NCBI RefSeq assembly: GCF_001187555.1
Contig: NZ_LFIJ01000002.1
Coordinates: 1,426,545-1,490,544, forward strand
DNA: 64,000 bases
Source of the DNA: Gilvimarinus polysaccharolyticus
GTDB taxonomy: Bacteria > Pseudomonadota > Gammaproteobacteria > Pseudomonadales > Cellvibrionaceae
Direction of reading: 5' to 3'
Below are positions 1 through 64,000 of this stretch, piece by piece. Below the pieces are notes generated by a model. That model was not told the origin of the DNA and did no database searches. It was given only the letters and a program-made list of their open reading frames with translations. Made by a program: the position numbers and the translations under genes. Position 1 is the first letter of the stretch, and each line of letters begins with the position of its first letter.

Positions 1-1646
1 GAGATTTAGAGCGTGCTCTTTTAGCTCAGGCGGAAATGGGCGGTTATCTGGGGCAAGTGTTGGTTAAGCTTGGCTTGGTGTCTGAGCCGGATGTAATGGC
101 GGCGCTGGCCGGCCAGCTGCAGCGGCGTTTGTTGTTGGCTGCCGATTACCCCCCAGAGCCGGTGGTAATCGCCGAGCTTGCCGATGCCTTTTTGTTGGGT
201 AATGGTGTGGTGCCTCTGAGCGCTGGGGCGTTGCCCGAGTTTGCCTCGGCGGTGCCGCAAGATCCGTATTTACAAAAAGCCTTAGAGTTGGCATTAGGCC
301 GCCCTGCCGTTGTGCATTTGGGGCTAGAGGCCGATGTGGCGGCGGCGTTAGAGCGGCATTTAGCCGTTGCCAATGATGCAGAAGATACTGAGCTAGATAC
401 CGTCCACGCTGAGAGTGATCAAGAGTTTGTTGAGCACCTAAAAGATATCGCCAGTGAAGCTCCGGTGATTCGTTTGGTGAACCAAATTATTCATCACGCT
501 TTGGATGTGGGCGCGTCCGATATTCATGTCGAGCCGTTTGACGATAAACTGCATTTGCGGTATCGGGTTGATGGTGTAATTCAAGATGCCCCGGATACGC
601 CCGACTCTCGTCTGGCCCCCGCAATTGCCTCGCGGATTAAATTATTAAGCCACATGAATATTGCCGAGCGGCGCTTGCCGCAAGATGGCCGTATTATGAT
701 GCGGGTTAAAGGCCACGAGCTTGACTTGCGGGTGTCTACCATCCCCACGGTACACGGTGAGAGTATCGTGATGCGGGTGCTAGATCGCGACAGTATTCAG
801 CTTAGCCTGCAAAGCATGGGCTTTGCCGATGATACGCTAGTACGATACCAAGCATTGCTTAACCGTCCGCACGGCGTGTTGCTGGTAACTGGGCCAACCG
901 GCTCGGGTAAAACCACCACGTTGTATGCTTCGCTGGCGACACTAGACGCTAGCGAATTAAAAATTATTACCGTAGAAGATCCGGTCGAATACCAATTAGA
1001 TGGCGTAAACCAAATACAGGTGCAGGCGCAAATTGAGCTTACCTTTGCCCGCTCTTTGCGCGCCATCTTACGTCAAGACCCCGACATTATTATGATTGGT
1101 GAGATGCGCGATGGCGAGACCGCACAAATTGCCGTACAGTCTGCGCTTACGGGGCATTTGGTGTTATCTACCTTGCACACCAATACGGCGGCGGGTGCCA
1201 TTACTCGACTAGAGGATATGGGCATAGAGCGCTACCTCATTACCTCGTCGGTAAACGGCGTGTTAGCCCAGCGCTTGGTTAGAACCTTATGCAGCCATTG
1301 TAAGGTTGCTTACACGTTGGAGCCTGGAGAGGCGCAACGTATTGGTTTACAAGCTTTTATGCCCAAAGATCAGCAAACCCTATACCGCGCTGGTGGCTGC
1401 ACGGAGTGTAAGCACAGTGGTTATAAAGGTCGTACCGCGATCCATGAGTTGTTTGTGATGGACGGCGCAATGCATAAAGCGGTACAGGCGGGCGCTGATG
1501 CCACCGAGCTGCACGCCACGGCACGTCGGAGCGGGATGCGTACTTTGTATGAAGACGGCCTGTGTAAAGTGGCGGCGGGTGTTTCGTCGCTAGACGAGGT
1601 GTTGCGTGTCACTCAAGATCAAACCGAGACTGCCGAGGCCATTTAG
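1..1646 (+). CDS. gspE: Type II secretion ATPase GspE (5' end cut by window)
   Basis: Cytoplasmic ATPase that drives pseudopilus assembly in type II secretion. The frame is open to the window edge: codons from base 3 read DLERALLAQAE before the ATG at 36, and this matches the usual N-terminal GspE domain. The gene therefore starts upstream and the ATG at 36 is internal. Walker A GPTGSGKTTT is at 891-920, the Walker B/Asp box (RQDPDIIMIGEMRD) near 1069-1113, and the His box STLHTNTAAG near 1170-1200. A zinc tetracysteine pair, CSHC and CTEC, sits at 1290-1301 and 1398-1409, typical of GspE/PilB and not of PilT. The neighbours gspF to gspD decide for GspE over PilB. Confidence 0.96.
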   Translation, partial: DLERALLAQAEMGGYLGQVLVKLGLVSEPDVMAALAGQLQRRLLLAADYPPEPVVIAELADAFLLGNGVVPLSAGALPEFASAVPQDPYLQKALELALGRPAVVHLGLEADVAAALERHLAVANDAEDTELDTVHAESDQEFVEHLKDIASEAPVIRLVNQIIHHALDVGASDIHVEPFDDKLHLRYRVDGVIQDAPDTPDSRLAPAIASRIKLLSHMNIAERRLPQDGRIMMRVKGHELDLRVSTIPTVHGESIVMRVLDRDSIQLSLQSMGFADDTLVRYQALLNRPHGVLLVTGPTGSGKTTTLYASLATLDASELKIITVEDPVEYQLDGVNQIQVQAQIELTFARSLRAILRQDPDIIMIGEMRDGETAQIAVQSALTGHLVLSTLHTNTAAGAITRLEDMGIERYLITSSVNGVLAQRLVRTLCSHCKVAYTLEPGEAQRIGLQAFMPKDQQTLYRAGGCTECKHSGYKGRTAIHELFVMDGAMHKAVQAGADATELHATARRSGMRTLYEDGLCKVAAGVSSLDEVLRVTQDQTETAEAI

Positions 1647-1735
1647 TCGCGGTTTTGGCCCGGTTGGAGATAGCCCCATTCATTTTGCTACTATGCATAG
1701 CTTTTTTACGCGATGTGTAACGGTGTTGTTAGCTT

Positions 1736-2929
1736 ATGCCTGAATATACTTATAAAGCGGCCAAGCGTGACGGTAGCCTTGCCGAAGGTGTCGTTGAGGC
1801 GACCTCGGAGCTTGCAGCCAATAGTCGTCTGCGCAGCCAAGGCTTAGTGGTTATTTCGCTGACCACAGCAGCGGCCGCGACCAGCGGCGGGCGGGCGTTT
1901 GGGCAAAATCAAGTGTTGTCTTTTACCAATGAGCTGGCGGTGTTGTTACGTGCTGGTTTGCCCATCGATAAAGCCTTAAAAGTATTAATTGATATGTCTG
2001 AGGGCGTCGCCGCAAAGGGGGTGTTTGAGGATATTTTAGCTACGGTAAAAGGCGGTAAAGGCTTTAGTGCTGCGCTGGCCGACAAGCCCGAATTGTTTGA
2101 TGACTTTTACGTCAGCATGATTCGCTCGGGCGAGGCCAGTGGTAATTTGGCCGCTATTTTGTCTCGCCTAGCCGCGCAGCTAGAAAACGCCAAGCAGGTT
2201 CGCTCAAGTGTGGTGTCGGCGCTGATTTATCCGGCGATTTTGGCTGTGGTGTCGCTGATTTCTGTGCTGGTTATGCTGGGCTTTGTGGTGCCGCAGTTTG
2301 AGATGCTGTTTGCCGATATGGGTGAGTCTTTACCGCTTGTAACCGAACTGGTTATTGCCGGCGGTGAGGCGATAAAAAACAATGGAATTTATTTGATTTT
2401 GCTGGGAGGACTTGCGGTTTACATGTTGCGCCGCTGGCTAAAAACACCGCGAGGCAAAGCCGTGCTGGATGCTCGTCTGTTAAAATTACCGGTGTTTGGC
2501 AAAGTGGTATTTAAATATCAGGTGGCGCGCTTTGCTCGCACTCTTGGAACTTTGCTCGAAAGTGGGGTCTCAGTGCTCCAAGCTATTAATATTGCTACCC
2601 GTACTGTGTCTAACGGTGTGGTGCGCGCCTCATTAGAAACATTAGCTCCAGCGGTAAAGCGTGGCGGCCGAGTCTCGCAGGCTTTGGCCGAGAGCGGTGA
2701 TTTTTCACCGATGATGGTGCAAATGGTGCGCGTAGGTGAAGAGTCGGGTCAGCTAGGCTCTATGCTGCTAGAGCTGGCGCGGGTCTATGATGATGAAGTG
2801 TCCGCAGGGGTTAAGCGCAGTTTGACTCTGCTAGAGCCTATTTTGATTTTAGCTATGGGCGGTATGATCGGGTTTATTATTGTTGCTATTTTAATGGGTA
2901 TTTTGTCGGTCAATGATTTGGCCATGTAG
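1736..2929 (+). CDS. gspF: Type II secretion inner-membrane platform protein GspF
   Basis: Polytopic inner-membrane platform protein of the secretion machine, contacted by GspE and GspL. The 397 residues have the family's normal length and contain two repeated T2SF domains (about 70-190 and 270-390). The first membrane segment is near 165-190 (IYPAILAVVSLISVLVMLGF), the second near 215-235, and the last at the C-terminus. The N-terminal MPEYTYKAAKRDGS is characteristic. It lies 89 bases after gspE, and its stop codon overlaps the GTG of a longer gspG frame. PilC is the related pilus protein; context favours GspF. Confidence 0.96.
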   Translation: MPEYTYKAAKRDGSLAEGVVEATSELAANSRLRSQGLVVISLTTAAAATSGGRAFGQNQVLSFTNELAVLLRAGLPIDKALKVLIDMSEGVAAKGVFEDILATVKGGKGFSAALADKPELFDDFYVSMIRSGEASGNLAAILSRLAAQLENAKQVRSSVVSALIYPAILAVVSLISVLVMLGFVVPQFEMLFADMGESLPLVTELVIAGGEAIKNNGIYLILLGGLAVYMLRRWLKTPRGKAVLDARLLKLPVFGKVVFKYQVARFARTLGTLLESGVSVLQAINIATRTVSNGVVRASLETLAPAVKRGGRVSQALAESGDFSPMMVQMVRVGEESGQLGSMLLELARVYDDEVSAGVKRSLTLLEPILILAMGGMIGFIIVAILMGILSVNDLAM

Positions 2930-2952
2930 TGAGTTTTTGGAAGGGTAGATAT

Positions 2953-3378
2953 ATGAGCAAGAAACAGCAAATGGGCTTTACCTTGGTAGAGCTGTTAGTG
3001 GTGTTGGCTATTATTGGTCTGCTGGCGGGCTTGGTGGGACCTAAGGTGCTTAACCAGTTGGGCGGCGCCAAAACCGATACCGCTGGAGTGCAAATTCGCG
3101 ACTTTGAGCAGGCGCTAGAAATTTACATGCTAGATACCGGTAAGTTCCCAACTACCGAGCAGGGCCTAGAGGCGCTGGTAAAAGATCCCGGTAGTGTGGC
3201 GGGTTGGAATGGCTCTTATTTGCGTCGCGATGAGTTGCCGCAAGACCCTTGGAAGAATGACTATCAGTATAAGTTTCCGGGTGAGCATGGTCAGTTTGAT
3301 GTGTTGTCATACGGGGCTGATGGTCGCCCCGGTGGTGAGGGCGATAACGCCGATATTGGTAATTGGCAAACTCGGTAA
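2953..3378 (+). CDS. gspG: Major pseudopilin GspG
   Basis: Major pseudopilin of the type II secretion piston. The chosen ATG at 2953 gives a short leader MSKKQQMG cleaved before FTLVELLVVLAIIG, the class III signal with Glu5, and it is preceded by GGAAGGG. An upstream GTG at 2929 overlapping the gspF stop would give an oddly long leader and is less likely. The C-terminal part (YGADGRPGGEGDNADIGNW) is the calcium-binding end typical of GspG. The mature protein is about 133 residues, normal for the family. Processed by a GspO/PilD prepilin peptidase not encoded here. Confidence 0.96.
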   Translation: MSKKQQMGFTLVELLVVLAIIGLLAGLVGPKVLNQLGGAKTDTAGVQIRDFEQALEIYMLDTGKFPTTEQGLEALVKDPGSVAGWNGSYLRRDELPQDPWKNDYQYKFPGEHGQFDVLSYGADGRPGGEGDNADIGNWQTR

Positions 3379-3387
3379 GCTGACTAT

Positions 3388-3864
3388 ATGGTTGCCGCAC
3401 CAGGCGCTAAACTGCGGGGTTTTACCCTGTTAGAGTTACTTATTGTGTTTAGTATAGCTGGGCTATTGCTGGCGGTGTCTGTGCCTGCCTCGCATAAAAT
3501 GTATCAATCTATGCAATACCGCGAGGCGGTGCGTGATGTGCGCCGCGCGCTGGAGGCGGCGCGTTATAAAGCGATGATCAGCGGTCAAGCGGCGCAAGTA
3601 TCTATTAACCCTCGTGAAAAGCGCATCGGCTATGGCAATGGTGAAAGCCGCGATTTACCCGATTTTGTCACGCTAGAGGTGGAGGCCGCACAAGAGCTAA
3701 TGCTTGATTCCGACACCGCCGTGATCCGTTTTTACAGTGATGGCAGCTCTACCGGTGGAACGGTAAATATTGGTCGTAATAACCGCTGGGTGCGATTGCA
3801 TGTAGGTTGGTTGTTGGGCCGGGTGGAGCAGTCGGTAGATGGGCAGTTGGAGAGCGCGTTGTGA
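3388..3864 (+). CDS. gspH: Minor pseudopilin GspH
   Basis: Minor pseudopilin. The leader MVAAPGAKLRG is followed by FTLLELLIVFSIAGLLLAVS, with the prepilin cleavage site after Gly11 and Glu5 in the mature protein. The rest is a GspH-type globular domain ending in a Gly/Ser-containing stretch (SDGSSTGGTVNIGRNN). It lies 9 bases after gspG, and its TGA overlaps the GTG start of the next pseudopilin gene, so translation is probably coupled. Assigned as GspH by gene order and length (158 aa). Confidence 0.9.
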   Translation: MVAAPGAKLRGFTLLELLIVFSIAGLLLAVSVPASHKMYQSMQYREAVRDVRRALEAARYKAMISGQAAQVSINPREKRIGYGNGESRDLPDFVTLEVEAAQELMLDSDTAVIRFYSDGSSTGGTVNIGRNNRWVRLHVGWLLGRVEQSVDGQLESAL

Positions 3865-4250
3865 TTGGCCGGACTAGGCAGCGTGGGTTTTCACTGTTAG
3901 AAATGGTGGTGGCGATTGCTATTTTGGGGGTCTCGCTTGGTATGTTGTATCAGGCAGCCGGCGGCGCTACTCGCAGCATTAGCACCACCGAGGATTACGC
4001 CTACGCGGTTTCTATGGCGCAATCATTATTGGCTAATTACAGCGCGGTGCCTGCCGAAGGTGTAGCGCAGCAGGGCAGCACCGATGATGGTTATTACTGG
4101 CAGGTAAAATCAGAGCCTGTGTCGGGGCCAAATGATGAGCAAACCGCACTGCATAAAATAGATGTTTGGGTGCGCTGGGGCGACGAACGCCCTCGAGAGG
4201 TTCACCTGCCTTCTGTGGTAGCGGTAGAGGCGCCGTCCGGTGACTTCTAA
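3861..4250 (+). CDS. gspI: Minor pseudopilin GspI
   Basis: Minor pseudopilin of the tip complex. The frame is open from 3807, but the GTG at 3861, which overlaps the gspH stop, gives the leader MIGRTRQRG followed by FSLLEMVVAIAILGVSLGML. This is a standard prepilin signal, so that start is preferred over the upstream non-ATG one. At 129 residues it is the size of GspI, and its C-terminal part (KIDVWVRWGDERPREVHL) fits the family. It overlaps the next gene, gspJ, by 11 bases. Confidence 0.9.
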   Translation: MIGRTRQRGFSLLEMVVAIAILGVSLGMLYQAAGGATRSISTTEDYAYAVSMAQSLLANYSAVPAEGVAQQGSTDDGYYWQVKSEPVSGPNDEQTALHKIDVWVRWGDERPREVHLPSVVAVEAPSGDF

Positions 4251-4836
4251 AACTCGCGGTTTTACGCTAATCGAACTTGTGGTTTCTATCGCTATATTGT
4301 CGTTGATTGTGTTGGCGACGGTTACAGCTATGCGTACATTGGCTAATACGCAGGCGCGTTTAGAGCAAAAAGCTGAGGCTTCCTCGCAAATGCAATTGGT
4401 GTCGAATTATTTGCGCCAAGCTTTAAGCGACGCCAAGCCTGTCACTATGCTGGAGCTTGGAGTGCCGTCTGGGGTGTATTTTTACGGCAATGAAAGCTAC
4501 CTGCAATTTGTTGCGCCGCTGGCAATTAGTGGTCGTGCGGGGGGCTTGTGGTCTTTGCGTTTAGCGCTGCAAGAGGGGCAATTGATGGCTCAGTACCAGC
4601 CGGGCCTACAGTTGGCGGAATGGACTGACAGCGATCTAAGCTATGTATTGTTGAGCGATGTCGAGGAGTTTGCGGTGGCGTATCGCGTTAATGCTTATGA
4701 CGATTGGGTTGCCGACTGGGATGGTCTTGAGAGTAGGCCGGACTCGGGGATGCCCTCGCATGTTCGGTTGCAACTGAAAGTCGCTGGGCGCTATTGGCCC
4801 GTTATTATTGTTGCTATGAACCAGAGTTTGCCATGA
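4240..4836 (+). CDS. gspJ: Minor pseudopilin GspJ
   Basis: Minor pseudopilin, 198 residues, the normal size of GspJ. It starts at a GTG overlapping the end of gspI; the leader MTSKTRG is cut before FTLIELVVSIAILSLIVLAT. The globular part has the GspJ pattern, with WSLRLALQEGQLMAQ and a region near 140-150 reading LLSDVEEFAVAYR. The stop codon overlaps the ATG of gspK (ATGA at 4833-4836), so the two are translationally coupled. Confidence 0.92.
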   Translation: MTSKTRGFTLIELVVSIAILSLIVLATVTAMRTLANTQARLEQKAEASSQMQLVSNYLRQALSDAKPVTMLELGVPSGVYFYGNESYLQFVAPLAISGRAGGLWSLRLALQEGQLMAQYQPGLQLAEWTDSDLSYVLLSDVEEFAVAYRVNAYDDWVADWDGLESRPDSGMPSHVRLQLKVAGRYWPVIIVAMNQSLP

Positions 4837-5645
4837 GACTGCGAGGCCGCCAAAGAGGTGTCGCCTTAGCCATGTTGCTGTGGTTTATCGCCGCGTTAAG
4901 TTTGTTGGTGGCGGGGTTAATGGGATTGTCGCGGGCCGAGGTGAGTGGCGTTAGATTGTATTTAATGCAGGCTCAGGCGGGCGCGGTGGGTGATGGCGTG
5001 GCACTGTTGGTGGCCGGCGGTTTGGTGCAAAAGGCACCGGGGCTCGCCTCGACATTGCAGGGTGAGTTGCGCTTTGATGACTATGACACCACTGTGCGTG
5101 TGATACCGGTCAGTGGTTTGGTTGATGTGCTAAGTGCCGGCCCTGAGTTGTTGGCTCAAGCGTTTGCGGCGGCTAACCTTGAGGCCTCCGAAACTCGGGC
5201 TTTAAGTGATTCTGTGATAGAGTGGCGAACCTCGGCCGAGACGCAAGAACGGCGTCGGCAAGTGGCGCAGGAAGTCTATGTTTTAGAAGACATTATGGCG
5301 GTTCCGGGCTTAACCCGTGAGATTTTTGAGCGGCTTAAATGGGTCGTGTGTGCCGGTTGCAATAATGGCGGTTTTAACGCTCAGTATGCATCGGCCGAAC
5401 TGCAAACAGCGCTTGAAGATACTGTCTGGGCTGCAGCATCCGCGCCATCACAGGATTCGTCAGCAGAGGTTGATTTACGCCTACAGCTGCCCAGTGCCGC
5501 GCGCGTGGATGTGCGCATTGCACTAGATGACGGCTCGGTATTGCAGCGCAGTGTTTGGGTATCTGCCGATGGTAAATTAGGCCGGCGTTATCGGGCGTTT
5601 CGGGTAACACAGCTACGTTTTGAGAGTGATGGTATTGTCCAGTAA
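4833..5645 (+). CDS. gspK: Pseudopilus tip protein GspK
   Basis: Largest minor pseudopilin, at the tip of the pseudopilus. The ATG at 4833 overlaps the gspJ stop and gives the leader MRLRGRQRG followed by VALAMLLWFIAALSLLVAGL. As in other GspK proteins, Glu5 is missing (Met at that place). The frame stays open further upstream to 4794, but that start would add 13 residues before the leader. The 270 aa contain the GspK helical insertion domain with the two-Cys segment WVVCAGCNNGGF. It overlaps gspL by 17 bases. Confidence 0.93.
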   Translation: MRLRGRQRGVALAMLLWFIAALSLLVAGLMGLSRAEVSGVRLYLMQAQAGAVGDGVALLVAGGLVQKAPGLASTLQGELRFDDYDTTVRVIPVSGLVDVLSAGPELLAQAFAAANLEASETRALSDSVIEWRTSAETQERRRQVAQEVYVLEDIMAVPGLTREIFERLKWVVCAGCNNGGFNAQYASAELQTALEDTVWAAASAPSQDSSAEVDLRLQLPSAARVDVRIALDDGSVLQRSVWVSADGKLGRRYRAFRVTQLRFESDGIVQ

Positions 5646-6642
5646 AAATCAGTGGGAACTTTTTGGGTTTGATTTAAGTCAGCTAGGCGGGCTGTTGGGT
5701 CGTGTCTGGCGCGATGTGTTTTGGACCTATCACTCCCCCATCAGGCAAAAATTAGACGAGCCGGTGCTGGCGCATCGCTGGCAAGCGGACGCGGCTGCGC
5801 CGTTATTAGCTGACGCAGATAAGTGCCAAGCGGTGGTGTTGCCCGATACCCATGTATTAACACGTCATTTAACCTTGCCGCGTGCGGCGCTTGCCAACTT
5901 GCCCCAAATTGTAGCCGCCGAGGTAACCGCCGCCAGTCCATTTCTGGCCGATGATACGGCTGTTGGTCAGCGGGTAGATGACGCCGGGGGTAAAACCGTA
6001 GCGTTGTCTTTAGCGCTGGCGAGCCGCGCTGGGGTCATGAGCTTGCTGCATAGCGTGAATCCCGATATTGCCTCCAACGATTACGAAATTTGGGCCGAGA
6101 GCCAGGATAAAATAATTATTTTAGAAGGCTTTGCCGAGCCGCAGCGCAACGCTCGCTACCTACAACGCTTAACCCGGTTGAGTATTTATAGTGCGGTGGC
6201 ACTGGTGGCGGTGGCGGTATTGTTGGCGCTACCTTGGATGTATCAAAGTTATCGGTTAAATAAAATAGAGACAGAGCTACAACAAAGCCGGCTAGAGGCG
6301 CGCAATGCGATGCAGTTGCGTACACAGTTGGCCGACAATAACACTCGCATTAATATACTCCAGACAGAAGTTAATATAGCCGCTAAACCCTTGGCGCCTT
6401 TGGCGGTATTAACGACGAGTTTAGGTGATGATAATTGGCTGGGTAGCTACGAGCAGGCGGGCAACAAAGTAACCATAGATGGCTACGCTAATGATGCGGC
6501 GGCTCTGATTCAGCAGTTAACCGCCAATACGTATTTTAACGGTGTTAAGCCTTTGTCGGCTATCCGTAAAGTGGGGAACGACGGTGTCGAGCGTTTTCGC
6601 CTTGAACTACAACTGCCTCTTAGTCAAACGGAGCAGCCATGA
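5629..6642 (+). CDS. gspL: Type II secretion protein GspL (XpsL-like)
   Basis: Inner-membrane linker between GspE and the periplasmic ring. The cytoplasmic actin-like part spans about 1-185 and one membrane segment lies near 190-208 (IYSAVALVAVAVLLALPWMY). A short coiled coil follows (NKIETELQQSRLEARNAMQL) and then a small ferredoxin-like periplasmic domain of PilN/GspL type. The ATG at 5629 is preferred; in-frame TTG 5620 and GTG 5626 are alternatives. At 337 aa it is shorter than enterobacterial GspL and nearer to what I recall for XpsL. ATGA overlap with the next gene. Confidence 0.85.
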   Translation: MVLSSKNQWELFGFDLSQLGGLLGRVWRDVFWTYHSPIRQKLDEPVLAHRWQADAAAPLLADADKCQAVVLPDTHVLTRHLTLPRAALANLPQIVAAEVTAASPFLADDTAVGQRVDDAGGKTVALSLALASRAGVMSLLHSVNPDIASNDYEIWAESQDKIIILEGFAEPQRNARYLQRLTRLSIYSAVALVAVAVLLALPWMYQSYRLNKIETELQQSRLEARNAMQLRTQLADNNTRINILQTEVNIAAKPLAPLAVLTTSLGDDNWLGSYEQAGNKVTIDGYANDAAALIQQLTANTYFNGVKPLSAIRKVGNDGVERFRLELQLPLSQTEQP

Positions 6643-7214
6643 GCGCCAATAATCGATTTAACTTGTCAGGCTTTAATCCGTCACAGTGGTTGGTTGTTAG
6701 TGCTTTGGCGCTGGTCGTTACTGTGACCGGTATTGTGGGTGTTAGTTTGTTAGCGTCGGCTTATCAGTTGCAGCAAAACAAGTCGCGTTTAGTGCCGCAA
6801 ATTGCTCGCTTAAAAGGTTTGGTTGCCACCGAACAAGATATTGCAACAGCAGCGCAAGCGGCAGCCGATACGTTGGGGCAATTAACGTATTCTGACCAAT
6901 CGGAACCAGGTGCTTTGGCGAACAATATGCAACAAAGTATGCGCGAGTTGTTTGTTGAGGCCGGTTTAACTGTTAGTGGTAGCCAAGTTTTACCCGCGGT
7001 AAAACAAACGGAGTTTACGCGTATCCGAGTGCGTTTGACTGCGTCGGGTGGGGTAACATCCTTGACAGATATTCTGATTATGTTGGCCGATCAAAACCCC
7101 ATTGTCGTGATTGATAGTATAGAGGTTAAGCCTCGGCGGAGACGCAAGCTTGATGAAGGGCAAGAGCTAAGTGTCACTGTTGTGTTAAGCAGCTTTATGC
7201 AAGTTTCGGGTTAA
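6639..7214 (+). CDS. gspM: Type II secretion protein GspM (b-type, XpsM-like)
   Basis: Bitopic inner-membrane protein that partners GspL. The N-terminal cytoplasmic tail is followed by one membrane helix near 19-40 (VVSALALVVTVTGIVGVSLL) and a coiled-coil start. A periplasmic ferredoxin-like domain runs from about 90 to 185 (RIRVRLTASGGVTSLTDIL). The pattern matches the T2SSM_b group found in Xps-type systems more than classical GspM. The start overlaps the gspL stop (ATGA). Identification leans on position and topology. Confidence 0.8.
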   Translation: MSANNRFNLSGFNPSQWLVVSALALVVTVTGIVGVSLLASAYQLQQNKSRLVPQIARLKGLVATEQDIATAAQAAADTLGQLTYSDQSEPGALANNMQQSMRELFVEAGLTVSGSQVLPAVKQTEFTRIRVRLTASGGVTSLTDILIMLADQNPIVVIDSIEVKPRRRRKLDEGQELSVTVVLSSFMQVSG

Positions 7215-7227
7215 AGGGGCCAACACT

Positions 7228-7773
7228 ATGCTGTTACAAAAAATAAAGCGCGCGACATTGACGTTAGTCGTATTGGTGTGTGTTTTTGGGCTTGTTGTTT
7301 TGTTGTTTATGCAGCGTCCGGTGCATATTAAAACAGAATTGCCCGAGCTGACACAGTTAAATCCAGCGCAATTAAGCTCTAGCGCTCCGGTTAATAGCGC
7401 CATAGTATCCCAGCGGCCGTTATTTTGGGCCGAACGTAAACCTTATGTGGGTGCCGCCGAGCCAATGCCAGAAGCTGCACCAAAACGCGTAAATGATGCG
7501 CTGGATAACGCCGAGTTGGTGGGAGTTTTTGCCGCAGGATTAACGTCCAGCGTAGTGCTTAAAATTAAAAAAGGCGATGTCCACCGAGTGGTGGTAGATG
7601 GCCTGTATCAAGATTGGCGATTAGTGGGAGTGTCGCCCTCTAGTGCAACGTTTATTTTTGAGGGGGACGAATCGCAAGAACAGCCTAGTGTTAAGGAAAT
7701 TAGCCTTAACCATCGCGAGCCGTTACCTGCTAAATGGCAGGGTAAACAGCAAAATTTATCGGAGAAACAATGA
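7228..7773 (+). CDS. gspN: Type II secretion protein GspN/GspC-like (XpsN-like)
   Basis: Bitopic protein expected to connect the inner-membrane platform with the secretin, as XpsN does in Xanthomonas. It has a membrane helix near 9-30 (LTLVVLVCVFGLVVLLFM) and a linker with a proline-rich stretch. A homology-region domain from about 90 to 165 follows (AELVGVFAAGLTSSVVLKIK, then DGLYQDWRLVGVSPSSATF), the beta-fold also seen in GspC and PilP. No separate gspC is present, so this gene probably fills that role. The stop overlaps the gspD start (ATGA). Confidence 0.75.
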   Translation: MLLQKIKRATLTLVVLVCVFGLVVLLFMQRPVHIKTELPELTQLNPAQLSSSAPVNSAIVSQRPLFWAERKPYVGAAEPMPEAAPKRVNDALDNAELVGVFAAGLTSSVVLKIKKGDVHRVVVDGLYQDWRLVGVSPSSATFIFEGDESQEQPSVKEISLNHREPLPAKWQGKQQNLSEKQ

Positions 7774-9959
7774 TAACTGCATTTAAATCAGTTCAGCTAG
7801 TCCGGTCCAAATCATGGCGCTATCTGGCGTGTGTAGGAGTTTGTACTTTGCTTACCTCTTGCGCGCAGTGGCAGGTTGACGATACGCCGCACACTGCTGA
7901 GAGTGCTCAAGAGTTACAGGACACGCTCGACAGCAATAACTCGAAACCTGAGGTTTTTGGTGCGGTAGAAAGTGCAGTTGACAACAAGCCAAGCGACTCA
8001 CCGGTAAGCGTGTACCAAGGCACGGGAAAAACCATTGATATGCCTAAGCGTACGGCAGTTGTTGAGCTGGACGGTAAAGGCGTCACCTTAAATTTTGCAA
8101 GCACTCCACTAGAGGATGTCGTGCACGGAATTTTGGGCGATATTTTGGCGCAAGAGTACGTCGTTGAAGGTGAAATTCCGGGTGTTGTCACATTGCGCAC
8201 TCAAGCTCCTGTAGCGCGCCAAGAGTTGTTGATTATTTTAGAGAGTATGTTAGATGCTAACGGCGCTGCCTTGGTTAAACGGGCCGATGGTCGATACTTG
8301 GTTACCGCTAGCAAGGACTTTAAAGCGGCTAATCCGTTGTTTCAAAATAGCGCCTCGTTACAGCCAGGATATAGCAATGTGATTATACCGTTGCAGTATA
8401 TCGGTGCGGCGCAAATGGCTGAAATTTTACAGCCAGTTGCCCCTGAAAGCGCCTTTGTACGGATTGATACGATACGTAATTTATTGATTTTAGGTGGCGG
8501 CAGTACTCAGTTAAATGGTTGGCTGGATATTATTCAAACCTTTGATGTTAATTATTTGGCCGGCATGTCGGTGGGTGTGTTTCCTATCGAATTTACCTCG
8601 CTCGAAGAAGTTGAGGCGGCATTGGCAACCTTAATGGCTACCTCCGGCGATGAAAAATCAAGCCCGTTAAGTGGCTTGATTCGCACTGTGCCGTTAGAGT
8701 CATTAAGTGCCGTTATGGTGGTTACGCCACGCAAAGAATTATTGAGCCAAGTGCAAACTTGGATCGAACGTTTAGATCGAGCGCCAACTCAAAGTACTGA
8801 GCCACAATTATTTGTTTACTCAGTACAAAATGGTGATGCAGACCACTTAGCTCAACTGATTAGTAATGTATTTGGCGGATCGGGAGGAGGGAGCAGTTCA
8901 TCAAACCGAGGAAACTCTGGTGTGGCTCCCGGTCTAACCTCGAGCAATTTGTCGTCGGGTGATAACTCATCTACAACAAGCAGTAACAGCCAGCGTTCTA
9001 GTGGCTCCAGTCGTTCAGGTGCATCTAGCTATTCCCTGGCCGATGATCTGCGCATTGTAGCCGATGAAGTTAATAATACTTTGTTGATTTACGCCAAGGG
9101 TGCCGAGTATCGAAAAATAGAGCGCGCCTTAAAGCAACTGGATGTTATGCCCTCACAAATTTTAATTGAGGCTAGTATCTTAGAAGTCTCTTTGACCGGA
9201 GAGCTGAGCTATGGTCTGGAGTGGTATTTTGATAACGTTCTTGGTGGCGGCTGGACTGGTGATGGTTACGTAGGTTTGGGGGTTGATAGTGAAGGAGGCA
9301 CCCCTGCTTTTGGCTATGCTTTTTCTAATCCACTGGAACAAGTGCAGGCCCTGTTAAAAGCAGAGTCTACTAAGAGTTTGGTTAAAGTGTTATCCACGCC
9401 CTCAATTATGGTACTGGATAATCACTCAGCCTCTATACATGTGGGTACACAACAGCCAATCCGGAGCAGCTCCACGTTGTTGGAGGGGGGCGGAGTTTCA
9501 AACTCAATCAGCTATCGTGATACAGGTGTGAAACTTGATGTTACCCCTTCGGTAAATGCCGGAGGGTTAGTGACGATGGATTTACTGCAGTCGGTGACTG
9601 ATATTGGGTCTGTTGATGAAGGAACAGGGCAGGCGAGTTTTTATGAACGCAATATTGAGAGCCGCGTTGCGGTACGTTCTGGAGAGGCGGTAGTACTGGG
9701 TGGGTTGATTAGCGATAATGAAACCGAAGGTAAGACAGGGCTGCCTTTCTTTCAGGATTTACCAATCATTGGCTCTTTGTTTGGTAGTAATACGTCGAAT
9801 GAGCGTCGTACAGAGTTGTTGGTTATTATTACCCCACATGTGATGAAAACAGATCAAGATATTCGGGATGTGACCAAAGAGATGCGCAGGCGCATGAAGG
9901 GGCTAGAAGCGTTTCAGCGGTCTCTTGATAGCAGTAAGTTAGTTGATCCTAATTTTTAA
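7770..9959 (+). CDS. gspD: Type II secretion secretin GspD (lipoprotein)
   Basis: Outer-membrane secretin channel, 729 aa. A type II signal with lipobox LLTSC ends at Cys31, so it is probably a self-piloting lipoprotein like XpsD. After N0/N1-N3 repeats (about 100-440) comes the secretin domain (about 450-700), with the marks SLVKVLSTPSIMVLDN, VNAGGLVTMDLLQSVTDIG and VVLGGLISDNE. A Gly/Ser/Asn-rich insert of about 55 residues (about 370-425, bases 8877-9030) interrupts the N3 domain. Last machine gene of the operon, which is the Xps gene order, unlike the Out/Xcp order with gspC-gspD first. Confidence 0.96.
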   Translation: MITAFKSVQLVRSKSWRYLACVGVCTLLTSCAQWQVDDTPHTAESAQELQDTLDSNNSKPEVFGAVESAVDNKPSDSPVSVYQGTGKTIDMPKRTAVVELDGKGVTLNFASTPLEDVVHGILGDILAQEYVVEGEIPGVVTLRTQAPVARQELLIILESMLDANGAALVKRADGRYLVTASKDFKAANPLFQNSASLQPGYSNVIIPLQYIGAAQMAEILQPVAPESAFVRIDTIRNLLILGGGSTQLNGWLDIIQTFDVNYLAGMSVGVFPIEFTSLEEVEAALATLMATSGDEKSSPLSGLIRTVPLESLSAVMVVTPRKELLSQVQTWIERLDRAPTQSTEPQLFVYSVQNGDADHLAQLISNVFGGSGGGSSSSNRGNSGVAPGLTSSNLSSGDNSSTTSSNSQRSSGSSRSGASSYSLADDLRIVADEVNNTLLIYAKGAEYRKIERALKQLDVMPSQILIEASILEVSLTGELSYGLEWYFDNVLGGGWTGDGYVGLGVDSEGGTPAFGYAFSNPLEQVQALLKAESTKSLVKVLSTPSIMVLDNHSASIHVGTQQPIRSSSTLLEGGGVSNSISYRDTGVKLDVTPSVNAGGLVTMDLLQSVTDIGSVDEGTGQASFYERNIESRVAVRSGEAVVLGGLISDNETEGKTGLPFFQDLPIIGSLFGSNTSNERRTELLVIITPHVMKTDQDIRDVTKEMRRRMKGLEAFQRSLDSSKLVDPNF

Positions 9960-9978
9960 ATTTGAAGGTTATATTGTT

Positions 9979-10362
9979 ATGTTGAAAGTAGGTTTATCTT
10001 CTCTAGGAATCTTAATGCTTGTGGGTTGTGCGTCTAATCTTACTAAGACGCCAGAGCTGGCTGTGTCAGACCGAGCTCAGACACGGGTAGATGCGTTGAT
10101 GATGGGCGACTACGAAAAAGCGTATAAATTCACGACGCCGGGCTATAGATCATCTTTCCCTTTGAATCGTTATAAATCTAGCTATTTGGGCGCGAGTGGC
10201 TGGACTTTTGCCAAGGTGAATAATGTTCAGTGCGACGAAAGTGTGTGTAATGTAACGATTGATATTCGTTATAAATCGGCATACGCGAGTGGTGAAATTG
10301 CTTCTCAATTGACTGAAAAGTGGATTTCTATTGATGACAAGTGGTGGCTTTACCTTAAGTAA
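9979..10362 (+). CDS. Small lipoprotein of unknown function
   Basis: Predicted lipoprotein of 127 residues. The ATG at 9979 gives MLKVGLSSLGILMLVGC with lipobox LVGC; an upstream in-frame start at 9943 overlaps gspD and would put 12 extra residues before the signal. The mature part (about 110 aa) has two cysteines in VQCDESVCNV that could form a disulfide, and ends WISIDDKWWLYLK, a pattern of small NTF2-like periplasmic lipoproteins. It lies 19 bases after gspD, so it may belong to the secretion operon, for instance as a pilotin-like accessory. That role is a guess. Confidence 0.8.
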   Translation: MLKVGLSSLGILMLVGCASNLTKTPELAVSDRAQTRVDALMMGDYEKAYKFTTPGYRSSFPLNRYKSSYLGASGWTFAKVNNVQCDESVCNVTIDIRYKSAYASGEIASQLTEKWISIDDKWWLYLK

Positions 10363-10454
10363 ATGTATCACAGGGTTGATGGTTTGATTCTTATCAATCA
10401 ACTGAATATTAGTAAGTGTAATTCGATTTGTGGATACGGATATCCCGTGGCGCA

Positions 10455-10479
10455 ACAGGTGCTCGCTTAGAGCACCTGT
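10455..10479. repeat. Perfect 9-bp hairpin between secretion and polysaccharide operons
   Basis: ACAGGTGCT at 10455-10463 and AGCACCTGT at 10471-10479 form a perfect stem with a 7-base loop. No T-run follows, so it is not a standard intrinsic terminator. It stands 18 bases before the Wzt gene and could act in mRNA processing, weak termination or as a protein-binding palindrome. Confidence 0.6.
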
Positions 10480-10496
10480 CCATATGAGCAAAGTCA

Positions 10497-11819
10497 ATGA
10501 ATTCTGTTTTAACAGTAAACTCGGTTTCTAAAAAATACCTCTTAATTGATCAGCCATTTAAGCGACTGTTGTCGCTATTAGTGCCAACTTACAATCGTAC
10601 TGCTCAAGTTTTTTGCGCCTTAGATAATGTCTCTGTGAGCCTTGATGCGGGCGAAACCCTTGGAATCGTTGGCCGTAATGGCGCGGGTAAATCTACCTTA
10701 CTGCAGATTATTTGCGGGACATTAAAACCATCTGAAGGCTACGTAGACGTTCGAGGCAGAGTGGCGGCGTTGCTTGAGTTGGGCGCGGGTTTTAATCCGG
10801 ATTTTACTGGGCGCGAAAATATTTACCTTAATGCTGCTATATATGGGCTGACTCGACGTGAAGTTGATGCGCGTATCGAGAATATGATTGCGTTTGCAGA
10901 AATAGGTGAATTTATTGATCGCCCTGTACGGGTTTATTCCAGTGGTATGTTTGTTCGATTGGCCTTCTCAATTATTGCTCATGTTGATGCTGATGTATTA
11001 GTTATTGATGAGGCGTTGGCAGTTGGTGATGCGCTTTTTTCTCAAAAGTGTATGCGTTTTTTGGCCGAGTTTAAAAAAACAGGGTCAATCATTTTTGTTA
11101 GTCACGACTCGGGAGCCGTTTCACAGTTGTGTGATAAAGCGCTGTGGTTACATGAAGGCAAGGTTATGCTGGAAGGTAGTGCCAAACAAGTGACCGAGAC
11201 TTACTTGGAGTTTCTTTATGGGGAGATTCAAGGTGACATTAAGGTGGATTCTGTTGACGTGGTCGAATATGAGCAAGCATTAGAGGCTTGGTATGACCCG
11301 CGAGAAGAGCTGCTTAAAAGTACAAAATATAGAAATGATATAGAGATCGCCCCATTTGACACGGCTGCGGAGTCCTTTGGTACAGGCCAGGTAAAGGTGG
11401 CTGATACCTGTTTGCGCGATGAACATGGGCGAAAACTATCAGTTGTGTTTGGCGGTGCGGTAGTTGAGCTTGAAGTGGTTATGAGTGTTCAGGCCGATCT
11501 AAATAATTTCATTGTGGGCTTTTTGCTTAAAGATAAGCGTGGCCAAGTATTATTTGGCGATAATAGTTTGTTGTTTAAGCCGGACGGGTACAGTGTTTCT
11601 GGTGATAACCGATACGTTGCAAAATTGAAATTTTTAATGCCGTATTTAGCCCAGGGTGAATATGTAATATCGTTAGGTATCGCATCGGGAACCCAGTCCA
11701 ATCACGTTCAGCATTGTTGGATTCATGATGCTTTGGTGTTTAGTTGTCAATCAAGTCATATTATCCATGGGTTGTTTGGTACACCGGTGGTTGGGTTTAC
11801 ATTGGATGTGGTGAACTAA
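10497..11819 (+). CDS. wzt: Polysaccharide ABC exporter ATPase Wzt with C-terminal extension
   Basis: ATP-binding subunit of an O-antigen-type exporter. Walker A GRNGAGKST is at residues 59-67, the signature YSSGMFVRLAFS at about 147-158, Walker B VLVIDEALAVGD at about 167-178, and the switch His in FVSHD near 203. Residues of about 250-440 form an extra domain like the carbohydrate-binding Wzt C-domain. In studied systems this domain recognises the capped end of the finished glycan before export. The stop codon shares bases with the ATG of wzm (TAATG). The family separates from teichoic-acid TagH by this C-domain. Confidence 0.92.
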   Translation: MNSVLTVNSVSKKYLLIDQPFKRLLSLLVPTYNRTAQVFCALDNVSVSLDAGETLGIVGRNGAGKSTLLQIICGTLKPSEGYVDVRGRVAALLELGAGFNPDFTGRENIYLNAAIYGLTRREVDARIENMIAFAEIGEFIDRPVRVYSSGMFVRLAFSIIAHVDADVLVIDEALAVGDALFSQKCMRFLAEFKKTGSIIFVSHDSGAVSQLCDKALWLHEGKVMLEGSAKQVTETYLEFLYGEIQGDIKVDSVDVVEYEQALEAWYDPREELLKSTKYRNDIEIAPFDTAAESFGTGQVKVADTCLRDEHGRKLSVVFGGAVVELEVVMSVQADLNNFIVGFLLKDKRGQVLFGDNSLLFKPDGYSVSGDNRYVAKLKFLMPYLAQGEYVISLGIASGTQSNHVQHCWIHDALVFSCQSSHIIHGLFGTPVVGFTLDVVN

Positions 11820-12625
11820 TGTTTTTTGCTAATGATACCGTTTCGGCTTTGAGCCGTTATACAAGTTTATTTTCGATGATGGTTAAACGCGACATTTCTG
11901 CGCGCTATAAAGGCTCATTGTTGGGGCTTTTTTGGTCAGCCATTAACCCTTTGCTTTTGATGGTTGTGTATGGTTTTGTTTTTGGCGTTATCTTTCAAGC
12001 CCGTTGGCCTGCGCAAGGGGATGCGGAAGCTAGTTTTATTGTGCTGTTATTTTGCGGCTTAATAGTACACATGATGTTCTCAGATATATTAACTCGGTCT
12101 ACATCGGTAGTTCGTGATAATGCTAACTATGTAAAGAAGGTGGTGTTTCCTCTCACTATTTTTGGTGGGGTTGTGTCGGTATCGGCATTGTTCCATTTTT
12201 TAGTTTCATTTGTGGTTCTTTTACTGGTATCTGGCTTTATGGGCGGGCACGTGACGTGGCACGTCATATTTTTACCCGTTCTGTTATTACAGTATTTATT
12301 GTTTTGTACTGGTGTCGCTTGGCTTGTGAGCGTTCTGGGCGTTTTTTTTAAAGATCTAACGCACATTATTGGTTTTATTTCTACGGTGTTTCTATTTACC
12401 TGCCCTATCTTTTTTCCTACCAACTATGTGCCGGAACAGTTTCAAATAGTGTTGGCTGTTAATCCCTTAACTTATTACGTCGAGGCGGTAAGAGGGGTTG
12501 TGGCGTTTCACTCGCTGCCAACGTTAGAGATGTTTACCACATCGATGTTGGTAGCCTTGTTGACATTTGCGTTAGGCTTGTGGTTTTTTAGAAAAACCAA
12601 AGGTAGTTTTGCCGATGTTGTTTAA
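11819..12625 (+). CDS. wzm: Polysaccharide ABC exporter permease Wzm
   Basis: Inner-membrane permease of the ABC-2 type that exports undecaprenyl-linked polysaccharide with Wzt. The ATG at 11819 overlaps the wzt stop and gives 268 residues; the frame is open from 11744 but the longer start would overlap wzt by 76 bases. About six membrane segments are visible, including LLMVVYGFVFGVIF and LTFALGLWFF. The N-terminal amphipathic part (SMMVKRDISARYKGSLLGLFW) and the motif ITYYVEAVRG-like NPLTYYVEAVRG are standard for the family. Confidence 0.93.
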   Translation: MFFANDTVSALSRYTSLFSMMVKRDISARYKGSLLGLFWSAINPLLLMVVYGFVFGVIFQARWPAQGDAEASFIVLLFCGLIVHMMFSDILTRSTSVVRDNANYVKKVVFPLTIFGGVVSVSALFHFLVSFVVLLLVSGFMGGHVTWHVIFLPVLLLQYLLFCTGVAWLVSVLGVFFKDLTHIIGFISTVFLFTCPIFFPTNYVPEQFQIVLAVNPLTYYVEAVRGVVAFHSLPTLEMFTTSMLVALLTFALGLWFFRKTKGSFADVV

Positions 12626-12655
12626 TGGTTATGTTGAAGTGAAGGTCACCACGGT

Positions 12656-15600
12656 GTGCGCGAACAGATACCAGCCGATAAAAGCTCGGTAACGACTATG
12701 GATGTAATCCCAACCGTTAGTATCATTATCCCTGTTTACCGTGGCTACGAGTCAACATGTGATTGTGTCGCGGCGGCGTTAGCGGCATTGCCTGAGCACG
12801 CCAATATTATTGTGGTTAATGATGCCTCGCCCGAGCCACGGTTGTCGGCATGCTTTGACGAATGGGCTAATATTGATCGGGTTAGCGTATTGCACAATAC
12901 GGTTAATCTGGGTTTTGTTGGCAGTGTTAATCGGGCGATGGCATTATCCGCGGGGCGCGATGTTGTTTTGCTTAATAGCGATACCTTAGTGGCCCTCGGT
13001 TGGCTTGAAGTAATCCAAGCTGCGGCGCTCGCCAACTCCCTCGCTGCGACTGTAACGCCTTTTTCTAATAATGCGACTATCTGTTCTTATCCTCTTTTTT
13101 GTCATGATAACCCAATGTTGCCTGGCTGCGATGTTGCCGATATGCAGCGCTATTGCCAAGCGGCAAACCCAGGCTTAACAGTTGAGTTGCCCACCGCTGT
13201 GGGTTTTTGCATGTATATTCGCCGGCAGTGCTTGGACGAGATTGGCTTGTTCGACGAGGCAGCCTTTGGTCGGGGCTATGGTGAGGAAAACGATTTTTGC
13301 ATTAAGGCCAGTAACGCCGGGTGGGTACATTTATTGGCTGCCGACTGTTTTGTGTTTCATCAGGGAAGTGTGAGTTTTGCCGACGACAAGGCTCAGCTGA
13401 CTGAAACGGCAGAGGCTGTAATCAATAGCCGCTACCCAGATTTTTTTACTCAAGTGCAAGAGTTTGTGGCGCTTGATCCGGTTAAATTTTTACGTGACCG
13501 GCTTGATGCTGTAATCAAGAGTGCCGACAGTGCGGCAGCGCAAGCGCTCAGGCGTATTAGAGCCGCCGAGCAAGAATTATTAACGATAGAGAAATCAATG
13601 AAAGACGTATCAATACCCGTTAACCCAGTAGAGCTGAGCCCTAAAGCAGCCCAAGCACTGGATGACTTTGCTCGCGATAAAAGCAGTAAGCTACTTTTTA
13701 TAACTCACGCTTGGGGCGGTGGGGTAGAGCAGCATGTATCGCTGTTGCGGAGCATTGTGCCGGCCAGAGTAATGGTGTTACGCGGTTGTGGCGATGGGGT
13801 CGTAGAGCTTAGTTTGATCTCGGATACAGCAGAGGAGATTACCGTAAAAATGGGTGGCTTTGATGCTGACGGCATTAAGGTCTGGCTTACGCTGCTGCGT
13901 CAATTTCAGTTTGATCGGATACATTTACATCATGTACACGGTTGGAGCGCGGATGTTATTGCGCTAATAGAAGCTTTGGCATTACCGCTTGATATTACTC
14001 TGCACGATTATTATTTGATCTCACCGCGCTACCATCAAGTGGATGGCGGTGCTGTATGTGATGGCCCGAGTTGGCCTGTCGCAGACGATGAGTGGCAAGC
14101 CTTGATGGCGCCTATCGTGGAGCGTGCGGATCGTATCATTGCGCCGTCGAGTAGTATAAAAAATGCTATCAAAAGAGTTTTCCCTAGCGCCCAATATTGC
14201 GATCAAGCCCATCCGCAGCGAGTAATTGCGGCGCCTCATGTAAAAAAAGTGTTGTTGTTAGGGTCGCTCTCGCCCGAGAAAGGCTTGCAGGTGGTTGAGC
14301 AAGTGGCAACGTTAGCGGCCACTGAGATGCCAACGTTGAGTTTTCAATTAATTGGTTTTTCCACAGATCCAGTCGATGCGCCGTTAAACATGACCGGGGA
14401 TTATGCCGAGCAAGATTTACCGCGACTCATTGCCGAGCAAAAACCCGATGTCATTTGGTTTCCTGCTCAAGTACCAGAAACGTTTTGTTTTACATTGTCA
14501 CATGCGCTGGCTTGCGATGTTGCTATTGTTGCCTCTGACATTGGTGCCTTAACAGAGCGCTTGGCTGGTGTTGCCCATGCCCGACTTATTGCCCCAAATG
14601 CCAGCAGTGAAACTTGGTTGCAGGCATTGTCGGCCGCTACCGCCGCCAGTGCCGAGCCCACACGTGTAGTCCATGACAATATTGACGAGTACGTCAGTTG
14701 GTACATACAAAGTGTTGCTAAAGCCTCGGGTAATGCTGAAGTGGACACTCGGGCTTTACTCGACAGTATCCGAGCTTTACCCGAAGCACCGTTACCGCTT
14801 GATCGCCCAATAAAATCGTTATTGCATTTTGCTAGCCGTACTCATCATCGCGGCGTAATGCGCGAGGTGGAGCGCCGTTTGTCACTACTGCCGGACGATG
14901 AGACGGAAGTGGCTAGTATGCGCGCACTACGCCAGCTACATGAAGGGCAGGTACTGTTGGCTGATGAGTTTCACAAGGAGCGCCTCGCCTACGAAAAGCG
15001 TGCCGAGCAAAGCTTGGCGTTGAGTGAAGGTAACCTTGCCAAGGCTAAAGATAATATCAGGGAGTTGCAAAACCAAGCTCGCAACGCACAAGACCATATT
15101 GATCGCAGTGAGCAGCTAATTGCGAATTTACAGGGCCAAGTAAATGAGTTGATTGGCGAGCGTGACGCGCTGTTGAACAGTTTTTCTTGGCGTATTACTC
15201 GGCCACTGCGAGTATTAAAACGCGGTTTAATTAAGGTGCCTTATGTGTGTGCTCGGTTGGCGCGTCACATTATACGGCCGGCCTCTTATGCAAGGCTGTT
15301 TAATTTAATCCGCAGAGGCCAGTGGCGTGGATTATTTGGGCGTGTAAGGCATGAAGCAGCATCGGCCATTGCTCAATCCGAAGCTCAAAGCCATCAAGCG
15401 GCAATAAATGTTAACCCGGAGTTATTAAGCGAGCAGCCTATAACGTTGGCCCCGCTCACGCTTAAGGGCTCACAACAGCCTGTATTGTCGATAGTGATTC
15501 CGGTATATGGTCAACATGAAACCACCTATGCTTGTCTAAAGAGTATCGCCGAGAACCCGCCTAGCGTACCTTTTGAAGTGGTTGTCGCCGACGATTGTTC

Positions 15601-17356
15601 GCCCGAACCTGCAGTGCAAGCATTGGCAATGGTGACGGGAATTCGTATTTGGACAGCTGCTGAAAATCAAGGTTTTGTTGGCAATATGAACTCGGGTGCC
15701 GAGTTTGCCTGCGGTGAGTATTTGGTATTGTTGAATAACGATACAGTGGTAGCGCCGGGTGCATTTGATCGGTTGTTGGCAACCTTTAGCGAACATGACA
15801 ATGTTGGTTTGGTGGGGGCGAAATTATTAAACCGTGATGGTAGTTTGCAAGAGGCCGGCGGTATTATTTGGCGTGATGGTAGCGGCTGGAATTATGGTCG
15901 GGATCAAAACGCGCAAGACCCACGATTTAATTATGTCCGAGATGTTGATTATTGCTCTGGTGCGGCCCTCGCCATTAAGCGCGAGGTGTTTTTGCAGCTA
16001 GGTGGTTTTGATACTTATTATGCCCCTGCCTATTATGAAGATACTGATTTGGCGTTTCGTATACGTGATAAAGGTCTGCGTGTTCTGTATCAGCCCAGTG
16101 CCGAAATTTATCATTTAGAAGGTGTTAGTCACGGCCGTGATGAGACCAGCGGGATCAAAGCGTATCAGGTTATTAACAGTAAAAAGTTTTTTGACCGCTG
16201 GCAGAACGTGTTGGCGAATCACGCTGAAAATGCCATTGATCCGGATAACGAAGCGCACCGTACCACTCGTGGTAATGTGTTAGTGATTGAAGCCTGTATG
16301 ATCACGCCCGATCAAGATTCCGGCTCGATTCGAATGTTGAATTTGTTAAAGCTGATTAAAGCCGAAGGCTATCACGTTACTTTTGTTGCTGATAACCTAG
16401 AGTACCGAAAAAAGCCGGTTGATGAACTACAGGCGGCGGGTATTGAGGTGTTACACAACCAGTGGGCGGGCTCGGTACGAAAAGTATTACATAAACGCGG
16501 CGCCGGCTTGAAAGCCATTTTAATTAGTCGTCACTATATAGCCTCGCAGTATGTGGCATTAGCCCGTGCCTGTGCGGCCCAAGCACGGCTTATTTTTGAT
16601 ACGGTTGATTTACATTTTGTTCGTGAGGAGCGCGAGTTTGAAGTGTCGGGTGATGCGGCGCTTAAGGCTCAATCTGCGATCACAAAACGTAAAGAGCTAG
16701 AGCTTATTAATAATTGCGACATTACTCTGGTGGTGTCCGAGTTTGAAAAAACCTTGCTGGCTGAAATCGCGCCTACCGCGACAGTGGATATCGTATCAAA
16801 TATCCATTCTCACTCGCCCGAGCGTCCAGGCTACGAGCAGCGAGAGGGTATTTTGTTTGTCGGGGGATTTCGTCACCCACCTAATATTGATGCGGTGCAA
16901 TGGTACGCTAAAGAGGTGTTGCCGCATATTGAGCAGTTGCTGCCAGGGGTTAAAACCTCGGTAATCGGTAGCCATATGCCAGATGATATAAAGGCGTTGG
17001 GGTCGGATAATTTAATTATGCGTGGCTTTGTCGAAGATATAGAGCCTCAGTTGCAGAGCGCTCGTGTGTCTATTGCACCGCTGCGTTACGGTGCCGGCGT
17101 TAAGGGCAAGGTAAATGAAGCGATGAACTACGGAATCCCCGTAGTTGCTACCAATTGTGCGGTAGAAGGTATGCATACGGTACCAGGAGAGGACGTTTTG
17201 GTGGCTGAAGACCCGCGAGAGTTTGCCGAGGCGATTGCCAAAGTGTATCAAGATGCCGAGCTTTGGGGGATTTTGTCGCGGGGCGGAATTAATAATCTTG
17301 AGGCTCACTTTTCACCTCAGGCAATGACACCTGCTGTGCAACGTATTTTAAATTAA
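12656..17356 (+). CDS. Giant multi-domain glycosyltransferase (GT2-GT4-coil-GT2-GT4)
   Basis: A 1566-residue protein probably building the repeat or cap of the exported glycan. Domain order: GT2 at about 20-260 (VSIIIPVYRG, VVNDASPEP, LNSDT); GT4-like at about 346-660 (THAWGGGVEQH, LLLGSLSPEKGLQVVE); coiled coil at about 765-842; basic linker; second GT2 at about 943-1180 (VLSIVIPVYGQHETTYACLK, VVADDCSPEP, LLNNDT, GFDTYYAPAYYEDTDLAFR); second GT4-like at about 1205-1566 (IEACMITPDQDSGSIRM, FVGGFRHPPNIDAVQWYA). The GTG at 12656 is the listed start; ATG 12698 (residue 15) is as likely. Similar multi-GT proteins with a central coil occur in rhamnan-type loci. Which sugars are moved cannot be told from sequence. 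Confidence 0.9.
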   Translation: MREQIPADKSSVTTMDVIPTVSIIIPVYRGYESTCDCVAAALAALPEHANIIVVNDASPEPRLSACFDEWANIDRVSVLHNTVNLGFVGSVNRAMALSAGRDVVLLNSDTLVALGWLEVIQAAALANSLAATVTPFSNNATICSYPLFCHDNPMLPGCDVADMQRYCQAANPGLTVELPTAVGFCMYIRRQCLDEIGLFDEAAFGRGYGEENDFCIKASNAGWVHLLAADCFVFHQGSVSFADDKAQLTETAEAVINSRYPDFFTQVQEFVALDPVKFLRDRLDAVIKSADSAAAQALRRIRAAEQELLTIEKSMKDVSIPVNPVELSPKAAQALDDFARDKSSKLLFITHAWGGGVEQHVSLLRSIVPARVMVLRGCGDGVVELSLISDTAEEITVKMGGFDADGIKVWLTLLRQFQFDRIHLHHVHGWSADVIALIEALALPLDITLHDYYLISPRYHQVDGGAVCDGPSWPVADDEWQALMAPIVERADRIIAPSSSIKNAIKRVFPSAQYCDQAHPQRVIAAPHVKKVLLLGSLSPEKGLQVVEQVATLAATEMPTLSFQLIGFSTDPVDAPLNMTGDYAEQDLPRLIAEQKPDVIWFPAQVPETFCFTLSHALACDVAIVASDIGALTERLAGVAHARLIAPNASSETWLQALSAATAASAEPTRVVHDNIDEYVSWYIQSVAKASGNAEVDTRALLDSIRALPEAPLPLDRPIKSLLHFASRTHHRGVMREVERRLSLLPDDETEVASMRALRQLHEGQVLLADEFHKERLAYEKRAEQSLALSEGNLAKAKDNIRELQNQARNAQDHIDRSEQLIANLQGQVNELIGERDALLNSFSWRITRPLRVLKRGLIKVPYVCARLARHIIRPASYARLFNLIRRGQWRGLFGRVRHEAASAIAQSEAQSHQAAINVNPELLSEQPITLAPLTLKGSQQPVLSIVIPVYGQHETTYACLKSIAENPPSVPFEVVVADDCSPEPAVQALAMVTGIRIWTAAENQGFVGNMNSGAEFACGEYLVLLNNDTVVAPGAFDRLLATFSEHDNVGLVGAKLLNRDGSLQEAGGIIWRDGSGWNYGRDQNAQDPRFNYVRDVDYCSGAALAIKREVFLQLGGFDTYYAPAYYEDTDLAFRIRDKGLRVLYQPSAEIYHLEGVSHGRDETSGIKAYQVINSKKFFDRWQNVLANHAENAIDPDNEAHRTTRGNVLVIEACMITPDQDSGSIRMLNLLKLIKAEGYHVTFVADNLEYRKKPVDELQAAGIEVLHNQWAGSVRKVLHKRGAGLKAILISRHYIASQYVALARACAAQARLIFDTVDLHFVREEREFEVSGDAALKAQSAITKRKELELINNCDITLVVSEFEKTLLAEIAPTATVDIVSNIHSHSPERPGYEQREGILFVGGFRHPPNIDAVQWYAKEVLPHIEQLLPGVKTSVIGSHMPDDIKALGSDNLIMRGFVEDIEPQLQSARVSIAPLRYGAGVKGKVNEAMNYGIPVVATNCAVEGMHTVPGEDVLVAEDPREFAEAIAKVYQDAELWGILSRGGINNLEAHFSPQAMTPAVQRILN

Positions 17357-17359
17357 ACG

Positions 17360-18157
17360 ATGAGCGAAGCTGCAGCTTGTAACGCTGAATTATCGAGTTC
17401 ACCTATGGTGAGTATCGTTATGCCAGTGTTTAATGCGCAGGAGACAATAGCTCGAGCCATTGCCTCGGTACAAGCTCAGAGTTACCCTCACTGGGAGTTG
17501 TGGCTGGTGGATGATGCCTCGACCGATGCGACAGTAGCGCAGGCAACAAGCTATGCCGGTCAAGATGCGCGAATCAATTTAATCCAGTTGCCGAGCAATA
17601 GCGGCTCACCTGCGGCGCCTCGTAATGCGGCATTAGCACGAGCGCGCGGCGATTTTATTGCCTTTCTCGATGCCGACGATGCTTGGGAGGCTAATAAACT
17701 TGAGCTGCAATTGGCCGCGATGCAGCACTCGCAAGCGGCTATAAGTTGCACTGGTACAAAAGTAGTGTGCGCTACGCAGAGCAAAGCTTATGTGCGTACA
17801 CCGCCATTACAGGCAAGCTATAAATCATTGTTAAAACAAAACACGTTAGTGTGCTCGAGTGTCATGATTGATACTGCCGTGTTGGAGGAGCGCTTGTTTC
17901 CGCTAGTGGGGCACGAGGATTACGCGCTGTGGCTGGAGCTTACGCGAGCGGGGTGTTCGGTGCTGGGGGTGCCGGATAGTTTGACGATCTATACCGTTAG
18001 CGCTAATTCTGTTTCGGCCAATAAGCTAAAAGTATTGCCATATTTTTGGAAGATTTATCATCAACGTGAAGGCTTTTCGCCTATTAAAGCCTTGTTGTTG
18101 ACATTACGTTACGCATGGCTTGCCCGTAAGCGCGCGTTTAATCATATTCGCGCCTAA
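17360..18157 (+). CDS. Family 2 glycosyltransferase
   Basis: GT-A fold sugar transferase, 265 aa. The nucleotide-binding core VSIVMPVFNAQETIARAI is at about 16-33, VDDASTDAT at about 52-60 and the metal-binding FLDADDAW at about 95-102; the acceptor side includes HEDYALWLEL near 190. It starts 3 bases after the giant transferase and is surely co-transcribed. The last 20 bases overlap the 3' end of the facing GT2 gene on the other strand. Substrate unknown; WbbL/WcaA-like proteins are the nearest general type. Confidence 0.9.
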   Translation: MSEAAACNAELSSSPMVSIVMPVFNAQETIARAIASVQAQSYPHWELWLVDDASTDATVAQATSYAGQDARINLIQLPSNSGSPAAPRNAALARARGDFIAFLDADDAWEANKLELQLAAMQHSQAAISCTGTKVVCATQSKAYVRTPPLQASYKSLLKQNTLVCSSVMIDTAVLEERLFPLVGHEDYALWLELTRAGCSVLGVPDSLTIYTVSANSVSANKLKVLPYFWKIYHQREGFSPIKALLLTLRYAWLARKRAFNHIRA

Positions 18158-18887
18158 GTTTTCGTTTTCGTAAACTTAGGGTTGCTAGTGCGGCTAACAT
18201 GCCCAGCCGACTCTTGGCTATTTTGTACCAAGGACGGCGTGTTGGCGTTGATACATTGCTTGCGTGTTGTCGCTTAACGAGTACATCGTTGTCTAAATGA
18301 GTCATTGCTTGATCGATATTGCCGGCCATTGCTATCCATAAATCATGCGATTCTACATACGATGGGATTGGTAGAATCTGCCGCTTCAATTCTTGACGAA
18401 AAGCCATAGCGCAGCCGTAGTAAGGTCTTGTTCCCTGTAATATCCCCCAGAGATTAGCTGTATAACGGCCGCTGTCAGATGCATATAGACGGCGCTTTTG
18501 GGGTGGGTGTATTGTTTTTCCATGCTGGTCTATATCAGAAAAATTACCGGCGACAACTAAGCAAGTCGGTGAGTTAAGCGCCGCTTTGATGGGTGCTAAG
18601 CGTTTTTCTGGCCACACATCATCTTGATCAGCTAAGACAATCACTGTGCCTTTAGCTTGAGAGATTGCTTTGGCAAAGCTCGCGACATGGCCCAAGCATT
18701 GGGCATTTTGCTGGAGTTTAATACGGCCATCTTGCTGCGCTCGAATAATACTGACGGTGTTATCTGCAGAGTCGTCATCAACAATAATGAGCTCATCCTC
18801 GAGCGCCAGCTCGGCTAAAATGCTGTCGAGCTGGCTGACAATAAATGCTTCACCATTGTGAGTGGCCATGCAGACGCTAATGGTCAT
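18138..18887 (-). CDS. Family 2 glycosyltransferase, possible rhamnosyltransferase
   Basis: GT2 enzyme of 249 residues with ISVCMATHNGEAFIVSQLDS at the N-terminus, IIVDDDSADNT at about 33-43 and the DXD region VLADQDDVWPEKR at about 83-95, a form often found in rhamnosyl transferases. It is the last gene of the rmlBACD operon, 6 bases after rmlD, which fits use of dTDP-rhamnose (inference). It converges on and overlaps the GT2 gene of the opposite strand by 20 bases. Confidence 0.88.
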   Translation of the reverse strand: MTISVCMATHNGEAFIVSQLDSILAELALEDELIIVDDDSADNTVSIIRAQQDGRIKLQQNAQCLGHVASFAKAISQAKGTVIVLADQDDVWPEKRLAPIKAALNSPTCLVVAGNFSDIDQHGKTIHPPQKRRLYASDSGRYTANLWGILQGTRPYYGCAMAFRQELKRQILPIPSYVESHDLWIAMAGNIDQAMTHLDNDVLVKRQHASNVSTPTRRPWYKIAKSRLGMLAALATLSLRKRKLRREYD

Positions 18888-18893
18888 GCTTAA

Positions 18894-19769
18894 TTACCCT
18901 AAAAATTCTGGCAGTGCTTTTTGCAAAGAGGATAGCCAGTGGGGGATGGTTAGGTCAAAATCTTGTTTGATTTTAGCCTTCCATAATAAACTCATATGAG
19001 GGCGCTGCGCCGGCGTTGGATACTGCTCGGTGGTGATGGGGGTCAGTGCGCAATCAAGTGTTTGCTGTTGCATGATGCTCCAGGCAAAATCGTACCAGCT
19101 GCATACGCCTTCATTGCTGTAGTGATAAATCTCGGCACGCTTGTCTGCCAGTTTACCGCTGAGGAGTATATCAATAAGCGCTTGGGCTAGATCGCGCGCC
19201 CAGGTGGGGCTGCCAATTTGATCGCTAACAACGTTTAAACTTGTGCGCTCGCGGCCTAAGCGGCTCATGGTGGTGACAAAGTTATTGCCAAATGCAGAGT
19301 AAACCCAGCTGGTGCGAACAATAATGCCAGCCGCACCGCTTGCGGCAAATGCTTGCTCGCCAGCGAGCTTGGTATGGCCGTAAACGCTTTGCGGATCTGC
19401 GCTGTCAGCTTCGCGGTAGGGGTGATATTGCTTGCCGTTAAATACGTAATCAGTGGATACGTGAATAAGACTGGCGGCAATATTTTTTGCGCTTTGGGCT
19501 AACTGTGCCACCGCTAAGTGATTGATTGCATCGGCAAGTTCTGGCTCCGATTCGGCTTTATCGACTGCGGTGTAAGCGCCACAATTAATAATAATGTTGG
19601 GCTGTAGCTCGTTTAGCTGTCGCGCGATAGCGGTTCGGTCGGTTAAATCCAGCGCGGCTCGATCGGCAAAGTGCCAATCTATAGCATTATACTGTTTGCT
19701 CAGTTGTGCCAGCTCACTCCCTAGTTGGCCATTGGCACCGGTGACTAAAATACACAGACGCTTAGGCAT
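18894..19769 (-). CDS. rfbD: dTDP-4-dehydrorhamnose reductase RmlD
   Basis: Last step of dTDP-L-rhamnose synthesis: NAD(P)H reduction of dTDP-4-keto-rhamnose. Short-chain dehydrogenase fold: nucleotide motif VTGANGQLGSELAQL at about 10-23, VSTDYVFNG, and catalytic YGHTK. The start at 19769 ([14 protein letters not shown]) overlaps the rmlC end by 8 bases and is preferred over the ATG at 19790, which would overlap by 29. The 291 residues are of standard length. Confidence 0.95.
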   Translation of the reverse strand: MPKRLCILVTGANGQLGSELAQLSKQYNAIDWHFADRAALDLTDRTAIARQLNELQPNIIINCGAYTAVDKAESEPELADAINHLAVAQLAQSAKNIAASLIHVSTDYVFNGKQYHPYREADSADPQSVYGHTKLAGEQAFAASGAAGIIVRTSWVYSAFGNNFVTTMSRLGRERTSLNVVSDQIGSPTWARDLAQALIDILLSGKLADKRAEIYHYSNEGVCSWYDFAWSIMQQQTLDCALTPITTEQYPTPAQRPHMSLLWKAKIKQDFDLTIPHWLSSLQKALPEFLG

Positions 19770-20352
19770 AATAATTTTTACCGTACTCAAATAACGTGTC
19801 AGGGGCGGTTTGTTGTCGTGTTAATAATGTTGGCTGTTGGGCATCTTTGGCCGAGGTGACAAGCTGGCTGGTGTTTAGCTGCCAGTTAATGCCTAGTGCG
19901 GCGTCGTTATAATGAATGCCGCAGTCGTGCTCGGGGGCGTAATGGTTATCTACTTTGTAGGCAAATATTGCTTGCTCGCTAAGCACAACAAAACCGTGAG
20001 CAAAGCCCCGGGGTACAAATAATTGATGTTTATTACTGCCACTTAAATGCGCTTTTACATGTTGGCCAAAGGTCGGGCTGCCGACGCGAATATCAACAGC
20101 TATATCTATAACCTCGCCACTTATAACCCGTACTAGTTTACTTTGTGCGTGAGGTGGCAGCTGATAATGTAAGCCACGTAATACGCCGCGCGACGATAGT
20201 GATTCGTTATCTTGGTTGAAGTTAACACTATGACCTAACGTTTGTTCGAGTTGATCTTTGCGAAAGGATTCAAAAAAATAGCCGCGCTCATCGCCGTGTA
20301 CGGCGGGCTCGATTAAAATAACATCGGCTATTGCCTGGCGGGTCAGTTTCAT
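19762..20352 (-). CDS. rfbC: dTDP-4-dehydrorhamnose 3,5-epimerase RmlC
   Basis: Cupin epimerase converting dTDP-4-keto-6-deoxyglucose to the rhamnose configuration. Visible marks: [12 protein letters not shown] near 19-30, GVLRGLHYQ with the catalytic His near 56-64, [14 protein letters not shown], and [11 protein letters not shown]. At 196 aa it is slightly longer than usual (about 180) because of its C-terminal tail. The ATG overlaps the rmlA stop (ATGA). Confidence 0.96.
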
Positions 20353-21233
20353 CTTGGAGTGTCCTCGGCGGCGCGGGTTAGTAAGTATTGGCCGTACTGA
20401 TTTTTTGCCAGCGGTGCGGCGAGATCGTGTAAATCTTGTTTGCTTATATAGCCCAGCTCGTAGGCGATCTCTTCTATGCAGGCAATTTTTAAACCTTGGC
20501 GTTTTTCAATGGTTTCTATAAATTGCGCTGCCTCGAGCAAGCTCTCGTGGGTGCCGGTATCGAGCCATGCATAGCCGCGCCCCATTAGCTCGACTTTAAG
20601 TCGGTCACTATCTAGGTACATCTGATTGATGCTGGTGATTTCTAGCTCGCCTCGATCTGATGGCTGAACTTGTTTGGCTTTGGCGACAACGTCGTTGGGG
20701 TAAAAATATAAGCCAGTAACAGCAAAATTTGATTTGGGCTTTTGCGGCTTCTCTTCGATACTAATGGCATGGCCGTTTGTGTCAAAATCTACCACGCCAT
20801 AACGTTCTGGATCGTGTACGTGATAGCCAAATACGGTGGCTTGGTTGTTGTCGGCGTTAGTCACAGCGTGAGCCAAAGTTTCGCTTAAATGGTGGCCGTA
20901 ATAAATATTGTCGCCCAGTACCAAACAGACAGAGTCATTGCCAATAAATTCTTCGCCTAAAATAAACGCTTGTGCCAGCCCGTCGGGAGAGGGTTGAACA
21001 ATATATTCAAACGTTAAGCCTAAGCTTGCCCCATCACCCAGCAACCTTTTAAAGCTGGGCTGGTCCTCAGGTGTGGTAATGATGAGAATATGACGAATAC
21101 CCGCCAACATTAAAATAGACAGCGGGTAGTAGATCATTGGCTTGTCGTACACGGGGATCAGTTGTTTAGAAACCCCTTGGGTAATTGGGTATAAACGTGT
21201 GCCGCTTCCGCCGGCTAAGATTATGCCTTTCAT
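20349..21233 (-). CDS. rfbA: Glucose-1-phosphate thymidylyltransferase RmlA
   Basis: First step of dTDP-rhamnose synthesis, joining dTTP and glucose-1-phosphate. The signature [20 protein letters not shown] follows MKGIILA at the N-terminus, and DNIYYG and [12 protein letters not shown] are family marks. The start at 21233 (ATGA overlap with the rmlB stop) gives 294 aa, the standard length; the frame extends to 21290 but that adds 19 residues absent from the family. Confidence 0.97.
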
Positions 21234-22297
21234 GTTTTTGCTCCTATGCGTTCTAACTGGTAGGCGCCGCTTAACACGTTTTGCCACCAAGCCTCATTGT
21301 TTAGATACCACAGTACGGTTTTACGCAGGCCGCTACTAAAAGTCTCTTGCGGGGTCCAGTTTAGTTCGCGAGCGATTTTGCTGGCGTCAATGGCGTAGCG
21401 TACATCGTGGCCCGGACGATCTTTTACGTAGGTGATTAAATCTTCAAAGCGTTTAACGTCGGCAGGTTTACGAGCGCTTGCCAGTTCTTCTAATAGCTCA
21501 CATAAAAGTTTTACTACCTCTATGTTGCGCACTTCATTGTGGCCGCCAATATTGTAGGTTTCGCCCACTTTACCTTGAGTAATAACGCGCACCAAGGCAC
21601 GGGCGTGATCTTCTACGTATAGCCAATCGCGTATTTGGTTGCCATCGCCGTAAATAGGCAATGGTTTGCCGGCCAGTGCATTGAGAATCATGTGCGGGAT
21701 GAGTTTTTCTGGAAAGTGACACGGGCCGTAGTTATTGGAGCAATTGGTGATTAATACCGGTAAGCCGTAGGTGCGCAGCCAAGCGCGGGCTAAGTGATCG
21801 GAGCTGGCTTTACTGGCCGAATACGGCGAGCTTGGGGCGTAAGAGGTCGTCTCGGTAAAGAGATCGGTTGTGCCTTCTAAGTCGCCATACACTTCATCGG
21901 TCGAGACGTGATGAAAGCGAAAGTTGGCTTTTTTATCACCGGATAAAGCGTCCCAATAACGACGCGCCTGCTCGAGTAAATTAAATGTGCCTAAAATATT
22001 GGTTTGCATAAACTCACCGGCGTGGTCGATAGAGCGATCCACGTGGCTCTCTGCGGCCAAATGCATAATTGCGTCGGGTTGTTGCTCGCGCAAAATATCG
22101 GCAATAGCGCTGGCATCGCAAATATCCATTTGCACAAATTGATAGCGACTATTATTGGCGACTTCATTCAAAGAGGCGAGGTTGCCCGCGTAGGTGAGTT
22201 TGTCCAAATTGATAACGTGATGTTCGGTGTCGTTAATCAAGTGGCGAATCACGGCAGAGCCGATAAATCCGGCGCCGCCGGTAACAATAATTTTCAT
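21230..22297 (-). CDS. rfbB: dTDP-glucose 4,6-dehydratase RmlB
   Basis: NAD-dependent dehydratase, second step of dTDP-rhamnose synthesis. Extended SDR fold: [14 protein letters not shown] at about 7-20, [14 protein letters not shown] near 80-93, the catalytic STDEVYGDL, and [11 protein letters not shown] with the Tyr/Lys pair. First gene of the operon rmlB-A-C-D-GT2. Its promoter must lie in the 200 bases shared with the divergent membrane-protein gene. 355 aa, normal length. Confidence 0.97.
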
Positions 22298-22499
22298 GGA
22301 TTTGATGATGCGTCTCTGTCTGTGAGTTGGGTCTTACAAGCTGTGCGTCATGATAACGTAAGCGATTAGGGGGTTGTAGTAAAAAAGTTTGTCATCTGGC
22401 GCAAGAAGCATTATTGCAGTTGCACCAGCGTCTTAGGCTGATTATCGTACTATGGCGAGAGTTTTGCTTTTAACGTCAAACAATAATAAGGAACATTCT

Positions 22500-23549
22500 A
22501 TGTGGGACTTTAGTTTAATGAATGCCGTCAGGCTTATGGGCCGCACGCTACCGTTTATCGTGTTGCGTTTGTTGGTGTATGTGGGGATTGCGCTGGGGTA
22601 TATCTTAATTACCGGTATTGGCGCTGGCATTGGCTACGGCGTCACCGCTATTGGCGACGGTGATGGTGGCGGCGCTTTTATTGGTGGCGCGCTGGGTTTT
22701 GCGATTGTTAGCGGAATTTTGTATTGGGCGCGGGAGTATTTGCTGTATTTGATCAAGGCGGGCCATATTGCGGTGTTGGTCGAATTACTGCAGGGACGTG
22801 AGTTGCCGGCCGGTCGCGGGCAAATAGATCATGGCCAACAAGTGGTTAAAGAGCGTTTTAAAGAGGCGTCCGTATTATTTGGCGTAGACCAGCTGATTAA
22901 AGGCATTTTGCGTATGCTTAACCGGATGGTGATGTCGATCTCTAGAATGATTCCAATACCAGCGCTGCAACAGTTGGCGGGCTTGGTTAATCGAGTGATT
23001 AACACCTCATTAACTTACGTCGATGAGGTGATGTTGGCTTACAACATTAAGGTAGCTAGTGATAACCCTTGGCAGTCCAGTAAAGATGCCCTGATTTTGT
23101 ATGCGCAAAACTATAAGGTAATGCTAAAGAATGCCATATTCTTGATGCTGTTTATGTACATATCGGCGTTTGTCATCTTTTTACTCATATTGGCGCCGGT
23201 GGCGGCTATCGCCACCTTGTTTCCAGGGTCTGTGGGTGTTTGGTCATTCTTAAGCGCTGCATTGCTGGCTTGGAGCATCAAAGCGGCCTTGCTTGAGCCC
23301 TTGGCTGTAACCGCGATGATCGAGGTGTACTTTAAAACCATTGAGGGGCAAACGCCCAACCCCGAGTGGGACGAAAAACTCAGCAGCGCCTCTGATAAGT
23401 TTCGCGAGATGTCGCAAAAGGCCGCCAGTTACGTGAGTGATACTTTTGCCTCGAGCAATACCGCTACCTCAGCCGATGTTAAATCTGACGGTTCACCTGC
23501 ACCACAACTGGATATTAAAACCGACAACTCACCTAATAACGCGCCTTAG
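22500..23549 (+). CDS. Polytopic membrane protein of unknown function
   Basis: A 349-residue inner-membrane protein I do not recognise. Membrane segments are near 14-38 and 50-75 (glycine-rich, with GAGIGYGVTAIGDGDGGGAF between), and near 205-235 and 240-265. The C-terminal 60 residues are hydrophilic and end Pro/Asn-rich. The ATG at 22500 has AAGGAAC upstream; a start at 22452 would add 16 residues and lacks a good site. It is divergent from rmlB and precedes trpG, with no evident link to either. Confidence 0.75.
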   Translation: MWDFSLMNAVRLMGRTLPFIVLRLLVYVGIALGYILITGIGAGIGYGVTAIGDGDGGGAFIGGALGFAIVSGILYWAREYLLYLIKAGHIAVLVELLQGRELPAGRGQIDHGQQVVKERFKEASVLFGVDQLIKGILRMLNRMVMSISRMIPIPALQQLAGLVNRVINTSLTYVDEVMLAYNIKVASDNPWQSSKDALILYAQNYKVMLKNAIFLMLFMYISAFVIFLLILAPVAAIATLFPGSVGVWSFLSAALLAWSIKAALLEPLAVTAMIEVYFKTIEGQTPNPEWDEKLSSASDKFREMSQKAASYVSDTFASSNTATSADVKSDGSPAPQLDIKTDNSPNNAP

Positions 23550-23677
23550 TGGCGTTTGTATTAACGGCGTTTGACGTAGGCGGCGTACCACAGCCGCCCG
23601 AGCCTATTGATATTATTAGAGCTAAGGCCTAGCATTCGGCCCACTTTTGGGCCATTTGCCGGCGGTTTACCTGCGCT

Positions 23678-24286
23678 ATGCTGTTAATGATTGATAATTA
23701 CGACTCGTTTACTTACAACCTTGTGCATTATTTTGAGGATCTAGATTGCGAGGTGTTAGTGCGCCGTAACGATGCCATCACCGTGGCCGATATTGACGCA
23801 TTAGCGCCTTCCCATATTGTGATATCGCCCGGCCCTGGTCGGCCAGAAGATGCTGGGGTGTCTATGCCCGTTATCGGCGCTTTTTCTGGTAAAATTCCTA
23901 TTCTTGGCGTTTGCTTGGGGCACCAGTGTATTGCCCGCGTATTTGGTGCGCGTGTTGTTCATGCCGCCCGCGTTATGCACGGTAAAACGGCTAAGGTGGG
24001 GCATTCTGATGCTGGTGTGTTTCATGGTTTAAGTAACCCGCTGGAAGTCACTCGCTATCACTCACTGGTGGTAGATCCGGATACTTTACCTAGCTCATTG
24101 CGTGTTACCGCCTGGACGGAAGGCACTTATAGGCCGGGCCAAACACTCGAAGTCATGGGTTTGCAGAACAGTAGCGGCACAGTGCAAGGGGTGCAGTTTC
24201 ACCCCGAATCGGTTAAAACCCAGCAGGGGCATCAATTGCTGCAAACATTTATAACGGGCCCAGCTAATACGGGCGCTGCGCATTAA
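23678..24286 (+). CDS. trpG: Anthranilate synthase glutaminase subunit TrpG
   Basis: Class I glutamine amidotransferase giving ammonia to TrpE (or PabB) for anthranilate (or aminodeoxychorismate). [19 protein letters not shown] at the start, [12 protein letters not shown] near 49-60, nucleophile Cys79 in GVCLGHQCI and the His-Glu of FHPES near 175 complete the catalytic triad. 202 aa. It is followed by trpD and trpC without trpE, the split trpE / trpGDC arrangement known from pseudomonads and relatives. Confidence 0.96.
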
Positions 24287-24302
24287 TAACGAGGAGAATA
24301 TC

Positions 24303-25331
24303 GTGGATACTAAAACCGCGCTGGCGCGAATAGTAGAGCAAATAGACCTAAGCACCGATGAGATGATCGCGGTAATGCGCGAGGTAATGACCGGTGTTGC
24401 TACCGAGGCGCAAATAGGCGCCTTATTGCTGGGCCTGCGTATGAAGGGCGAAACCATTGATGAAATTACCGGTGCCGCAATGGTCATGCGCGAGCTGGCG
24501 TCTGGCGTCGAGATAGATGTCGATCACTTGGTCGATACCTGTGGCACCGGTGGCGATGGCGCCAATTTATTTAATGTCTCAACGGCCAGCGCTTTTGTCG
24601 TGGCCGCCGCCGGTGGCTATGTGGCAAAACATGGCAATCGCTCGGTCTCAAGCTCGACCGGCAGCGCCGATGTACTCGAGGCTGCGGGCATTAACCTGAA
24701 TATAACACCCGAGCAAGTTGGCCGTTGTGTCACCGAGTTGGGGGTGGGCTTTATGTTTGCGCCAGCTCATCACAGCGCCATGAAACACGCCATTGGCCCG
24801 CGCAAAGAGCTGGGCCTTAGGACGATCTTTAACATGCTGGGCCCCATGACCAACCCCGCCGGGGTTAAGCGTCAAGTGATCGGTGTGTTTAGCGATAAAC
24901 TTTGCCGCCCCATGGCCGAAGTACTGCAGCGTTTAGGCAGCGAGCACGTTATGGTGGTGCACGCGGCCGATGGTTTAGATGAGATAAGTCTGTCTCGCGA
25001 GACCCATGTGGCCGAGCTAAAAAATGGCAGCATTACCGAGTACACCATTAAGCCCGAAGATTTTGGTATCGCCAGCCAAAGCTTGATTGGCTTAACGGTT
25101 GACGATGCGCAAACGTCGCTGGCGCTTATTCAGGCCGCGCTCGCTAACGAGCACAATGATTTAGCCCACAAAGCCTCAGATATTATCGCTCTGAATGCTG
25201 GCGCCGCTATTTATGTCAGTGGCCTTGCCGATACTTTAGCGGAGGGGATAGCCCGAGCTCAAGACACTCTCGGCTCTGGGCTTGCGGGTGAAAAACTGCG
25301 CGAGTTGGTCGCTTTTACTGAATGCTTTTAA
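24303..25331 (+). CDS. trpD: Anthranilate phosphoribosyltransferase TrpD
   Basis: Joins anthranilate and PRPP in tryptophan synthesis. The GTG start at 24303 has a good site (GAGGAG) 7 bases upstream. Motifs: [17 protein letters not shown] at about 78-94 and [19 protein letters not shown] at about 106-124 (PRPP and metal binding). 342 aa, normal. Located 16 bases after trpG. Confidence 0.97.
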
Positions 25332-25388
25332 TAAGCTTGATATAAGACAGGGGCTCTTAAATAAGGGCCCTTAATAGGAGGCAAGGCG

Positions 25389-26198
25389 ATGACTGATACG
25401 CCCACTGTATTAAAAAAAATTATCTCTCGTAAATGGCAAGAGATAGCCGAGCGCAAAGCCGTTGTTAGTGTGGCGCAGCTTGAGCAGCAAGCTAAAGATG
25501 CCGACCCAGTACGGGGCTTTGTGCAGGCGCTAGAGCGCAAAGTCGCGGCCGGAGAGTCGGGCGTAATCGCTGAGATCAAAAAGGCCTCGCCCAGTAAAGG
25601 CGTGATTCGCGAAGACTTTGTCCCCGCCGATTTAGCTCGCAGTTACCAGCGCGGCGGCGCGGCTTGTTTGTCGGTGTTGACCGATGTGGATTTTTTTCAG
25701 GGTAGTGATGACTACCTGCGTCAAGCCCGCGCGGCAGTGTCACTGCCAGTGATTCGCAAAGATTTTATTGTCGATGAATACCAAGTGCTGGAAGCGCGCG
25801 CCATGGGCGCCGATTGCGTCTTGCTGATTGTGTCGGCTTTAAGCGTTGAGCGTTTGCGTGAGCTGAACGATTTTGCTTTGAGTTTAGGTTTAGATGTATT
25901 GGTGGAGGTGCACGATGCCGCCGAGCTGGAGCTGGCGCTGGCATTGCCCAACCGTTTGATTGGCATCAATAACCGTAATCTCCATACCTTTGAGGTTAGC
26001 CTGCAAACCACTTACGACTTATTGCCCCATATTGGCGACGATCGTTTAGTGGTAACCGAAAGTGGTATTTTGGCACCCGCTGATGTTAGTGCAATGCGTG
26101 CGCAAAACGTGAATGCCTTTTTGGTCGGCGAAGCTTTTATGCGCCAACCTGATCCGGGAGTGGCGTTGTCAGAGTTTTTCGCAAACGAGCCTTTGTAA
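25389..26198 (+). CDS. trpC: Indole-3-glycerol phosphate synthase TrpC
   Basis: TIM-barrel enzyme closing the indole ring. [18 protein letters not shown] at about 60-77 carries the catalytic Lys, [12 protein letters not shown] and [13 protein letters not shown] follow, and VTESGI lies near the C-terminus. A monofunctional TrpC of 269 aa, not fused to TrpF. It has a strong ribosome site (AGGAGG) and is followed 10 bases after its stop by a clear intrinsic terminator, so it ends the trpGDC operon. Confidence 0.97.
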
Positions 26199-26208
26199 TC
26201 GGTGCGAT

Positions 26209-26248
26209 AGACAAAGCAAGGTGCCCGTACCTTGCTTTGTCTTTATTG
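26209..26248 (+). terminator. Intrinsic terminator of trpGDC
   Basis: AGACAAAGCAAGGT (26209-26222) and ACCTTGCTTTGTCT (26229-26242) form a perfect 14-bp stem with a 6-base loop, followed by a short T-rich tail. Confidence 0.88.
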
Positions 26249-26486
26249 ATGTAGTTCTAGTTATAATTCCCCACGGTGTTAACTCTGTTGTTACTCTCAA
26301 TCAGTGTGTTTTTTAAGATATTTTTAGAGTGTTTGTGTATTTTTATCTTATCTCTGTGTTGTCATCTTCCTTTGTAAATTCCCGCTTTATGAGTATGGCG
26401 CCTGCAAGCGTTTATATGTAAAGAAACTCTAACCTCGACTATGTTTTGTGATGCTGCTGGACAGTGGCGTTTATTGGTGTAGTCTA

Positions 26487-26498
26487 GACAACGTTGTC
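26487..26498. promoter_or_regulatory. NagR/LacI-type operator before the hexosaminidase gene
   Basis: Perfect palindrome GACAACGTTGTC, followed by ATTT. A TAGACA overlapping its left side and TGCAAT 18 bases on could be -35 and -10, so repression would block RNA polymerase. It matches the core of LacI-family NagR boxes as I recall them from Xanthomonas and Alteromonadales. The same 12-mer occurs four more times in the window. Confidence 0.75.
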
Positions 26499-26560
26499 AT
26501 TTGACGGATGCAATCACATGCCGCTCAAGATATTAAGTGAATCTAGTTGGGGATATAACA

Positions 26561-29146
26561 ATGAAATACCTACTGATGGGGCTGTTGTGCCTCTATGGCG
26601 CTACCGCTGCGGCCGCGACTTTTACTCAACAGTCGCTGCACAGTTTTGCCAGCCAGGCGAAAGTGCGCTTTAGTGTGCTGAGCAATACCGGTGCTAAAGG
26701 CACGCAAATACGCTTAAGTGTTATTAATGACTCAGAACAATATCTGCCTGCGGGTGAATCTGACTGGTCGATTTATTTTCACTCAGTGCGCCAAGTGACG
26801 GCTACCGCAGGCGAGGGTATTGCCATTGAGCATGTGCAGGGCGATTTGCATCGCGTTATACCTACCGCCCAGTTTATTGGCCTTAAGGCCGGTAATACGT
26901 TAAACGTTGTTTATACCCCCGCCGCCCATATGGTGAGCTATAGCGATTTTATGCCGCGCACGTTTGTGGTGGTTAAAGGCTTGCAACCCGAGGTGTTTAG
27001 CAATACAGACACCGAGGTGTTTAGCGACTTTGTCGACCCGATAACCCAACCTGAACAGCAAATGCGTAATGCCGACGATAAGTTTTTGGTTGCTACGGCC
27101 GCGAGTCGCTATCAAGCCAATCAAGCTCTACCTGCCGCAACCGGCAGTGCCGTAGATGCCTTAAAGCGGGTTATTCCCACCCCTAAAATGGTGGATTATC
27201 AGCGCGGAGAGGCTCAGCTGGACACGACCTGGCGCATTGTTTATGCCGGGCGTTTAAAAAGCGAAGCGCAATACCTTAAAGCCCAATTGGCGGATGTAGC
27301 GGGCTTGGCATTAGAGGCAAGCCCAAGTACGGATCTTAGTTCTAGCGCTGATGATACCCGAGTTATTGTGATGGCCGTGGGTTTGCCGGACGAGCGTAAG
27401 TTAGTACTACCTACAGGAGCCGAGAGCTACAACCTAAGCATCGATAAGCAGCGTATTGTGGTTAACGGTCGAGACAATGCCGGCGCGTTTTATGGGGTAC
27501 AGAGCTTGCTGGGGTTGTTGCCGCCAAAGCCAAACGAGGCGATAACCTTACCGCGTTTGCGTATCGCCGATACACCGCGTGCCCATTGGCGCGGTATGCA
27601 CTACGACATGGGGCGCAACTTTCACGGCAAGGCGGTAACACTGCGGCTAATCGAGCAGATGGCGCGCTACAAACTCAACAAGTTGCACATGCACTTAACC
27701 GAAGATGAAGGTTGGCGTTTGCAGATTCCAGGCTTGCCTGAGCTGACCGACATAGGCGCTAAGCGTTGTTTTGATTTGGCCGAACGTGAGTGCTTGCTTA
27801 CTCAGCTGGGCACCGGCCCCCACTCCACTGGCTCGGGTAACGGTTATTTTACCCGCGCTGATTTTGTCGAGATTCTTAAGTTTGCCGCGATCAGACATAT
27901 AGAGATTATCCCCGAGATCGATATGCCGGGGCATGCTCGGGCGGCGGTTAAATCTATGGATGCACGTTATGCTCGGCTAATGGAGCAGGGCGATGAGGCC
28001 GAGGCACGACGTTATTTGTTGGCTGATCCAGATGATGCGTCAAACTATATAACGGTGCAAAGTTACACCGATAACTCTATCAATGTGTGTTTAGAGTCAA
28101 CCTACACATTTGTCGATAAAGTTATCTACGAGTTACAGCAAATGTACCGCGATGCTGGTTTAAAACTCGATATTTTCCATATGGGGGGTGACGAGGTAGG
28201 CAAGGGCTCTTGGAGCGCTTCGCCCGTGTGTGATGCGCTGTTTGCCAGTGAACAGGGTGTGTCAGGCCCGGCGGATTTAAAACCGTATTTTGTCAGCCGG
28301 GTATCCAGTTTGGCTAATGCGCGAGGCTTGTCGTTAGGAGGCTGGGAGGATGGCTTAATGTACGACGCCACTAACACCTTCAACCGCTCACAGTTTGTTA
28401 ATAAAGAGGTTATCGCCAACGCTTGGGATAATATTTGGGAGTGGGGTGTGGCCGATCGGGCCTATCGACTGGCCAATAATGGTTATCAGGTAGTGATGTC
28501 GCAGGCGACCCACCTGTATTTCGATCATCCCTACGAAGTGCACCCTGACGAGCGCGGTTATTACTGGGCGGCACGCGCCACCAGTGTCGCTAAAGTGTTT
28601 GGTTTTATGCCGGACAATCTTTACGCCAATGCCGATTTCACCCGCAATGGTGATCCTATCCGTGATCTAGAGGCCCTAGTCGGGCGTGAGCTGCCCAAGC
28701 TGCAAACGCCTGACAATATTTTAGGTATGCAAGGGCAGGTATGGAGCGAGACGATTAGGACGGCCGAACAGCTCGAGGCGATGATTTACCCGCGAGTCAT
28801 GGCGGTGGCCGAGCGAGCTTGGCATAAAGCAAGCTGGGAGGGCAGTAACCCCAATCTAGCGGCACGTAACCGAGCCTTTGCCGACTTTAGTCAAACCTTG
28901 GTGCTTAAAGAGTTGCCGCGAATGCAGCATGCCGATGTTAATGCTCATTTGCCGCCGCCCGGCGCGCTGCTTAAACAGGGTAAGTTACACGCCAGCAGTG
29001 CTTGGCCTGGGCTGAGGGTGGAGTATCGCACTGATGCTGATTCACCATGGCTACCCTACTATAACGCCGTTGAGGTTAAGGCTTCAAAGCTCGAACTGCG
29101 CACCCGTGCAGGAGCTTATACCAGTCGTATTACCACAACCGATTAA
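26561..29146 (+). CDS. Beta-N-acetylhexosaminidase (GH20, chitobiase type)
   Basis: Exported enzyme cutting chitobiose and chito-oligosaccharides to GlcNAc. The start at 26561 gives a signal peptide MKYLLMGLLCLYGATAAAA; an earlier in-frame start at 26537 adds eight residues. Domain order: chitobiase N-terminal carbohydrate-binding domain (about 30-170), GH20b domain (about 185-335), catalytic barrel from about 345 to 780 with the Asp-Glu pair in FHMGGDEVGKG, and a C-terminal immunoglobulin-like CHB_HEX_C domain (about 790-861). It lies behind a NagR-type box and before the TonB receptor, matching a periplasmic or outer-membrane chitin-oligomer step. Confidence 0.94.
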   Translation: MKYLLMGLLCLYGATAAAATFTQQSLHSFASQAKVRFSVLSNTGAKGTQIRLSVINDSEQYLPAGESDWSIYFHSVRQVTATAGEGIAIEHVQGDLHRVIPTAQFIGLKAGNTLNVVYTPAAHMVSYSDFMPRTFVVVKGLQPEVFSNTDTEVFSDFVDPITQPEQQMRNADDKFLVATAASRYQANQALPAATGSAVDALKRVIPTPKMVDYQRGEAQLDTTWRIVYAGRLKSEAQYLKAQLADVAGLALEASPSTDLSSSADDTRVIVMAVGLPDERKLVLPTGAESYNLSIDKQRIVVNGRDNAGAFYGVQSLLGLLPPKPNEAITLPRLRIADTPRAHWRGMHYDMGRNFHGKAVTLRLIEQMARYKLNKLHMHLTEDEGWRLQIPGLPELTDIGAKRCFDLAERECLLTQLGTGPHSTGSGNGYFTRADFVEILKFAAIRHIEIIPEIDMPGHARAAVKSMDARYARLMEQGDEAEARRYLLADPDDASNYITVQSYTDNSINVCLESTYTFVDKVIYELQQMYRDAGLKLDIFHMGGDEVGKGSWSASPVCDALFASEQGVSGPADLKPYFVSRVSSLANARGLSLGGWEDGLMYDATNTFNRSQFVNKEVIANAWDNIWEWGVADRAYRLANNGYQVVMSQATHLYFDHPYEVHPDERGYYWAARATSVAKVFGFMPDNLYANADFTRNGDPIRDLEALVGRELPKLQTPDNILGMQGQVWSETIRTAEQLEAMIYPRVMAVAERAWHKASWEGSNPNLAARNRAFADFSQTLVLKELPRMQHADVNAHLPPPGALLKQGKLHASSAWPGLRVEYRTDADSPWLPYYNAVEVKASKLELRTRAGAYTSRITTTD

Positions 29147-29684
29147 ACCAAGCTGAAACTAGAACGTAGCCGGCGGTAATACTTGCCGTCGGCGGGGGGC
29201 TTTAGTTACTTTAAGCAACGTTGTCAGGTGTTTTTTACCGAGCAAAAGAAAGTTAAATTTTTTCATTGGTTAATACTGTTTTTTGGCTTCTAACTTGCTG
29301 TTTTGTAAGACTATTGTCAATTATGGTTTGTTTGACCATAAGGGTTGGCCGTAAAAAACATTGTTTTTGTGCTATTGACAACGTTGTCCCAAGGGCGGTA
29401 AAACTACACTTGTGATATGCGGGTATGCCTAACAAACATAGGTTGGCTTACCTTACGTCATATTGATACGCCAGCTTTAATGCCTGTCTATCGACAACTT
29501 TATTTTAAAGGGGGAAACGACTCGCGTTATAAAAGTAACGCTACAAAATTAGAAAAAACATAGGGTTGTAAGCGTCCGGAGGTTACACCCGAGTACACGC
29601 TGGTTTGTTCGGCTGGTGCTGTAGTGTTGCGTTATTTTGCCTGAAACAACAAATAAGTTATTGCCACATATGAGGAGTTCCAAT
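29147..29684. other. Regulatory region between hexosaminidase and TonB receptor
   Basis: Holds a GC-rich hairpin at 29169-29193 (8-bp stem with one G-U pair, no T-run), a degenerate box GCAACGTTGTC at 29215-29225, the perfect box at 29377-29388 within a likely promoter, and then an unusually long leader of about 270 bases. The leader contains a small stem GCGTTA/TAACGC at 29524-29541. No gene is seen. Confidence 0.75.
29375..29404 (+). promoter_or_regulatory. Promoter with NagR/LacI-type operator before the TonB receptor
   Basis: TTGACA at 29375-29380 is a consensus -35 that runs into the palindrome GACAACGTTGTC at 29377-29388; TAAAAC at 29399-29404 is a fair -10 at 18-base spacing. Binding at the box would cover the -35. 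The degenerate half-conserved box 162 bases upstream (29215) might allow looping. Confidence 0.72.
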
Positions 29685-32600
29685 ATGGATACTAAAAAAA
29701 ATAAGTTTAAGCGGAAGTTGCTGGTTACGAGTATTGCATCGTGCGTACTGGCCTCGGCTTATGTTAATGCTCAAGAATCCGAGCCGATGTTAGAAGAAGT
29801 ACTGGTTACAGGTGTTTACGCATCGCAACAAAATGCGGTTAACACTAAGCGCGATGCCGCATCGGTGGTGGATTCCATCTCTGCAGAAGATATCGGTAAG
29901 CTTCCAGATGTTACTATCTCAGACTCGTTACAACGTATTCCTGGTATCCAGGTTGAGCGTACCGCCGGTGAAGGTGGTCCAGTTCAGATTCGTGGTTTAG
30001 GCAATGTTGCCACTACCTTGAATGGCGAAACATTCCTTAGCGCTACCACTATTGACTCTTCTGGTGCTGATTTCGGTGATCTACCTTCACAGCTATTCAC
30101 TGGCGCGGATGTCTACAAGTCTGCTCGTGCAGATTTAAGCTCACTGGGCATAGCAGGTACTGTTGATCTAAAAACTCGCCGTCCTTTCGATTTAGATGAG
30201 GGTTGGACCTTTGCCGGCCAAGCGGAAGTTGATCACGGTTCTATCAGTGAAGAGTACGATCCTACCATTAGTGGTTTGATTGGCTATAACGCCGAAAATT
30301 GGGGCATTGTTGTTAGTGCGGTAACCACCGAGAAAAACTTGGCAACCGACTACAACGGCTATTTTGATACATCAGAAAACGGTGGTATTGGTGCGACCAA
30401 TAATAACCACACTTGGAGTGCTCCTGCACAAGACGCTGATGTCTACCATTTAGTGCCACAGGGTTTTGCTGCGTTTAATAAAGAAGAAGAGCGTAACCGC
30501 GATGGTATTAATGTATCGTTCCAAGCGCAATTAACCGATAGTGTTGAGCTGGTTGCTGATTATTTTTACAGCAAGCAAGATCGCTTTAACCGTCGCATGG
30601 GCTTCTCACACAACAACCGTTGGCAGACATTCACCGATTACGCTTACGCTGCAGACTTTGGTGAAAATAGCTTTGTTGATGAAGCCGGTAACGACTGGCA
30701 AACAGTTAACAGCTTTGAGGTGCTTCCGTACCGCGTTCAGTCATTTACTCAGGTTAACCGTAACACCGAAGAATCTGAGAACATGAATGTTGAGTTAAAC
30801 TTTGATAACGGTGGCCCGCTTACCGGTCAGGTTCGTGTAACTCGCGCCAATGCAACAGCATCCATGCGTCACGGTTATATCGAAGGCGATATGATGAACG
30901 TTGATCAGGGCAGTCTTGTAACTGGCCCTGGTGGTTTGTTGCAATCTCAGTACTGTGACGAATATGGAGTGATTCCAGGAACCAGTCGCGGTGACAATGG
31001 CGGTTGTTTTGTCCAGTACTCTCCCGATGGCATGACCGGCACTGACTGGCGTATCTCGTACGATGCCTCTGGCGAACATCCAGTATTTGGCGGCTTCGAT
31101 CAAATAGTTGATGGCGGCCAAGGCCAAATGTCTGTTGCTGATTACATGGCGAACATCGATACGTATCGTGTAGGTGCAATCTCATCGGAAAACAACTCTG
31201 ATGATGATGGCGAGCTAAACACTTTCAGTACTCGTTGGAACTATCAGTTTGATGACACTCCGTTTATCAGCAGCATCGATTTTGGGATGCGTCAAAGCGA
31301 ACGCAAGGTTGATCACAATGTCTTCTCTTACTTCGCTAACTTTGCCGATACTGGCTGTTCTGCCCAGTGGAAAGCGAACGATCAGTTTGCCGGTACGTCA
31401 GAGTGTAACCCTGATTTGCCACAAGGTGAGATGGTTGATGGCGAGTTTGTAAATTACAGCTTAGTTCCGCCAATTCGCTTAGACCAGTATAACGACGTCA
31501 TATTTATGGATGACTTTGGTGGTGTATCAGGTATTCCTGGTGTGTGGGTTGCAGACCCTAGCGCCTTTGATGACACACTTGCGTATCAAGAAAAAGTATT
31601 TGGCGAGCAAACTAAGTTTGGTCAACCAGGCCAAAGCTACAGTGTTGGCTTAGATGAGTTTAGCTATTTTGCACAGGCTAACTTCGAAGCAGGTGATTTT
31701 AGCGGTAGCTTAGGTGTGAAAGTTGTTGAAACTGAGTTGAGCATCGTTCAAAACGTTACTGGTGAAAGCGTACCTCACTCGGGTGTTAGCTATGATGTGG
31801 GCGATGTATACACCACCCGCAACTACACTGATGTGTTGCCGGCATTAAACTTGGCCTACGACATTACAGAAGATTTAAAAGTGCGTTTTGCTTATGGCGA
31901 AACTATGCAGCCTTTAGATCTACTGACTTGGGGTGGTGCTAAGTCTACCGGTCGTGTATTTAATGAAGAATGTGGTTGCATGCGTGTCAACGGCGGTGCT
32001 CTAAACGGTAACCCTGAGCTTGATCCTACTCGTGCTAGCAACATGGAAATATCGGCCGAGTGGTATGTAGGTAATGCCTCTGCGTTGAGTGCAGCAATCT
32101 TTAACATCGACATTGATAGCTTTGTTACTGGCGGTACCGTCATGATTGACGAGCCAGATGCCGATGGTATCTTCCGTGGTCCTTGGCCTTTCTCAGCGCA
32201 AGTACAAGGTACTGGTGGCGAAGTGCAAGGTGTTGAGCTAGCGGCTAAAGTTGCCTTTGCTGATATTACCGATGGTTTTATGTCAAACTTTGGCTTCGAT
32301 GTTAACTACACCTTGTCTGAAAGCTCGCAAGATGCTGTTGGTTTAGGTGGCGAAGAGTTGCCATTCGTCAACAACTCTGAAGATACCTACAACGTGGTTG
32401 GTTGGTTCGAGAATGAGTACTTGTCAGCTCGTTTGGCATACAACTTCCGCTCGCCACGTCTGATTTCCGCTGGTAGCCCAGTGACTGGCATGCAGAGCTT
32501 GTATCAAGACGATTACGGTCAACTTGATCTGAACGTTACTTGGGATGTTACCGATAATGTTGCTGTGTACCTTAACGGCTCGAACATTACCGAAGAGTTC

Positions 32601-32690
32601 CAACAAACGTATGTTGAGTTTGCTGAGCAAAAAGCTTTCCAAAACATCTACGAAGCTCGTTGGGCACTGGGTGCTCGGGTAAACTTCTAA
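29685..32690 (+). CDS. TonB-dependent receptor for GlcNAc/chitin oligosaccharides
   Basis: Outer-membrane gated porin of 1001 residues. The ATG at 29685 with GAGGAG upstream is chosen; the in-frame start at 29637 would add 16 residues. It has a signal peptide ending near AYVNA, a TonB box-like EEVLVTG, and a plug domain at about 50-160 (LPDVTISDSLQRIPGIQVER, GPVQIRGLG, TVDLKTRRPF). The long barrel ends in aromatic residues (ALGARVNF), as in the Xanthomonas-Caulobacter TonB group. The NagR-type box and the neighbouring hexosaminidase and halogenase genes point to chito-oligosaccharide or GlcNAc uptake. No siderophore genes are near. Confidence 0.92.
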   Translation: MDTKKNKFKRKLLVTSIASCVLASAYVNAQESEPMLEEVLVTGVYASQQNAVNTKRDAASVVDSISAEDIGKLPDVTISDSLQRIPGIQVERTAGEGGPVQIRGLGNVATTLNGETFLSATTIDSSGADFGDLPSQLFTGADVYKSARADLSSLGIAGTVDLKTRRPFDLDEGWTFAGQAEVDHGSISEEYDPTISGLIGYNAENWGIVVSAVTTEKNLATDYNGYFDTSENGGIGATNNNHTWSAPAQDADVYHLVPQGFAAFNKEEERNRDGINVSFQAQLTDSVELVADYFYSKQDRFNRRMGFSHNNRWQTFTDYAYAADFGENSFVDEAGNDWQTVNSFEVLPYRVQSFTQVNRNTEESENMNVELNFDNGGPLTGQVRVTRANATASMRHGYIEGDMMNVDQGSLVTGPGGLLQSQYCDEYGVIPGTSRGDNGGCFVQYSPDGMTGTDWRISYDASGEHPVFGGFDQIVDGGQGQMSVADYMANIDTYRVGAISSENNSDDDGELNTFSTRWNYQFDDTPFISSIDFGMRQSERKVDHNVFSYFANFADTGCSAQWKANDQFAGTSECNPDLPQGEMVDGEFVNYSLVPPIRLDQYNDVIFMDDFGGVSGIPGVWVADPSAFDDTLAYQEKVFGEQTKFGQPGQSYSVGLDEFSYFAQANFEAGDFSGSLGVKVVETELSIVQNVTGESVPHSGVSYDVGDVYTTRNYTDVLPALNLAYDITEDLKVRFAYGETMQPLDLLTWGGAKSTGRVFNEECGCMRVNGGALNGNPELDPTRASNMEISAEWYVGNASALSAAIFNIDIDSFVTGGTVMIDEPDADGIFRGPWPFSAQVQGTGGEVQGVELAAKVAFADITDGFMSNFGFDVNYTLSESSQDAVGLGGEELPFVNNSEDTYNVVGWFENEYLSARLAYNFRSPRLISAGSPVTGMQSLYQDDYGQLDLNVTWDVTDNVAVYLNGSNITEEFQQTYVEFAEQKAFQNIYEARWALGARVNF

Positions 32691-32747
32691 GTACTGGAAC
32701 AAGCTGTAGTATGTTGCGAGCGCTCGGTTAGGGTGTCTCGCACATTA

Positions 32748-32789
32748 AAACCGTCGTTAAGGCCGTAAGGTTTTTGCGGCGGTTTTTTT
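32748..32789 (+). terminator. Intrinsic terminator after the TonB receptor
   Basis: AAACCGTCG (32748-32756) pairs with CGGCGGTTT (32777-32785) with one G-U pair; a 7-base T-run follows. The stop of the receptor lies 58 bases upstream. The halogenase gene 54 bases downstream is thus at least partly separated in transcription. Confidence 0.8.
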
Positions 32790-32842
32790 ATATTCACATA
32801 TCGGTATATGATGAGCTTGTGTAAGTGCTTTAATGACGATTA

Positions 32843-34369
32843 ATGAACAATAAGGTGGGTACTGTGACGGTACACAATGTCAGTAATATTGTAATTGTGG
32901 GTGGCGGCACGGCCGGCTGGATGACAGCCGCCAGTTTAAGTAAGCATTTTCGTAAAACTAAGGTTGCCATTACGGTAGTCGAGTCTTCGGCTATTGGCAC
33001 CGTTGGTGTAGGCGAGGCGACGATACCTACCTTGCGGCGCTTTTATGCTGAGCTCGGCCTTGATGATATGGCCGTTATGAAAGCGACTCAGGCGACTTGT
33101 AAGCTGGGTATTCAGTTTCAAGATTGGTATAAACAGGGGCATAGCTTTATTCACCCCTTTGGTCTGTTTGGCCAAAAAGCCAACGGTATTGATTTTCATC
33201 ATTACTGGTTACACCTTAAATCGTTGGGCGATACCAGTGCTTTGGCCGACTACTCACTGGGGGTTAATTTGGCCAAAAACAACAAGTTTATTGAGCCTTC
33301 TGTTAATCCGCCGTCAGAGCTGTCGGTTTATGATTGGGCGCTGCATTTTGATGCCGGGCTGTTTGCCAAATTAATGCGCGAGTATGCCGAAAGCCATGGA
33401 GTCACCTGTATAGATGCCAAAATTGACGGAGTTAACTGCGGCGAGGAAGGTATCGACTCATTAGTTTTAGATGATGGCCGTGTTATTAACGGCGATTTAT
33501 TTATTGATTGCTCGGGTTTTAAGGGGTTACTTATCGAGCAGGCATTGCATACCGGCTACCATGATTGGAGCGAGTGGCTGCAGTGCGACAGTGCGGTGGC
33601 GGTGCAGAGCACCAGAGCCGGCAGTGCGCCCTCTTATACGGTGACTCGCGCTCATCAGGCAGGCTGGCAGTGGCGTATTCCGCTGCAACACAGGGCGGGT
33701 AATGGCCATGTGTTTTGCAGCCGCTATATCAGCGAAGATGAAGCGATAGCAACACTTAAAAGTAATATAACCGATGAGCTATTACACGAGCCGCGCCGCT
33801 TTAAATTTACCCCCGGCCGACGCAAACTGGCTTGGAATAAAAACTGTATCGCGGTAGGGCTAGCCTCGGGTTTTTTAGAGCCGCTGGAGTCTACCAGTAT
33901 CGCGCTCATAGAAACCGCGATTGAAAAAATTCGGCGAGTGTTTCAACGGCCGTGGTATACCGCCGCTGCGGTTGATAATTTTAACGATTTAACGGCGCAG
34001 GAATATGAGCGAGTCAGAGATTTTATTATTTTGCACTACAAGTTAAATCAGCGAGAGGACGGCGAGCTTTGGCGTTATTGCCGCGAGATGGAGCTGCCAG
34101 AAATGCTGCGGAAAAAAGTGGCAGCGTTTCGCTCGCAAGGCGATTTGATCCGTTACCCTATTGAGATGTTTGGCGGCCCGAGCTGGGTGGCGATTTATGA
34201 TGGGTTTCAGTATTTGCCCGAGCAGTATGATCAGCGGGTAACCAAGATGAACCCTGAGTATTTACAAAAGGCCTTGGGCGAGATGCGCCAATCGGTCGCA
34301 TCTGCCGTGGCATCGGTGCAAAGTCACGATGATTTTATTGCTCAAAATTGCGCGGCGGCAGCGCCGTAG
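32843..34369 (+). CDS. FAD-dependent tryptophan-halogenase-like protein (copy 1)
   Basis: Flavoprotein of the PrnA/RebH fold, 508 aa. FAD motif IVIVGGGTAGWMTAA is at about 15-29, GTVGVGEATIPTLRRFY at about 53-69 and CKLGIQFQDW near 87-96 carries the Lys that matches the catalytic Lys79 of PrnA. QWRIPLQHR matches the WxWxIP motif, and FLEPLESTSIALIE carries the Glu/Ser pair. All key residues are therefore present. Genes of this type are regular companions of TonB receptors in sugar-uptake loci, where no halogenated product is known, so the substrate is open. Facing paralogue ends 32 bases away. Confidence 0.88.
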   Translation: MNNKVGTVTVHNVSNIVIVGGGTAGWMTAASLSKHFRKTKVAITVVESSAIGTVGVGEATIPTLRRFYAELGLDDMAVMKATQATCKLGIQFQDWYKQGHSFIHPFGLFGQKANGIDFHHYWLHLKSLGDTSALADYSLGVNLAKNNKFIEPSVNPPSELSVYDWALHFDAGLFAKLMREYAESHGVTCIDAKIDGVNCGEEGIDSLVLDDGRVINGDLFIDCSGFKGLLIEQALHTGYHDWSEWLQCDSAVAVQSTRAGSAPSYTVTRAHQAGWQWRIPLQHRAGNGHVFCSRYISEDEAIATLKSNITDELLHEPRRFKFTPGRRKLAWNKNCIAVGLASGFLEPLESTSIALIETAIEKIRRVFQRPWYTAAAVDNFNDLTAQEYERVRDFIILHYKLNQREDGELWRYCREMELPEMLRKKVAAFRSQGDLIRYPIEMFGGPSWVAIYDGFQYLPEQYDQRVTKMNPEYLQKALGEMRQSVASAVASVQSHDDFIAQNCAAAAP

Positions 34370-34400
34370 TAACCATGCTAACTGCCGCCCCGTCCGAGGG

Positions 34401-35951
34401 TTAATCTTCGGCCGCACAGTGACGGGCAATAAACTCGGCGTGCGAGGTGGGCTGGCTGGCGGCATTATGAATAGTGTCGCGTATTTTTTTCAGTTGTTGC
34501 TTTAGGTCGCCAAGCTCAATGGCATCGGCGCGGCGATCGTAATCGTTGGCATCGTAATGAAATCCCATATAAATAGCCGCCCAACTATCGGGCTCAAACG
34601 CCTCGGGCGATTGCGCCATAATATAACCACGGCTCTTATAAAGCTCCATCTTGTGCCGTAGGGTATCGGGTACCGCCATGTTTTGGCAGTGCCGCCAGAA
34701 CTCGGTGTCAGAACGGCGAGTGATTTTGTAATGCAAAATAATAAAGTCTCGAATTCGTTCAAACTCGTGACGATGCTGCCTGTTCACTTCGTCTATATTA
34801 CTTTGACAGTAGCCATGGTGCGGAAAAAACGTTAGTAACCGGCTGATTCCGGTTTGTATAAGGCTAATGCTGGTGGATTCTAATGGCTCTAAAAACCCCG
34901 AGGCCAGCCCTAATGCGTAACAGTTTTTATGCCAAACTTTCTTGCGGGTGCCAGTGACAAACTCAAAGGAACGAGGCTCTTTAATGGGCGCGCCGTCTAA
35001 GCCTTGTAGCAGTGTTTCTCGGGCTGTATCGGTGTTGCAAAAGGCGCTTGAGTAAACGTAACCGTTGCCGGTGCGGTGCTGTAATGGAATGCGCCACTGC
35101 CAGCCAGAATCTCGGGCAATGGTCAGGGTGTAAGGGGTTGGATCGCCATTTTTTTCGGTTTGTATGGCAATCGCACGATCGCAAGGTAGCCATTGCCGCC
35201 AGTCGTCGTATCCGGTTTTTAGCGATTGCTCGATAAGTAAGCCGCGAAACCCGGAACAATCGAGAAATAAATCACCTTGAATTTTCTTGCCGTTATCCAG
35301 CCGTATCGATTCAATATGACCGTTGCTCTGGTCGAGTTGGACGTGTTCAATTTTCCCTTCGAGTCTTATAACGCCACGTTGTTCGGCGTACTCACGTAAA
35401 AATAATGCGTAGCGACCGGCATCAAAATGGTAGGCGTAACCGTAATCGGCCAGTGGTGTTGGCGGATTAGGGTGAGGCTGGGCAAAGCGACCCTGCTTGG
35501 CGAGCTGAGCAGAAAAAGAGTAGTCGGACGGGTCTATCGCTTCGCCTTCGAGCTTTAAGCGATTTAGATAATGATAAAAATCGACGCCCTTTAATGGCAT
35601 GCCGTAATCGGCAAAAGGGTGAAAAAGCGTTGAGTTTGGTTGTCGCCAGTCACGAAACTCGATACCAAGTTTAAATGTGGCGTGAGTTTTTTTAATAAAC
35701 TCTAGCTCGTCTATCCCCAAAGAGTGATTAAAGGCGCGAATACTGGGGATGGTTGCTTCGCCAACACCAACAGTGCCGATTGCTTCGGATTCCACAAGGG
35801 TAATCTGTGGCGCGAGGGGTAGGCTACCTTGTTGCGTTAGTACCTCGAAGTGATGCGATAGTGCCGCCGCTGCCATCCAGCCTGCGGTGCCGCCGCCGGC
35901 GATAACAATACGTTCAATAGTGTTGGTTGTGCGAGCGGATTTTGTATTCAC
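34401..35951 (-). CDS. FAD-dependent tryptophan-halogenase-like protein (copy 2)
   Basis: Second halogenase-like flavoprotein, 516 aa, convergent with copy 1. It has IVIAGGGTAGWMAAAALS, GTVGVGEATIPSIRAF, the catalytic-Lys segment ATFKLGIEFRDW, GWQWRIPLQHRTGNG and FLEPLESTSISLIQ. It is clearly paralogous to copy 1 but has an insert after the first beta strand (EVLTQQGSLPLAPQ) and a different C-terminus. It is probably followed in the same transcript by nothing, since it ends next to copy 1. A half-matching box (TTAACGTTGTT near 35962) lies just upstream but is weak. Confidence 0.88.
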   Translation of the reverse strand: MNTKSARTTNTIERIVIAGGGTAGWMAAAALSHHFEVLTQQGSLPLAPQITLVESEAIGTVGVGEATIPSIRAFNHSLGIDELEFIKKTHATFKLGIEFRDWRQPNSTLFHPFADYGMPLKGVDFYHYLNRLKLEGEAIDPSDYSFSAQLAKQGRFAQPHPNPPTPLADYGYAYHFDAGRYALFLREYAEQRGVIRLEGKIEHVQLDQSNGHIESIRLDNGKKIQGDLFLDCSGFRGLLIEQSLKTGYDDWRQWLPCDRAIAIQTEKNGDPTPYTLTIARDSGWQWRIPLQHRTGNGYVYSSAFCNTDTARETLLQGLDGAPIKEPRSFEFVTGTRKKVWHKNCYALGLASGFLEPLESTSISLIQTGISRLLTFFPHHGYCQSNIDEVNRQHRHEFERIRDFIILHYKITRRSDTEFWRHCQNMAVPDTLRHKMELYKSRGYIMAQSPEAFEPDSWAAIYMGFHYDANDYDRRADAIELGDLKQQLKKIRDTIHNAASQPTSHAEFIARHCAAED

Positions 35952-36011
35952 GGTGCTACCTTTAACGTTGTTTTAATCAGAGTTCTGGCGCGTTTAAAAG
36001 AGGCGCTTATG

Positions 36012-36572
36012 TTACAGCGGCGGAGGCGCCGTTTGAGCAAAAGCCGGGTACTGGTTGGCGTGCTCTAAAAACACAGCAAGGTTGGGGTAGGCGGCAAGCG
36101 ATATACGCCCGCGATATAACCCCCAGGCCAAGTAGCAAGCCAAACGTAGTGCCATATCGCCGTAAGGTGAATGCTTGGGCAGCGGCATTTGATCAAGTTC
36201 GGCCAAGGTGGAGTCGACTCGGGTGCGCTGACGCTGTAAATAGCTACTTTGCTCCACGTTGATGCCGTCGCGCTCTAAGAAAAATAAATTAACGCAGGCA
36301 TCCATCGAGGTGTTAACCAGGCAAAAAGCATCGTATTCGGTAATGTCGGCAAGATAAGGTTGGCCGGATTTTTCTCGAATGTATTTTATAATGGCGGTAG
36401 AGTCGGTAAGGACTGTATCGCCATCTTGTAAAAACGGCACTTTTTGCGTGGGTGATTGTTGGGCACTGGCTTTGTTGTCGGTTTCGATCAGCTCAAAATC
36501 AAGCCCTGACTCTAATAGCGCAATGCGACAGTGGCGAACAAAAGGCGAGGTGTAGCTACCGTAAAGTTTCAA
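36012..36572 (-). CDS. Glutathione S-transferase family protein
   Basis: Thioredoxin-fold GST of 186 residues: MKLYGSYTSPFVRHCRIALLE at the start, KVPFLQDGDTVLTDSTAIIKY carrying the cis-Pro and Asp/Ser glutathione contacts at about 44-65, then the all-helical C-terminal domain. It lies between rdgC and the second halogenase gene on the same strand, 60 bases before the latter. The substrate cannot be told. Confidence 0.88.
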   Translation of the reverse strand: MKLYGSYTSPFVRHCRIALLESGLDFELIETDNKASAQQSPTQKVPFLQDGDTVLTDSTAIIKYIREKSGQPYLADITEYDAFCLVNTSMDACVNLFFLERDGINVEQSSYLQRQRTRVDSTLAELDQMPLPKHSPYGDMALRLACYLAWGLYRGRISLAAYPNLAVFLEHANQYPAFAQTAPPPL

Positions 36573-36620
36573 AATGCCTCCTACTTAATTTTTGGCGTGA
36601 GATCAGTGCAGAGCGGTATA

Positions 36621-37553
36621 TTAAATTGCCGCAGTATCGCTTGCCAGTGTCTCGTTGCTCTCGCCGCCAAAAGCGTCGATGGCGGCACGAATAAACGCTG
36701 ATAATTCAAGCGTCATAATGGCGAATTCGGCATCAAATTGCTCGGCTAACGTTTCGGGCGCTCGATCACCTGCACGCTCAAGCAGCTCATCGGCAAACTT
36801 AATACGCTTAAACGTGAATTGATCATCAATAATACAACTGATGGCTTCTTTCCACTGCACTGCAAGTTTACTGACAAACATGCCAGTTTCTAAATGTTGG
36901 CGAACTTGGTCGTCGTGGAGATCGAGTTTTTTACAGCGAATCACGCGTTCATCGTTACTGGCGTTAAGTTCGCACTCATCGCCCAGTTCAAAATCTTTGG
37001 CCAGCTCGTGCGTGCGCACCCAGTGGGTCATAACTTGAATGGCTGGATCTTTGGGGTTCAGTGGCACTAGCCGTAAACTGCCCAAAGCCTCACGCAGAGC
37101 GCTGAGCATATCTTCGGCGCGGTTGGCACTTGAGGCATTAACAACAATCAGATCGTTGCGGGTGTCGATGTAGGCAAAGTCGATACTCGATTTGGTAAAG
37201 GCTTGAGGCAGTAGGGTGAAAATGATCTCATCCTTCATGCTGTCACGCTCTTTACGCCCAATGGGGCGGCCCTCTTCAGCGCGAATAGCGCGGACTTTTT
37301 CGTCTAACTGTTCTTTGATAACTCCCGCCGGGATAATTTTTTCCTGCTTTTTTGCCGTAATAGCGATATAGCCATTGGCGGCATGGGTTAGGGTTTGACC
37401 GTCGGGGCCCAGTGGCGATACCCAGCCGTAACGGGACATGTCCATCTTGCCACAGGGGGCAAAGCTATTGCTTTGCAGTGCTTCGTCTAGGGCTTCGGCG
37501 GTTGTTGTAAAAGGCTCGGCTAGACGAAAGACTCGTAAATTTTTAAACCACAT
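36621..37553 (-). CDS. rdgC: Recombination-associated protein RdgC
   Basis: DNA-binding ring protein that modulates RecA loading. The N-terminal MWFKNLRVFRL and FAPCGKMDMSRYGWVSPLG are highly typical, as is EEGRPIGRKERDSMKDEI at about 95-112. 310 aa, normal. Transcribed away from the long intergenic region that precedes nagK; no operon partner is obvious, though the GST gene follows 48 bases on. Confidence 0.96.
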   Translation of the reverse strand: MWFKNLRVFRLAEPFTTTAEALDEALQSNSFAPCGKMDMSRYGWVSPLGPDGQTLTHAANGYIAITAKKQEKIIPAGVIKEQLDEKVRAIRAEEGRPIGRKERDSMKDEIIFTLLPQAFTKSSIDFAYIDTRNDLIVVNASSANRAEDMLSALREALGSLRLVPLNPKDPAIQVMTHWVRTHELAKDFELGDECELNASNDERVIRCKKLDLHDDQVRQHLETGMFVSKLAVQWKEAISCIIDDQFTFKRIKFADELLERAGDRAPETLAEQFDAEFAIMTLELSAFIRAAIDAFGGESNETLASDTAAI

Positions 37554-38060
37554 AATCAGCTCTTTGTTCGCTACTTTATCGATGCGAGAGTGTAGCAGAA
37601 CTGAGCATCATTAAACGACATGGATTCACTTAACCCGTTTCAATAGTGACAATTGACGGTAGCCTTTAAACCGTTAGCAGTCACCGATAACTTGTATAAA
37701 TATAAACTCGGAGCTTGGTGTGTGTACTTGGCAAGAGGGACAAATATATTTTGTCTTGAAGCTGGCAATAAAGCCCAGCAGGGAACGTTATTACTGTGTC
37801 CGTCAGAGACGGCGCTGGTGTTGTGACGCTTAATGGTGGCGGATTTATTGTCTGTCGCTTGGTTTGTGTGGTGTGTTATGTCGTGTAGGCGGTACTTAGC
37901 GCGATGGCTTGATCCGCCAGCAGGGCAAATTAATAACGTAAATATCGATTATTACGCTTACTTATAGCTTATTTAGCCTAATTTTTCTTAAAAATGGTGT
38001 GGGGCATAAGCGCATGAGGTTATTGATTTCGCCTGGGTTAGATTTTTTTGGCCAAAATGA
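37554..38060. other. Gene-poor stretch upstream of rdgC and the nagK region
   Basis: About 500 bases without a credible gene; the rdgC promoter must lie in its left part. AT content rises toward 37930-38050. A minus-strand open frame at 37962-38192 has no start site or family resemblance. Confidence 0.6.
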
Positions 38061-38111
38061 TTGACAACGTTGTCCTTCGCGCCTAATGTGTAGCATATAG
38101 ACAACGTTGTC
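38061..38111 (+). promoter_or_regulatory. Strong promoter bracketed by two NagR/LacI-type operators
   Basis: TTGACA (38061-38066) and TAATGT (38084-38089) stand at the ideal 17-base spacing. One perfect palindrome GACAACGTTGTC (38063-38074) covers the -35 and the second (38100-38111) begins about four bases after the expected start near 38096. Centre-to-centre distance is 37 bases. This is a textbook design for tight repression by a LacI-family dimer or tetramer. Confidence 0.82.
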
Positions 38112-38352
38112 TTTGTGGGCGAGTAAGCTTGTAACCGGCGACAGCAGGTAACCCTTAGTGTTTTGTTGGGCGGTGTGTACCGCCTGCAGCAAGGGTAAAA
38201 ATTTAGTTGAGTTTGTTCATTATGGGCATTTTGGTCAGGCTCGCTAAATCATGATGCTAGGGATTGCATCATGCGATACGAAAGGACCGTAAGTATCATC
38301 TATCATGGCTCTCCTTGTGGTTGATGGCTCGATGCCATCAACCACCTTTTTT
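38096..38352 (+). ncRNA. Candidate GlcNAc-regulated small RNA or terminated leader
   Basis: About 257 bases between the operator-bracketed promoter and a strong terminator, with no credible gene inside (the two ATG frames give only 10 and 13 residues). Three structures are visible. The first is a nested stem at 38151-38196: outer ACCC/GGGT, then TTGTT/AGCAA, then GGCGGT/ACCGCC with loop GTGT. The second is a perfect 8-bp hairpin CATGATGC/GCATCATG at 38250-38273, and the third is the terminator stem. The unit lies 155 bases before nagK in the same direction, so it is either an independent small RNA or a leader where transcription can stop before nagK. I know no named family that fits. Confidence 0.45.
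38317..38352 (+). terminator. Intrinsic terminator between the operator promoter and nagK
   Basis: GTGGTTGATGGC (38317-38328) and GCCATCAACCAC (38334-38345) form a perfect 12-bp stem with a 5-base loop, followed by C and six T. No gene ends just upstream, which is why it is taken as the end of a small RNA or as an attenuator. Confidence 0.88.
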
Positions 38353-38506
38353 ACAGAAAATTATACTGAGTAGCTGTAAAAACTTATGGAGATAGCTTAA
38401 GGGCGTAAGCTCTATTGAAATTTAAATTTAACTGGCGGCTGGCATACTATTGCTTGTCTCGTAACGCCGGTTATCGTCCGATACAGAAAACATAGCGGAG
38501 TATTAC

Positions 38507-39418
38507 ATGGGGCAACAGTCTGTTGTTAACGACAACTTGTACCTAGGCATAGATGGCGGAGGCACTAAGTGCCGCGCGGTTATTGTTAATGAGTCTGGAG
38601 AAACACTAGGTGTCGGCAATGGCGGTCCCGCCAACCCTTACCATGGTGTCGCGCGGGCACTAGAGTCTATTGCTAACGCCGCCGATAGCGCGATAAGCAA
38701 TGCCGGTTTACCGCCCGATACAAAATCTAAGTTAGTGGCTGGGCTAGGCTTGGCGGGTGTTAATCTTCCCAGCCTGTTTCAAATCGTTCAGCAGTGGGAG
38801 CACCCTTTTAAAGCTCAGTTTTTAACGACCGATTTACACATCGCCTGCATTGCCGCTCACGAGCAAGATGATGGTGCCGTTATTGTTTCGGGTACTGGCT
38901 CATGTGGATTTGCGCATGTGGATGGTCAATCGCTTATTTTAGGTGCACACGGTTTTCCTTGCGGTGATGCCGGCAGTGGTGCTTGGATTGGCTTAGAATG
39001 TATTAAAGCTGTGCTACTCGACTCCGATGAGTTGGGTACTAAAACCATCATGACGGAACTCGTTGCCGAGCAATTACAGGCGCGTGGCATTATGATTGTC
39101 GAACGCTTAAACGGGGCAAAGTCGAGTGATTACGCCAAACTTGCGCCGTTAGTATTTGCCGCCGCCGAGCAGGGCGACGAAGTTGCTTTGCGGATTATTC
39201 GTGAAGGCGCTGATTATTTGACGGCGATGGCGCGACGTCTGTGGTCTAGCAATCCTCCGCGTATGTCGATGTTAGGTGGTGTATCGCAACGGATTGTTGA
39301 CTGGATGGATAAAGATATTGCCCAGCGTATGTCAGTACCATTACGGCAGCCAGAGTTTGGTGCTGTGCGTTATGCGCGCACTCAGTTTGCCGCTTTAGTG
39401 GGTTCAGTCGCCCAATAG
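38507..39418 (+). CDS. nagK: N-acetylglucosamine kinase (BadF/BcrA ATPase family)
   Basis: Phosphorylates GlcNAc (or glucosamine) after uptake. Actin-like ATPase fold of 303 residues: phosphate-1 motif LGIDGGGTKCRAVI at about 12-25, phosphate-2 VIVSGTGSCGFAH near 124-136, GDAGSGAWIG near 150-159 and the adenosine motif MSMLGGVSQRI near 247-257. The neighbours nagX and the LacI gene and the NagR-type boxes support GlcNAc as substrate; this type is called GspK in Vibrio and NagK elsewhere. A possible own promoter lies in the AT-rich stretch at 38415-38450. Confidence 0.88.
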   Translation: MGQQSVVNDNLYLGIDGGGTKCRAVIVNESGETLGVGNGGPANPYHGVARALESIANAADSAISNAGLPPDTKSKLVAGLGLAGVNLPSLFQIVQQWEHPFKAQFLTTDLHIACIAAHEQDDGAVIVSGTGSCGFAHVDGQSLILGAHGFPCGDAGSGAWIGLECIKAVLLDSDELGTKTIMTELVAEQLQARGIMIVERLNGAKSSDYAKLAPLVFAAAEQGDEVALRIIREGADYLTAMARRLWSSNPPRMSMLGGVSQRIVDWMDKDIAQRMSVPLRQPEFGAVRYARTQFAALVGSVAQ

Positions 39419-39455
39419 CACACCCATAAAAAATATAGCTTATTGAGGGCAGGTT

Positions 39456-40532
39456 ATGGCTAAGCAACGATTTATCTCTTTAGATGTCATGCGAGGCCTA
39501 ACGTTGGCCTTAATGGTTTTGGTGAATACGCCAGGCTCTTGGTCTTATGTGTATACACCTTTTCTACACGCCGACTGGCATGGCGCCACGCCCACAGATT
39601 TTATATTTCCCTTCTTTTTGTTTATTGTTGGCTCGGCAATGTATTTTTCTAACCGTGCCAGCCAAGGCGTTAGTTATAGCGTCCGATCGGTTAAAATTTT
39701 GCGCCGCACCCTGCTCTTGTTTGTTATAGGGCTACTGCTAAATGCCTACCCTTTTACTGGCGATCTCGATCATTTAAGAATTTTAGGCGTACTGCAACGC
39801 ATTGCCTTGGCTTATGGTTTGGCCGCTTTTATTATCTGGCTGCCGGGTGTTTATCGTCTGCTGGTTTCTGCTTTTTTATTGCTTGGATATTATTTATTGC
39901 TCAATCTTGTGCCCGAGCCCTATACCGTGGCCGATAATTTAGTACGGCAGCTAGACTTACTTGTGTTGGGCGCTGATCATTTGTGGCAAGGCAAAGGTAT
40001 GGCGTTTGACCCTGAAGGTTTACTAAGCACTTTGCCAGCGGTGGTTAATGTTATTTTTGGCTTTGAAGCTGCGCGTATTTTGGTGGCGAGTGATAATAAG
40101 CATCGAGCACAAATAGTGTTAGCGCTTATGTCAGTTGCGGCTATTGTAGCAGCGCTATTGTGGCATCCAGTCTTTCCTATTAATAAATCGCTTTGGAGCA
40201 GCCCGTTTGTGCTACTCAGTTCTGGCGCGGCAATAGCTGTATTGTTGCTGTTGGTACAGTTAGAGAGGTTGAGTGTTGTTAGGCCTGTATTTAATGCCTT
40301 TACGATGCTAGGCAAAAACCCGCTATTTATTTATATTTTAAGTATTGTGTGGGCTAAAAGTTATTACCTATTTAGCATTAACGGTGGGTCATCGTATCAG
40401 TACTTTTTTGAGTTCTTGGCGCGCTGGATGTCTAACTACAATGCATCACTGGTGTTTGCGTTAATCCATGTGGCGGTGTTGTGGTGTATTGCTTGGTGGC
40501 TTGATCGTAAAAATATCGTCATAGCTTTATAG
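39456..40532 (+). CDS. nagX: NagX-type membrane protein (DUF5009)
   Basis: Polytopic inner-membrane protein of 358 residues related to heparan-glucosaminide N-acetyltransferase. The start RFISLDVMRGLTLALMVLVN and PTDFIFPFFLFIVGSAMYFS are diagnostic; about ten membrane segments follow. NagX is found in GlcNAc loci of proteobacteria and is thought to aid GlcNAc uptake or conversion; its activity is not firmly known to me. It lies 37 bases after nagK, in one operon, and ends at a two-way terminator. Confidence 0.9.
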   Translation: MAKQRFISLDVMRGLTLALMVLVNTPGSWSYVYTPFLHADWHGATPTDFIFPFFLFIVGSAMYFSNRASQGVSYSVRSVKILRRTLLLFVIGLLLNAYPFTGDLDHLRILGVLQRIALAYGLAAFIIWLPGVYRLLVSAFLLLGYYLLLNLVPEPYTVADNLVRQLDLLVLGADHLWQGKGMAFDPEGLLSTLPAVVNVIFGFEAARILVASDNKHRAQIVLALMSVAAIVAALLWHPVFPINKSLWSSPFVLLSSGAAIAVLLLLVQLERLSVVRPVFNAFTMLGKNPLFIYILSIVWAKSYYLFSINGGSSYQYFFEFLARWMSNYNASLVFALIHVAVLWCIAWWLDRKNIVIAL

Positions 40533-40565
40533 TAAAGAGTGCTTTGGCGATAAGTGTACAAACTT

Positions 40566-40595
40566 AAAAAAACCGGCAATAGCCGGTTTTTTTTG
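40566..40595. terminator. Two-way intrinsic terminator between nagX and the LacI gene
   Basis: AAACCGGC and GCCGGTTT (stem around the loop AATA at 40578-40581) are flanked by an A-run on the left and a T-run on the right, so the hairpin can stop transcription from both nagX and the facing LacI gene. Confidence 0.9.
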
Positions 40596-40612
40596 TGATT
40601 AAAATAAATGAT

Positions 40613-41637
40613 CTACGATGTTGGTGCGGCGCAGGTTGATTCTCGCACAATCAGTTTTGGATGGTAACCTTCGCTTGGCAGTGCTTTGTTGGCATTGGCG
40701 GGTTGCTTGATTGTTTTTATCAGTAGCGCGGTGGCCTTTTGTGCAATGGTACTGGTGGGCTGAGCGGCGGTGGTGAGGTTTGGCCATGCTTGACGAGAGA
40801 ATGGGCTGTCCTCAAAACCGGCAATAGACAGCTCGGTGGGAACATCAATGCCGGCAATTCGTGCTGCAAATAAAGTTCCTGCCGCTATTTCATCGTTACA
40901 GGCGAATATTGCCGTGGGGTGAGCCTGCTTGCTGGCTAATAGCTTGCTGGTGCGCTCAACACCAGATTCAAATGAATAACTGCCGGGTATAATAAATTTA
41001 CGGTTGGGTTTTATGTTGTGGCTCTTCATGGCGGCGTTAAAGCCTGCCAGTCGCTCGCCACTAGATTTGTGCTCTTCATCGCCACCGAGAAATGCGATAT
41101 TTTTATGCCCCAAGTTAATTAAGTGCTCGGTAATGGCATAAGCGGCATTATGATCGTCAATAAATACGCAGGGTGACGTTGTATCGGGCGCTTGTGAGCC
41201 GGATAGAATACGCACAAATTTTACCTTGCGCTCCGAGATCGCCTTAAGAATTTCAGCGTTTTCGGATATCGGTGGTGTTAGCACCAAGCCGCCCACACGG
41301 CTGCGGTCGATCATCTCTAGAATTTCTTGAATAATCGTTCGGCTGGATGCATCGCAAGGGTGAATGACCAGCTCGTAACCTTGTTTTCCGCATTCGTCAA
41401 GAATACCGCGCTGCATATCAATAACGTAGTTACTGTTAGGGTTGTCGTAAATAAAACCGATGGATGAAGCTGCGCCACGCAGGCCGATAGGTTAGGGCGA
41501 TAATTTAGTTGTTTAACAGCTATCCAGACTTTTTCTTGAAGCTCTTTACCTACGGTTCCTTCGTTATTAATAACTCTGGATACGGTTTTAAACGAAACTC
41601 CAGCCAGTTTTGCGACATCTTTGATAGTCGGTTTCAT
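40613..41637 (-). pseudogene. LacI-family regulator, frameshifted (candidate NagR)
   Basis: The first 51 codons (from 41637) read a normal LacI DNA-binding domain, [20 protein letters not shown] ... [11 protein letters not shown]. The frame then shifts near 41480-41490. The other frame continues the family sequence [15 protein letters not shown] ... [12 protein letters not shown] and runs through the full sugar-binding domain to 40613. Comparison with the family's usual YRPNxxARxLR suggests a loss of 7 bases, which would remove one copy of a GCGTGGC-like unit and two codons. As it stands the gene gives a 106-residue protein with an unrelated tail. It sits beside nagK-nagX and is the natural candidate to bind the GACAACGTTGTC boxes. 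A sequencing error is the alternative. Confidence 0.85.
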
Positions 41638-41817
41638 GTCGTTATCTACGTATCGTTTAAGGTGATTATTGCCGACTAATGGCTGTGACGACGAGTGCGT
41701 CGACTGCGTAGTCGATATTATTCTATGTTTAAATTAGGGCCCAAAGTGTACCTAATTTGAGCCTTAGACGCGATAGTTTTGTGCGGTGCTTGGCTGGTCA
41801 GTAAACGCCCGAAAATA

Positions 41818-42783
41818 TTAATTAGCCGCTATAAATGCATCGATGTGAACGTTACAGGGCCTTGCGCCGGCAAAGAAACATTGTTTACGCAGTTTGCGGA
41901 CGAAAGATTCGGCACCACACAGATATACTTGGTAGGCATTAAGTTCATTAAAATGTTGTTTTAAGTGGGCGTAGATGTCGCCTTGCTGACAGTGAGCGGC
42001 GTTTTTCTGGCCTACCTTTTGTACCAGCTGGGTGCACTGCACGTTGGCGTGTTGTTGCTCAAGTTGCTTTAGTTGCTCGCTAAAGTATAAGTCGTCGCTG
42101 TTGCGCGCGCCAACAATAAGGTTAATAGCACCTTGGTGCTCGGCGTGCAGAGCTGCTCGAACGATTGCTTGCAGTGGCGCAATACCGGTGCCGGTGCCAA
42201 CCAATAATAACGGCTGGTTGGCGTGATCTGCCTGAAAGTAACAGTCGCCGGTAGGTTGTTGCAGGGTGAGTTGGTCGCCTACTTGTAGCGAATCGTTCGC
42301 CCATTGACTGAATTGTCCGTTGGGTTGTAAGGCGATATGAAACTTTACGTAAGGGTCGCTGGGTATGCTGGCTAAAGAGTAGCAGCGTGCTATGGCTTGG
42401 CTGCGCCAGAGGTTGGTGTGTTGCCCCGCTTGGTACTTCAAGGCGACATCAAGTGTTAGCTCCAGCACAGAGTTATTAAGCAATTGTTTGTCGATCAACC
42501 GTGCACTAATACCGTTTGCGCTTGGGTCGTAATGCTCGAGGGTGATGGTTTCTGTGGGGTAGCAGCGGCAACTTAACAGCAGCCCTTGTGCTTTTTGTTC
42601 GGCGCTAAGCCCTGCTTGGGTATCGCTAGAGATATTGCCTTGCTTAAGCGTTATTAAGCAGGATTGGCACACCCCAACACGGCAACTGTACGGTATATTT
42701 ACACCGGCACTCAATAATGTATCTAGCGCACTTTCGCCAGGGCTAACCTCTAAGCTCTGGTGGTTATATATGATGGTTGTCAT
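41818..42783 (-). CDS. 2Fe-2S ferredoxin / FAD-NAD(P)H oxidoreductase
   Basis: Soluble electron-transfer flavoprotein, 321 aa. The N-terminal plant-type ferredoxin domain has the cluster cysteines in YSCRVGVCQSCLI (about 33-45) and a fourth in LLSCRCYP near 72. The reductase part has the FAD motif ARCYSLAS near 132 and the NAD(P) pocket LLVGTGTGIAPLQAI near 192-206, ending with a conserved LCGAESFV. This layout is that of reductase components of oxygenases and of CDP-deoxyhexose reductase. No oxygenase gene is adjacent, so the partner is unknown. Confidence 0.9.
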   Translation of the reverse strand: MTTIIYNHQSLEVSPGESALDTLLSAGVNIPYSCRVGVCQSCLITLKQGNISSDTQAGLSAEQKAQGLLLSCRCYPTETITLEHYDPSANGISARLIDKQLLNNSVLELTLDVALKYQAGQHTNLWRSQAIARCYSLASIPSDPYVKFHIALQPNGQFSQWANDSLQVGDQLTLQQPTGDCYFQADHANQPLLLVGTGTGIAPLQAIVRAALHAEHQGAINLIVGARNSDDLYFSEQLKQLEQQHANVQCTQLVQKVGQKNAAHCQQGDIYAHLKQHFNELNAYQVYLCGAESFVRKLRKQCFFAGARPCNVHIDAFIAAN

Positions 42784-43119
42784 ATGTTGTTACCGATCGA
42801 CCTGGTTGTTTGGATTGACTCTAACCTAGGTTTTAATTCCGCACTAAACCAAAACACTAATGTCATTTTGGCAGATTATAGCATTGCTGTTTCGGATGGT
42901 AAGTTCGCGCCAATTGCTTGAGCTTTGATCACTGTTTTAAAGGCGCCTAGTGCGCAGCACGTCGCGCTGCTGGTGCGGGTTGTATTTGGTGGCAGCTTGG
43001 AGGTTGGGCTTGGTGTGCCTACAGGTATGGCGATAACCGAATGGCCGTTAAACGACGCGATTATTCACTTAAAAAAGGTTTTCGAGCAATGCCGCCATAC
43101 CTAATCGAGCCTTAAAAAC
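42784..43119. other. Intergenic region upstream of the flavin reductase gene
   Basis: 336 bases between two minus-strand genes. It must hold the reductase promoter; no terminator, repeat or open frame stands out. Confidence 0.5.
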
Positions 43120-43905
43120 TCAGAGCTTTTTAATGTTACTGGCCCCCGAGGTGTTTAGTTGTACGGTTGGCTCACCGCTATATTCCAGTGATGATGCACC
43201 GCTGATGTCGGCTGACAACTCTTGGCTGGCTTTAACTTTTGCCTGTGATGCACCAGATATCTCAGCGTTAACGATCACGGCAGTAACGCTGGCGCCGTCA
43301 TAATGACTCGCTCCCGAGATATCCAGCGTTAGTGTGTTCACTGTGCCGCCGTTGGTAATGCTGGTGTGTGATGCCCCCGATGCATCTAATATTAGTGTTT
43401 TGGCCTGTACCGAGGCTGCGGTAAAGCTAGCGGCTCCCGAGACGTCCAGTTGCAGGTAGTCCGCTATCAAAGCCCCCGTGGTAACTTGGCTTGCACCGCT
43501 TAAGTCTAGGGTTAATGGGCCGCTGGTAATATCACCGCTGGCAATAGCTACGCTGCCGTTGGCATTAATGCTGTTGAGTGTAGAGATGTTAATCTCAACT
43601 TTAACCACACTAGAGTTATCGTTTTTAAACCACGACCAAAAGCCACGAGCACGATTGCCTAGCCATAGTTTATCGTCGTCTGTTTTTATTGTTACGTCTT
43701 CAAGCTTACCTTTTTCTACCAAAATATACGCGCTGTCCTCGTCAGATTGTCGCAGGTCAACCTCGATGTTGCCATGGAGGTGTAAATGGCTGATGCCTTG
43801 TAGTGATATCCGGGTGCTGGGCTTTTCTGCAGCGTTTGTTTGTACTGTAATCAGTAGTGCGGCGGCTAACGCATATTGACCTAGGCCTGCGAGTAAACGG
43901 TTCAT
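43120..43905 (-). CDS. Exported GIN-domain protein (DUF2807) with SGAS repeats
   Basis: A 261-residue protein with a signal peptide (cut near TNAAEK) and a DUF2807 head-GIN domain. The beta-helix-like fold shows a regular SGAS/SGAA motif, about eight times from residue 135 to the end (LDLSGASQVTT, LDVSGAASFTA, LDASGASHTSI and so on). Proteins of this type are periplasmic or surface attached; the function is not known. AAGGA precedes the ATG. It is divergent from the outer-membrane protein gene at 44271. Confidence 0.85.
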   Translation of the reverse strand: MNRLLAGLGQYALAAALLITVQTNAAEKPSTRISLQGISHLHLHGNIEVDLRQSDEDSAYILVEKGKLEDVTIKTDDDKLWLGNRARGFWSWFKNDNSSVVKVEINISTLNSINANGSVAIASGDITSGPLTLDLSGASQVTTGALIADYLQLDVSGAASFTAASVQAKTLILDASGASHTSITNGGTVNTLTLDISGASHYDGASVTAVIVNAEISGASQAKVKASQELSADISGASSLEYSGEPTVQLNTSGASNIKKL

Positions 43906-44270
43906 GTTGCTGTCCTTGTGTTTCGGCGGTTTTATATCTTTACATGTTAGTTGTTGTGATTGTCGCTAGATGGCAATCATGGCGACTAAGACGCCGCTGC
44001 TATAGAAATAGATGCAGTGCATGAATAATTTACAAAAAAATGGAGGCTATTTATGTGTAAAGCCGCTATTTATCTTGTAATTATTACGTGCCGATAATGC
44101 TGTTTTTAATCTGCAAAAAAACTCTGTGACCCGGTTAAAGCTATTCGTCGAGATTGTGATAAAAACTGTGAACCAGTTGTTAAATTAAACCTTAACTAAA
44201 GTTTGGCACGACTGTTGCGATACACCCGCTACCATAACTTATGGCCAACTCAATCTAGCGGAGAGATATC
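43906..44270. other. Divergent control region between GIN protein and outer-membrane barrel
   Basis: 365 AT-rich bases between divergent genes. Holds the sigma54-type promoter at 44204-44218 for the rightward gene. No enhancer palindrome for a regulator could be named, and no gene is seen. Confidence 0.6.
44204..44218 (+). promoter_or_regulatory. Sigma54 (RpoN) promoter
   Basis: TGGCACG-ACTG-TTGC matches the -24/-12 consensus TGGCACGNNNNTTGC at every fixed base, with 10 bases between the GG and GC pairs. The expected start near 44230 leaves a 5' leader of about 40 bases to the ATG at 44271. Confidence 0.75.
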
Positions 44271-44867
44271 ATGGTTAAGAAAATTTCATCAGCAGTTCTG
44301 TTTTGTGTTTGTTCTTCTACGGCAGTTGGAGTATTAGCGCAGTCGGATGGTGGAAATGGTTGGCGCTTACAGCCAGAGTTTTCAGTCGGTGGTGGCTACG
44401 GCGTAACTAAACTTAAAGATGAAGATTTTAATGAAGACGAAGCCGCAAAAAAAGCTTTTGCTTTGGTTAAGTTTAACGAATACATCGGTGTTGAAACCGC
44501 CTATATCGATTTTGATAAGGCGCGTAACGGCCAAGTTGAGCTTGACCCTACAGGGGTAACTTTAGGCTTGGTACTTGAGGCGCCCATTACACAGAGATTT
44601 TCAGTGTATGCCAAGGGTGGCCAGATGTGGTGGGACGCCGATGCGCGGTTGGACCTAGAGGTCGCCGAGGCTACCGACAATTATGATGGCGATGAAACCT
44701 TTTGGGGTGTGGGTACTAAATTCCAATTGACCGAACATTTAGATTTTAAAATTGAATACGAACGTTTTAATTTTGATATTTCACGAGATGAAGTAGATGT
44801 GCTGCAACGTCGTGATATCAACATGGATGTCGACTACGCCAGTGCCAATTTACAGTTTACTTTTTAA
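44271..44867 (+). CDS. OmpA-like outer-membrane beta-barrel protein
   Basis: A 198-residue protein with a signal peptide ending near VGVLA-QS and alternating strands typical of a small eight-strand barrel (FSVGGGYGVTKL, FGVGTKF-like FWGVGTKFQLTEHLDFKIEYE), ending in Phe. It has no OmpA peptidoglycan domain. The nearest general group is the OmpA/OmpW-like porin family. The exact sigma54-type promoter upstream suggests control by a bacterial enhancer-binding protein. Confidence 0.8.
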   Translation: MVKKISSAVLFCVCSSTAVGVLAQSDGGNGWRLQPEFSVGGGYGVTKLKDEDFNEDEAAKKAFALVKFNEYIGVETAYIDFDKARNGQVELDPTGVTLGLVLEAPITQRFSVYAKGGQMWWDADARLDLEVAEATDNYDGDETFWGVGTKFQLTEHLDFKIEYERFNFDISRDEVDVLQRRDINMDVDYASANLQFTF

Positions 44868-44977
44868 TCACCCCATGATTCTCGTGAAGCAGTGGCGCAG
44901 TCGAGTGCGTCGTTTTTAAATAACGCGGGATACGTTGGTTTGCAAGATAAACACACCACAGTACAGAGGATAAAATT

Positions 44978-45766
44978 ATGAGCATCAAAATAAAACGCAA
45001 TATGGTCAGTAATTTTTTACCCCATACCCCATTGGCTTTAGTGCTGGCGGGGCTGCTATCGGCATCTCCTTTGGTGTTGGCCGAGAGTGGAGCTAAGCTG
45101 GCCGATAAAGATCAGCGAGCCAGCCAAGTGCTGCACGCGCCCACCTTTAACGAGGTTGACGTTGATGCCAGTGGTGAGCTGCATGCTGAAGAGTTGGGCA
45201 GTTATTTTCAGCAACAGCTAGACAAAAACGGCTGGACCGATGAGCAAGTGGTAAGCCGTTATGACGCTAATAACAGCGGCGGCTTAAACCCGCCGGAATA
45301 CGAGCAACTGTTGGGCTCATTGCTAGACCAGTACATCGCGCAAATGAAAAGCAGCGCGCAACAGCGGCAAATGCAAAGCGAGACACAGGTGCGCGCTGGT
45401 GCTGAAAACCACACCAGTGCAGATCCTTATTTGGCCGAACGAACAACAAAACGAAAAGCTAAAGCACAGGCGGATTCGACCGTAAGTATCAGCGAGGCGA
45501 CCCAAGTAGCGCCGGAACAACTTGGCGGCTTAGAGGTGGTAAACCGCAATGGCGATGAAATTGGCGAGATTGATAAAGTACTCACCAAAAATGGTCGGGT
45601 GACCGAGGTAGTGGTAAGTGTGGGCGGCATTTTAGGTGTGGGCGACAAAGAGGTATTGATCGGTGCCGAGAGCCTTCAGCTTGTTGGTAATAAGGTTGTC
45701 TGGAATACACCGATGGGCAAGGACGCGATCGACAACTTGCCTGAGTACCAAGAGGGCCGCTCGTAA
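44978..45766 (+). CDS. Exported EF-hand / PRC-barrel protein
   Basis: A 262-residue protein with a signal peptide (cleaved near PLVLA-ES), two EF-hand loops (DVDASGELHAEE at about 62-73 and DANNSGGLNPPE at about 95-106), a Gln/Lys-rich linker, and a C-terminal PRC-barrel domain (about 178-255, GLEVVNRNGDEIGEIDKVL). The pairing suggests a calcium-responsive periplasmic or envelope protein. It lies 110 bases after the barrel-protein gene and may share its transcript. The function is unknown. Confidence 0.85.
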   Translation: MSIKIKRNMVSNFLPHTPLALVLAGLLSASPLVLAESGAKLADKDQRASQVLHAPTFNEVDVDASGELHAEELGSYFQQQLDKNGWTDEQVVSRYDANNSGGLNPPEYEQLLGSLLDQYIAQMKSSAQQRQMQSETQVRAGAENHTSADPYLAERTTKRKAKAQADSTVSISEATQVAPEQLGGLEVVNRNGDEIGEIDKVLTKNGRVTEVVVSVGGILGVGDKEVLIGAESLQLVGNKVVWNTPMGKDAIDNLPEYQEGRS

Positions 45767-45861
45767 GATCGACGCATTAGTACGCGGCCAATTTACAGAT
45801 TGTATTAATAATTCAGTTAAAGTGGGCACGTCGGCGACTGTGTCCACAAATCAACGTAAAG

Positions 45862-45886
45862 CGTCCCGTTAACGGGACGTTTTTTT
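45862..45886 (+). terminator. Intrinsic terminator after the EF-hand/PRC gene
   Basis: CGTCCCGT and ACGGGACG form a perfect 8-bp stem with a two-base centre at 45862-45879, followed by seven T. The acetyltransferase ATG is only 46 bases further, so its promoter must overlap this element or lie upstream with read-through. Confidence 0.88.
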
Positions 45887-45932
45887 GTCGTCTGGCAATG
45901 ACTCTAGCGACGCCTTAGGCTACTATCGTGGT

Positions 45933-48617
45933 ATGAGTCAAAATCATATCAAGCAGTTACTGCGTCCCAATTCTGTTGCCGTTATCGGCGCCTCTAACCG
46001 ACCCAATCGACCGGGTAATGCGGTAATGCGCAACCTGCTGCGGGCCGAGTTCTCGGGCCCCATTATGCCGGTTAACCCCAAGTACCAGTCCGTTAATGGC
46101 GTGTTGGCTTATCCGTCTATTGCCGCGCTGCCGGCGGTTCCCGATTTAGCCATTATTTGTACGCGGGCCGACCGAGTGCCTGCGGTTATTAATGAGCTGG
46201 GCGAAAAGGGCTGTCGCAATGCGATAGTCATTGCCGCGGGTTTGCATGTCTCGCAAACAGATGGCAACAGCCTGCAACAGCAAATGCTCGATAACGCCCG
46301 CCACTGGCAAATGCGTATTTTAGGGCCTAATAGTTTGGGGCTCATTGTGCCGGCCATTGGTCTTAACGCCAGCTACGCGCATATCGGTGCGCTACCGGGA
46401 AAAATTGCCTTTGTCTCGCAGTCGTCATCTGTTTGTACCACCATTCTCGACTGGGCCGAGCGCCGCCAAATTGGCTTTTCACACTTTATTGCGCTGGGTG
46501 ATGCCGCCGATGTGAGCTACGCTGAGTTGTTAGATTTTTTAGGTCAAGATGGCAAAACCTCGGCCATTTTGTTGTACGTAGAATCCATTCGGCAGGGGCG
46601 TCTGTTTATGTCGGCGGCACGTGCCGCCTCTAAAAATAAACCGATTCTGGTGATTAAAACCGGTCACGCGCTAGAAAGCTTAGAAACGGCAACCGCAGCG
46701 CGGCGTGCCGATATCGGCGCCGATGGCGTTTACGATGCAGCGTTTAAACGTGCCGGCATGTTGCGAGTGGGTGAGCTACGCGAGCTGTTTGCCGCAGTAG
46801 AAACCTTAGCCCATGGCAAACCCATTAAAGGCGAGCGACTGGCCATATTGACCAATGGCGTGGGGCCAAGTTTGATGGCGGTCGATACGCTAATTAACGA
46901 TGGCGGCCGACTAGAAACATTGTCGGAAGACACGCAAGCCAAATTACGTGCAGTGGTGCCACTGGGTGGGCATGCGAATAATCCGGTTAATTTACTGGGC
47001 GATGCCTCGCCCGAGCTGTATCAAAACGCACTAGAGATTTTGTTAGACGCGCCCGAGGTGGATAATTTATTGGTATTGCACAGCCCGTCAGCATTGGTGC
47101 GCGGCGACACCTACGCCGCTAAGGTGATTCAAACGGTTAAACGGCGCAGCGCTCGTGTCCCCAATTTACTGGTCGCCTGGATGGGTGAAAACGCATCGTT
47201 AACCGCTCGCGAGCGATTCTCTAAGGCAGGCATTGCCTCGTTTCGCACCCCCGAGGGGGCCGTGGGGGCGTTTATGCACATGGTGCAGTACCGCCGCAAC
47301 CAAAAACTATTAATGGAAACCCCCGAGTCAATTCCCGCCGGTATTGCCGATGATTACCTTGGTGCAAGGCAGATCATCGACGATGCCCGAGCGTCGCAAC
47401 TTGATTATCTCAACACGCAACAAGCAGCTGATTTATTAGCGGCCTACAGTATTAACACTCTGACAACACTGATTGCAGCTGATGTTGATGAAGCTGCAAG
47501 ACAGGCCGATGAGCTTGGCTACCCAGTTGCGATAAAAATTATCTCGCGGGATATTCCACACAAATCGGATGTGGGCGGAGTGGTACTCAATTTACACTCG
47601 GCCGATGAGGTGGCGTTAACCGCCGCCAACATGCTGGCTCGCGTCCGCGATACGTATCCCAATGCCAAACTCGATGGTTTTACTTTACAGAATATGGCGC
47701 GCCGCGCCGGTGCCCACGAGCTGCGTATTAGCGTTAAAAACGATCCGGTATTTGGCCCGGTCATTTTATTGGGTGAAGGCGGCACAGAGCTGGACACCGA
47801 GCGTCACGCGGTAGTCGGTTTGCCGCCGCTGAATATGGCACTGGCGCGCTACTTAGTGATTCAGGCCCTGGCCGAGGGTAAATTGCGTGACAGGCAACTG
47901 CAACAGCCACTTGATCGTCAGGCACTGGCGGTGTTGTTAACTAAAATAAACCAAATGATTATCGACAACCCCGCGATCATCGAGCTGGATATTAACCCCG
48001 TATTAGCCTCCGGTAGTGAGCTGACAGTGCTGGATATTAACGTCACCTTGGGCGACCCCGAAACCCGCAACCTGGTTATTCGCCCATACCCTAAAGAGCT
48101 AGAGGAGCACTACACATTAACCTCTGGGCGTGAGGTCTTATTGCGCCCCATTCGCCCCGAAGATGAAAGCACTCACCGTGAGTTTGATTTACAACTCACC
48201 GGGCTCGACCGTTACAACCGTTACTTTAGCGAGTTGCCAAAGCTTGGTCATGAACAGCTGGCGCGACAAACACAAATTGACTACGACCGCGAAATGGCTT
48301 TTATCGCCAGCGCGCAAAAAGACAATGGCGAGTGGGAAACCTTAGGCGTCACCCGAGTACTAACGGACCCCGAAAATATCGAAGGCGAGTTTGCCGTTAT
48401 AGTCCGCGCGGATATGAAAGGCCAAGGGTTGGGTAAGCGGTTATTAAATAAATTACTCGATTACTGCCGCCAACGCGGATTGAGTTATTTGACAGGTGAA
48501 ACCATGCCGCAAAACCGTGGTATGGCTGGGCTTGCTCGCGCTGTCGGCTTTACCGTGCGGCATGATCGCGAAGAGGGCATTGTGACCATGCGGTATGAAT
48601 TTTCGCAAAACGAATAG
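45933..48617 (+). CDS. Protein acetyltransferase Pat/PatZ (NDP-forming CoA ligase plus GNAT)
   Basis: An 894-residue fusion. Domains: CoA-binding Rossmann (about 10-115, SVAVIGASNRPNRPGNAVMR), succinyl-CoA-ligase-like flavodoxin domains (about 145-460), an ATP-grasp-like domain (about 490-700, GYPVAIKIISRDIPHKSDVG) and a C-terminal GNAT domain (about 735-890, IVRADMKGQGLGKRLLNKLL). PatZ/YfiQ of enterics and Pat of Salmonella acetylate acetyl-CoA synthetase and other lysines. The catalytic His of true ligases could not be verified by eye. The ATG at 45933 is preferred; the frame extends to 45885 through the terminator. Confidence 0.92.
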   Translation: MSQNHIKQLLRPNSVAVIGASNRPNRPGNAVMRNLLRAEFSGPIMPVNPKYQSVNGVLAYPSIAALPAVPDLAIICTRADRVPAVINELGEKGCRNAIVIAAGLHVSQTDGNSLQQQMLDNARHWQMRILGPNSLGLIVPAIGLNASYAHIGALPGKIAFVSQSSSVCTTILDWAERRQIGFSHFIALGDAADVSYAELLDFLGQDGKTSAILLYVESIRQGRLFMSAARAASKNKPILVIKTGHALESLETATAARRADIGADGVYDAAFKRAGMLRVGELRELFAAVETLAHGKPIKGERLAILTNGVGPSLMAVDTLINDGGRLETLSEDTQAKLRAVVPLGGHANNPVNLLGDASPELYQNALEILLDAPEVDNLLVLHSPSALVRGDTYAAKVIQTVKRRSARVPNLLVAWMGENASLTARERFSKAGIASFRTPEGAVGAFMHMVQYRRNQKLLMETPESIPAGIADDYLGARQIIDDARASQLDYLNTQQAADLLAAYSINTLTTLIAADVDEAARQADELGYPVAIKIISRDIPHKSDVGGVVLNLHSADEVALTAANMLARVRDTYPNAKLDGFTLQNMARRAGAHELRISVKNDPVFGPVILLGEGGTELDTERHAVVGLPPLNMALARYLVIQALAEGKLRDRQLQQPLDRQALAVLLTKINQMIIDNPAIIELDINPVLASGSELTVLDINVTLGDPETRNLVIRPYPKELEEHYTLTSGREVLLRPIRPEDESTHREFDLQLTGLDRYNRYFSELPKLGHEQLARQTQIDYDREMAFIASAQKDNGEWETLGVTRVLTDPENIEGEFAVIVRADMKGQGLGKRLLNKLLDYCRQRGLSYLTGETMPQNRGMAGLARAVGFTVRHDREEGIVTMRYEFSQNE

Positions 48618-48825
48618 CGTGCAGATAACAAAAGCTTTGGTTTTTGTACAGCCGTATTAACTTTACATCATCGTGCGATTGGCCTTTTACCCATTACTCA
48701 GGGGAAACCCTTGAATAAAGTGGGCTAATAATCTTGGCGAGATAATCTATTTCTAAACAATTCAATAGTTTAGCAGAGCTTGCGCGGTGGGATAAAAAAG
48801 ATTAGATTAAGCTCTAAATTAAATT

Positions 48826-48951
48826 CAGTCGCACTTTCCCCAGACAAGGAGCTGTCAAAACATGTCTAATTCCCTTTTGTTTTTAACAATCTCCATGTCT
48901 ATCCTCATCCAATCTCTACTGGGGATAGGGTGCCGGGACAAAGTGCGACTG
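48826..48951. repeat. 126-bp inverted-repeat element (REP/MITE-like)
   Basis: Perfect 12-base terminal inverted repeats, CAGTCGCACTTT at 48826-48837 and AAAGTGCGACTG at 48940-48951. An inner pair CCCCAG/CTGGGG directly inside the left end and 10 to 15 bases inside the right end extends the stem. The inside has no gene. It looks like a non-autonomous mobile element or a REP-type unit. Confidence 0.7.
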
Positions 48952-49113
48952 AGTCGCATGAATTAGCTGTTATTTGCCAGATAAAACGCGGTTGGTAAAC
49001 TAAGCTTAGCACAAGATTTTAATAGTGCTGTATATAAAAACAGCATAAGTGTGCTAATCAACATTAGGAAAAAATATTGGAAATTGAATTGACAGCCTAT
49101 TACTCTGTTTTAG

Positions 49114-49186
49114 ACCTTAAGACTAAGTGCCTGCCGCTGTGCAAGTCCGTGGTTTGCATCAGAGGACAGGCACTTAGTCTTAAGGT
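49114..49186. repeat. Perfect 20-bp hairpin (REP-like)
   Basis: ACCTTAAGACTAAGTGCCTG (49114-49133) and its exact reverse complement (49167-49186) enclose a 33-base loop that itself holds TGCAA/TTGCA. The right arm reads GGACAGGCACTTAGTC, like palindromes I associate with REP elements mobilised by IS200-like RAYT transposases; that association is from memory. No transposase is in the window. Confidence 0.75.
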
Positions 49187-49296
49187 AAAGAAAGAGTCAT
49201 CAATACTCCTTTCATTCCGCGTTTTCTCCAGTTCCGTTCACGGATTAATGCAGCTTCTTCGTGACCTCAGAAGCGCTTTATTTTCCGTGCCCGCAA

Positions 49297-49377
49297 ATAA
49301 CAAGGCCAAGCATTGCGACAACTTTTTCGTTACGGCTTCGCCTTCACAAAAAAGCTGCGCATGTTGGCAGCGTTATA
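49297..49377 (+). other. attC-like recombination site 1
   Basis: 81 bases from ATAACAAGGCCAAGCA to TGTTGGCAGCGTTAT. The outer arms pair (GCCAA with TTGGC) with the offset bases usual for attC, and the centre holds shorter stems. It opens the cassette of the NYN gene. Confidence 0.7.
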
Positions 49378-49396
49378 TTTCAAGGAGAGTTAATTA

Positions 49397-49954
49397 GTGA
49401 TTTCAAATGCAGATAGCCCTGCTTTTCCTCAGCCATATCCTCCACAGGCATTCGAGAAAGCAATTGTATTCATAGATGGTTCTAACCTACTAAATCGGTT
49501 GCATGATGAGAAAATTAAAGTTAATGATTTTTACAAAATAGCTGTTACTGCATGTGGGGCTAGGCAAGTACTTCGGGTCTATTTTTATACGTCAGAAGAT
49601 AAACTCGCTAAAGCTAAAGAAATTCATGGTGTAAACGCTTTTGATAATTGCAGAGTTGTTCTTGGGCATTCTGTGTTGAGAGGTAATGGGTCTATCAAAG
49701 AAAAAGGGGTAGATGCACTATTAGTTGCAGACTTGGTATACCATGCTGCGACCAAGAACTGCCAATATGCAGTGGTATTTTCAAATGATACTGATTTTGT
49801 TTTTGCAATTAAACGTGTCGAAGATTTTGGTTGCAAGACTGCAATTGTTAGTACCTTTCAATCTGCATCTGATCGGCTAGTGAATGCATGTGATGATTAT
49901 TATCACATCACTAAAGACACAATAATCGAGAGAAATTGGGGTAATGAAATATAA
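49397..49954 (+). CDS. NYN-domain (PIN-like) nuclease, LabA type
   Basis: Predicted metal-dependent RNase of 185 residues. The GTG at 49397 has AAGGAGAG upstream and follows attC site 1 by 20 bases. The NYN fold marks are AIVFIDGSNLLNRL at about 23-36, KGVDALLVADLVYHAA at about 102-117 and VFSNDTDFVFAIKRVEDFGC at about 127-146, giving the acidic quartet. Such proteins act in RNA processing or in phage and toxin systems, and lone ones occur in integron cassettes. The biological target is unknown. Confidence 0.88.
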   Translation: MISNADSPAFPQPYPPQAFEKAIVFIDGSNLLNRLHDEKIKVNDFYKIAVTACGARQVLRVYFYTSEDKLAKAKEIHGVNAFDNCRVVLGHSVLRGNGSIKEKGVDALLVADLVYHAATKNCQYAVVFSNDTDFVFAIKRVEDFGCKTAIVSTFQSASDRLVNACDDYYHITKDTIIERNWGNEI

Positions 49955-50052
49955 CCAGAAGCAGCATTGGACTCAAAAAAACCTGTCACTTTTTGTGCAA
50001 AGGTCCGAACAAAAAAACGCCAGATTTTTGAACCACTGTGCTGGGCGTTACA
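49951..50052 (+). other. attC-like recombination site 2
   Basis: 102 bases from ATAACCAGAAGCAGCA, overlapping the NYN gene stop, to TGTGCTGGGCGTTACA. CAGCA pairs with TGCTG next to the outer boxes. Less perfect than sites 3 and 5. Confidence 0.55.
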
Positions 50053-50068
50053 TTTTTAAGGAAGAATT

Positions 50069-50581
50069 ATGAAATATCTTAGATATGCGTTTGTGGCATT
50101 TTTGTCTGGGATATTCTTTTCTTTAGGCGCTTTCGTAGTCATAACTTACGCTATTCCTCTTTTTTTAGATTATGACTCTGACTCTATATATCGCGAAGAA
50201 ATAGATCGAGTAGAAGAAAAGCTTGGGAAATCATGTATAGATTTACATCATGAGGTAATTGTTTTTGCAAAAAACGATATTGGAGAAATTATTAATCAAG
50301 GATTAAAGGGAGGTGATTGGATTGCCATTATTACAAAAGAACAAAAAATCTTCCTTGATGAAGTCGATGAGCATATATCAGAATGTCAACGTGCAGAATA
50401 TAGCGCAAGAAAACTAGGCTATAACTGGCCATCATTTGATGACCTTCAGTATCTTTACTCTGCGCTGAAGATATATTCAACTAGATATGGCGAAGGCCCT
50501 GCATCTTCGAGAGATCTAAAACCAGAAGCGCTAGATCGTTTGATTTTCAACTATCAAAATGTAACAAGTAAAGGCATTTGA
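50069..50581 (+). CDS. Cassette protein of unknown function, one membrane helix
   Basis: A 170-residue protein I do not recognise. Membrane helix at about 7-30 (FVAFLSGIFFSLGAFVVITY), then an acidic, probably periplasmic, helical part with two Cys (SCIDL and SECQR) and YLYSALKIYSTRYGEGPASS near 135-154. The RBS AAGGAAG is 6 bases before the ATG. Its 3' end forms part of attC site 3, as often seen in cassettes. Confidence 0.72.
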   Translation: MKYLRYAFVAFLSGIFFSLGAFVVITYAIPLFLDYDSDSIYREEIDRVEEKLGKSCIDLHHEVIVFAKNDIGEIINQGLKGGDWIAIITKEQKIFLDEVDEHISECQRAEYSARKLGYNWPSFDDLQYLYSALKIYSTRYGEGPASSRDLKPEALDRLIFNYQNVTSKGI

Positions 50582-50618
50582 CGCGCAAAAGGCGAACGCA
50601 AATGCTTTAGGCGTTATG
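50561..50618 (+). other. attC-like recombination site 3
   Basis: 58 bases from GTAACAAGTAAAGGCATTTG to CAAATGCTTTAGGCGTTATG. The arms pair over CAAATGC with the expected unpaired bases on one side, and the end GGCGTTA is canonical. It overlaps the last codons of the gene before it. Confidence 0.85.
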
Positions 50619-50633
50619 TGATCAATACTACTA

Positions 50634-51290
50634 ATGACAATTAGCTGGAAAGAATACCAAATTCAAGCATCAGAATTCTTTAATAGACTTGGCTTTCATA
50701 CTGAAGTTGAAGCTAAGGTTTCTGGTGTACGTGGTTTTCACGAAATAGATGTACTAGTTACAGGTGATCTACATGGAATCAGTGTGAAAAGGGTTATCGA
50801 GTGTAAGAACTGGAAGCATAATATCCCGAAAGAAAAGGTAATGGCCCTTTATAGTATTGTTCAAGATGTGGGAGCTGATAGAGGTTTTCTTCTCTCAGAA
50901 ATTGGATTCCAATCTGGGGCAATTAGGGCAGCAAAAAACTCAAACCTTACATTGACTAGTTTGGCTGATCTAAAAATTGAAGCCAATTCTACTATTGTCG
51001 AAAATGAAATAAGTTCTTTGCATATGCGAAGAAGTAAAGTTTTAAAGAGATTGTGGAAGTTACACAAGAGTACCAACGATTACATGTCACACTTTATGAA
51101 CCCGATGGGTAAGCTAGCTTTTATCGAGTTAGCCGTCGATGAAGCCTTGAATGGAAATTATCCAGTTGCGTATGGTCTAACTGTTGGCAGCGAGCGGTTG
51201 TTTGTGGATAGCTGGGAAGAGCTGATTAACGAAATAAAAAAACTATTAGATTACGCTGAAGAATATGAAAGTAACTACGAATCCACATAA
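50634..51290 (+). CDS. Mrr-like restriction endonuclease domain protein
   Basis: A 218-residue protein with a PD-(D/E)xK nuclease domain of Mrr type at its N-terminus (about 5-115). EIDVLVTGDL carries the acidic residue, RVIECKNWKH carries the ExK pair, and the trailing GADRGFLLSEIGFQSGAIRA matches the Mrr C-part. The C-terminal half (helical, with HKSTNDYMSHFMNPMGK) is not recognised. No methylase or helicase is next to it. A modified-DNA nuclease or phage-defence role is possible from the family. Confidence 0.85.
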   Translation: MTISWKEYQIQASEFFNRLGFHTEVEAKVSGVRGFHEIDVLVTGDLHGISVKRVIECKNWKHNIPKEKVMALYSIVQDVGADRGFLLSEIGFQSGAIRAAKNSNLTLTSLADLKIEANSTIVENEISSLHMRRSKVLKRLWKLHKSTNDYMSHFMNPMGKLAFIELAVDEALNGNYPVAYGLTVGSERLFVDSWEELINEIKKLLDYAEEYESNYEST

Positions 51291-51344
51291 CAAACGCAGG
51301 CAGTCGACGCGAAAAAGCCCGCGTAACTGCTACAAACGTTATAG
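51287..51344 (+). other. attC-like recombination site 4
   Basis: 58 bases from ATAACAAACGCAGGCAGT, overlapping the stop codon before it, to ACTGCTACAAACGTTATA. GCAGT pairs with ACTGC, and the centre holds CGCG/CGCG around AAAAAGCC. Confidence 0.7.
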
Positions 51345-51425
51345 GGCCGTGGGGGGCCACTAAATACCCAAAGGACTTTGAAGTCTTGGCCGAAAACACT
51401 GTTGTTTTGTAAAAAATTAATAAAA

Positions 51426-51533
51426 ATGGGCAAGCAATACGCTAATTGTTCGAACTGTTTCAGGCCGCTTCGTGATAAGACGCCAACATGCTCAGCCCCT
51501 AAGTTTTATCAAGAAATCCTTCCAAACTCTTGA
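51426..51533 (+). CDS. Possible 35-residue cysteine-bearing protein
   Basis: ATG at 51426 to TGA at 51533. The product MGKQYANCSNCFRPLRDKTP continues with TCSAPKFYQEILPNS. The CxxC and a further Cys suggest a metal-binding knuckle. It is the first plus-strand frame after attC site 4, where a cassette gene is expected, but no clear ribosome site was seen. Confidence 0.3.
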   Translation: MGKQYANCSNCFRPLRDKTPTCSAPKFYQEILPNS

Positions 51534-51569
51534 TCGTCTATTTTGGCCTATGCTTTGTTACCTGCAAGT

Positions 51570-52457
51570 TCATAGGCTCAAACGTGTTTTTAAAAACTCA
51601 ATAAATACTGAAATGCGTTTTGACAGGGCGGTGTTGCGATAAAACACCGCGTGCACATCATGACGTGAACTGCTCTGCTCAACGACACCAGGCAGTACTT
51701 CAATCAGTGCTCCATTCTTTAAATACTCACCAATCATAAAATTTGAGATTAACGCTATACCGTGGCCACCCAGACACAGTTGAAGCAGCGTTTCCCCACT
51801 ACTGGCAGCGATCGATGGGTTTATCTCCAGCGGTTCTGATAGTGGCCATTTGTTCAGGGAGCTACCTCGAGAAAAGCCGATCAGCTGGTGATGCTGCAGA
51901 TCATTTACGGACTGAGGCGTGCCGTACGTCTTTAGGTAATTGGGACTAGCCATCAGGCGCATAGGGCTGCGGCCCAATTTGGTGGCGTGCAGGTTGGAGT
52001 CGTCGAGCTTGCCAATCCGGATAGCTACATCGGTCCGTTTCTCGATCAAGTTGATAACATTATCGTTCGATACCAGCTCCAATTTAACGAGAGGATACAG
52101 CTGTTGGAACTCTGCCATTAAGGGGGCTATTTGATGCAGCATAAATGGGCTAGCGGCATCTACCCGCAACCAACCAGACGGCGCACGTTTTTGCAATTGC
52201 AGCGTTTCCTCCGCCTGCTCCAAGTGTTTCAGACCCTCGCGCACCTGCCGCACAAAATCCAAACATTCCTCAGTGGGTTCCACTTTTCGCGTGGTGCGAT
52301 TGAATAGGTTGGTATCGAGCCGTTGCTCGAGCCGCTGAATGGCTCGGGTGATTTTGGCAACCGGGTGGTTGAGGGTTTTGGCTGCTGCTGTGAAGCCACC
52401 GAGATCGAAGACAGCCAGCAGAATGACCAGGTCATCTGTTTTGGATATATTTGTCAT
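51570..52457 (-). CDS. LysR-family transcriptional regulator
   Basis: A 295-residue regulator. Winged helix at about 1-60 (LAVFDLGGFTAAAKTLNHPV, then RAIQRLEQRLDTNLFNRTTR) and a periplasmic-binding-like effector domain from about 90. The ATG at 52457 (MTNISKTDDL) is preferred; the frame extends to 52520, which would leave no room for the promoter of the divergent transporter. It very probably controls that transporter gene from the 88-base region between them, as is usual for LysR pairs. Confidence 0.9.
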   Translation of the reverse strand: MTNISKTDDLVILLAVFDLGGFTAAAKTLNHPVAKITRAIQRLEQRLDTNLFNRTTRKVEPTEECLDFVRQVREGLKHLEQAEETLQLQKRAPSGWLRVDAASPFMLHQIAPLMAEFQQLYPLVKLELVSNDNVINLIEKRTDVAIRIGKLDDSNLHATKLGRSPMRLMASPNYLKTYGTPQSVNDLQHHQLIGFSRGSSLNKWPLSEPLEINPSIAASSGETLLQLCLGGHGIALISNFMIGEYLKNGALIEVLPGVVEQSSSRHDVHAVFYRNTALSKRISVFIEFLKTRLSL

Positions 52458-52545
52458 AAATGTAATAGTGTTTTCTATATTGGGTTGTTTTTTGCAATAA
52501 TACCTTCCCGCATACTCCACCGCAAATCAATATAGGAGTTATGTC

Positions 52546-53727
52546 ATGCCATTAGCTTTATGGGCACTCACCCTGAGTGCATTTGCAATAGGTACTACCG
52601 AGTTCGTAATCGTCGGATTAGTGCCGACTATCGCCCAGGATCTGGGTGTATCTCTACCATCGGCTGGCCTGCTGGTGAGCCTCTATGCCCTGGGAGTTGC
52701 TATTGGCGCCCCTGTGCTCACAGCCTTAACCGGCCGCTGGCCGCGTAAAGCGGTGCTGCTAAGTTTGATGGCGCTTTTTGTGGTTGGCAATCTCTTCGCT
52801 TGGCAGGCACCGAGTTACGAAAGCTTGATAATTGCCAGAATCCTTACCGGCTTAGCCCATGGGGTCTTCTTCGCCATCGGCTCAACTATTGCCACGAGCT
52901 TAGTGAGCAAGGACAAGGAAGCCAGTGCCATCGCCATTATGTTTACCGGGCTTACTGTAGCCTTGGTAACCGGTGTGCCCCTAGGTACCTTGATTGGTCA
53001 GAACTTTGGCTGGCGCGCGACTTTTTTAGTCGTCTCCTTGCTGGGTTTAATCGCGTTTATTGGCAGCGCCTTGTTGGTCCCGAAGAACCTAAAGCAATCC
53101 GCACCTGCAAAACTGCGTGAACAACTTCAGGTATTGATGGAGCCGCGTCTGTTGTTAGTCTACCTCATCACCGCACTAGGCTACGGCGGTACCTTTACGG
53201 CCTTTACTTATCTTGCACCGATTCTGGAGCAGGTGAGCGGCTTTAGCTCTAATGCAATTGCGCTGGTACTGCTGGTATATGGTGTCTCTGTTGCAGCCGG
53301 TAATATCTGGGGTGGCAAGCTTGCTGACTCCCAAGGCCCGATAAAAGCTCTAACCATAATTTTTAGTGCTCTAACGCTGGTGTTATTGGCCTTTACCTTT
53401 ACGGCGAGCAATCCAATATTGGCCGTGCTGACGATACTTGTTTGGGGAGCTTTCGCCTTCGGTAATGTGCCCGGCTTGCAGGTGTACGTGGTACAGCTAG
53501 CTCAGAAGTACACACCCAATGCAGTGGATGTGGCCTCAGGTTTGAATATTGCCGCCTTTAACGTCGGTATCGCGTTAGGCTCGTTGATAGGAGGTTTAGT
53601 GGTCGAGGATATGTCGCTAATGGATACCCCCTGGATTGGGGCGCTGATTGTTGCGTTGGCTGTTGTTCTGACGCGTATTTCTGGGGCGTTGGACTCTCGT
53701 TCGCCTAGAAAACGGGCAAGTATCTAA
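52546..53727 (+). CDS. MFS efflux transporter (DHA1 family, YdhP/AraJ-like)
   Basis: Twelve-segment drug/proton or sugar efflux protein of 393 residues. LWALTLSAFAIGTTEFVIVG, the loop motif GAPVLTALTGRWPRKAVLLS and RILTGLAHGVFFAIGS are characteristic of the AraJ/YdhP/CmlA-related branch. Good site AGGAG 7 bases before the ATG. Divergent from its LysR gene. It lies between attC sites 4 and 5, so the pair sits where a cassette would be, an unusually large one. Confidence 0.9.
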   Translation: MPLALWALTLSAFAIGTTEFVIVGLVPTIAQDLGVSLPSAGLLVSLYALGVAIGAPVLTALTGRWPRKAVLLSLMALFVVGNLFAWQAPSYESLIIARILTGLAHGVFFAIGSTIATSLVSKDKEASAIAIMFTGLTVALVTGVPLGTLIGQNFGWRATFLVVSLLGLIAFIGSALLVPKNLKQSAPAKLREQLQVLMEPRLLLVYLITALGYGGTFTAFTYLAPILEQVSGFSSNAIALVLLVYGVSVAAGNIWGGKLADSQGPIKALTIIFSALTLVLLAFTFTASNPILAVLTILVWGAFAFGNVPGLQVYVVQLAQKYTPNAVDVASGLNIAAFNVGIALGSLIGGLVVEDMSLMDTPWIGALIVALAVVLTRISGALDSRSPRKRASI

Positions 53728-53783
53728 AATCCTTATTGGCAGATTATTGCGATAACTAGCCTACAGCATATCGTGTGTTACCC

Positions 53784-53836
53784 TATAACAAAAAAGGCAG
53801 CCGACGCATAAATACGCGGCTGCTTTAGGCGTTACA
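53784..53836 (+). other. attC-like recombination site 5
   Basis: 53 bases. TATAACAAAAAAGGCAGCCG and CGGCTGCTTTAGGCGTTACA pair over GCAGCCG/CGGCTGC with GACGCATAAATACGC in the centre. This is the clearest attC in the window. Confidence 0.9.
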
Positions 53837-53864
53837 AAAAAATAATACTAATATAAAATTTATT

Positions 53865-54299
53865 GTGGTGTTAACACTTTCTATCTTTTCAATATCGATA
53901 TTTGCTAATGAAGTTCATAAATGGACAAGCGAAAATGGATCCGTTCATTATGGATCTAAAGCGCCGGCAAGGGAGCAATCTGAACTTATCTCTTCAGCTA
54001 AAAGTGGTTCTAAATACGCACAAGAATCTAATATTAGTAAAACGTTTTTATTGGGGCGCTGGCAAAGCGAAGAATATTCTGCTTGTGGAGCTATAATGCC
54101 AGCCCAAGTATATGTTTTCAGTGTGGCTTTTCAAGGTATGGAAGGAAAAAGTATGTCTATGCCAATAATAAATTACACAATCAAAAGCAATATTGTTTTG
54201 GTTGAGGGAGCTATAAATCAAGAATGCACGGTAATAAACCAACATAGTGTCACCTGCGATACGGGTGTGTCAGTTGTTAAGAAGCTTCGTCGTTTGTAG
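53865..54299 (+). CDS. DUF4124-type exported protein
   Basis: A 144-residue protein as listed from the GTG at 53865 (a second GTG follows at 53868). Signal sequence-like VLTLSIFSISIFA, then EVHKWTSENGSVHYGSKAP, the DUF4124 signature. The part from about 60 on (LLGRWQSEEYSACGAIMPAQ) is a lipocalin-like or unknown domain with three Cys. Four codons upstream the frame reads ATA-AAA-TTT, where family members would begin MKF; an ATA there may be a decayed ATG. It is 28 bases after attC site 5. Confidence 0.72.
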   Translation: MVLTLSIFSISIFANEVHKWTSENGSVHYGSKAPAREQSELISSAKSGSKYAQESNISKTFLLGRWQSEEYSACGAIMPAQVYVFSVAFQGMEGKSMSMPIINYTIKSNIVLVEGAINQECTVINQHSVTCDTGVSVVKKLRRL

Positions 54300-54334
54300 C
54301 AAGTCGTGCAATATCGCCACTGCGTGACTAGATG

Positions 54335-54400
54335 GTTTTTAAGTTGCTGTTTTTTGATTTTGTTGCGCAAAAATATTACACAAAATCACAGCTTAAAAAC
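54335..54400. repeat. Interrupted inverted repeat between two cassette genes
   Basis: GTTTTTAAG (54335-54343) pairs with CTTAAAAAC (54392-54400), and GATTTTGT (54356-54363) with ACAAAATC (54380-54387). Unpaired bases lie on the left side. It has the shape of an attC or of a terminator but neither the GTT/AAC boxes nor a T-run. Confidence 0.6.
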
Positions 54401-54448
54401 TGTCGGTGAACTTTTCTTTATGCATATAACTACTAATTTATAGGGCCT

Positions 54449-54943
54449 ATGATGAACAAATCAATTTTAATTTTTATTCTATTTTCATTGCTTTCAGCCG
54501 GTTGTTCTACGAGTCGATATTCCGTTGCAAAACCTGAAGCCTTTAAGTTAGGGGAAAACTTTGAGGCTATAAAAAAGAAAGCCCTGAGCGAATGCGAGAA
54601 GATTACTCAAAGAGAAATCATACCTATTACCGCGCCCTTAGCTAAGAGAAGCCAGATGCAAATCGACTGTATTGGGCTTTTATACGCTGGAAAACCAAGA
54701 AAAGTTGAACTCGTCTTCCAAGATGATCAATTGGACTTGATCTGGATATTAATACCAATTGAAGAAAAAGATGAGGTAATTGAAAGCATGAGTAAGCTTT
54801 ATGGGGAGCCGTCTATGGTTATCGATTATGGCGCGATATACCTCAACGTTAACGCTGCAGTTAGAAACGAACCGACTGAAGTTCTTTTTGCTTCAAAAAG
54901 GCAGGTAGAAGCCATGCTCAAGACTTTAGCTAAAGCGGAATGA
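54449..54943 (+). CDS. Lipoprotein of unknown function in the cassette array
   Basis: A 164-residue lipoprotein: MMNKSILIFILFSLLSAGC with lipobox LSAGC. The mature part is mixed alpha/beta with two further Cys (LSECEKIT and IDCIGLL) and VELVFQDDQLDLIWILIP near 92-109. I do not recognise the family. The last gene before attC-like site 6. Confidence 0.75.
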   Translation: MMNKSILIFILFSLLSAGCSTSRYSVAKPEAFKLGENFEAIKKKALSECEKITQREIIPITAPLAKRSQMQIDCIGLLYAGKPRKVELVFQDDQLDLIWILIPIEEKDEVIESMSKLYGEPSMVIDYGAIYLNVNAAVRNEPTEVLFASKRQVEAMLKTLAKAE

Positions 54944-54947
54944 TGCA

Positions 54948-55013
54948 TAACAAGAAAAAACACTACCGCGCGTAACATCGGCGTAAGTATGCGCGTGAGT
55001 AGCTCGTTGTGAC
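54948..55013 (+). other. attC-like recombination site 6 (degenerate)
   Basis: 66 bases from ATAACAAG to CTCGTTGTGA with partial pairing CGCGC/GCGCG and CACTAC/GAGTAG. The final box is GTTGTGA in place of GTTA-type, so the site may be decayed. It marks the end of the array, 13 bases before the stop of the facing kinase gene. Confidence 0.4.
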
Positions 55014-55025
55014 GATACGGTACGA

Positions 55026-58000
55026 CTACTCTGGTGGTCGGCTGATGCGTTTCGGGTGTGAATTAAGGCGGTTGTGAATGAGGTCTATCAGCTGTTTGGT
55101 TGTTATCCGTGTCTTCATTAATACCGCTTCAACGTCGTGGTGCGCATTGCCGCTGACATCTGTATCCGTCAGTACTATGATGATCGCATCAGGTTGCTCG
55201 CTTTTAATGGTGGGGATCAGGTCCCAGCCCTCGCCATCAGGCAGGCCAATATCCAACAATACTGCGTCATAGGAATGTTGCGTTAGTAAGGATCTGGCAT
55301 CTTCTAATGTCGGGGCCAGATCTAGAGCCATGTGATCGGTCGCTATTGTTCTGATCGCTGCATGGAAGTCTGCATCATCTTCAATATGCAGTATTTTTGG
55401 GTGTTCATGCCCCGGTAAGTGGCGTTTTACCATGTTTATTAATCTTTCGTGGTCAACGGGTTTGGCTAGCCATTCTATATTGTCTGTTTCGCTATTAAGC
55501 TCCAACCGACCTTGTCCCATTCTTGCGGAAATGACCACAATGGGGATGTCGGCGGTATCGGCCTGTTCTTTTACGTGCCGAATAATGTCGATCCCACTGA
55601 TATCGGGTAACATCAAGTCAAGACTAATCAAATCGTAATGACGAGCTTTTAACGCCTCCAGCGCTTCTGCGCCGCGGTGACAGATGTCGGCTTGGTAGCC
55701 GGCATCTTCCAGCATAATTTTTAACAGGCTGGCCACATCCGCGTCATCTTCTACAATAAGAATTCTGTGTGTTGTGTTGTCTAGGGCATCCGTTTTAGGG
55801 GTTTCTTTTTCGCTGTTTGGCCCAGCTGTTTTTACCAGAGGAAGCTGAAAGAAAAATCGACAACCTTTGCCCTCGGTTGATTCAAAACCAATGCTGCCTT
55901 TCATGCGTTCGATCAGTTCTCGGCTGATTGCCAGCCCCAATCCTGTACCGCCTTTTTTTCGCGTATCGGAGCTGTCCGCTTGCGCAAATTTTTGAAAAAT
56001 CTTGTGCTGAAAGTTTTCAGGAATACCACAGCCTTGATCGCTAACACTGACGATTAAGTGCTCCTCATCAGCCTGCGCCTCAATGGTTACCGAGCCGCCA
56101 TCGGGAGAAAACTTAATGGCATTAGACAGAAGGTTTGCCATTACCTGCTTTAGTCTTAGCCCGTCAACCTGTACTTGGGCATTGGGAAGTTTATTGGTGA
56201 GGGTAATGCTTACGCGGCGCTCTACGCCATAAGTTATATTTTCTTCCAATGCTTGCTCGAGAATTGGATCAATGGGTTGTAGTTGCATATCAAAGTGTAA
56301 TTCGCCGGCGGAGATTTTTTCGATGTCCAGCAGGTCGTTGATAAGAAGAGCCAATCTTTTGCTGTTTCGGTGTGCGGTTGTGAGAATTTTCTCTGCTTTA
56401 TCCGGTATTTCTCCCATGTGCCCGCCCAGAACCAAACCAAGAGCGCCGGATACTGATGTCAACGGTGTGCGCAGTTCATGGCTTACGGTAGAGATAAATT
56501 CATTTTTCATTTTCTCCATACGTTTTCGTTCACTGATATCTTGAGCAATGCCCAGAAACCCAGTAATTTCATTCGAATCATTTCGAATTACAGTGGTGGT
56601 TAATGAAACGGCTATTTTCTGCCCTTTACTCGTCACATAATGCCATTCGCGGCTTTCGGACCCTTCGCGAACAGGAACGGTTATAAATACATCAAACCCA
56701 GAGATGGGTTCCCCCAGCTGTGCCGACAGCTCTTCGGATCTTGCGTCCATCTCGGCTGGGACATGAAGTATGGCAGGAGTGGCGTTACCCACTAATTCGC
56801 AGGCTTTGTACCCCAGCAGTCGTTCGGCACCAGAGTTAAACAAGGTGATTGTGCCTTGGGTATCTGTCGCAATAATTGCTACTTCAGAGGCGGCAGAAAA
56901 AACATCGCTTAACTGTTGGTCAAAATGTTCTTGGGCATGTGTATATTGCTCTATCATTCGGTTAGCTAGGTGCTGTGCGCTTTCCCTACGCCCCGTTAAT
57001 ACCAACATCATGATGAAAATAGAAAAGCTGATACCGCCGCCTAATATAGGTACTAACCACTTTTGTGGGCCATCAAATTGAGCTTGAAATCCGTCCTGAG
57101 CAATAACGTTAATTGTCCAGTTGCGGCCATAGGTTGCGAGTTGTCGCTGTGCTATAAAAGGGTTGTACTTCTGGTTATTATTTGCCAAGCCGCTTTCATA
57201 CATAAGTGTTTCATCGTCGTTTGGTTCTCCATCAAACACTTGAAAATCAATTAGCATATGCTCCCGATTGAAAATGCCTGCCATTAAATCATCCATTCGG
57301 TAAGGGCTGTAAACATATCCTTCAATGGCCTGCCAACGTTGTTTTGCGGTGTTAAGCGCAGATTTTTTAGTGTAAATGGGCACATACATTAAAAAACCGG
57401 CTTGTTCTTTACCATGAGTTTCCTGGACGAGTTTGACTTTTCCGCTAATAGCGGTTGTATTCTCTTCCGTCGCACGCCGCATCGCATCGCGCCTGATGGG
57501 GTTGGAGTACATGTCGTAACCAAAAGCGGCTAGGTTTCTCCCTGAAAAGGGTTCAAGATATTTGATGCCCGAGTAGGTTTCGCGCTCGCCTTTTGGTTTA
57601 ATTGCATAGTCAGTAAAGCCTTCTGCTTGAATTGATTTTTCATGAACGGCAAGCTCACTGGCCGGGAAGATTTCAGCGTAACCGACGCCCTGTATTCCTG
57701 GGTAGCGTTGGGTTAGTAATAAGCCTTGCACGTAATCGTGCCATTGTTGGCGACTAACATTCTGTTGTACCTTCATAAGACCCGCGGCACCGAGCAAAAT
57801 CAGCTCATGATCCTGCAGACGTTTATCGATAGAGCTTAGGATTTGTTCAACATGAATGTTAAATTGATTTTGCGCATTAGTTTGATTCTGCTTATACAAA
57901 CTAAAGGTGGCTAGCCCGGTGAAAAATAAACCCAGTAAAAAGCTGAGCAGGGCGGGAATGCCGCGACGGCTAAAGAGTAAGCGCTTATAGGAGTAGGTTT

Positions 58001-58037
58001 TATTAGGTTGCGTGAGTGAGTCAGAATCATTGTTCAT
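55026..58037 (-). CDS. CHASE-PAS hybrid histidine kinase with two receiver domains
   Basis: Membrane-bound sensor of 1003 residues. Order: membrane helix about 30-48; periplasmic CHASE domain about 70-270; second membrane helix about 325-347; PAS about 378-505; HisKA with phospho-acceptor His in STVSHELRTPL near 525; HATPase about 625-735 (NLLSNAIKFSPDGG, GTGLGLAIS); receiver 1 about 762-880 (acceptor Asp in ISLDLMLPD); receiver 2 about 888-995 (LLDIGLPDGEG). CHASE domains bind small extracellular signals such as cytokinin-like molecules or peptides; the ligand here is unknown. The partner may be the broken receiver gene 276 bases upstream. Confidence 0.93.
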   Translation of the reverse strand: MNNDSDSLTQPNKTYSYKRLLFSRRGIPALLSFLLGLFFTGLATFSLYKQNQTNAQNQFNIHVEQILSSIDKRLQDHELILLGAAGLMKVQQNVSRQQWHDYVQGLLLTQRYPGIQGVGYAEIFPASELAVHEKSIQAEGFTDYAIKPKGERETYSGIKYLEPFSGRNLAAFGYDMYSNPIRRDAMRRATEENTTAISGKVKLVQETHGKEQAGFLMYVPIYTKKSALNTAKQRWQAIEGYVYSPYRMDDLMAGIFNREHMLIDFQVFDGEPNDDETLMYESGLANNNQKYNPFIAQRQLATYGRNWTINVIAQDGFQAQFDGPQKWLVPILGGGISFSIFIMMLVLTGRRESAQHLANRMIEQYTHAQEHFDQQLSDVFSAASEVAIIATDTQGTITLFNSGAERLLGYKACELVGNATPAILHVPAEMDARSEELSAQLGEPISGFDVFITVPVREGSESREWHYVTSKGQKIAVSLTTTVIRNDSNEITGFLGIAQDISERKRMEKMKNEFISTVSHELRTPLTSVSGALGLVLGGHMGEIPDKAEKILTTAHRNSKRLALLINDLLDIEKISAGELHFDMQLQPIDPILEQALEENITYGVERRVSITLTNKLPNAQVQVDGLRLKQVMANLLSNAIKFSPDGGSVTIEAQADEEHLIVSVSDQGCGIPENFQHKIFQKFAQADSSDTRKKGGTGLGLAISRELIERMKGSIGFESTEGKGCRFFFQLPLVKTAGPNSEKETPKTDALDNTTHRILIVEDDADVASLLKIMLEDAGYQADICHRGAEALEALKARHYDLISLDLMLPDISGIDIIRHVKEQADTADIPIVVISARMGQGRLELNSETDNIEWLAKPVDHERLINMVKRHLPGHEHPKILHIEDDADFHAAIRTIATDHMALDLAPTLEDARSLLTQHSYDAVLLDIGLPDGEGWDLIPTIKSEQPDAIIIVLTDTDVSGNAHHDVEAVLMKTRITTKQLIDLIHNRLNSHPKRISRPPE

Positions 58038-58312
58038 GATTTAGCAACCTGTAACTGAATAAAAAAATAGCGCACTGCGGCTGAGTAAACCGGAGTCGTT
58101 TAAGGTTTGTGGGCGCGGTGCTTTATATATCGGATGTGCGGGCGTTTTCATTTAAACTTCTCGGCCTTATTTTTAAGCGCTATTAAACGATGCCTGCAAT
58201 CACTCAATTCCCTATCATTTTTAGCGCGGTATGATGCATTGTTAGTTAGGGGTAACCAGATCAGGCAGGTAGAGTGATATACAGCTCGATCAGTGGGTGA
58301 TAGCCTGCAGAA

Positions 58313-58703
58313 TCAAACACGGAATGCGTCCCATAAGGCTCTTACTTGCTCCGCTAGGGTCATCGGGTCAAAGGGTTTTGCAATTACCTGTGTAACCCCT
58401 AGAGCTTTATAGCGGTGTAACTCTTCAGGCTGTACTTTTGCGGTCATAAATAAAACTAACACAGAGTCAGGTAATAGGCCTTTGTTCTCTCATCGTGAAT
58501 AATGTGCTGGGGCCGTCCATCTCTGGCATCATGACGTCCAGTAAAATCACTTGAGGGTTAAACCCTTCTATTTCTTGTAAGGCCCGCTCGCCAGATTCGC
58601 ACGCTTTAAGCGTTAGGCCGCCAACATCCTCCAGTGCAAGAATAGCAATTTCACGAATGTCTGGATCGTCTTCAACGTACAAGATTCTTTTAAGCTCAGA
58701 CAT
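58313..58703 (-). pseudogene. Single-domain response regulator, frameshifted
   Basis: From ATG 58703 (MSELKRILYVEDDPDIREIA, with AGGAAAG upstream) a CheY-like receiver reads to FTMREQ, with acceptor Asp in VILLDVMMPEMDG. It then shifts near 58481-58483, where the coding strand has CAAAGG. The other frame continues the receiver fold, GLLPDSVLVLFMTAKVQPEE to IAKPFDPMTLAEQVRALWDA, and stops at 58313. One extra A in the AAA run explains it, so either a recent mutation or a sequencing error. The frame also runs further upstream to 58772, but that part lacks family resemblance. Confidence 0.85.
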
Positions 58704-58977
58704 CGGTCTTTCCTGCGTTTTGCAAACTCCTAAGGAGGACGGCAGTTGATTACATTTGGCGCCGTTAACCATAGCAGTCGTATAATGAGCGGTATACAGC
58801 TACTGCACACTAACGATAGCAGACTTACAGCTTTTTGAAAGCCAGATACACACAAATGTAAGTGGCGTGGACTCTGTCCTCCGAGGCATTTAGGGCGTAG
58901 TCGATAGCGCGGTTGAGACGTTACCGAGCCAAATGGCTATGAAAAGCATGTGCCGTGCAGGTTGATAGCGCGCCGCA

Positions 58978-59904
58978 CTAAAGCTTTGCCATCGCCTTAA
59001 CATGGGCTACTACGCTGCGCCCCAGGGCGGGTAAATCGTACCCACCTTCCAGCATCGAGACGATGCCGCGACATTGTTGGTGCTCGTCTACGTAAGCGCG
59101 CAGTTGTTCGCTGACCCATTGGTAGTCTTGCTCGGTTAAACTGATTGACGACATATCATCCAGTAAATGCGCGTCGAACCCCGCTGATACTAGAATTAAC
59201 TCAGGGGCGAAATCTTCTAGTGCCGGCAGCCAGTGGTCACTAATGGCTTGCTGAAACTCTGGGCCTTTAGTGGTGGCGGGTAGGGGGACGTTCACGATGT
59301 TTGAGCGTTTTACATCAATGTCGGTATCTGGGTAAAACGGGTGCTGAAAGCTGGAGCAAAATAATACGCGGGGCTCATTTAGAAATACATCTTGGGTGCC
59401 GTTGCCGTGGTGAACGTCAAAATCGACGATGGCAACCCGCCTTAGCCCGTAGGCATCCAGTGCATGGCAAGCGGCGATTGCAATATTGTTGTACAAGCAA
59501 AAGCCCATCCCCCGTGCGCGCTCGGCATGGTGGCCAGGTGGCCGGACGTTGCAAAACACAACTTTGGTGGTGCCTTGCATCACTAGATCTACGCCTTGCA
59601 CACCGCTGCCGGCAGCGTAGCGCGCCGCTACTAAACTTAACGGGCTTAAAAAAATATCATCGCCTAAATTGGCAATGCCCTCGGTAGGTAGTTGGCTATT
59701 AAGTTTTTGTAGGTATTGTGTATCGTGGACACGAGCCAGTTGTGCGTCGGTTACCTCGGTGGCCTCGCGCTCTGTTAGCACAAACTCTAGCCCACTGCTT
59801 AGCAGTTGGTTATGAATGGCCTCTAGCCGTTGGGGGCACTCGGGGTGTCCTTCGGGCATAAGGTGCTCTAGGCAAGCGGGGTGGCTGATAATAATGGCTG
59901 TCAT
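58978..59904 (-). CDS. Histone-deacetylase-family amidohydrolase
   Basis: Zinc-dependent deacetylase of the HDAC/acetoin utilisation/acetylpolyamine hydrolase group, 308 aa. VRPPGHHAERARGMGFCLYN at about 122-141 holds the His-His pair, VDFDVHHGNGTQD near 163-175 and SAGFDAH near 246-252 give the Asp-His-Asp zinc site, and MLEGGYDL the Tyr region. Bacterial members act on acetylated polyamines or unknown amides. It is not obviously tied to nagBA next to it. Confidence 0.92.
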   Translation of the reverse strand: MTAIIISHPACLEHLMPEGHPECPQRLEAIHNQLLSSGLEFVLTEREATEVTDAQLARVHDTQYLQKLNSQLPTEGIANLGDDIFLSPLSLVAARYAAGSGVQGVDLVMQGTTKVVFCNVRPPGHHAERARGMGFCLYNNIAIAACHALDAYGLRRVAIVDFDVHHGNGTQDVFLNEPRVLFCSSFQHPFYPDTDIDVKRSNIVNVPLPATTKGPEFQQAISDHWLPALEDFAPELILVSAGFDAHLLDDMSSISLTEQDYQWVSEQLRAYVDEHQQCRGIVSMLEGGYDLPALGRSVVAHVKAMAKL

Positions 59905-60163
59905 AGGTATTATTGTTACATACTTTATTGTTGTAGGTTGTGGATATTACGACCCCATAAAGATAACTGTTTAGCATCGGTTAATAGACGCTTTACCCCG
60001 CTAGCTGTTGATAAAAAAGCATGGCAAAAACGGCAATGCAGGTTGATTGGCCGCCGGAAGAGTCATAGACATCGCTATTATTGTTCTTGGGGGGTAGTGC
60101 TATGTTTATGGCTGTAAGAGCATAAGTAGCAACGCCGGCAGACGGACGTTGCTACTTGGCGTG

Positions 60164-60961
60164 TTATTCGAGGGCTTCGAGCATTTTTTCAAGTTTTTGG
60201 TTTTCGGCCTCGATGTGTTTATAAAAATCGATATCGCTAAGCTGTGTGGCGGCGGCCTCATCAATAATGATAACGGCATCTTGGTGCATTTGCAGTGCAG
60301 ATGCAGGACATGAGGCGGTTATTGGGCCCTCTACACAGGCTTTGATCGCCTCAGCTTTGGACGCGCCAGTGGCCAATAAAACGATTTTCTTTGATTCTAA
60401 AATGGTGCCAATACCGGTGGTGACAGAAAGCTGGGGTTGAAACTCACCGGCGGCAAAAAAGCGTGAGTTATCATCTGTGGTTTCTTTGGTTAAGGTTTTG
60501 ATTCGTGTGCGCGAGGCTAACGATGACGAGGGCTCATTAAAGCCAATGTGACCATTGCGGCCGATACCCAAAAGTTGCACGTCAATGCCGCCGGCGTTGA
60601 TGATGTCGCGCTCGTATTGTTCGCACGCTGCGCGTGGGTCTTTGGCATTGCCCGGCGGCACTTGGGTGTTGGTTTTGTCGATATCAATATGATCAAACAA
60701 GTTGATGTTCATAAAGTGACGATAGCTTTGCGGATGATCTTCGGCGAGCCCCCAATACTCATCTAAATTAAAGCTCCGTGCTTGGGCAAATGAAAGTTTG
60801 TTGCTTTTGTTGCGCGCAATAAGCTCTTGGTAAAGGGCGATGGGGGTTGACCCTGTGGCTAGGCCCAGTACAGAGTTGGGTTTTTGTTTGAGTTGTTTGC
60901 TAAAAATATCGGCGCCGTAAGCGGCCACTGCTGCCGCATCGTTTAATATGACAACTTTCAT
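60164..60961 (-). CDS. nagB: Glucosamine-6-phosphate deaminase NagB
   Basis: Converts glucosamine-6-phosphate to fructose-6-phosphate and ammonia. [17 protein letters not shown] at about 33-49, FNLDEYWGL near 64-72, [20 protein letters not shown] near 129-148 with the catalytic Asp/His region. 265 aa, normal NagB (not the SIS-domain NagB-II). The ATG overlaps the nagA stop (ATGA at 60958-60961), so nagA-nagB form one unit. Confidence 0.96.
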
Positions 60962-62121
60962 GCTGACTCCACGGAGGTATGAGATTGATGTTGGCCGGCA
61001 ACCCAGGTATTACGTACCTGAAAGTCACTGTCAAAGTGGACTAGGTCGGCGCGCCAGCCAGTGGCGATCTGACCTAGTTTGTTATCTAATTTTAAGTATT
61101 GCGCAGGGTAGAGCGACGCCATACGCAGGCATTCATCCAATTCAACTCCGACGTCGGTATGGCAAATACGCACAGCATCGATCATGCCTATAGCGCTGCC
61201 CGCTAGACGGCCTTCGGCGTTCACCAGAGCACCGTCCTTTTCAAAAATGGTTTCGCCGTAAATAGAGAACGATTTTTGCTGGCTGCCCACGGTCGACATA
61301 GCGTCGGTGACTAAATACAGTTTTCCTTTGGATTTGGCTTTTAATGCGGTACGGACGGCACCTGGGTGTACATGGTGGTTGTCGCAAATAATCCCGCACC
61401 AGGTGTTGTCGCTTTCAAGCGCGGCGCCCACAACCCCCGGATCACGGCCCACCAGTGGTCGCATGGCGTTGTACAGATGAGTAAAACCGCTAAGGCCCTC
61501 TTTGATACCGGCGATTACCTGCTCGTAACGGGCGTTGGTGTGACCGGCGCAGACGGTCAGGCCGGCATCTACCAAGACTTTAATTTGCCCGGTGTGCGTG
61601 TGCTCGGGCGCCAAGGTCAGCATGGTTGTAAAGTCGCGGCTTATCTCGGTAAGCCATTGGGTGTCTTCGGGTTCCATTTCTCGAATATAACGTGCGTTGT
61701 GCGCGCCGCGTTTTTCCATATCAAAGAACGGGCCTTCAATATGAATGCCTAATACTCCGCTCATACCCGAGGCTACCGCATCGGCTACGGCTTTAACGCC
61801 AGCTTGGTGAGTCGCTCGGGTGTCGCTGATTAGGGTGGGTAGCATGCTGGTAGTGCCCGTTGGGCGGTGGCCATCGAGCATGGTTTGCAGCGCCGTTATA
61901 CTGGTATCATTGGTAAAGAAGGCGCCGCCGCCGCCGTTGACTTGCAAGTCAATAAAGCCGGGCGCCAAGATGCCGCCATCAAGGTCGATAACTTCGGCAT
62001 TGTGGACAACGTTGTCATTTTCGGGCGTAAAAATCAGTTTGTCGCCGTCGATAACCAATACCTGATTATTTAAAAATTTTGTGCCAGTAAAAATCTTGGC
62101 ACCTACAAGTACTTGTTTCAT
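60958..62121 (-). CDS. nagA: N-acetylglucosamine-6-phosphate deacetylase NagA
   Basis: Removes acetate from GlcNAc-6-phosphate. Metal and substrate motifs: [17 protein letters not shown] at about 53-69, [11 protein letters not shown] near 122-132, [10 protein letters not shown] near 190-199, [11 protein letters not shown] near 213-223 and the catalytic VTDAMST. 387 aa, normal length. Codons 36-39 (Asp-Asn-Val-Val) are spelled exactly by the palindrome GACAACGTTGTC. No such box is found in the 316 bases upstream. Confidence 0.96.
62005..62016. promoter_or_regulatory. NagR/LacI-type operator inside the nagA coding region
   Basis: Perfect GACAACGTTGTC at nucleotides 106-117 of nagA, followed by ATTT on the plus strand like the hexosaminidase box. 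It could act as a roadblock to elongation or be a chance match within codons. Confidence 0.5.
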
Positions 62122-62437
62122 AAGAATATTTACCTATTTTTAACATGGAGGCAGAACACTTTTGCTGCTGCTTACACCACATTAGGGTCGACTCTTGGGG
62201 CTATTATCGGCCGTTTTTGGTCTGACTTGCAAATTATTGAGATTATTTCTGCGCGCTAGCTTGAGTCAGACGTAGGCAGCGGAGATTTTGTGGTTGCAGG
62301 ATCGTTGTGGTTGTGGCGTTGACCTAAATTGGTAAGGCCATTAGAATGTTTTTTTGGCGCAATGTTAATTATTGGTAAAGCCGCCGAGTTTAGTTCCGGT
62401 ATTAATCACAGAATCTTATCGACAGTAGAGTTATCCC
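62122..62437. other. Divergent region between nagA and the RpiB-like gene
   Basis: 316 bases that must hold both promoters. Nothing palindromic of the NagR type is seen. The stretch at 62360-62430 before the isomerase gene is AT-rich. Confidence 0.6.
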
Positions 62438-63076
62438 ATGAAAATCGCATTAATGAACGAGTTTAGCCAAGCGGCTAAAAATCCTATTATTCTTAAAGAA
62501 CTAGAGGCCGTGGCGGCCGAGCAAAACCACAGTGTGTTTAACGTTGGTATGTCGGGTGACAACGATCACCGCCTGACCTATATTCACTTGGGTATTATCG
62601 CCAGCTTGTTGCTTAACTCAAAGGCGGTAGATTTTGTGGTTAGTGGTTGTGGCACCGGCCAAGGCGCTTTGATGTCGCTGAATGCGTATCCTGGGGTGTG
62701 TTGTGGTTACTGTATTGATCCGGCCGACGCTTATTTATTTGCCCAAATTAATAATGGCAATGCGTTAGCATTGCCATTTGCTAAAGGCTTTGGCTGGGGC
62801 GCCGAGCTTAACGTGCGTTATATTTTTGAGAAGGCTTTCTCGGGGCTGACGGGGCAAGGTTACCCCGCCGAGCGGCGTGAGTCGCAAGTGGCAAATGCCG
62901 GTATTTTAAACGGGATTAAAGCCGCCACCGGCAAAAGTTTGTTAGATGGATTAAAAGCCATCGATTCAGAGTTGGTTAAAACAGCAGTGACAGGCGAGCG
63001 ATTCCAGCAGTGCTTTTTTGCGAATTGCCAAGACGCTGAGATTGAGGCATTTGTTCGTGAGGTGTTGGCCGCTTAA
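62438..63076 (+). CDS. RpiB/LacA/LacB-family sugar-phosphate isomerase
   Basis: A 212-residue aldose-ketose isomerase-like protein. MKIALMNEFSQ at the start, the family core VDFVVSGCGTGQGALMSLNA near 67-86 with the catalytic Cys of SGCGTG, and GVCCGYCIDPADAYLFAQIN near 88-107. It is longer than RpiB (about 150) through a C-terminal helical part. It is divergent from nagA. The substrate is unknown; similar genes sit in uronate and amino-sugar loci. Confidence 0.85.
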   Translation: MKIALMNEFSQAAKNPIILKELEAVAAEQNHSVFNVGMSGDNDHRLTYIHLGIIASLLLNSKAVDFVVSGCGTGQGALMSLNAYPGVCCGYCIDPADAYLFAQINNGNALALPFAKGFGWGAELNVRYIFEKAFSGLTGQGYPAERRESQVANAGILNGIKAATGKSLLDGLKAIDSELVKTAVTGERFQQCFFANCQDAEIEAFVREVLAA

Positions 63077-63099
63077 ATATCAGCGTTTGAGGTTCTAAG

Positions 63100-63145
63100 A
63101 AACACAAAAAAGCCCAGCATCAAGCTGGGCTTTTTTGTGTTTTGC
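63100..63145. terminator. Two-way terminator between isomerase and stress-protein genes
   Basis: A perfect 19-bp stem: AAACACAAAAAAGCCCAGC at 63100-63118 and its complement at 63124-63142, with a 5-base loop. The A- and T-runs within the arms allow stopping in both directions between the convergent genes. Confidence 0.92.
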
Positions 63146-63161
63146 TAACGTCACGTGCCTG

Positions 63162-63980
63162 TTAACCGTGGTTAAGTACCATAACATCGGTATCCAGTGC
63201 ATCAATAAGACGCTCGGCGGTGTTGCCGCGCCGGGTCTTTGTCATGCCGTTTTGGCCTAACGTACCCATTATGACTAAGTCGGCGTTAATAGACTCAGCC
63301 ACTTTGGCAACTACATCGGAGGTGTAGCCGTTGTCTACGTGAATGCGATCGGTGGGGACACCGGTCTCTTTGGCTAAGCGGCCACGGTCAGGGTAGTTGA
63401 GGGAGTCCATATAGCCGTTTACAACGTGAAGCTCAGCGCCATAAACTTTGCAAAAATGACGTGCAGAAGCCAGGATTTTTTCGTTCAGTTCGATCTGTAC
63501 TGCACGTACCGCTTGGAAGTTAACGGCCGCTAGAATCTTTTTACGCTCGGCGTGAGCGCTAGGACGAATCAGTACAACTGGGCAGGCAGCACCTTTGAGC
63601 AGCTCCCATTTTGATTCGGTAAAGAAGAAGCGGCGATTGCTGGTGTTGGCGTGCACTGGTAGATAAATCAAATCGGCATTGGCGCGTTTGGCCGACTGCA
63701 TAATTGATTCTTGCCACTCGGATGACCAAGAAACTTCGATTCGGTGTTTCAGGCCGGCGTTATCGAGCACGCTATGAATTTGTTCATCAAACCAGCCTTG
63801 ATCGCGGACTAGGTTGGCATTATACGCGCGAGTGTCAACGGCATTGCCATCAACGGCAACAAACACATGGACAAAAGGTTTAACCTCTTGCAGCTGTGAT
63901 GTTAGCGCTACACGCTCCAGAGCGACGTGTTGCTCGTCGTTGGGATCCACTACTACAAACATTATTTGCTGCTTGGACAT
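63162..63980 (-). CDS. Tandem universal stress protein (UspE-like)
   Basis: Two Usp domains in 272 residues, about 1-140 and 145-272. Only the second keeps the ATP-binding motif G-x2-G-x9-G(S/T), seen as GTLGQNGMTKTRRGNTAERL near 241-260; the first ends with VVLIRPS and lacks it. Good ribosome site (AGGAG) before the ATG at 63980. The layout is that of UspE of E. coli, though shorter. Confidence 0.9.
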   Translation of the reverse strand: MSKQQIMFVVVDPNDEQHVALERVALTSQLQEVKPFVHVFVAVDGNAVDTRAYNANLVRDQGWFDEQIHSVLDNAGLKHRIEVSWSSEWQESIMQSAKRANADLIYLPVHANTSNRRFFFTESKWELLKGAACPVVLIRPSAHAERKKILAAVNFQAVRAVQIELNEKILASARHFCKVYGAELHVVNGYMDSLNYPDRGRLAKETGVPTDRIHVDNGYTSDVVAKVAESINADLVIMGTLGQNGMTKTRRGNTAERLIDALDTDVMVLNHG

Positions 63981-64000
63981 GGGGTCTCCTGCTGTTTCCC

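Follow-up and report, generated by a model that had tools for sequence, protein, structure and literature searches.

What does the operator-bracketed promoter upstream of the GlcNAc kinase gene nagK of Gilvimarinus polysaccharolyticus transcribe, a small RNA (sRNA) that acts elsewhere or a leader of nagK itself? We have examined this locus within a 64,000-nt stretch of DNA (the window) and in eight Gilvimarinus species, this one included. In the reading that we prefer, with a probability of about 0.57, the element makes a GlcNAc-induced, trans-acting sRNA that blocks the translation of cellulose and xylose genes and is also the leader of nagK-nagX. If this is true, one repressor-controlled RNA would tie the use of cellulose and xylose to the sensing of chitin, and the exact sites at which it does so are open to test. 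The use of plant fibre by Gilvimarinus, a marine plant-fibre degrader, may then be lowered while it feeds on chitin. To our knowledge, little is understood of how chitin ranks beside cellulose and xylan for generalist marine degraders.

The locus contains the following features:

38061..38089, plus strand: promoter, with -35 TTGACA (38061-38066), a 17-nt spacer and -10 TAATGT (38084-38089)
38063..38074, unstranded: NagR-type operator 1, over the -35, a perfect GACAACGTTGTC, present in 8/8 species
38100..38111, unstranded: NagR-type operator 2, just downstream of the predicted start, a perfect GACAACGTTGTC, present in 8/8 species
38096..38352, plus strand: small RNA or nagK leader of ~257 nt (start predicted; supported by fold, conservation and covariation)
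38507..39418, plus strand: nagK, GlcNAc kinase of the SO3507 type (NCBIfam NF046058, 456 bits; equivalog cut-off 370)
39456..40532, plus strand: nagX-like membrane acetyltransferase gene (Pfam HGSNAT_cat; 148 bits for NagX_SO_3504, short of its cut-off of 480)
40613..41637, minus strand: LacI-family regulator gene, probable NagR, with its frame broken by a 7-base gap relative to five relatives

The promoter, with one operator over the -35 and another past the start, had been pointed out in the preliminary description of this DNA, and direct reading confirms it. Its 17-nt spacing is the same in all eight species, while the -10 of the seven relatives reads TAAAGT in five, TAGAGT in one and TAAGGT in one. 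A generic promoter scan does not list it, because TAATGT matches TATAAT at only three positions and the scan needs 4/6 per hexamer. The distance from operator 1 to operator 2 is 37 bases in seven species and 29 in the remaining one. All eight Gilvimarinus genomes retain the whole set of promoter, two operators, RNA, terminator and nagK. A promoter with two operators is also found in two further genera (loci L009 and L010), there without the RNA.

The operator itself is commoner than expected by chance. With up to two mismatches, GACAACGTTGTC has 10 matches in the window, against 2.2 +/- 1.5 in 100 shuffles. Perfect sites number 10 in the 3.74-Mb genome, five of them inside the window; they make up nine places, and the element is the only place with two sites. 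Three of the sites in the window are as follows:

26487..26498, unstranded: operator before the GH20 hexosaminidase gene
29377..29388, unstranded: operator before a TonB-dependent receptor gene
62005..62016, unstranded: perfect operator within the 5' coding part of nagA, ~105 bases after the nagA start

Most of the nine places have nag and chitinolytic neighbours. Operators stand before genes for a NagP-like transporter (520 bits for NagP_SO3503, short of its cut-off of 625), an acetate-CoA ligase, two TonB receptors, GH20, a GH19 chitinase and a carbohydrate-deacetylase-like protein. Judged by these neighbours, GACAACGTTGTC marks a putative NagR-type GlcNAc/chitin regulon. A TonB-receptor gene with a NagR-type operator adjoins a pair of tryptophan-halogenase family genes (Pfam), at 32843-34369 on the plus strand and 34401-35951 on the minus strand.

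A counterpart is known from Shewanella oneidensis: there the LacI-type NagR, which GlcNAc releases from the DNA, has a binding site upstream of nagK and represses nagP, nagK-nagB-nagA, hex and an omp gene of the outer membrane (PMC3223726). The Gilvimarinus operator set, at GlcNAc/chitin genes including nagK, resembles this regulon; the members described in the portion of that paper drawn on here include no small RNA, unlike the case in Gilvimarinus (PMC3223726). In the eight-species set, the LacI gene lies downstream of nagX in G. polysaccharolyticus and in five named relatives, and is in frame in those five. Since its NCBIfam matches include no NagR model and all that were listed score below their cut-offs, we name it NagR by context. 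The frameshift of this gene may mean that the repressor has been lost in nature, in which case the isolate may be derepressed, or it may stem from a fault in the assembly. From the layout and from the Shewanella NagR, we infer that without GlcNAc a LacI-type repressor would occupy both operators and block the promoter.

The RNA that this promoter would make has the following parts:

38201..38249, plus strand: hairpin 1, with double changes (in some species) in 10/17 pairs
38219-38232, plus strand: invariant apical stretch of hairpin 1, ATTATGGGCATTTT
38250..38273, plus strand: hairpin 2, with double changes in 3/8 pairs
38275..38297, plus strand: hairpin 3 (GATAC...GTATC), invariant
38317..38352, plus strand: intrinsic terminator of a 12-bp stem and T6, with double changes in 5/12 pairs

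The conserved domain is 38200-38352, and the 5' part (38112-38200) is not conserved across Gilvimarinus. The hairpins followed by a perfect 12-bp terminator and a T-run had been described before and are found as stated (terminator 38317-38345, T6 38347-38352). The RNA folds better than its shuffles (z -4.2; 1/200 equally good). Covarying stems in relatives, named beforehand as a test of the RNA, are indeed seen: compensatory changes occur in 17/38 pairs, a level reached by 0/500 shuffles. In the alignment 96.7% of the cells pair, compared with 27-54% when it is slid. Covariation says nothing for or against hairpin 3, since this hairpin never varies. A covariance-model search, proposed together with that test, has found the RNA in 8/8 Gilvimarinus genomes and in 0/136 other genomes of the family Cellvibrionaceae, under the stricter filter settings of Infernal, at which part of the weak matches is lost. 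Rfam gives no match at gathering score over the whole window and only two chance-level matches (E 3.3 and 3.4) on 37950-38520; that is, no covariance-model match places the RNA in ChiX or another Rfam family. No plus-strand frame is common to the eight species, and a coding role has been rejected on this ground. As expected of an sRNA, it has a promoter and an intrinsic terminator of its own in sequence, and it is non-coding with a conserved, accessible seed. Overall, the promoter, structure and conservation of the element are solid.

The seed lies between hairpin 3 and the terminator:

38293..38316, plus strand: invariant stretch GTATCATCTATCATGGCTCTCCTT, 24/24 columns invariant in eight species
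38302-38314, plus strand: pairing core ATCATGGCTCTCC, inside the invariant 24 nt

The first five nucleotides of the stretch close hairpin 3. Its complement, AAGGAGAGCCATGATAGATGATAC, consists of a Shine-Dalgarno (SD) site, a spacer and an ATG, with AAGGAGAGCCATG as the ribosome site and start codon. To open the pairing core costs 1.1-5.2 kcal/mol in the eight species (4.0 in G. polysaccharolyticus). Among 84,980 species genomes, an exact 20-mer of the seed turned up in six contigs, each of them from Gilvimarinus, in a search that may omit records of the window's own genome. In that genome, the 20-mer complement with up to three mismatches matches the RNA itself only.

As the complement is a good ribosome site with a start, the conserved stretch might instead be accounted for by a tiny minus-strand gene (AAGGAGAGCC-ATG ATA GAT GAT...), and it would give MIDDTY-like peptides in 7/8 species and MIDDTF in the eighth. 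We consider such a gene very improbable and have rejected it, since the length of the frame is inconsistent: it stops after 8 codons in one species (G006) and after 20-28 in five, and runs open to the segment end in two. Moreover, the flanking stems covary as RNA, and the promoter, operators and T-run suit the plus strand.

How the RNA relates to nagK is the next point. It had been stated that no gene lies between the element and nagK, and no open reading frame of at least 80 aa is present there; nagK does follow the terminator, at a distance of 154 bases (ATG at 38507). Between the terminator and nagK, no promoter better than shuffles was found in 8/8 species by a simple consensus score, and nagK of Shewanella is under NagR control, so nagK is probably made by read-through past the terminator. 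The RNA would therefore be both leader and sRNA. When GlcNAc is present, the RNA would be made and would mostly stop at the intrinsic terminator, with read-through giving the nagK mRNA. It has also to be asked whether the RNA is a cis-acting leader and nothing else: it would sense GlcNAc-6-P, GlcN-6-P or a protein and either terminate or let transcription run on into nagK, and once terminated it would have no role in trans. This seems rather unlikely to us: the synteny of RNA and nagK in 8/8 species, the same lack of an above-shuffle promoter and the covarying domain with its two invariant segments would all suit it, but the consensus fold is a single structure that has the terminator formed and shows no antiterminator, no Rfam riboswitch matches, and the invariant 24 nt are complementary to start regions of sugar genes, which leaders need not be. 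Of the two proposals made in the preliminary description, the repressor-controlled sRNA of ~257 nt has gained from the conservation in the genus of operators, promoter, covarying stems and terminator, while the conditional nagK leader has been neither borne out nor refuted.

In the preferred reading, that of a trans-acting sRNA, the invariant seed AUCAUGGCUCUCC would pair across the start codon and ribosome-binding site of certain genes for plant polysaccharides, namely two GH9 cellulase genes in G. polysaccharolyticus and xylB in most species. Pairing should block translation, and chitin sugar would thus be used before cellulose and xylose. We have searched the eight genomes for the seed complement with two patterns. 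GGAGAGCCAT has 47 matches (eight being the RNA itself), versus 22 for the reversed pattern. All of the 39 non-self matches were read: five lie in an element near a sugar porter (see below), 30 elsewhere, and four at clear gene starts, i.e., those of xylB and a 287-aa gene (G002), a GH9 gene (G000) and an alcohol dehydrogenase gene (G007). GGAGAGYCATG has 27 matches (again eight in the RNA itself), versus 8 for its reversed pattern. Its 19 non-self matches comprise three in the porter element, seven elsewhere and nine at gene starts (GH9 twice, xylB four times, alcohol dehydrogenase and two short unknowns).

In the own genome, GGAGAGYCATG has only two non-self sites, and both are GH9 gene starts. 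The two genes encode proteins of 836 aa and of 1249 aa, the latter with CBM4_9 and CBM2 domains, and each start can form 15 contiguous pairs with the RNA, G-U included. Of 510 sampled gene starts, these two take the top two ranks, whether or not the opening cost is counted. These 510 starts were called by a simple open-reading-frame rule from 36 stretches of 20 kb of the own genome, set at round coordinates, with one of the two GH9 sites known beforehand; pairing energy was thus scored over only ~720 kb. Among the three GH9 genes detected in this own-genome sample, two pair. The third (1052 aa, L175), first seen as a weak blastp match, reaches -5.3, the 502nd of 510, with no pairing. Since this gene does not pair, GH9 genes as a class have been rejected as the target. 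TonB-receptor mRNAs had been put forward for target prediction, and one TonB-receptor start is indeed third of the 510 by duplex energy (-22.5); the best predicted partners are the cellulase and xylB starts and a decoy RNA.

xylB is the first gene of a xylB-epimerase-xylA operon (302 bits with the XylB model, whose cut-off is 380), and its start is complementary to the RNA in 7/8 species, to a varying degree. The duplex energy (kcal/mol) reaches -24.9 in G. agarilyticus, -20.6 in the own genome and -19.4 to -19.5 in three species; it is weak in two (-15.4 and -15.8), and the value of -11.4 in one is no real match. In the seven matching species the spacer is AGCC or AGTC, where the T retains pairing with G. 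With a mean of -18.3, xylB is the best of 10 gene families (next -13.1), each represented by 3 to 8 species and with some galM starts misplaced. When the energies on xylB are summed over the eight species, 5/1000 shuffled seeds match the true one. Pattern searches had led to xylB and to one GH9 gene in the first place, so the later tests on these two genes are not independent.

On the other hand, a seed complementary to SD and ATG pairs fairly well with many starts. An energy of -20.6 is reached by 7/510 sampled starts, and with opening costs 12/510 equal or beat the own xylB; within the window, 2/49 gene starts reach -20.5, a NYN-domain gene among them. The targets and the decoy should be taken as predictions against a noticeable background. 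Further points against the preferred reading are the broken frame of the regulator gene, the weak or missing xylB pairing in three species, the lack of the decoy in three (see below) and the hairpin-1 loop, for which no partner came to light. Alternatively, a trans-acting sRNA might have other main targets, with GH9, xylB and the decoy as side matches of an anti-SD/anti-AUG seed. The frequency of background matches, the ~720 kb to which energy scoring was confined, the variation of exact seed sites from species to species and the GH9 gene without pairing are consistent with this explanation, which we nevertheless hold to be unlikely, since both exact non-self 11-mer sites in the own genome are GH9 starts, and xylose is what xylB and the porter element have in common.

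The porter element is a short hairpin followed by a terminator, upstream of a sugar porter gene in 5/8 species. In sequence the porter comes closest to XylE (369 bits with the XylE model, whose cut-off is 608). The hairpin has the form GTCGG-loop-CCGAC (CCGGC in one species) with the loop text GAGAGCCAT. GTCGGGAGAGCCAT is invariant in 5/5 elements, the flanks differ, and the terminator sequence differs between species. Duplexes of the seed with these elements range from -21.0 to -28.4. In G. chinensis, ATAAGTCGGGAGAGCCATGATC of the element resembles ATAAGTGGAGAGCCATGATC, the xylB start of G. agarilyticus. In sequence and fold, the element of these five species would give what is expected of a decoy, a terminated RNA exposing the seed complement, and we consider it a likely decoy for the sRNA. 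With a loop like the xylB start, this RNA would soak up the sRNA in those five species, and not in G. polysaccharolyticus; the element was not found in G. polysaccharolyticus, G. agarilyticus and G. sp. 2_MG-2023. If true, this would be a natural decoy that differs between sister species. By eye, the own genome and G. agarilyticus (L070, L071) have kept promoter-like stretches near the porter, without the decoy hairpin and terminator. A TATGAT-like box after the porter-element terminator, also seen by eye, may be the promoter of the porter itself.

Taken together, the sRNA and the decoy would allow a more specific, three-part circuit that ranks polymers. In it, a chitin-sugar repressor drives an sRNA that silences cellulase and xylose-kinase translation, and a small RNA from the xylose-porter locus, mimicking the xylB start, disarms the sRNA. 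That is, two sugar regulons would compete via one seed, which stays fixed while decoy and targets turn over from species to species. We offer this circuit as a tentative possibility.

Among known sRNAs, Spot 42 (Spf), a global sRNA of E. coli controlled by CRP, keeps genes for secondary sugars repressed in response to a carbon signal. The likeness lies in the repression of secondary sugars by an sRNA, while the Gilvimarinus RNA would be tied to one sugar-specific repressor. A GlcNAc-responsive RNA had been thought to be new. This does not hold in general, since Bacteroides thetaiotaomicron has GibS, a 145-nt intergenic sRNA conserved in one genus, which is raised by GlcNAc (PMC7366714). GibS pairs around the start codon of metabolic genes, and a role in carbon priority has been proposed for it (PMC7366714). 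The Gilvimarinus RNA is likewise intergenic and genus-limited, and is predicted to be raised by GlcNAc and to pair at start codons; as far as the consulted part of that report goes, GibS differs in its phylum, its Bacteroides promoter motif, its seed in an unstructured 5' part and its targets (a glucan-branching enzyme and others), and neither LacI-type operators nor a decoy are mentioned (PMC7366714). ChiX of E. coli is a chitin-sugar sRNA countered by the RNA decoys chbBC and ChiZ, the latter from the 5' UTR of a transporter (PMC7815308), and the predicted decoy of the Gilvimarinus sRNA is similarly located at a porter locus. For ChiX, as described in the excerpted part of that source, the use of chitosugars goes with low ChiX and high chitoporin (PMC7815308), whereas GlcNAc would raise the Gilvimarinus sRNA, which would act on genes for other sugars. 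Phrase searches of the literature, with most subscription papers outside their scope, have found no described sRNA in Gilvimarinus or Cellvibrionaceae, and a phrase search for sRNA base-pairing with xylB or xylulokinase translation has found none either. Three features of the proposed scheme look new: its control by a pair of NagR-type operators, its targeting of cellulase and xylose genes, and a decoy, at the porter of the opposing sugar, with a likeness to a target start.

For the other invariant part of the RNA, the loop of hairpin 1, no partner was found in the eight genomes via AATGCCCATAA. This pattern has 37 matches, eight of which are the RNA itself; 24/29 others were read, and no homologous neighbour gene recurs among them. 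In G. algae, two near-identical hairpins (L092 and L117) stand directly after gene stops, with GGAGAGCCATA(A)T...GCCCATC. They show partial complementarity to the two invariant segments of the RNA and resemble a repeat family at gene ends.
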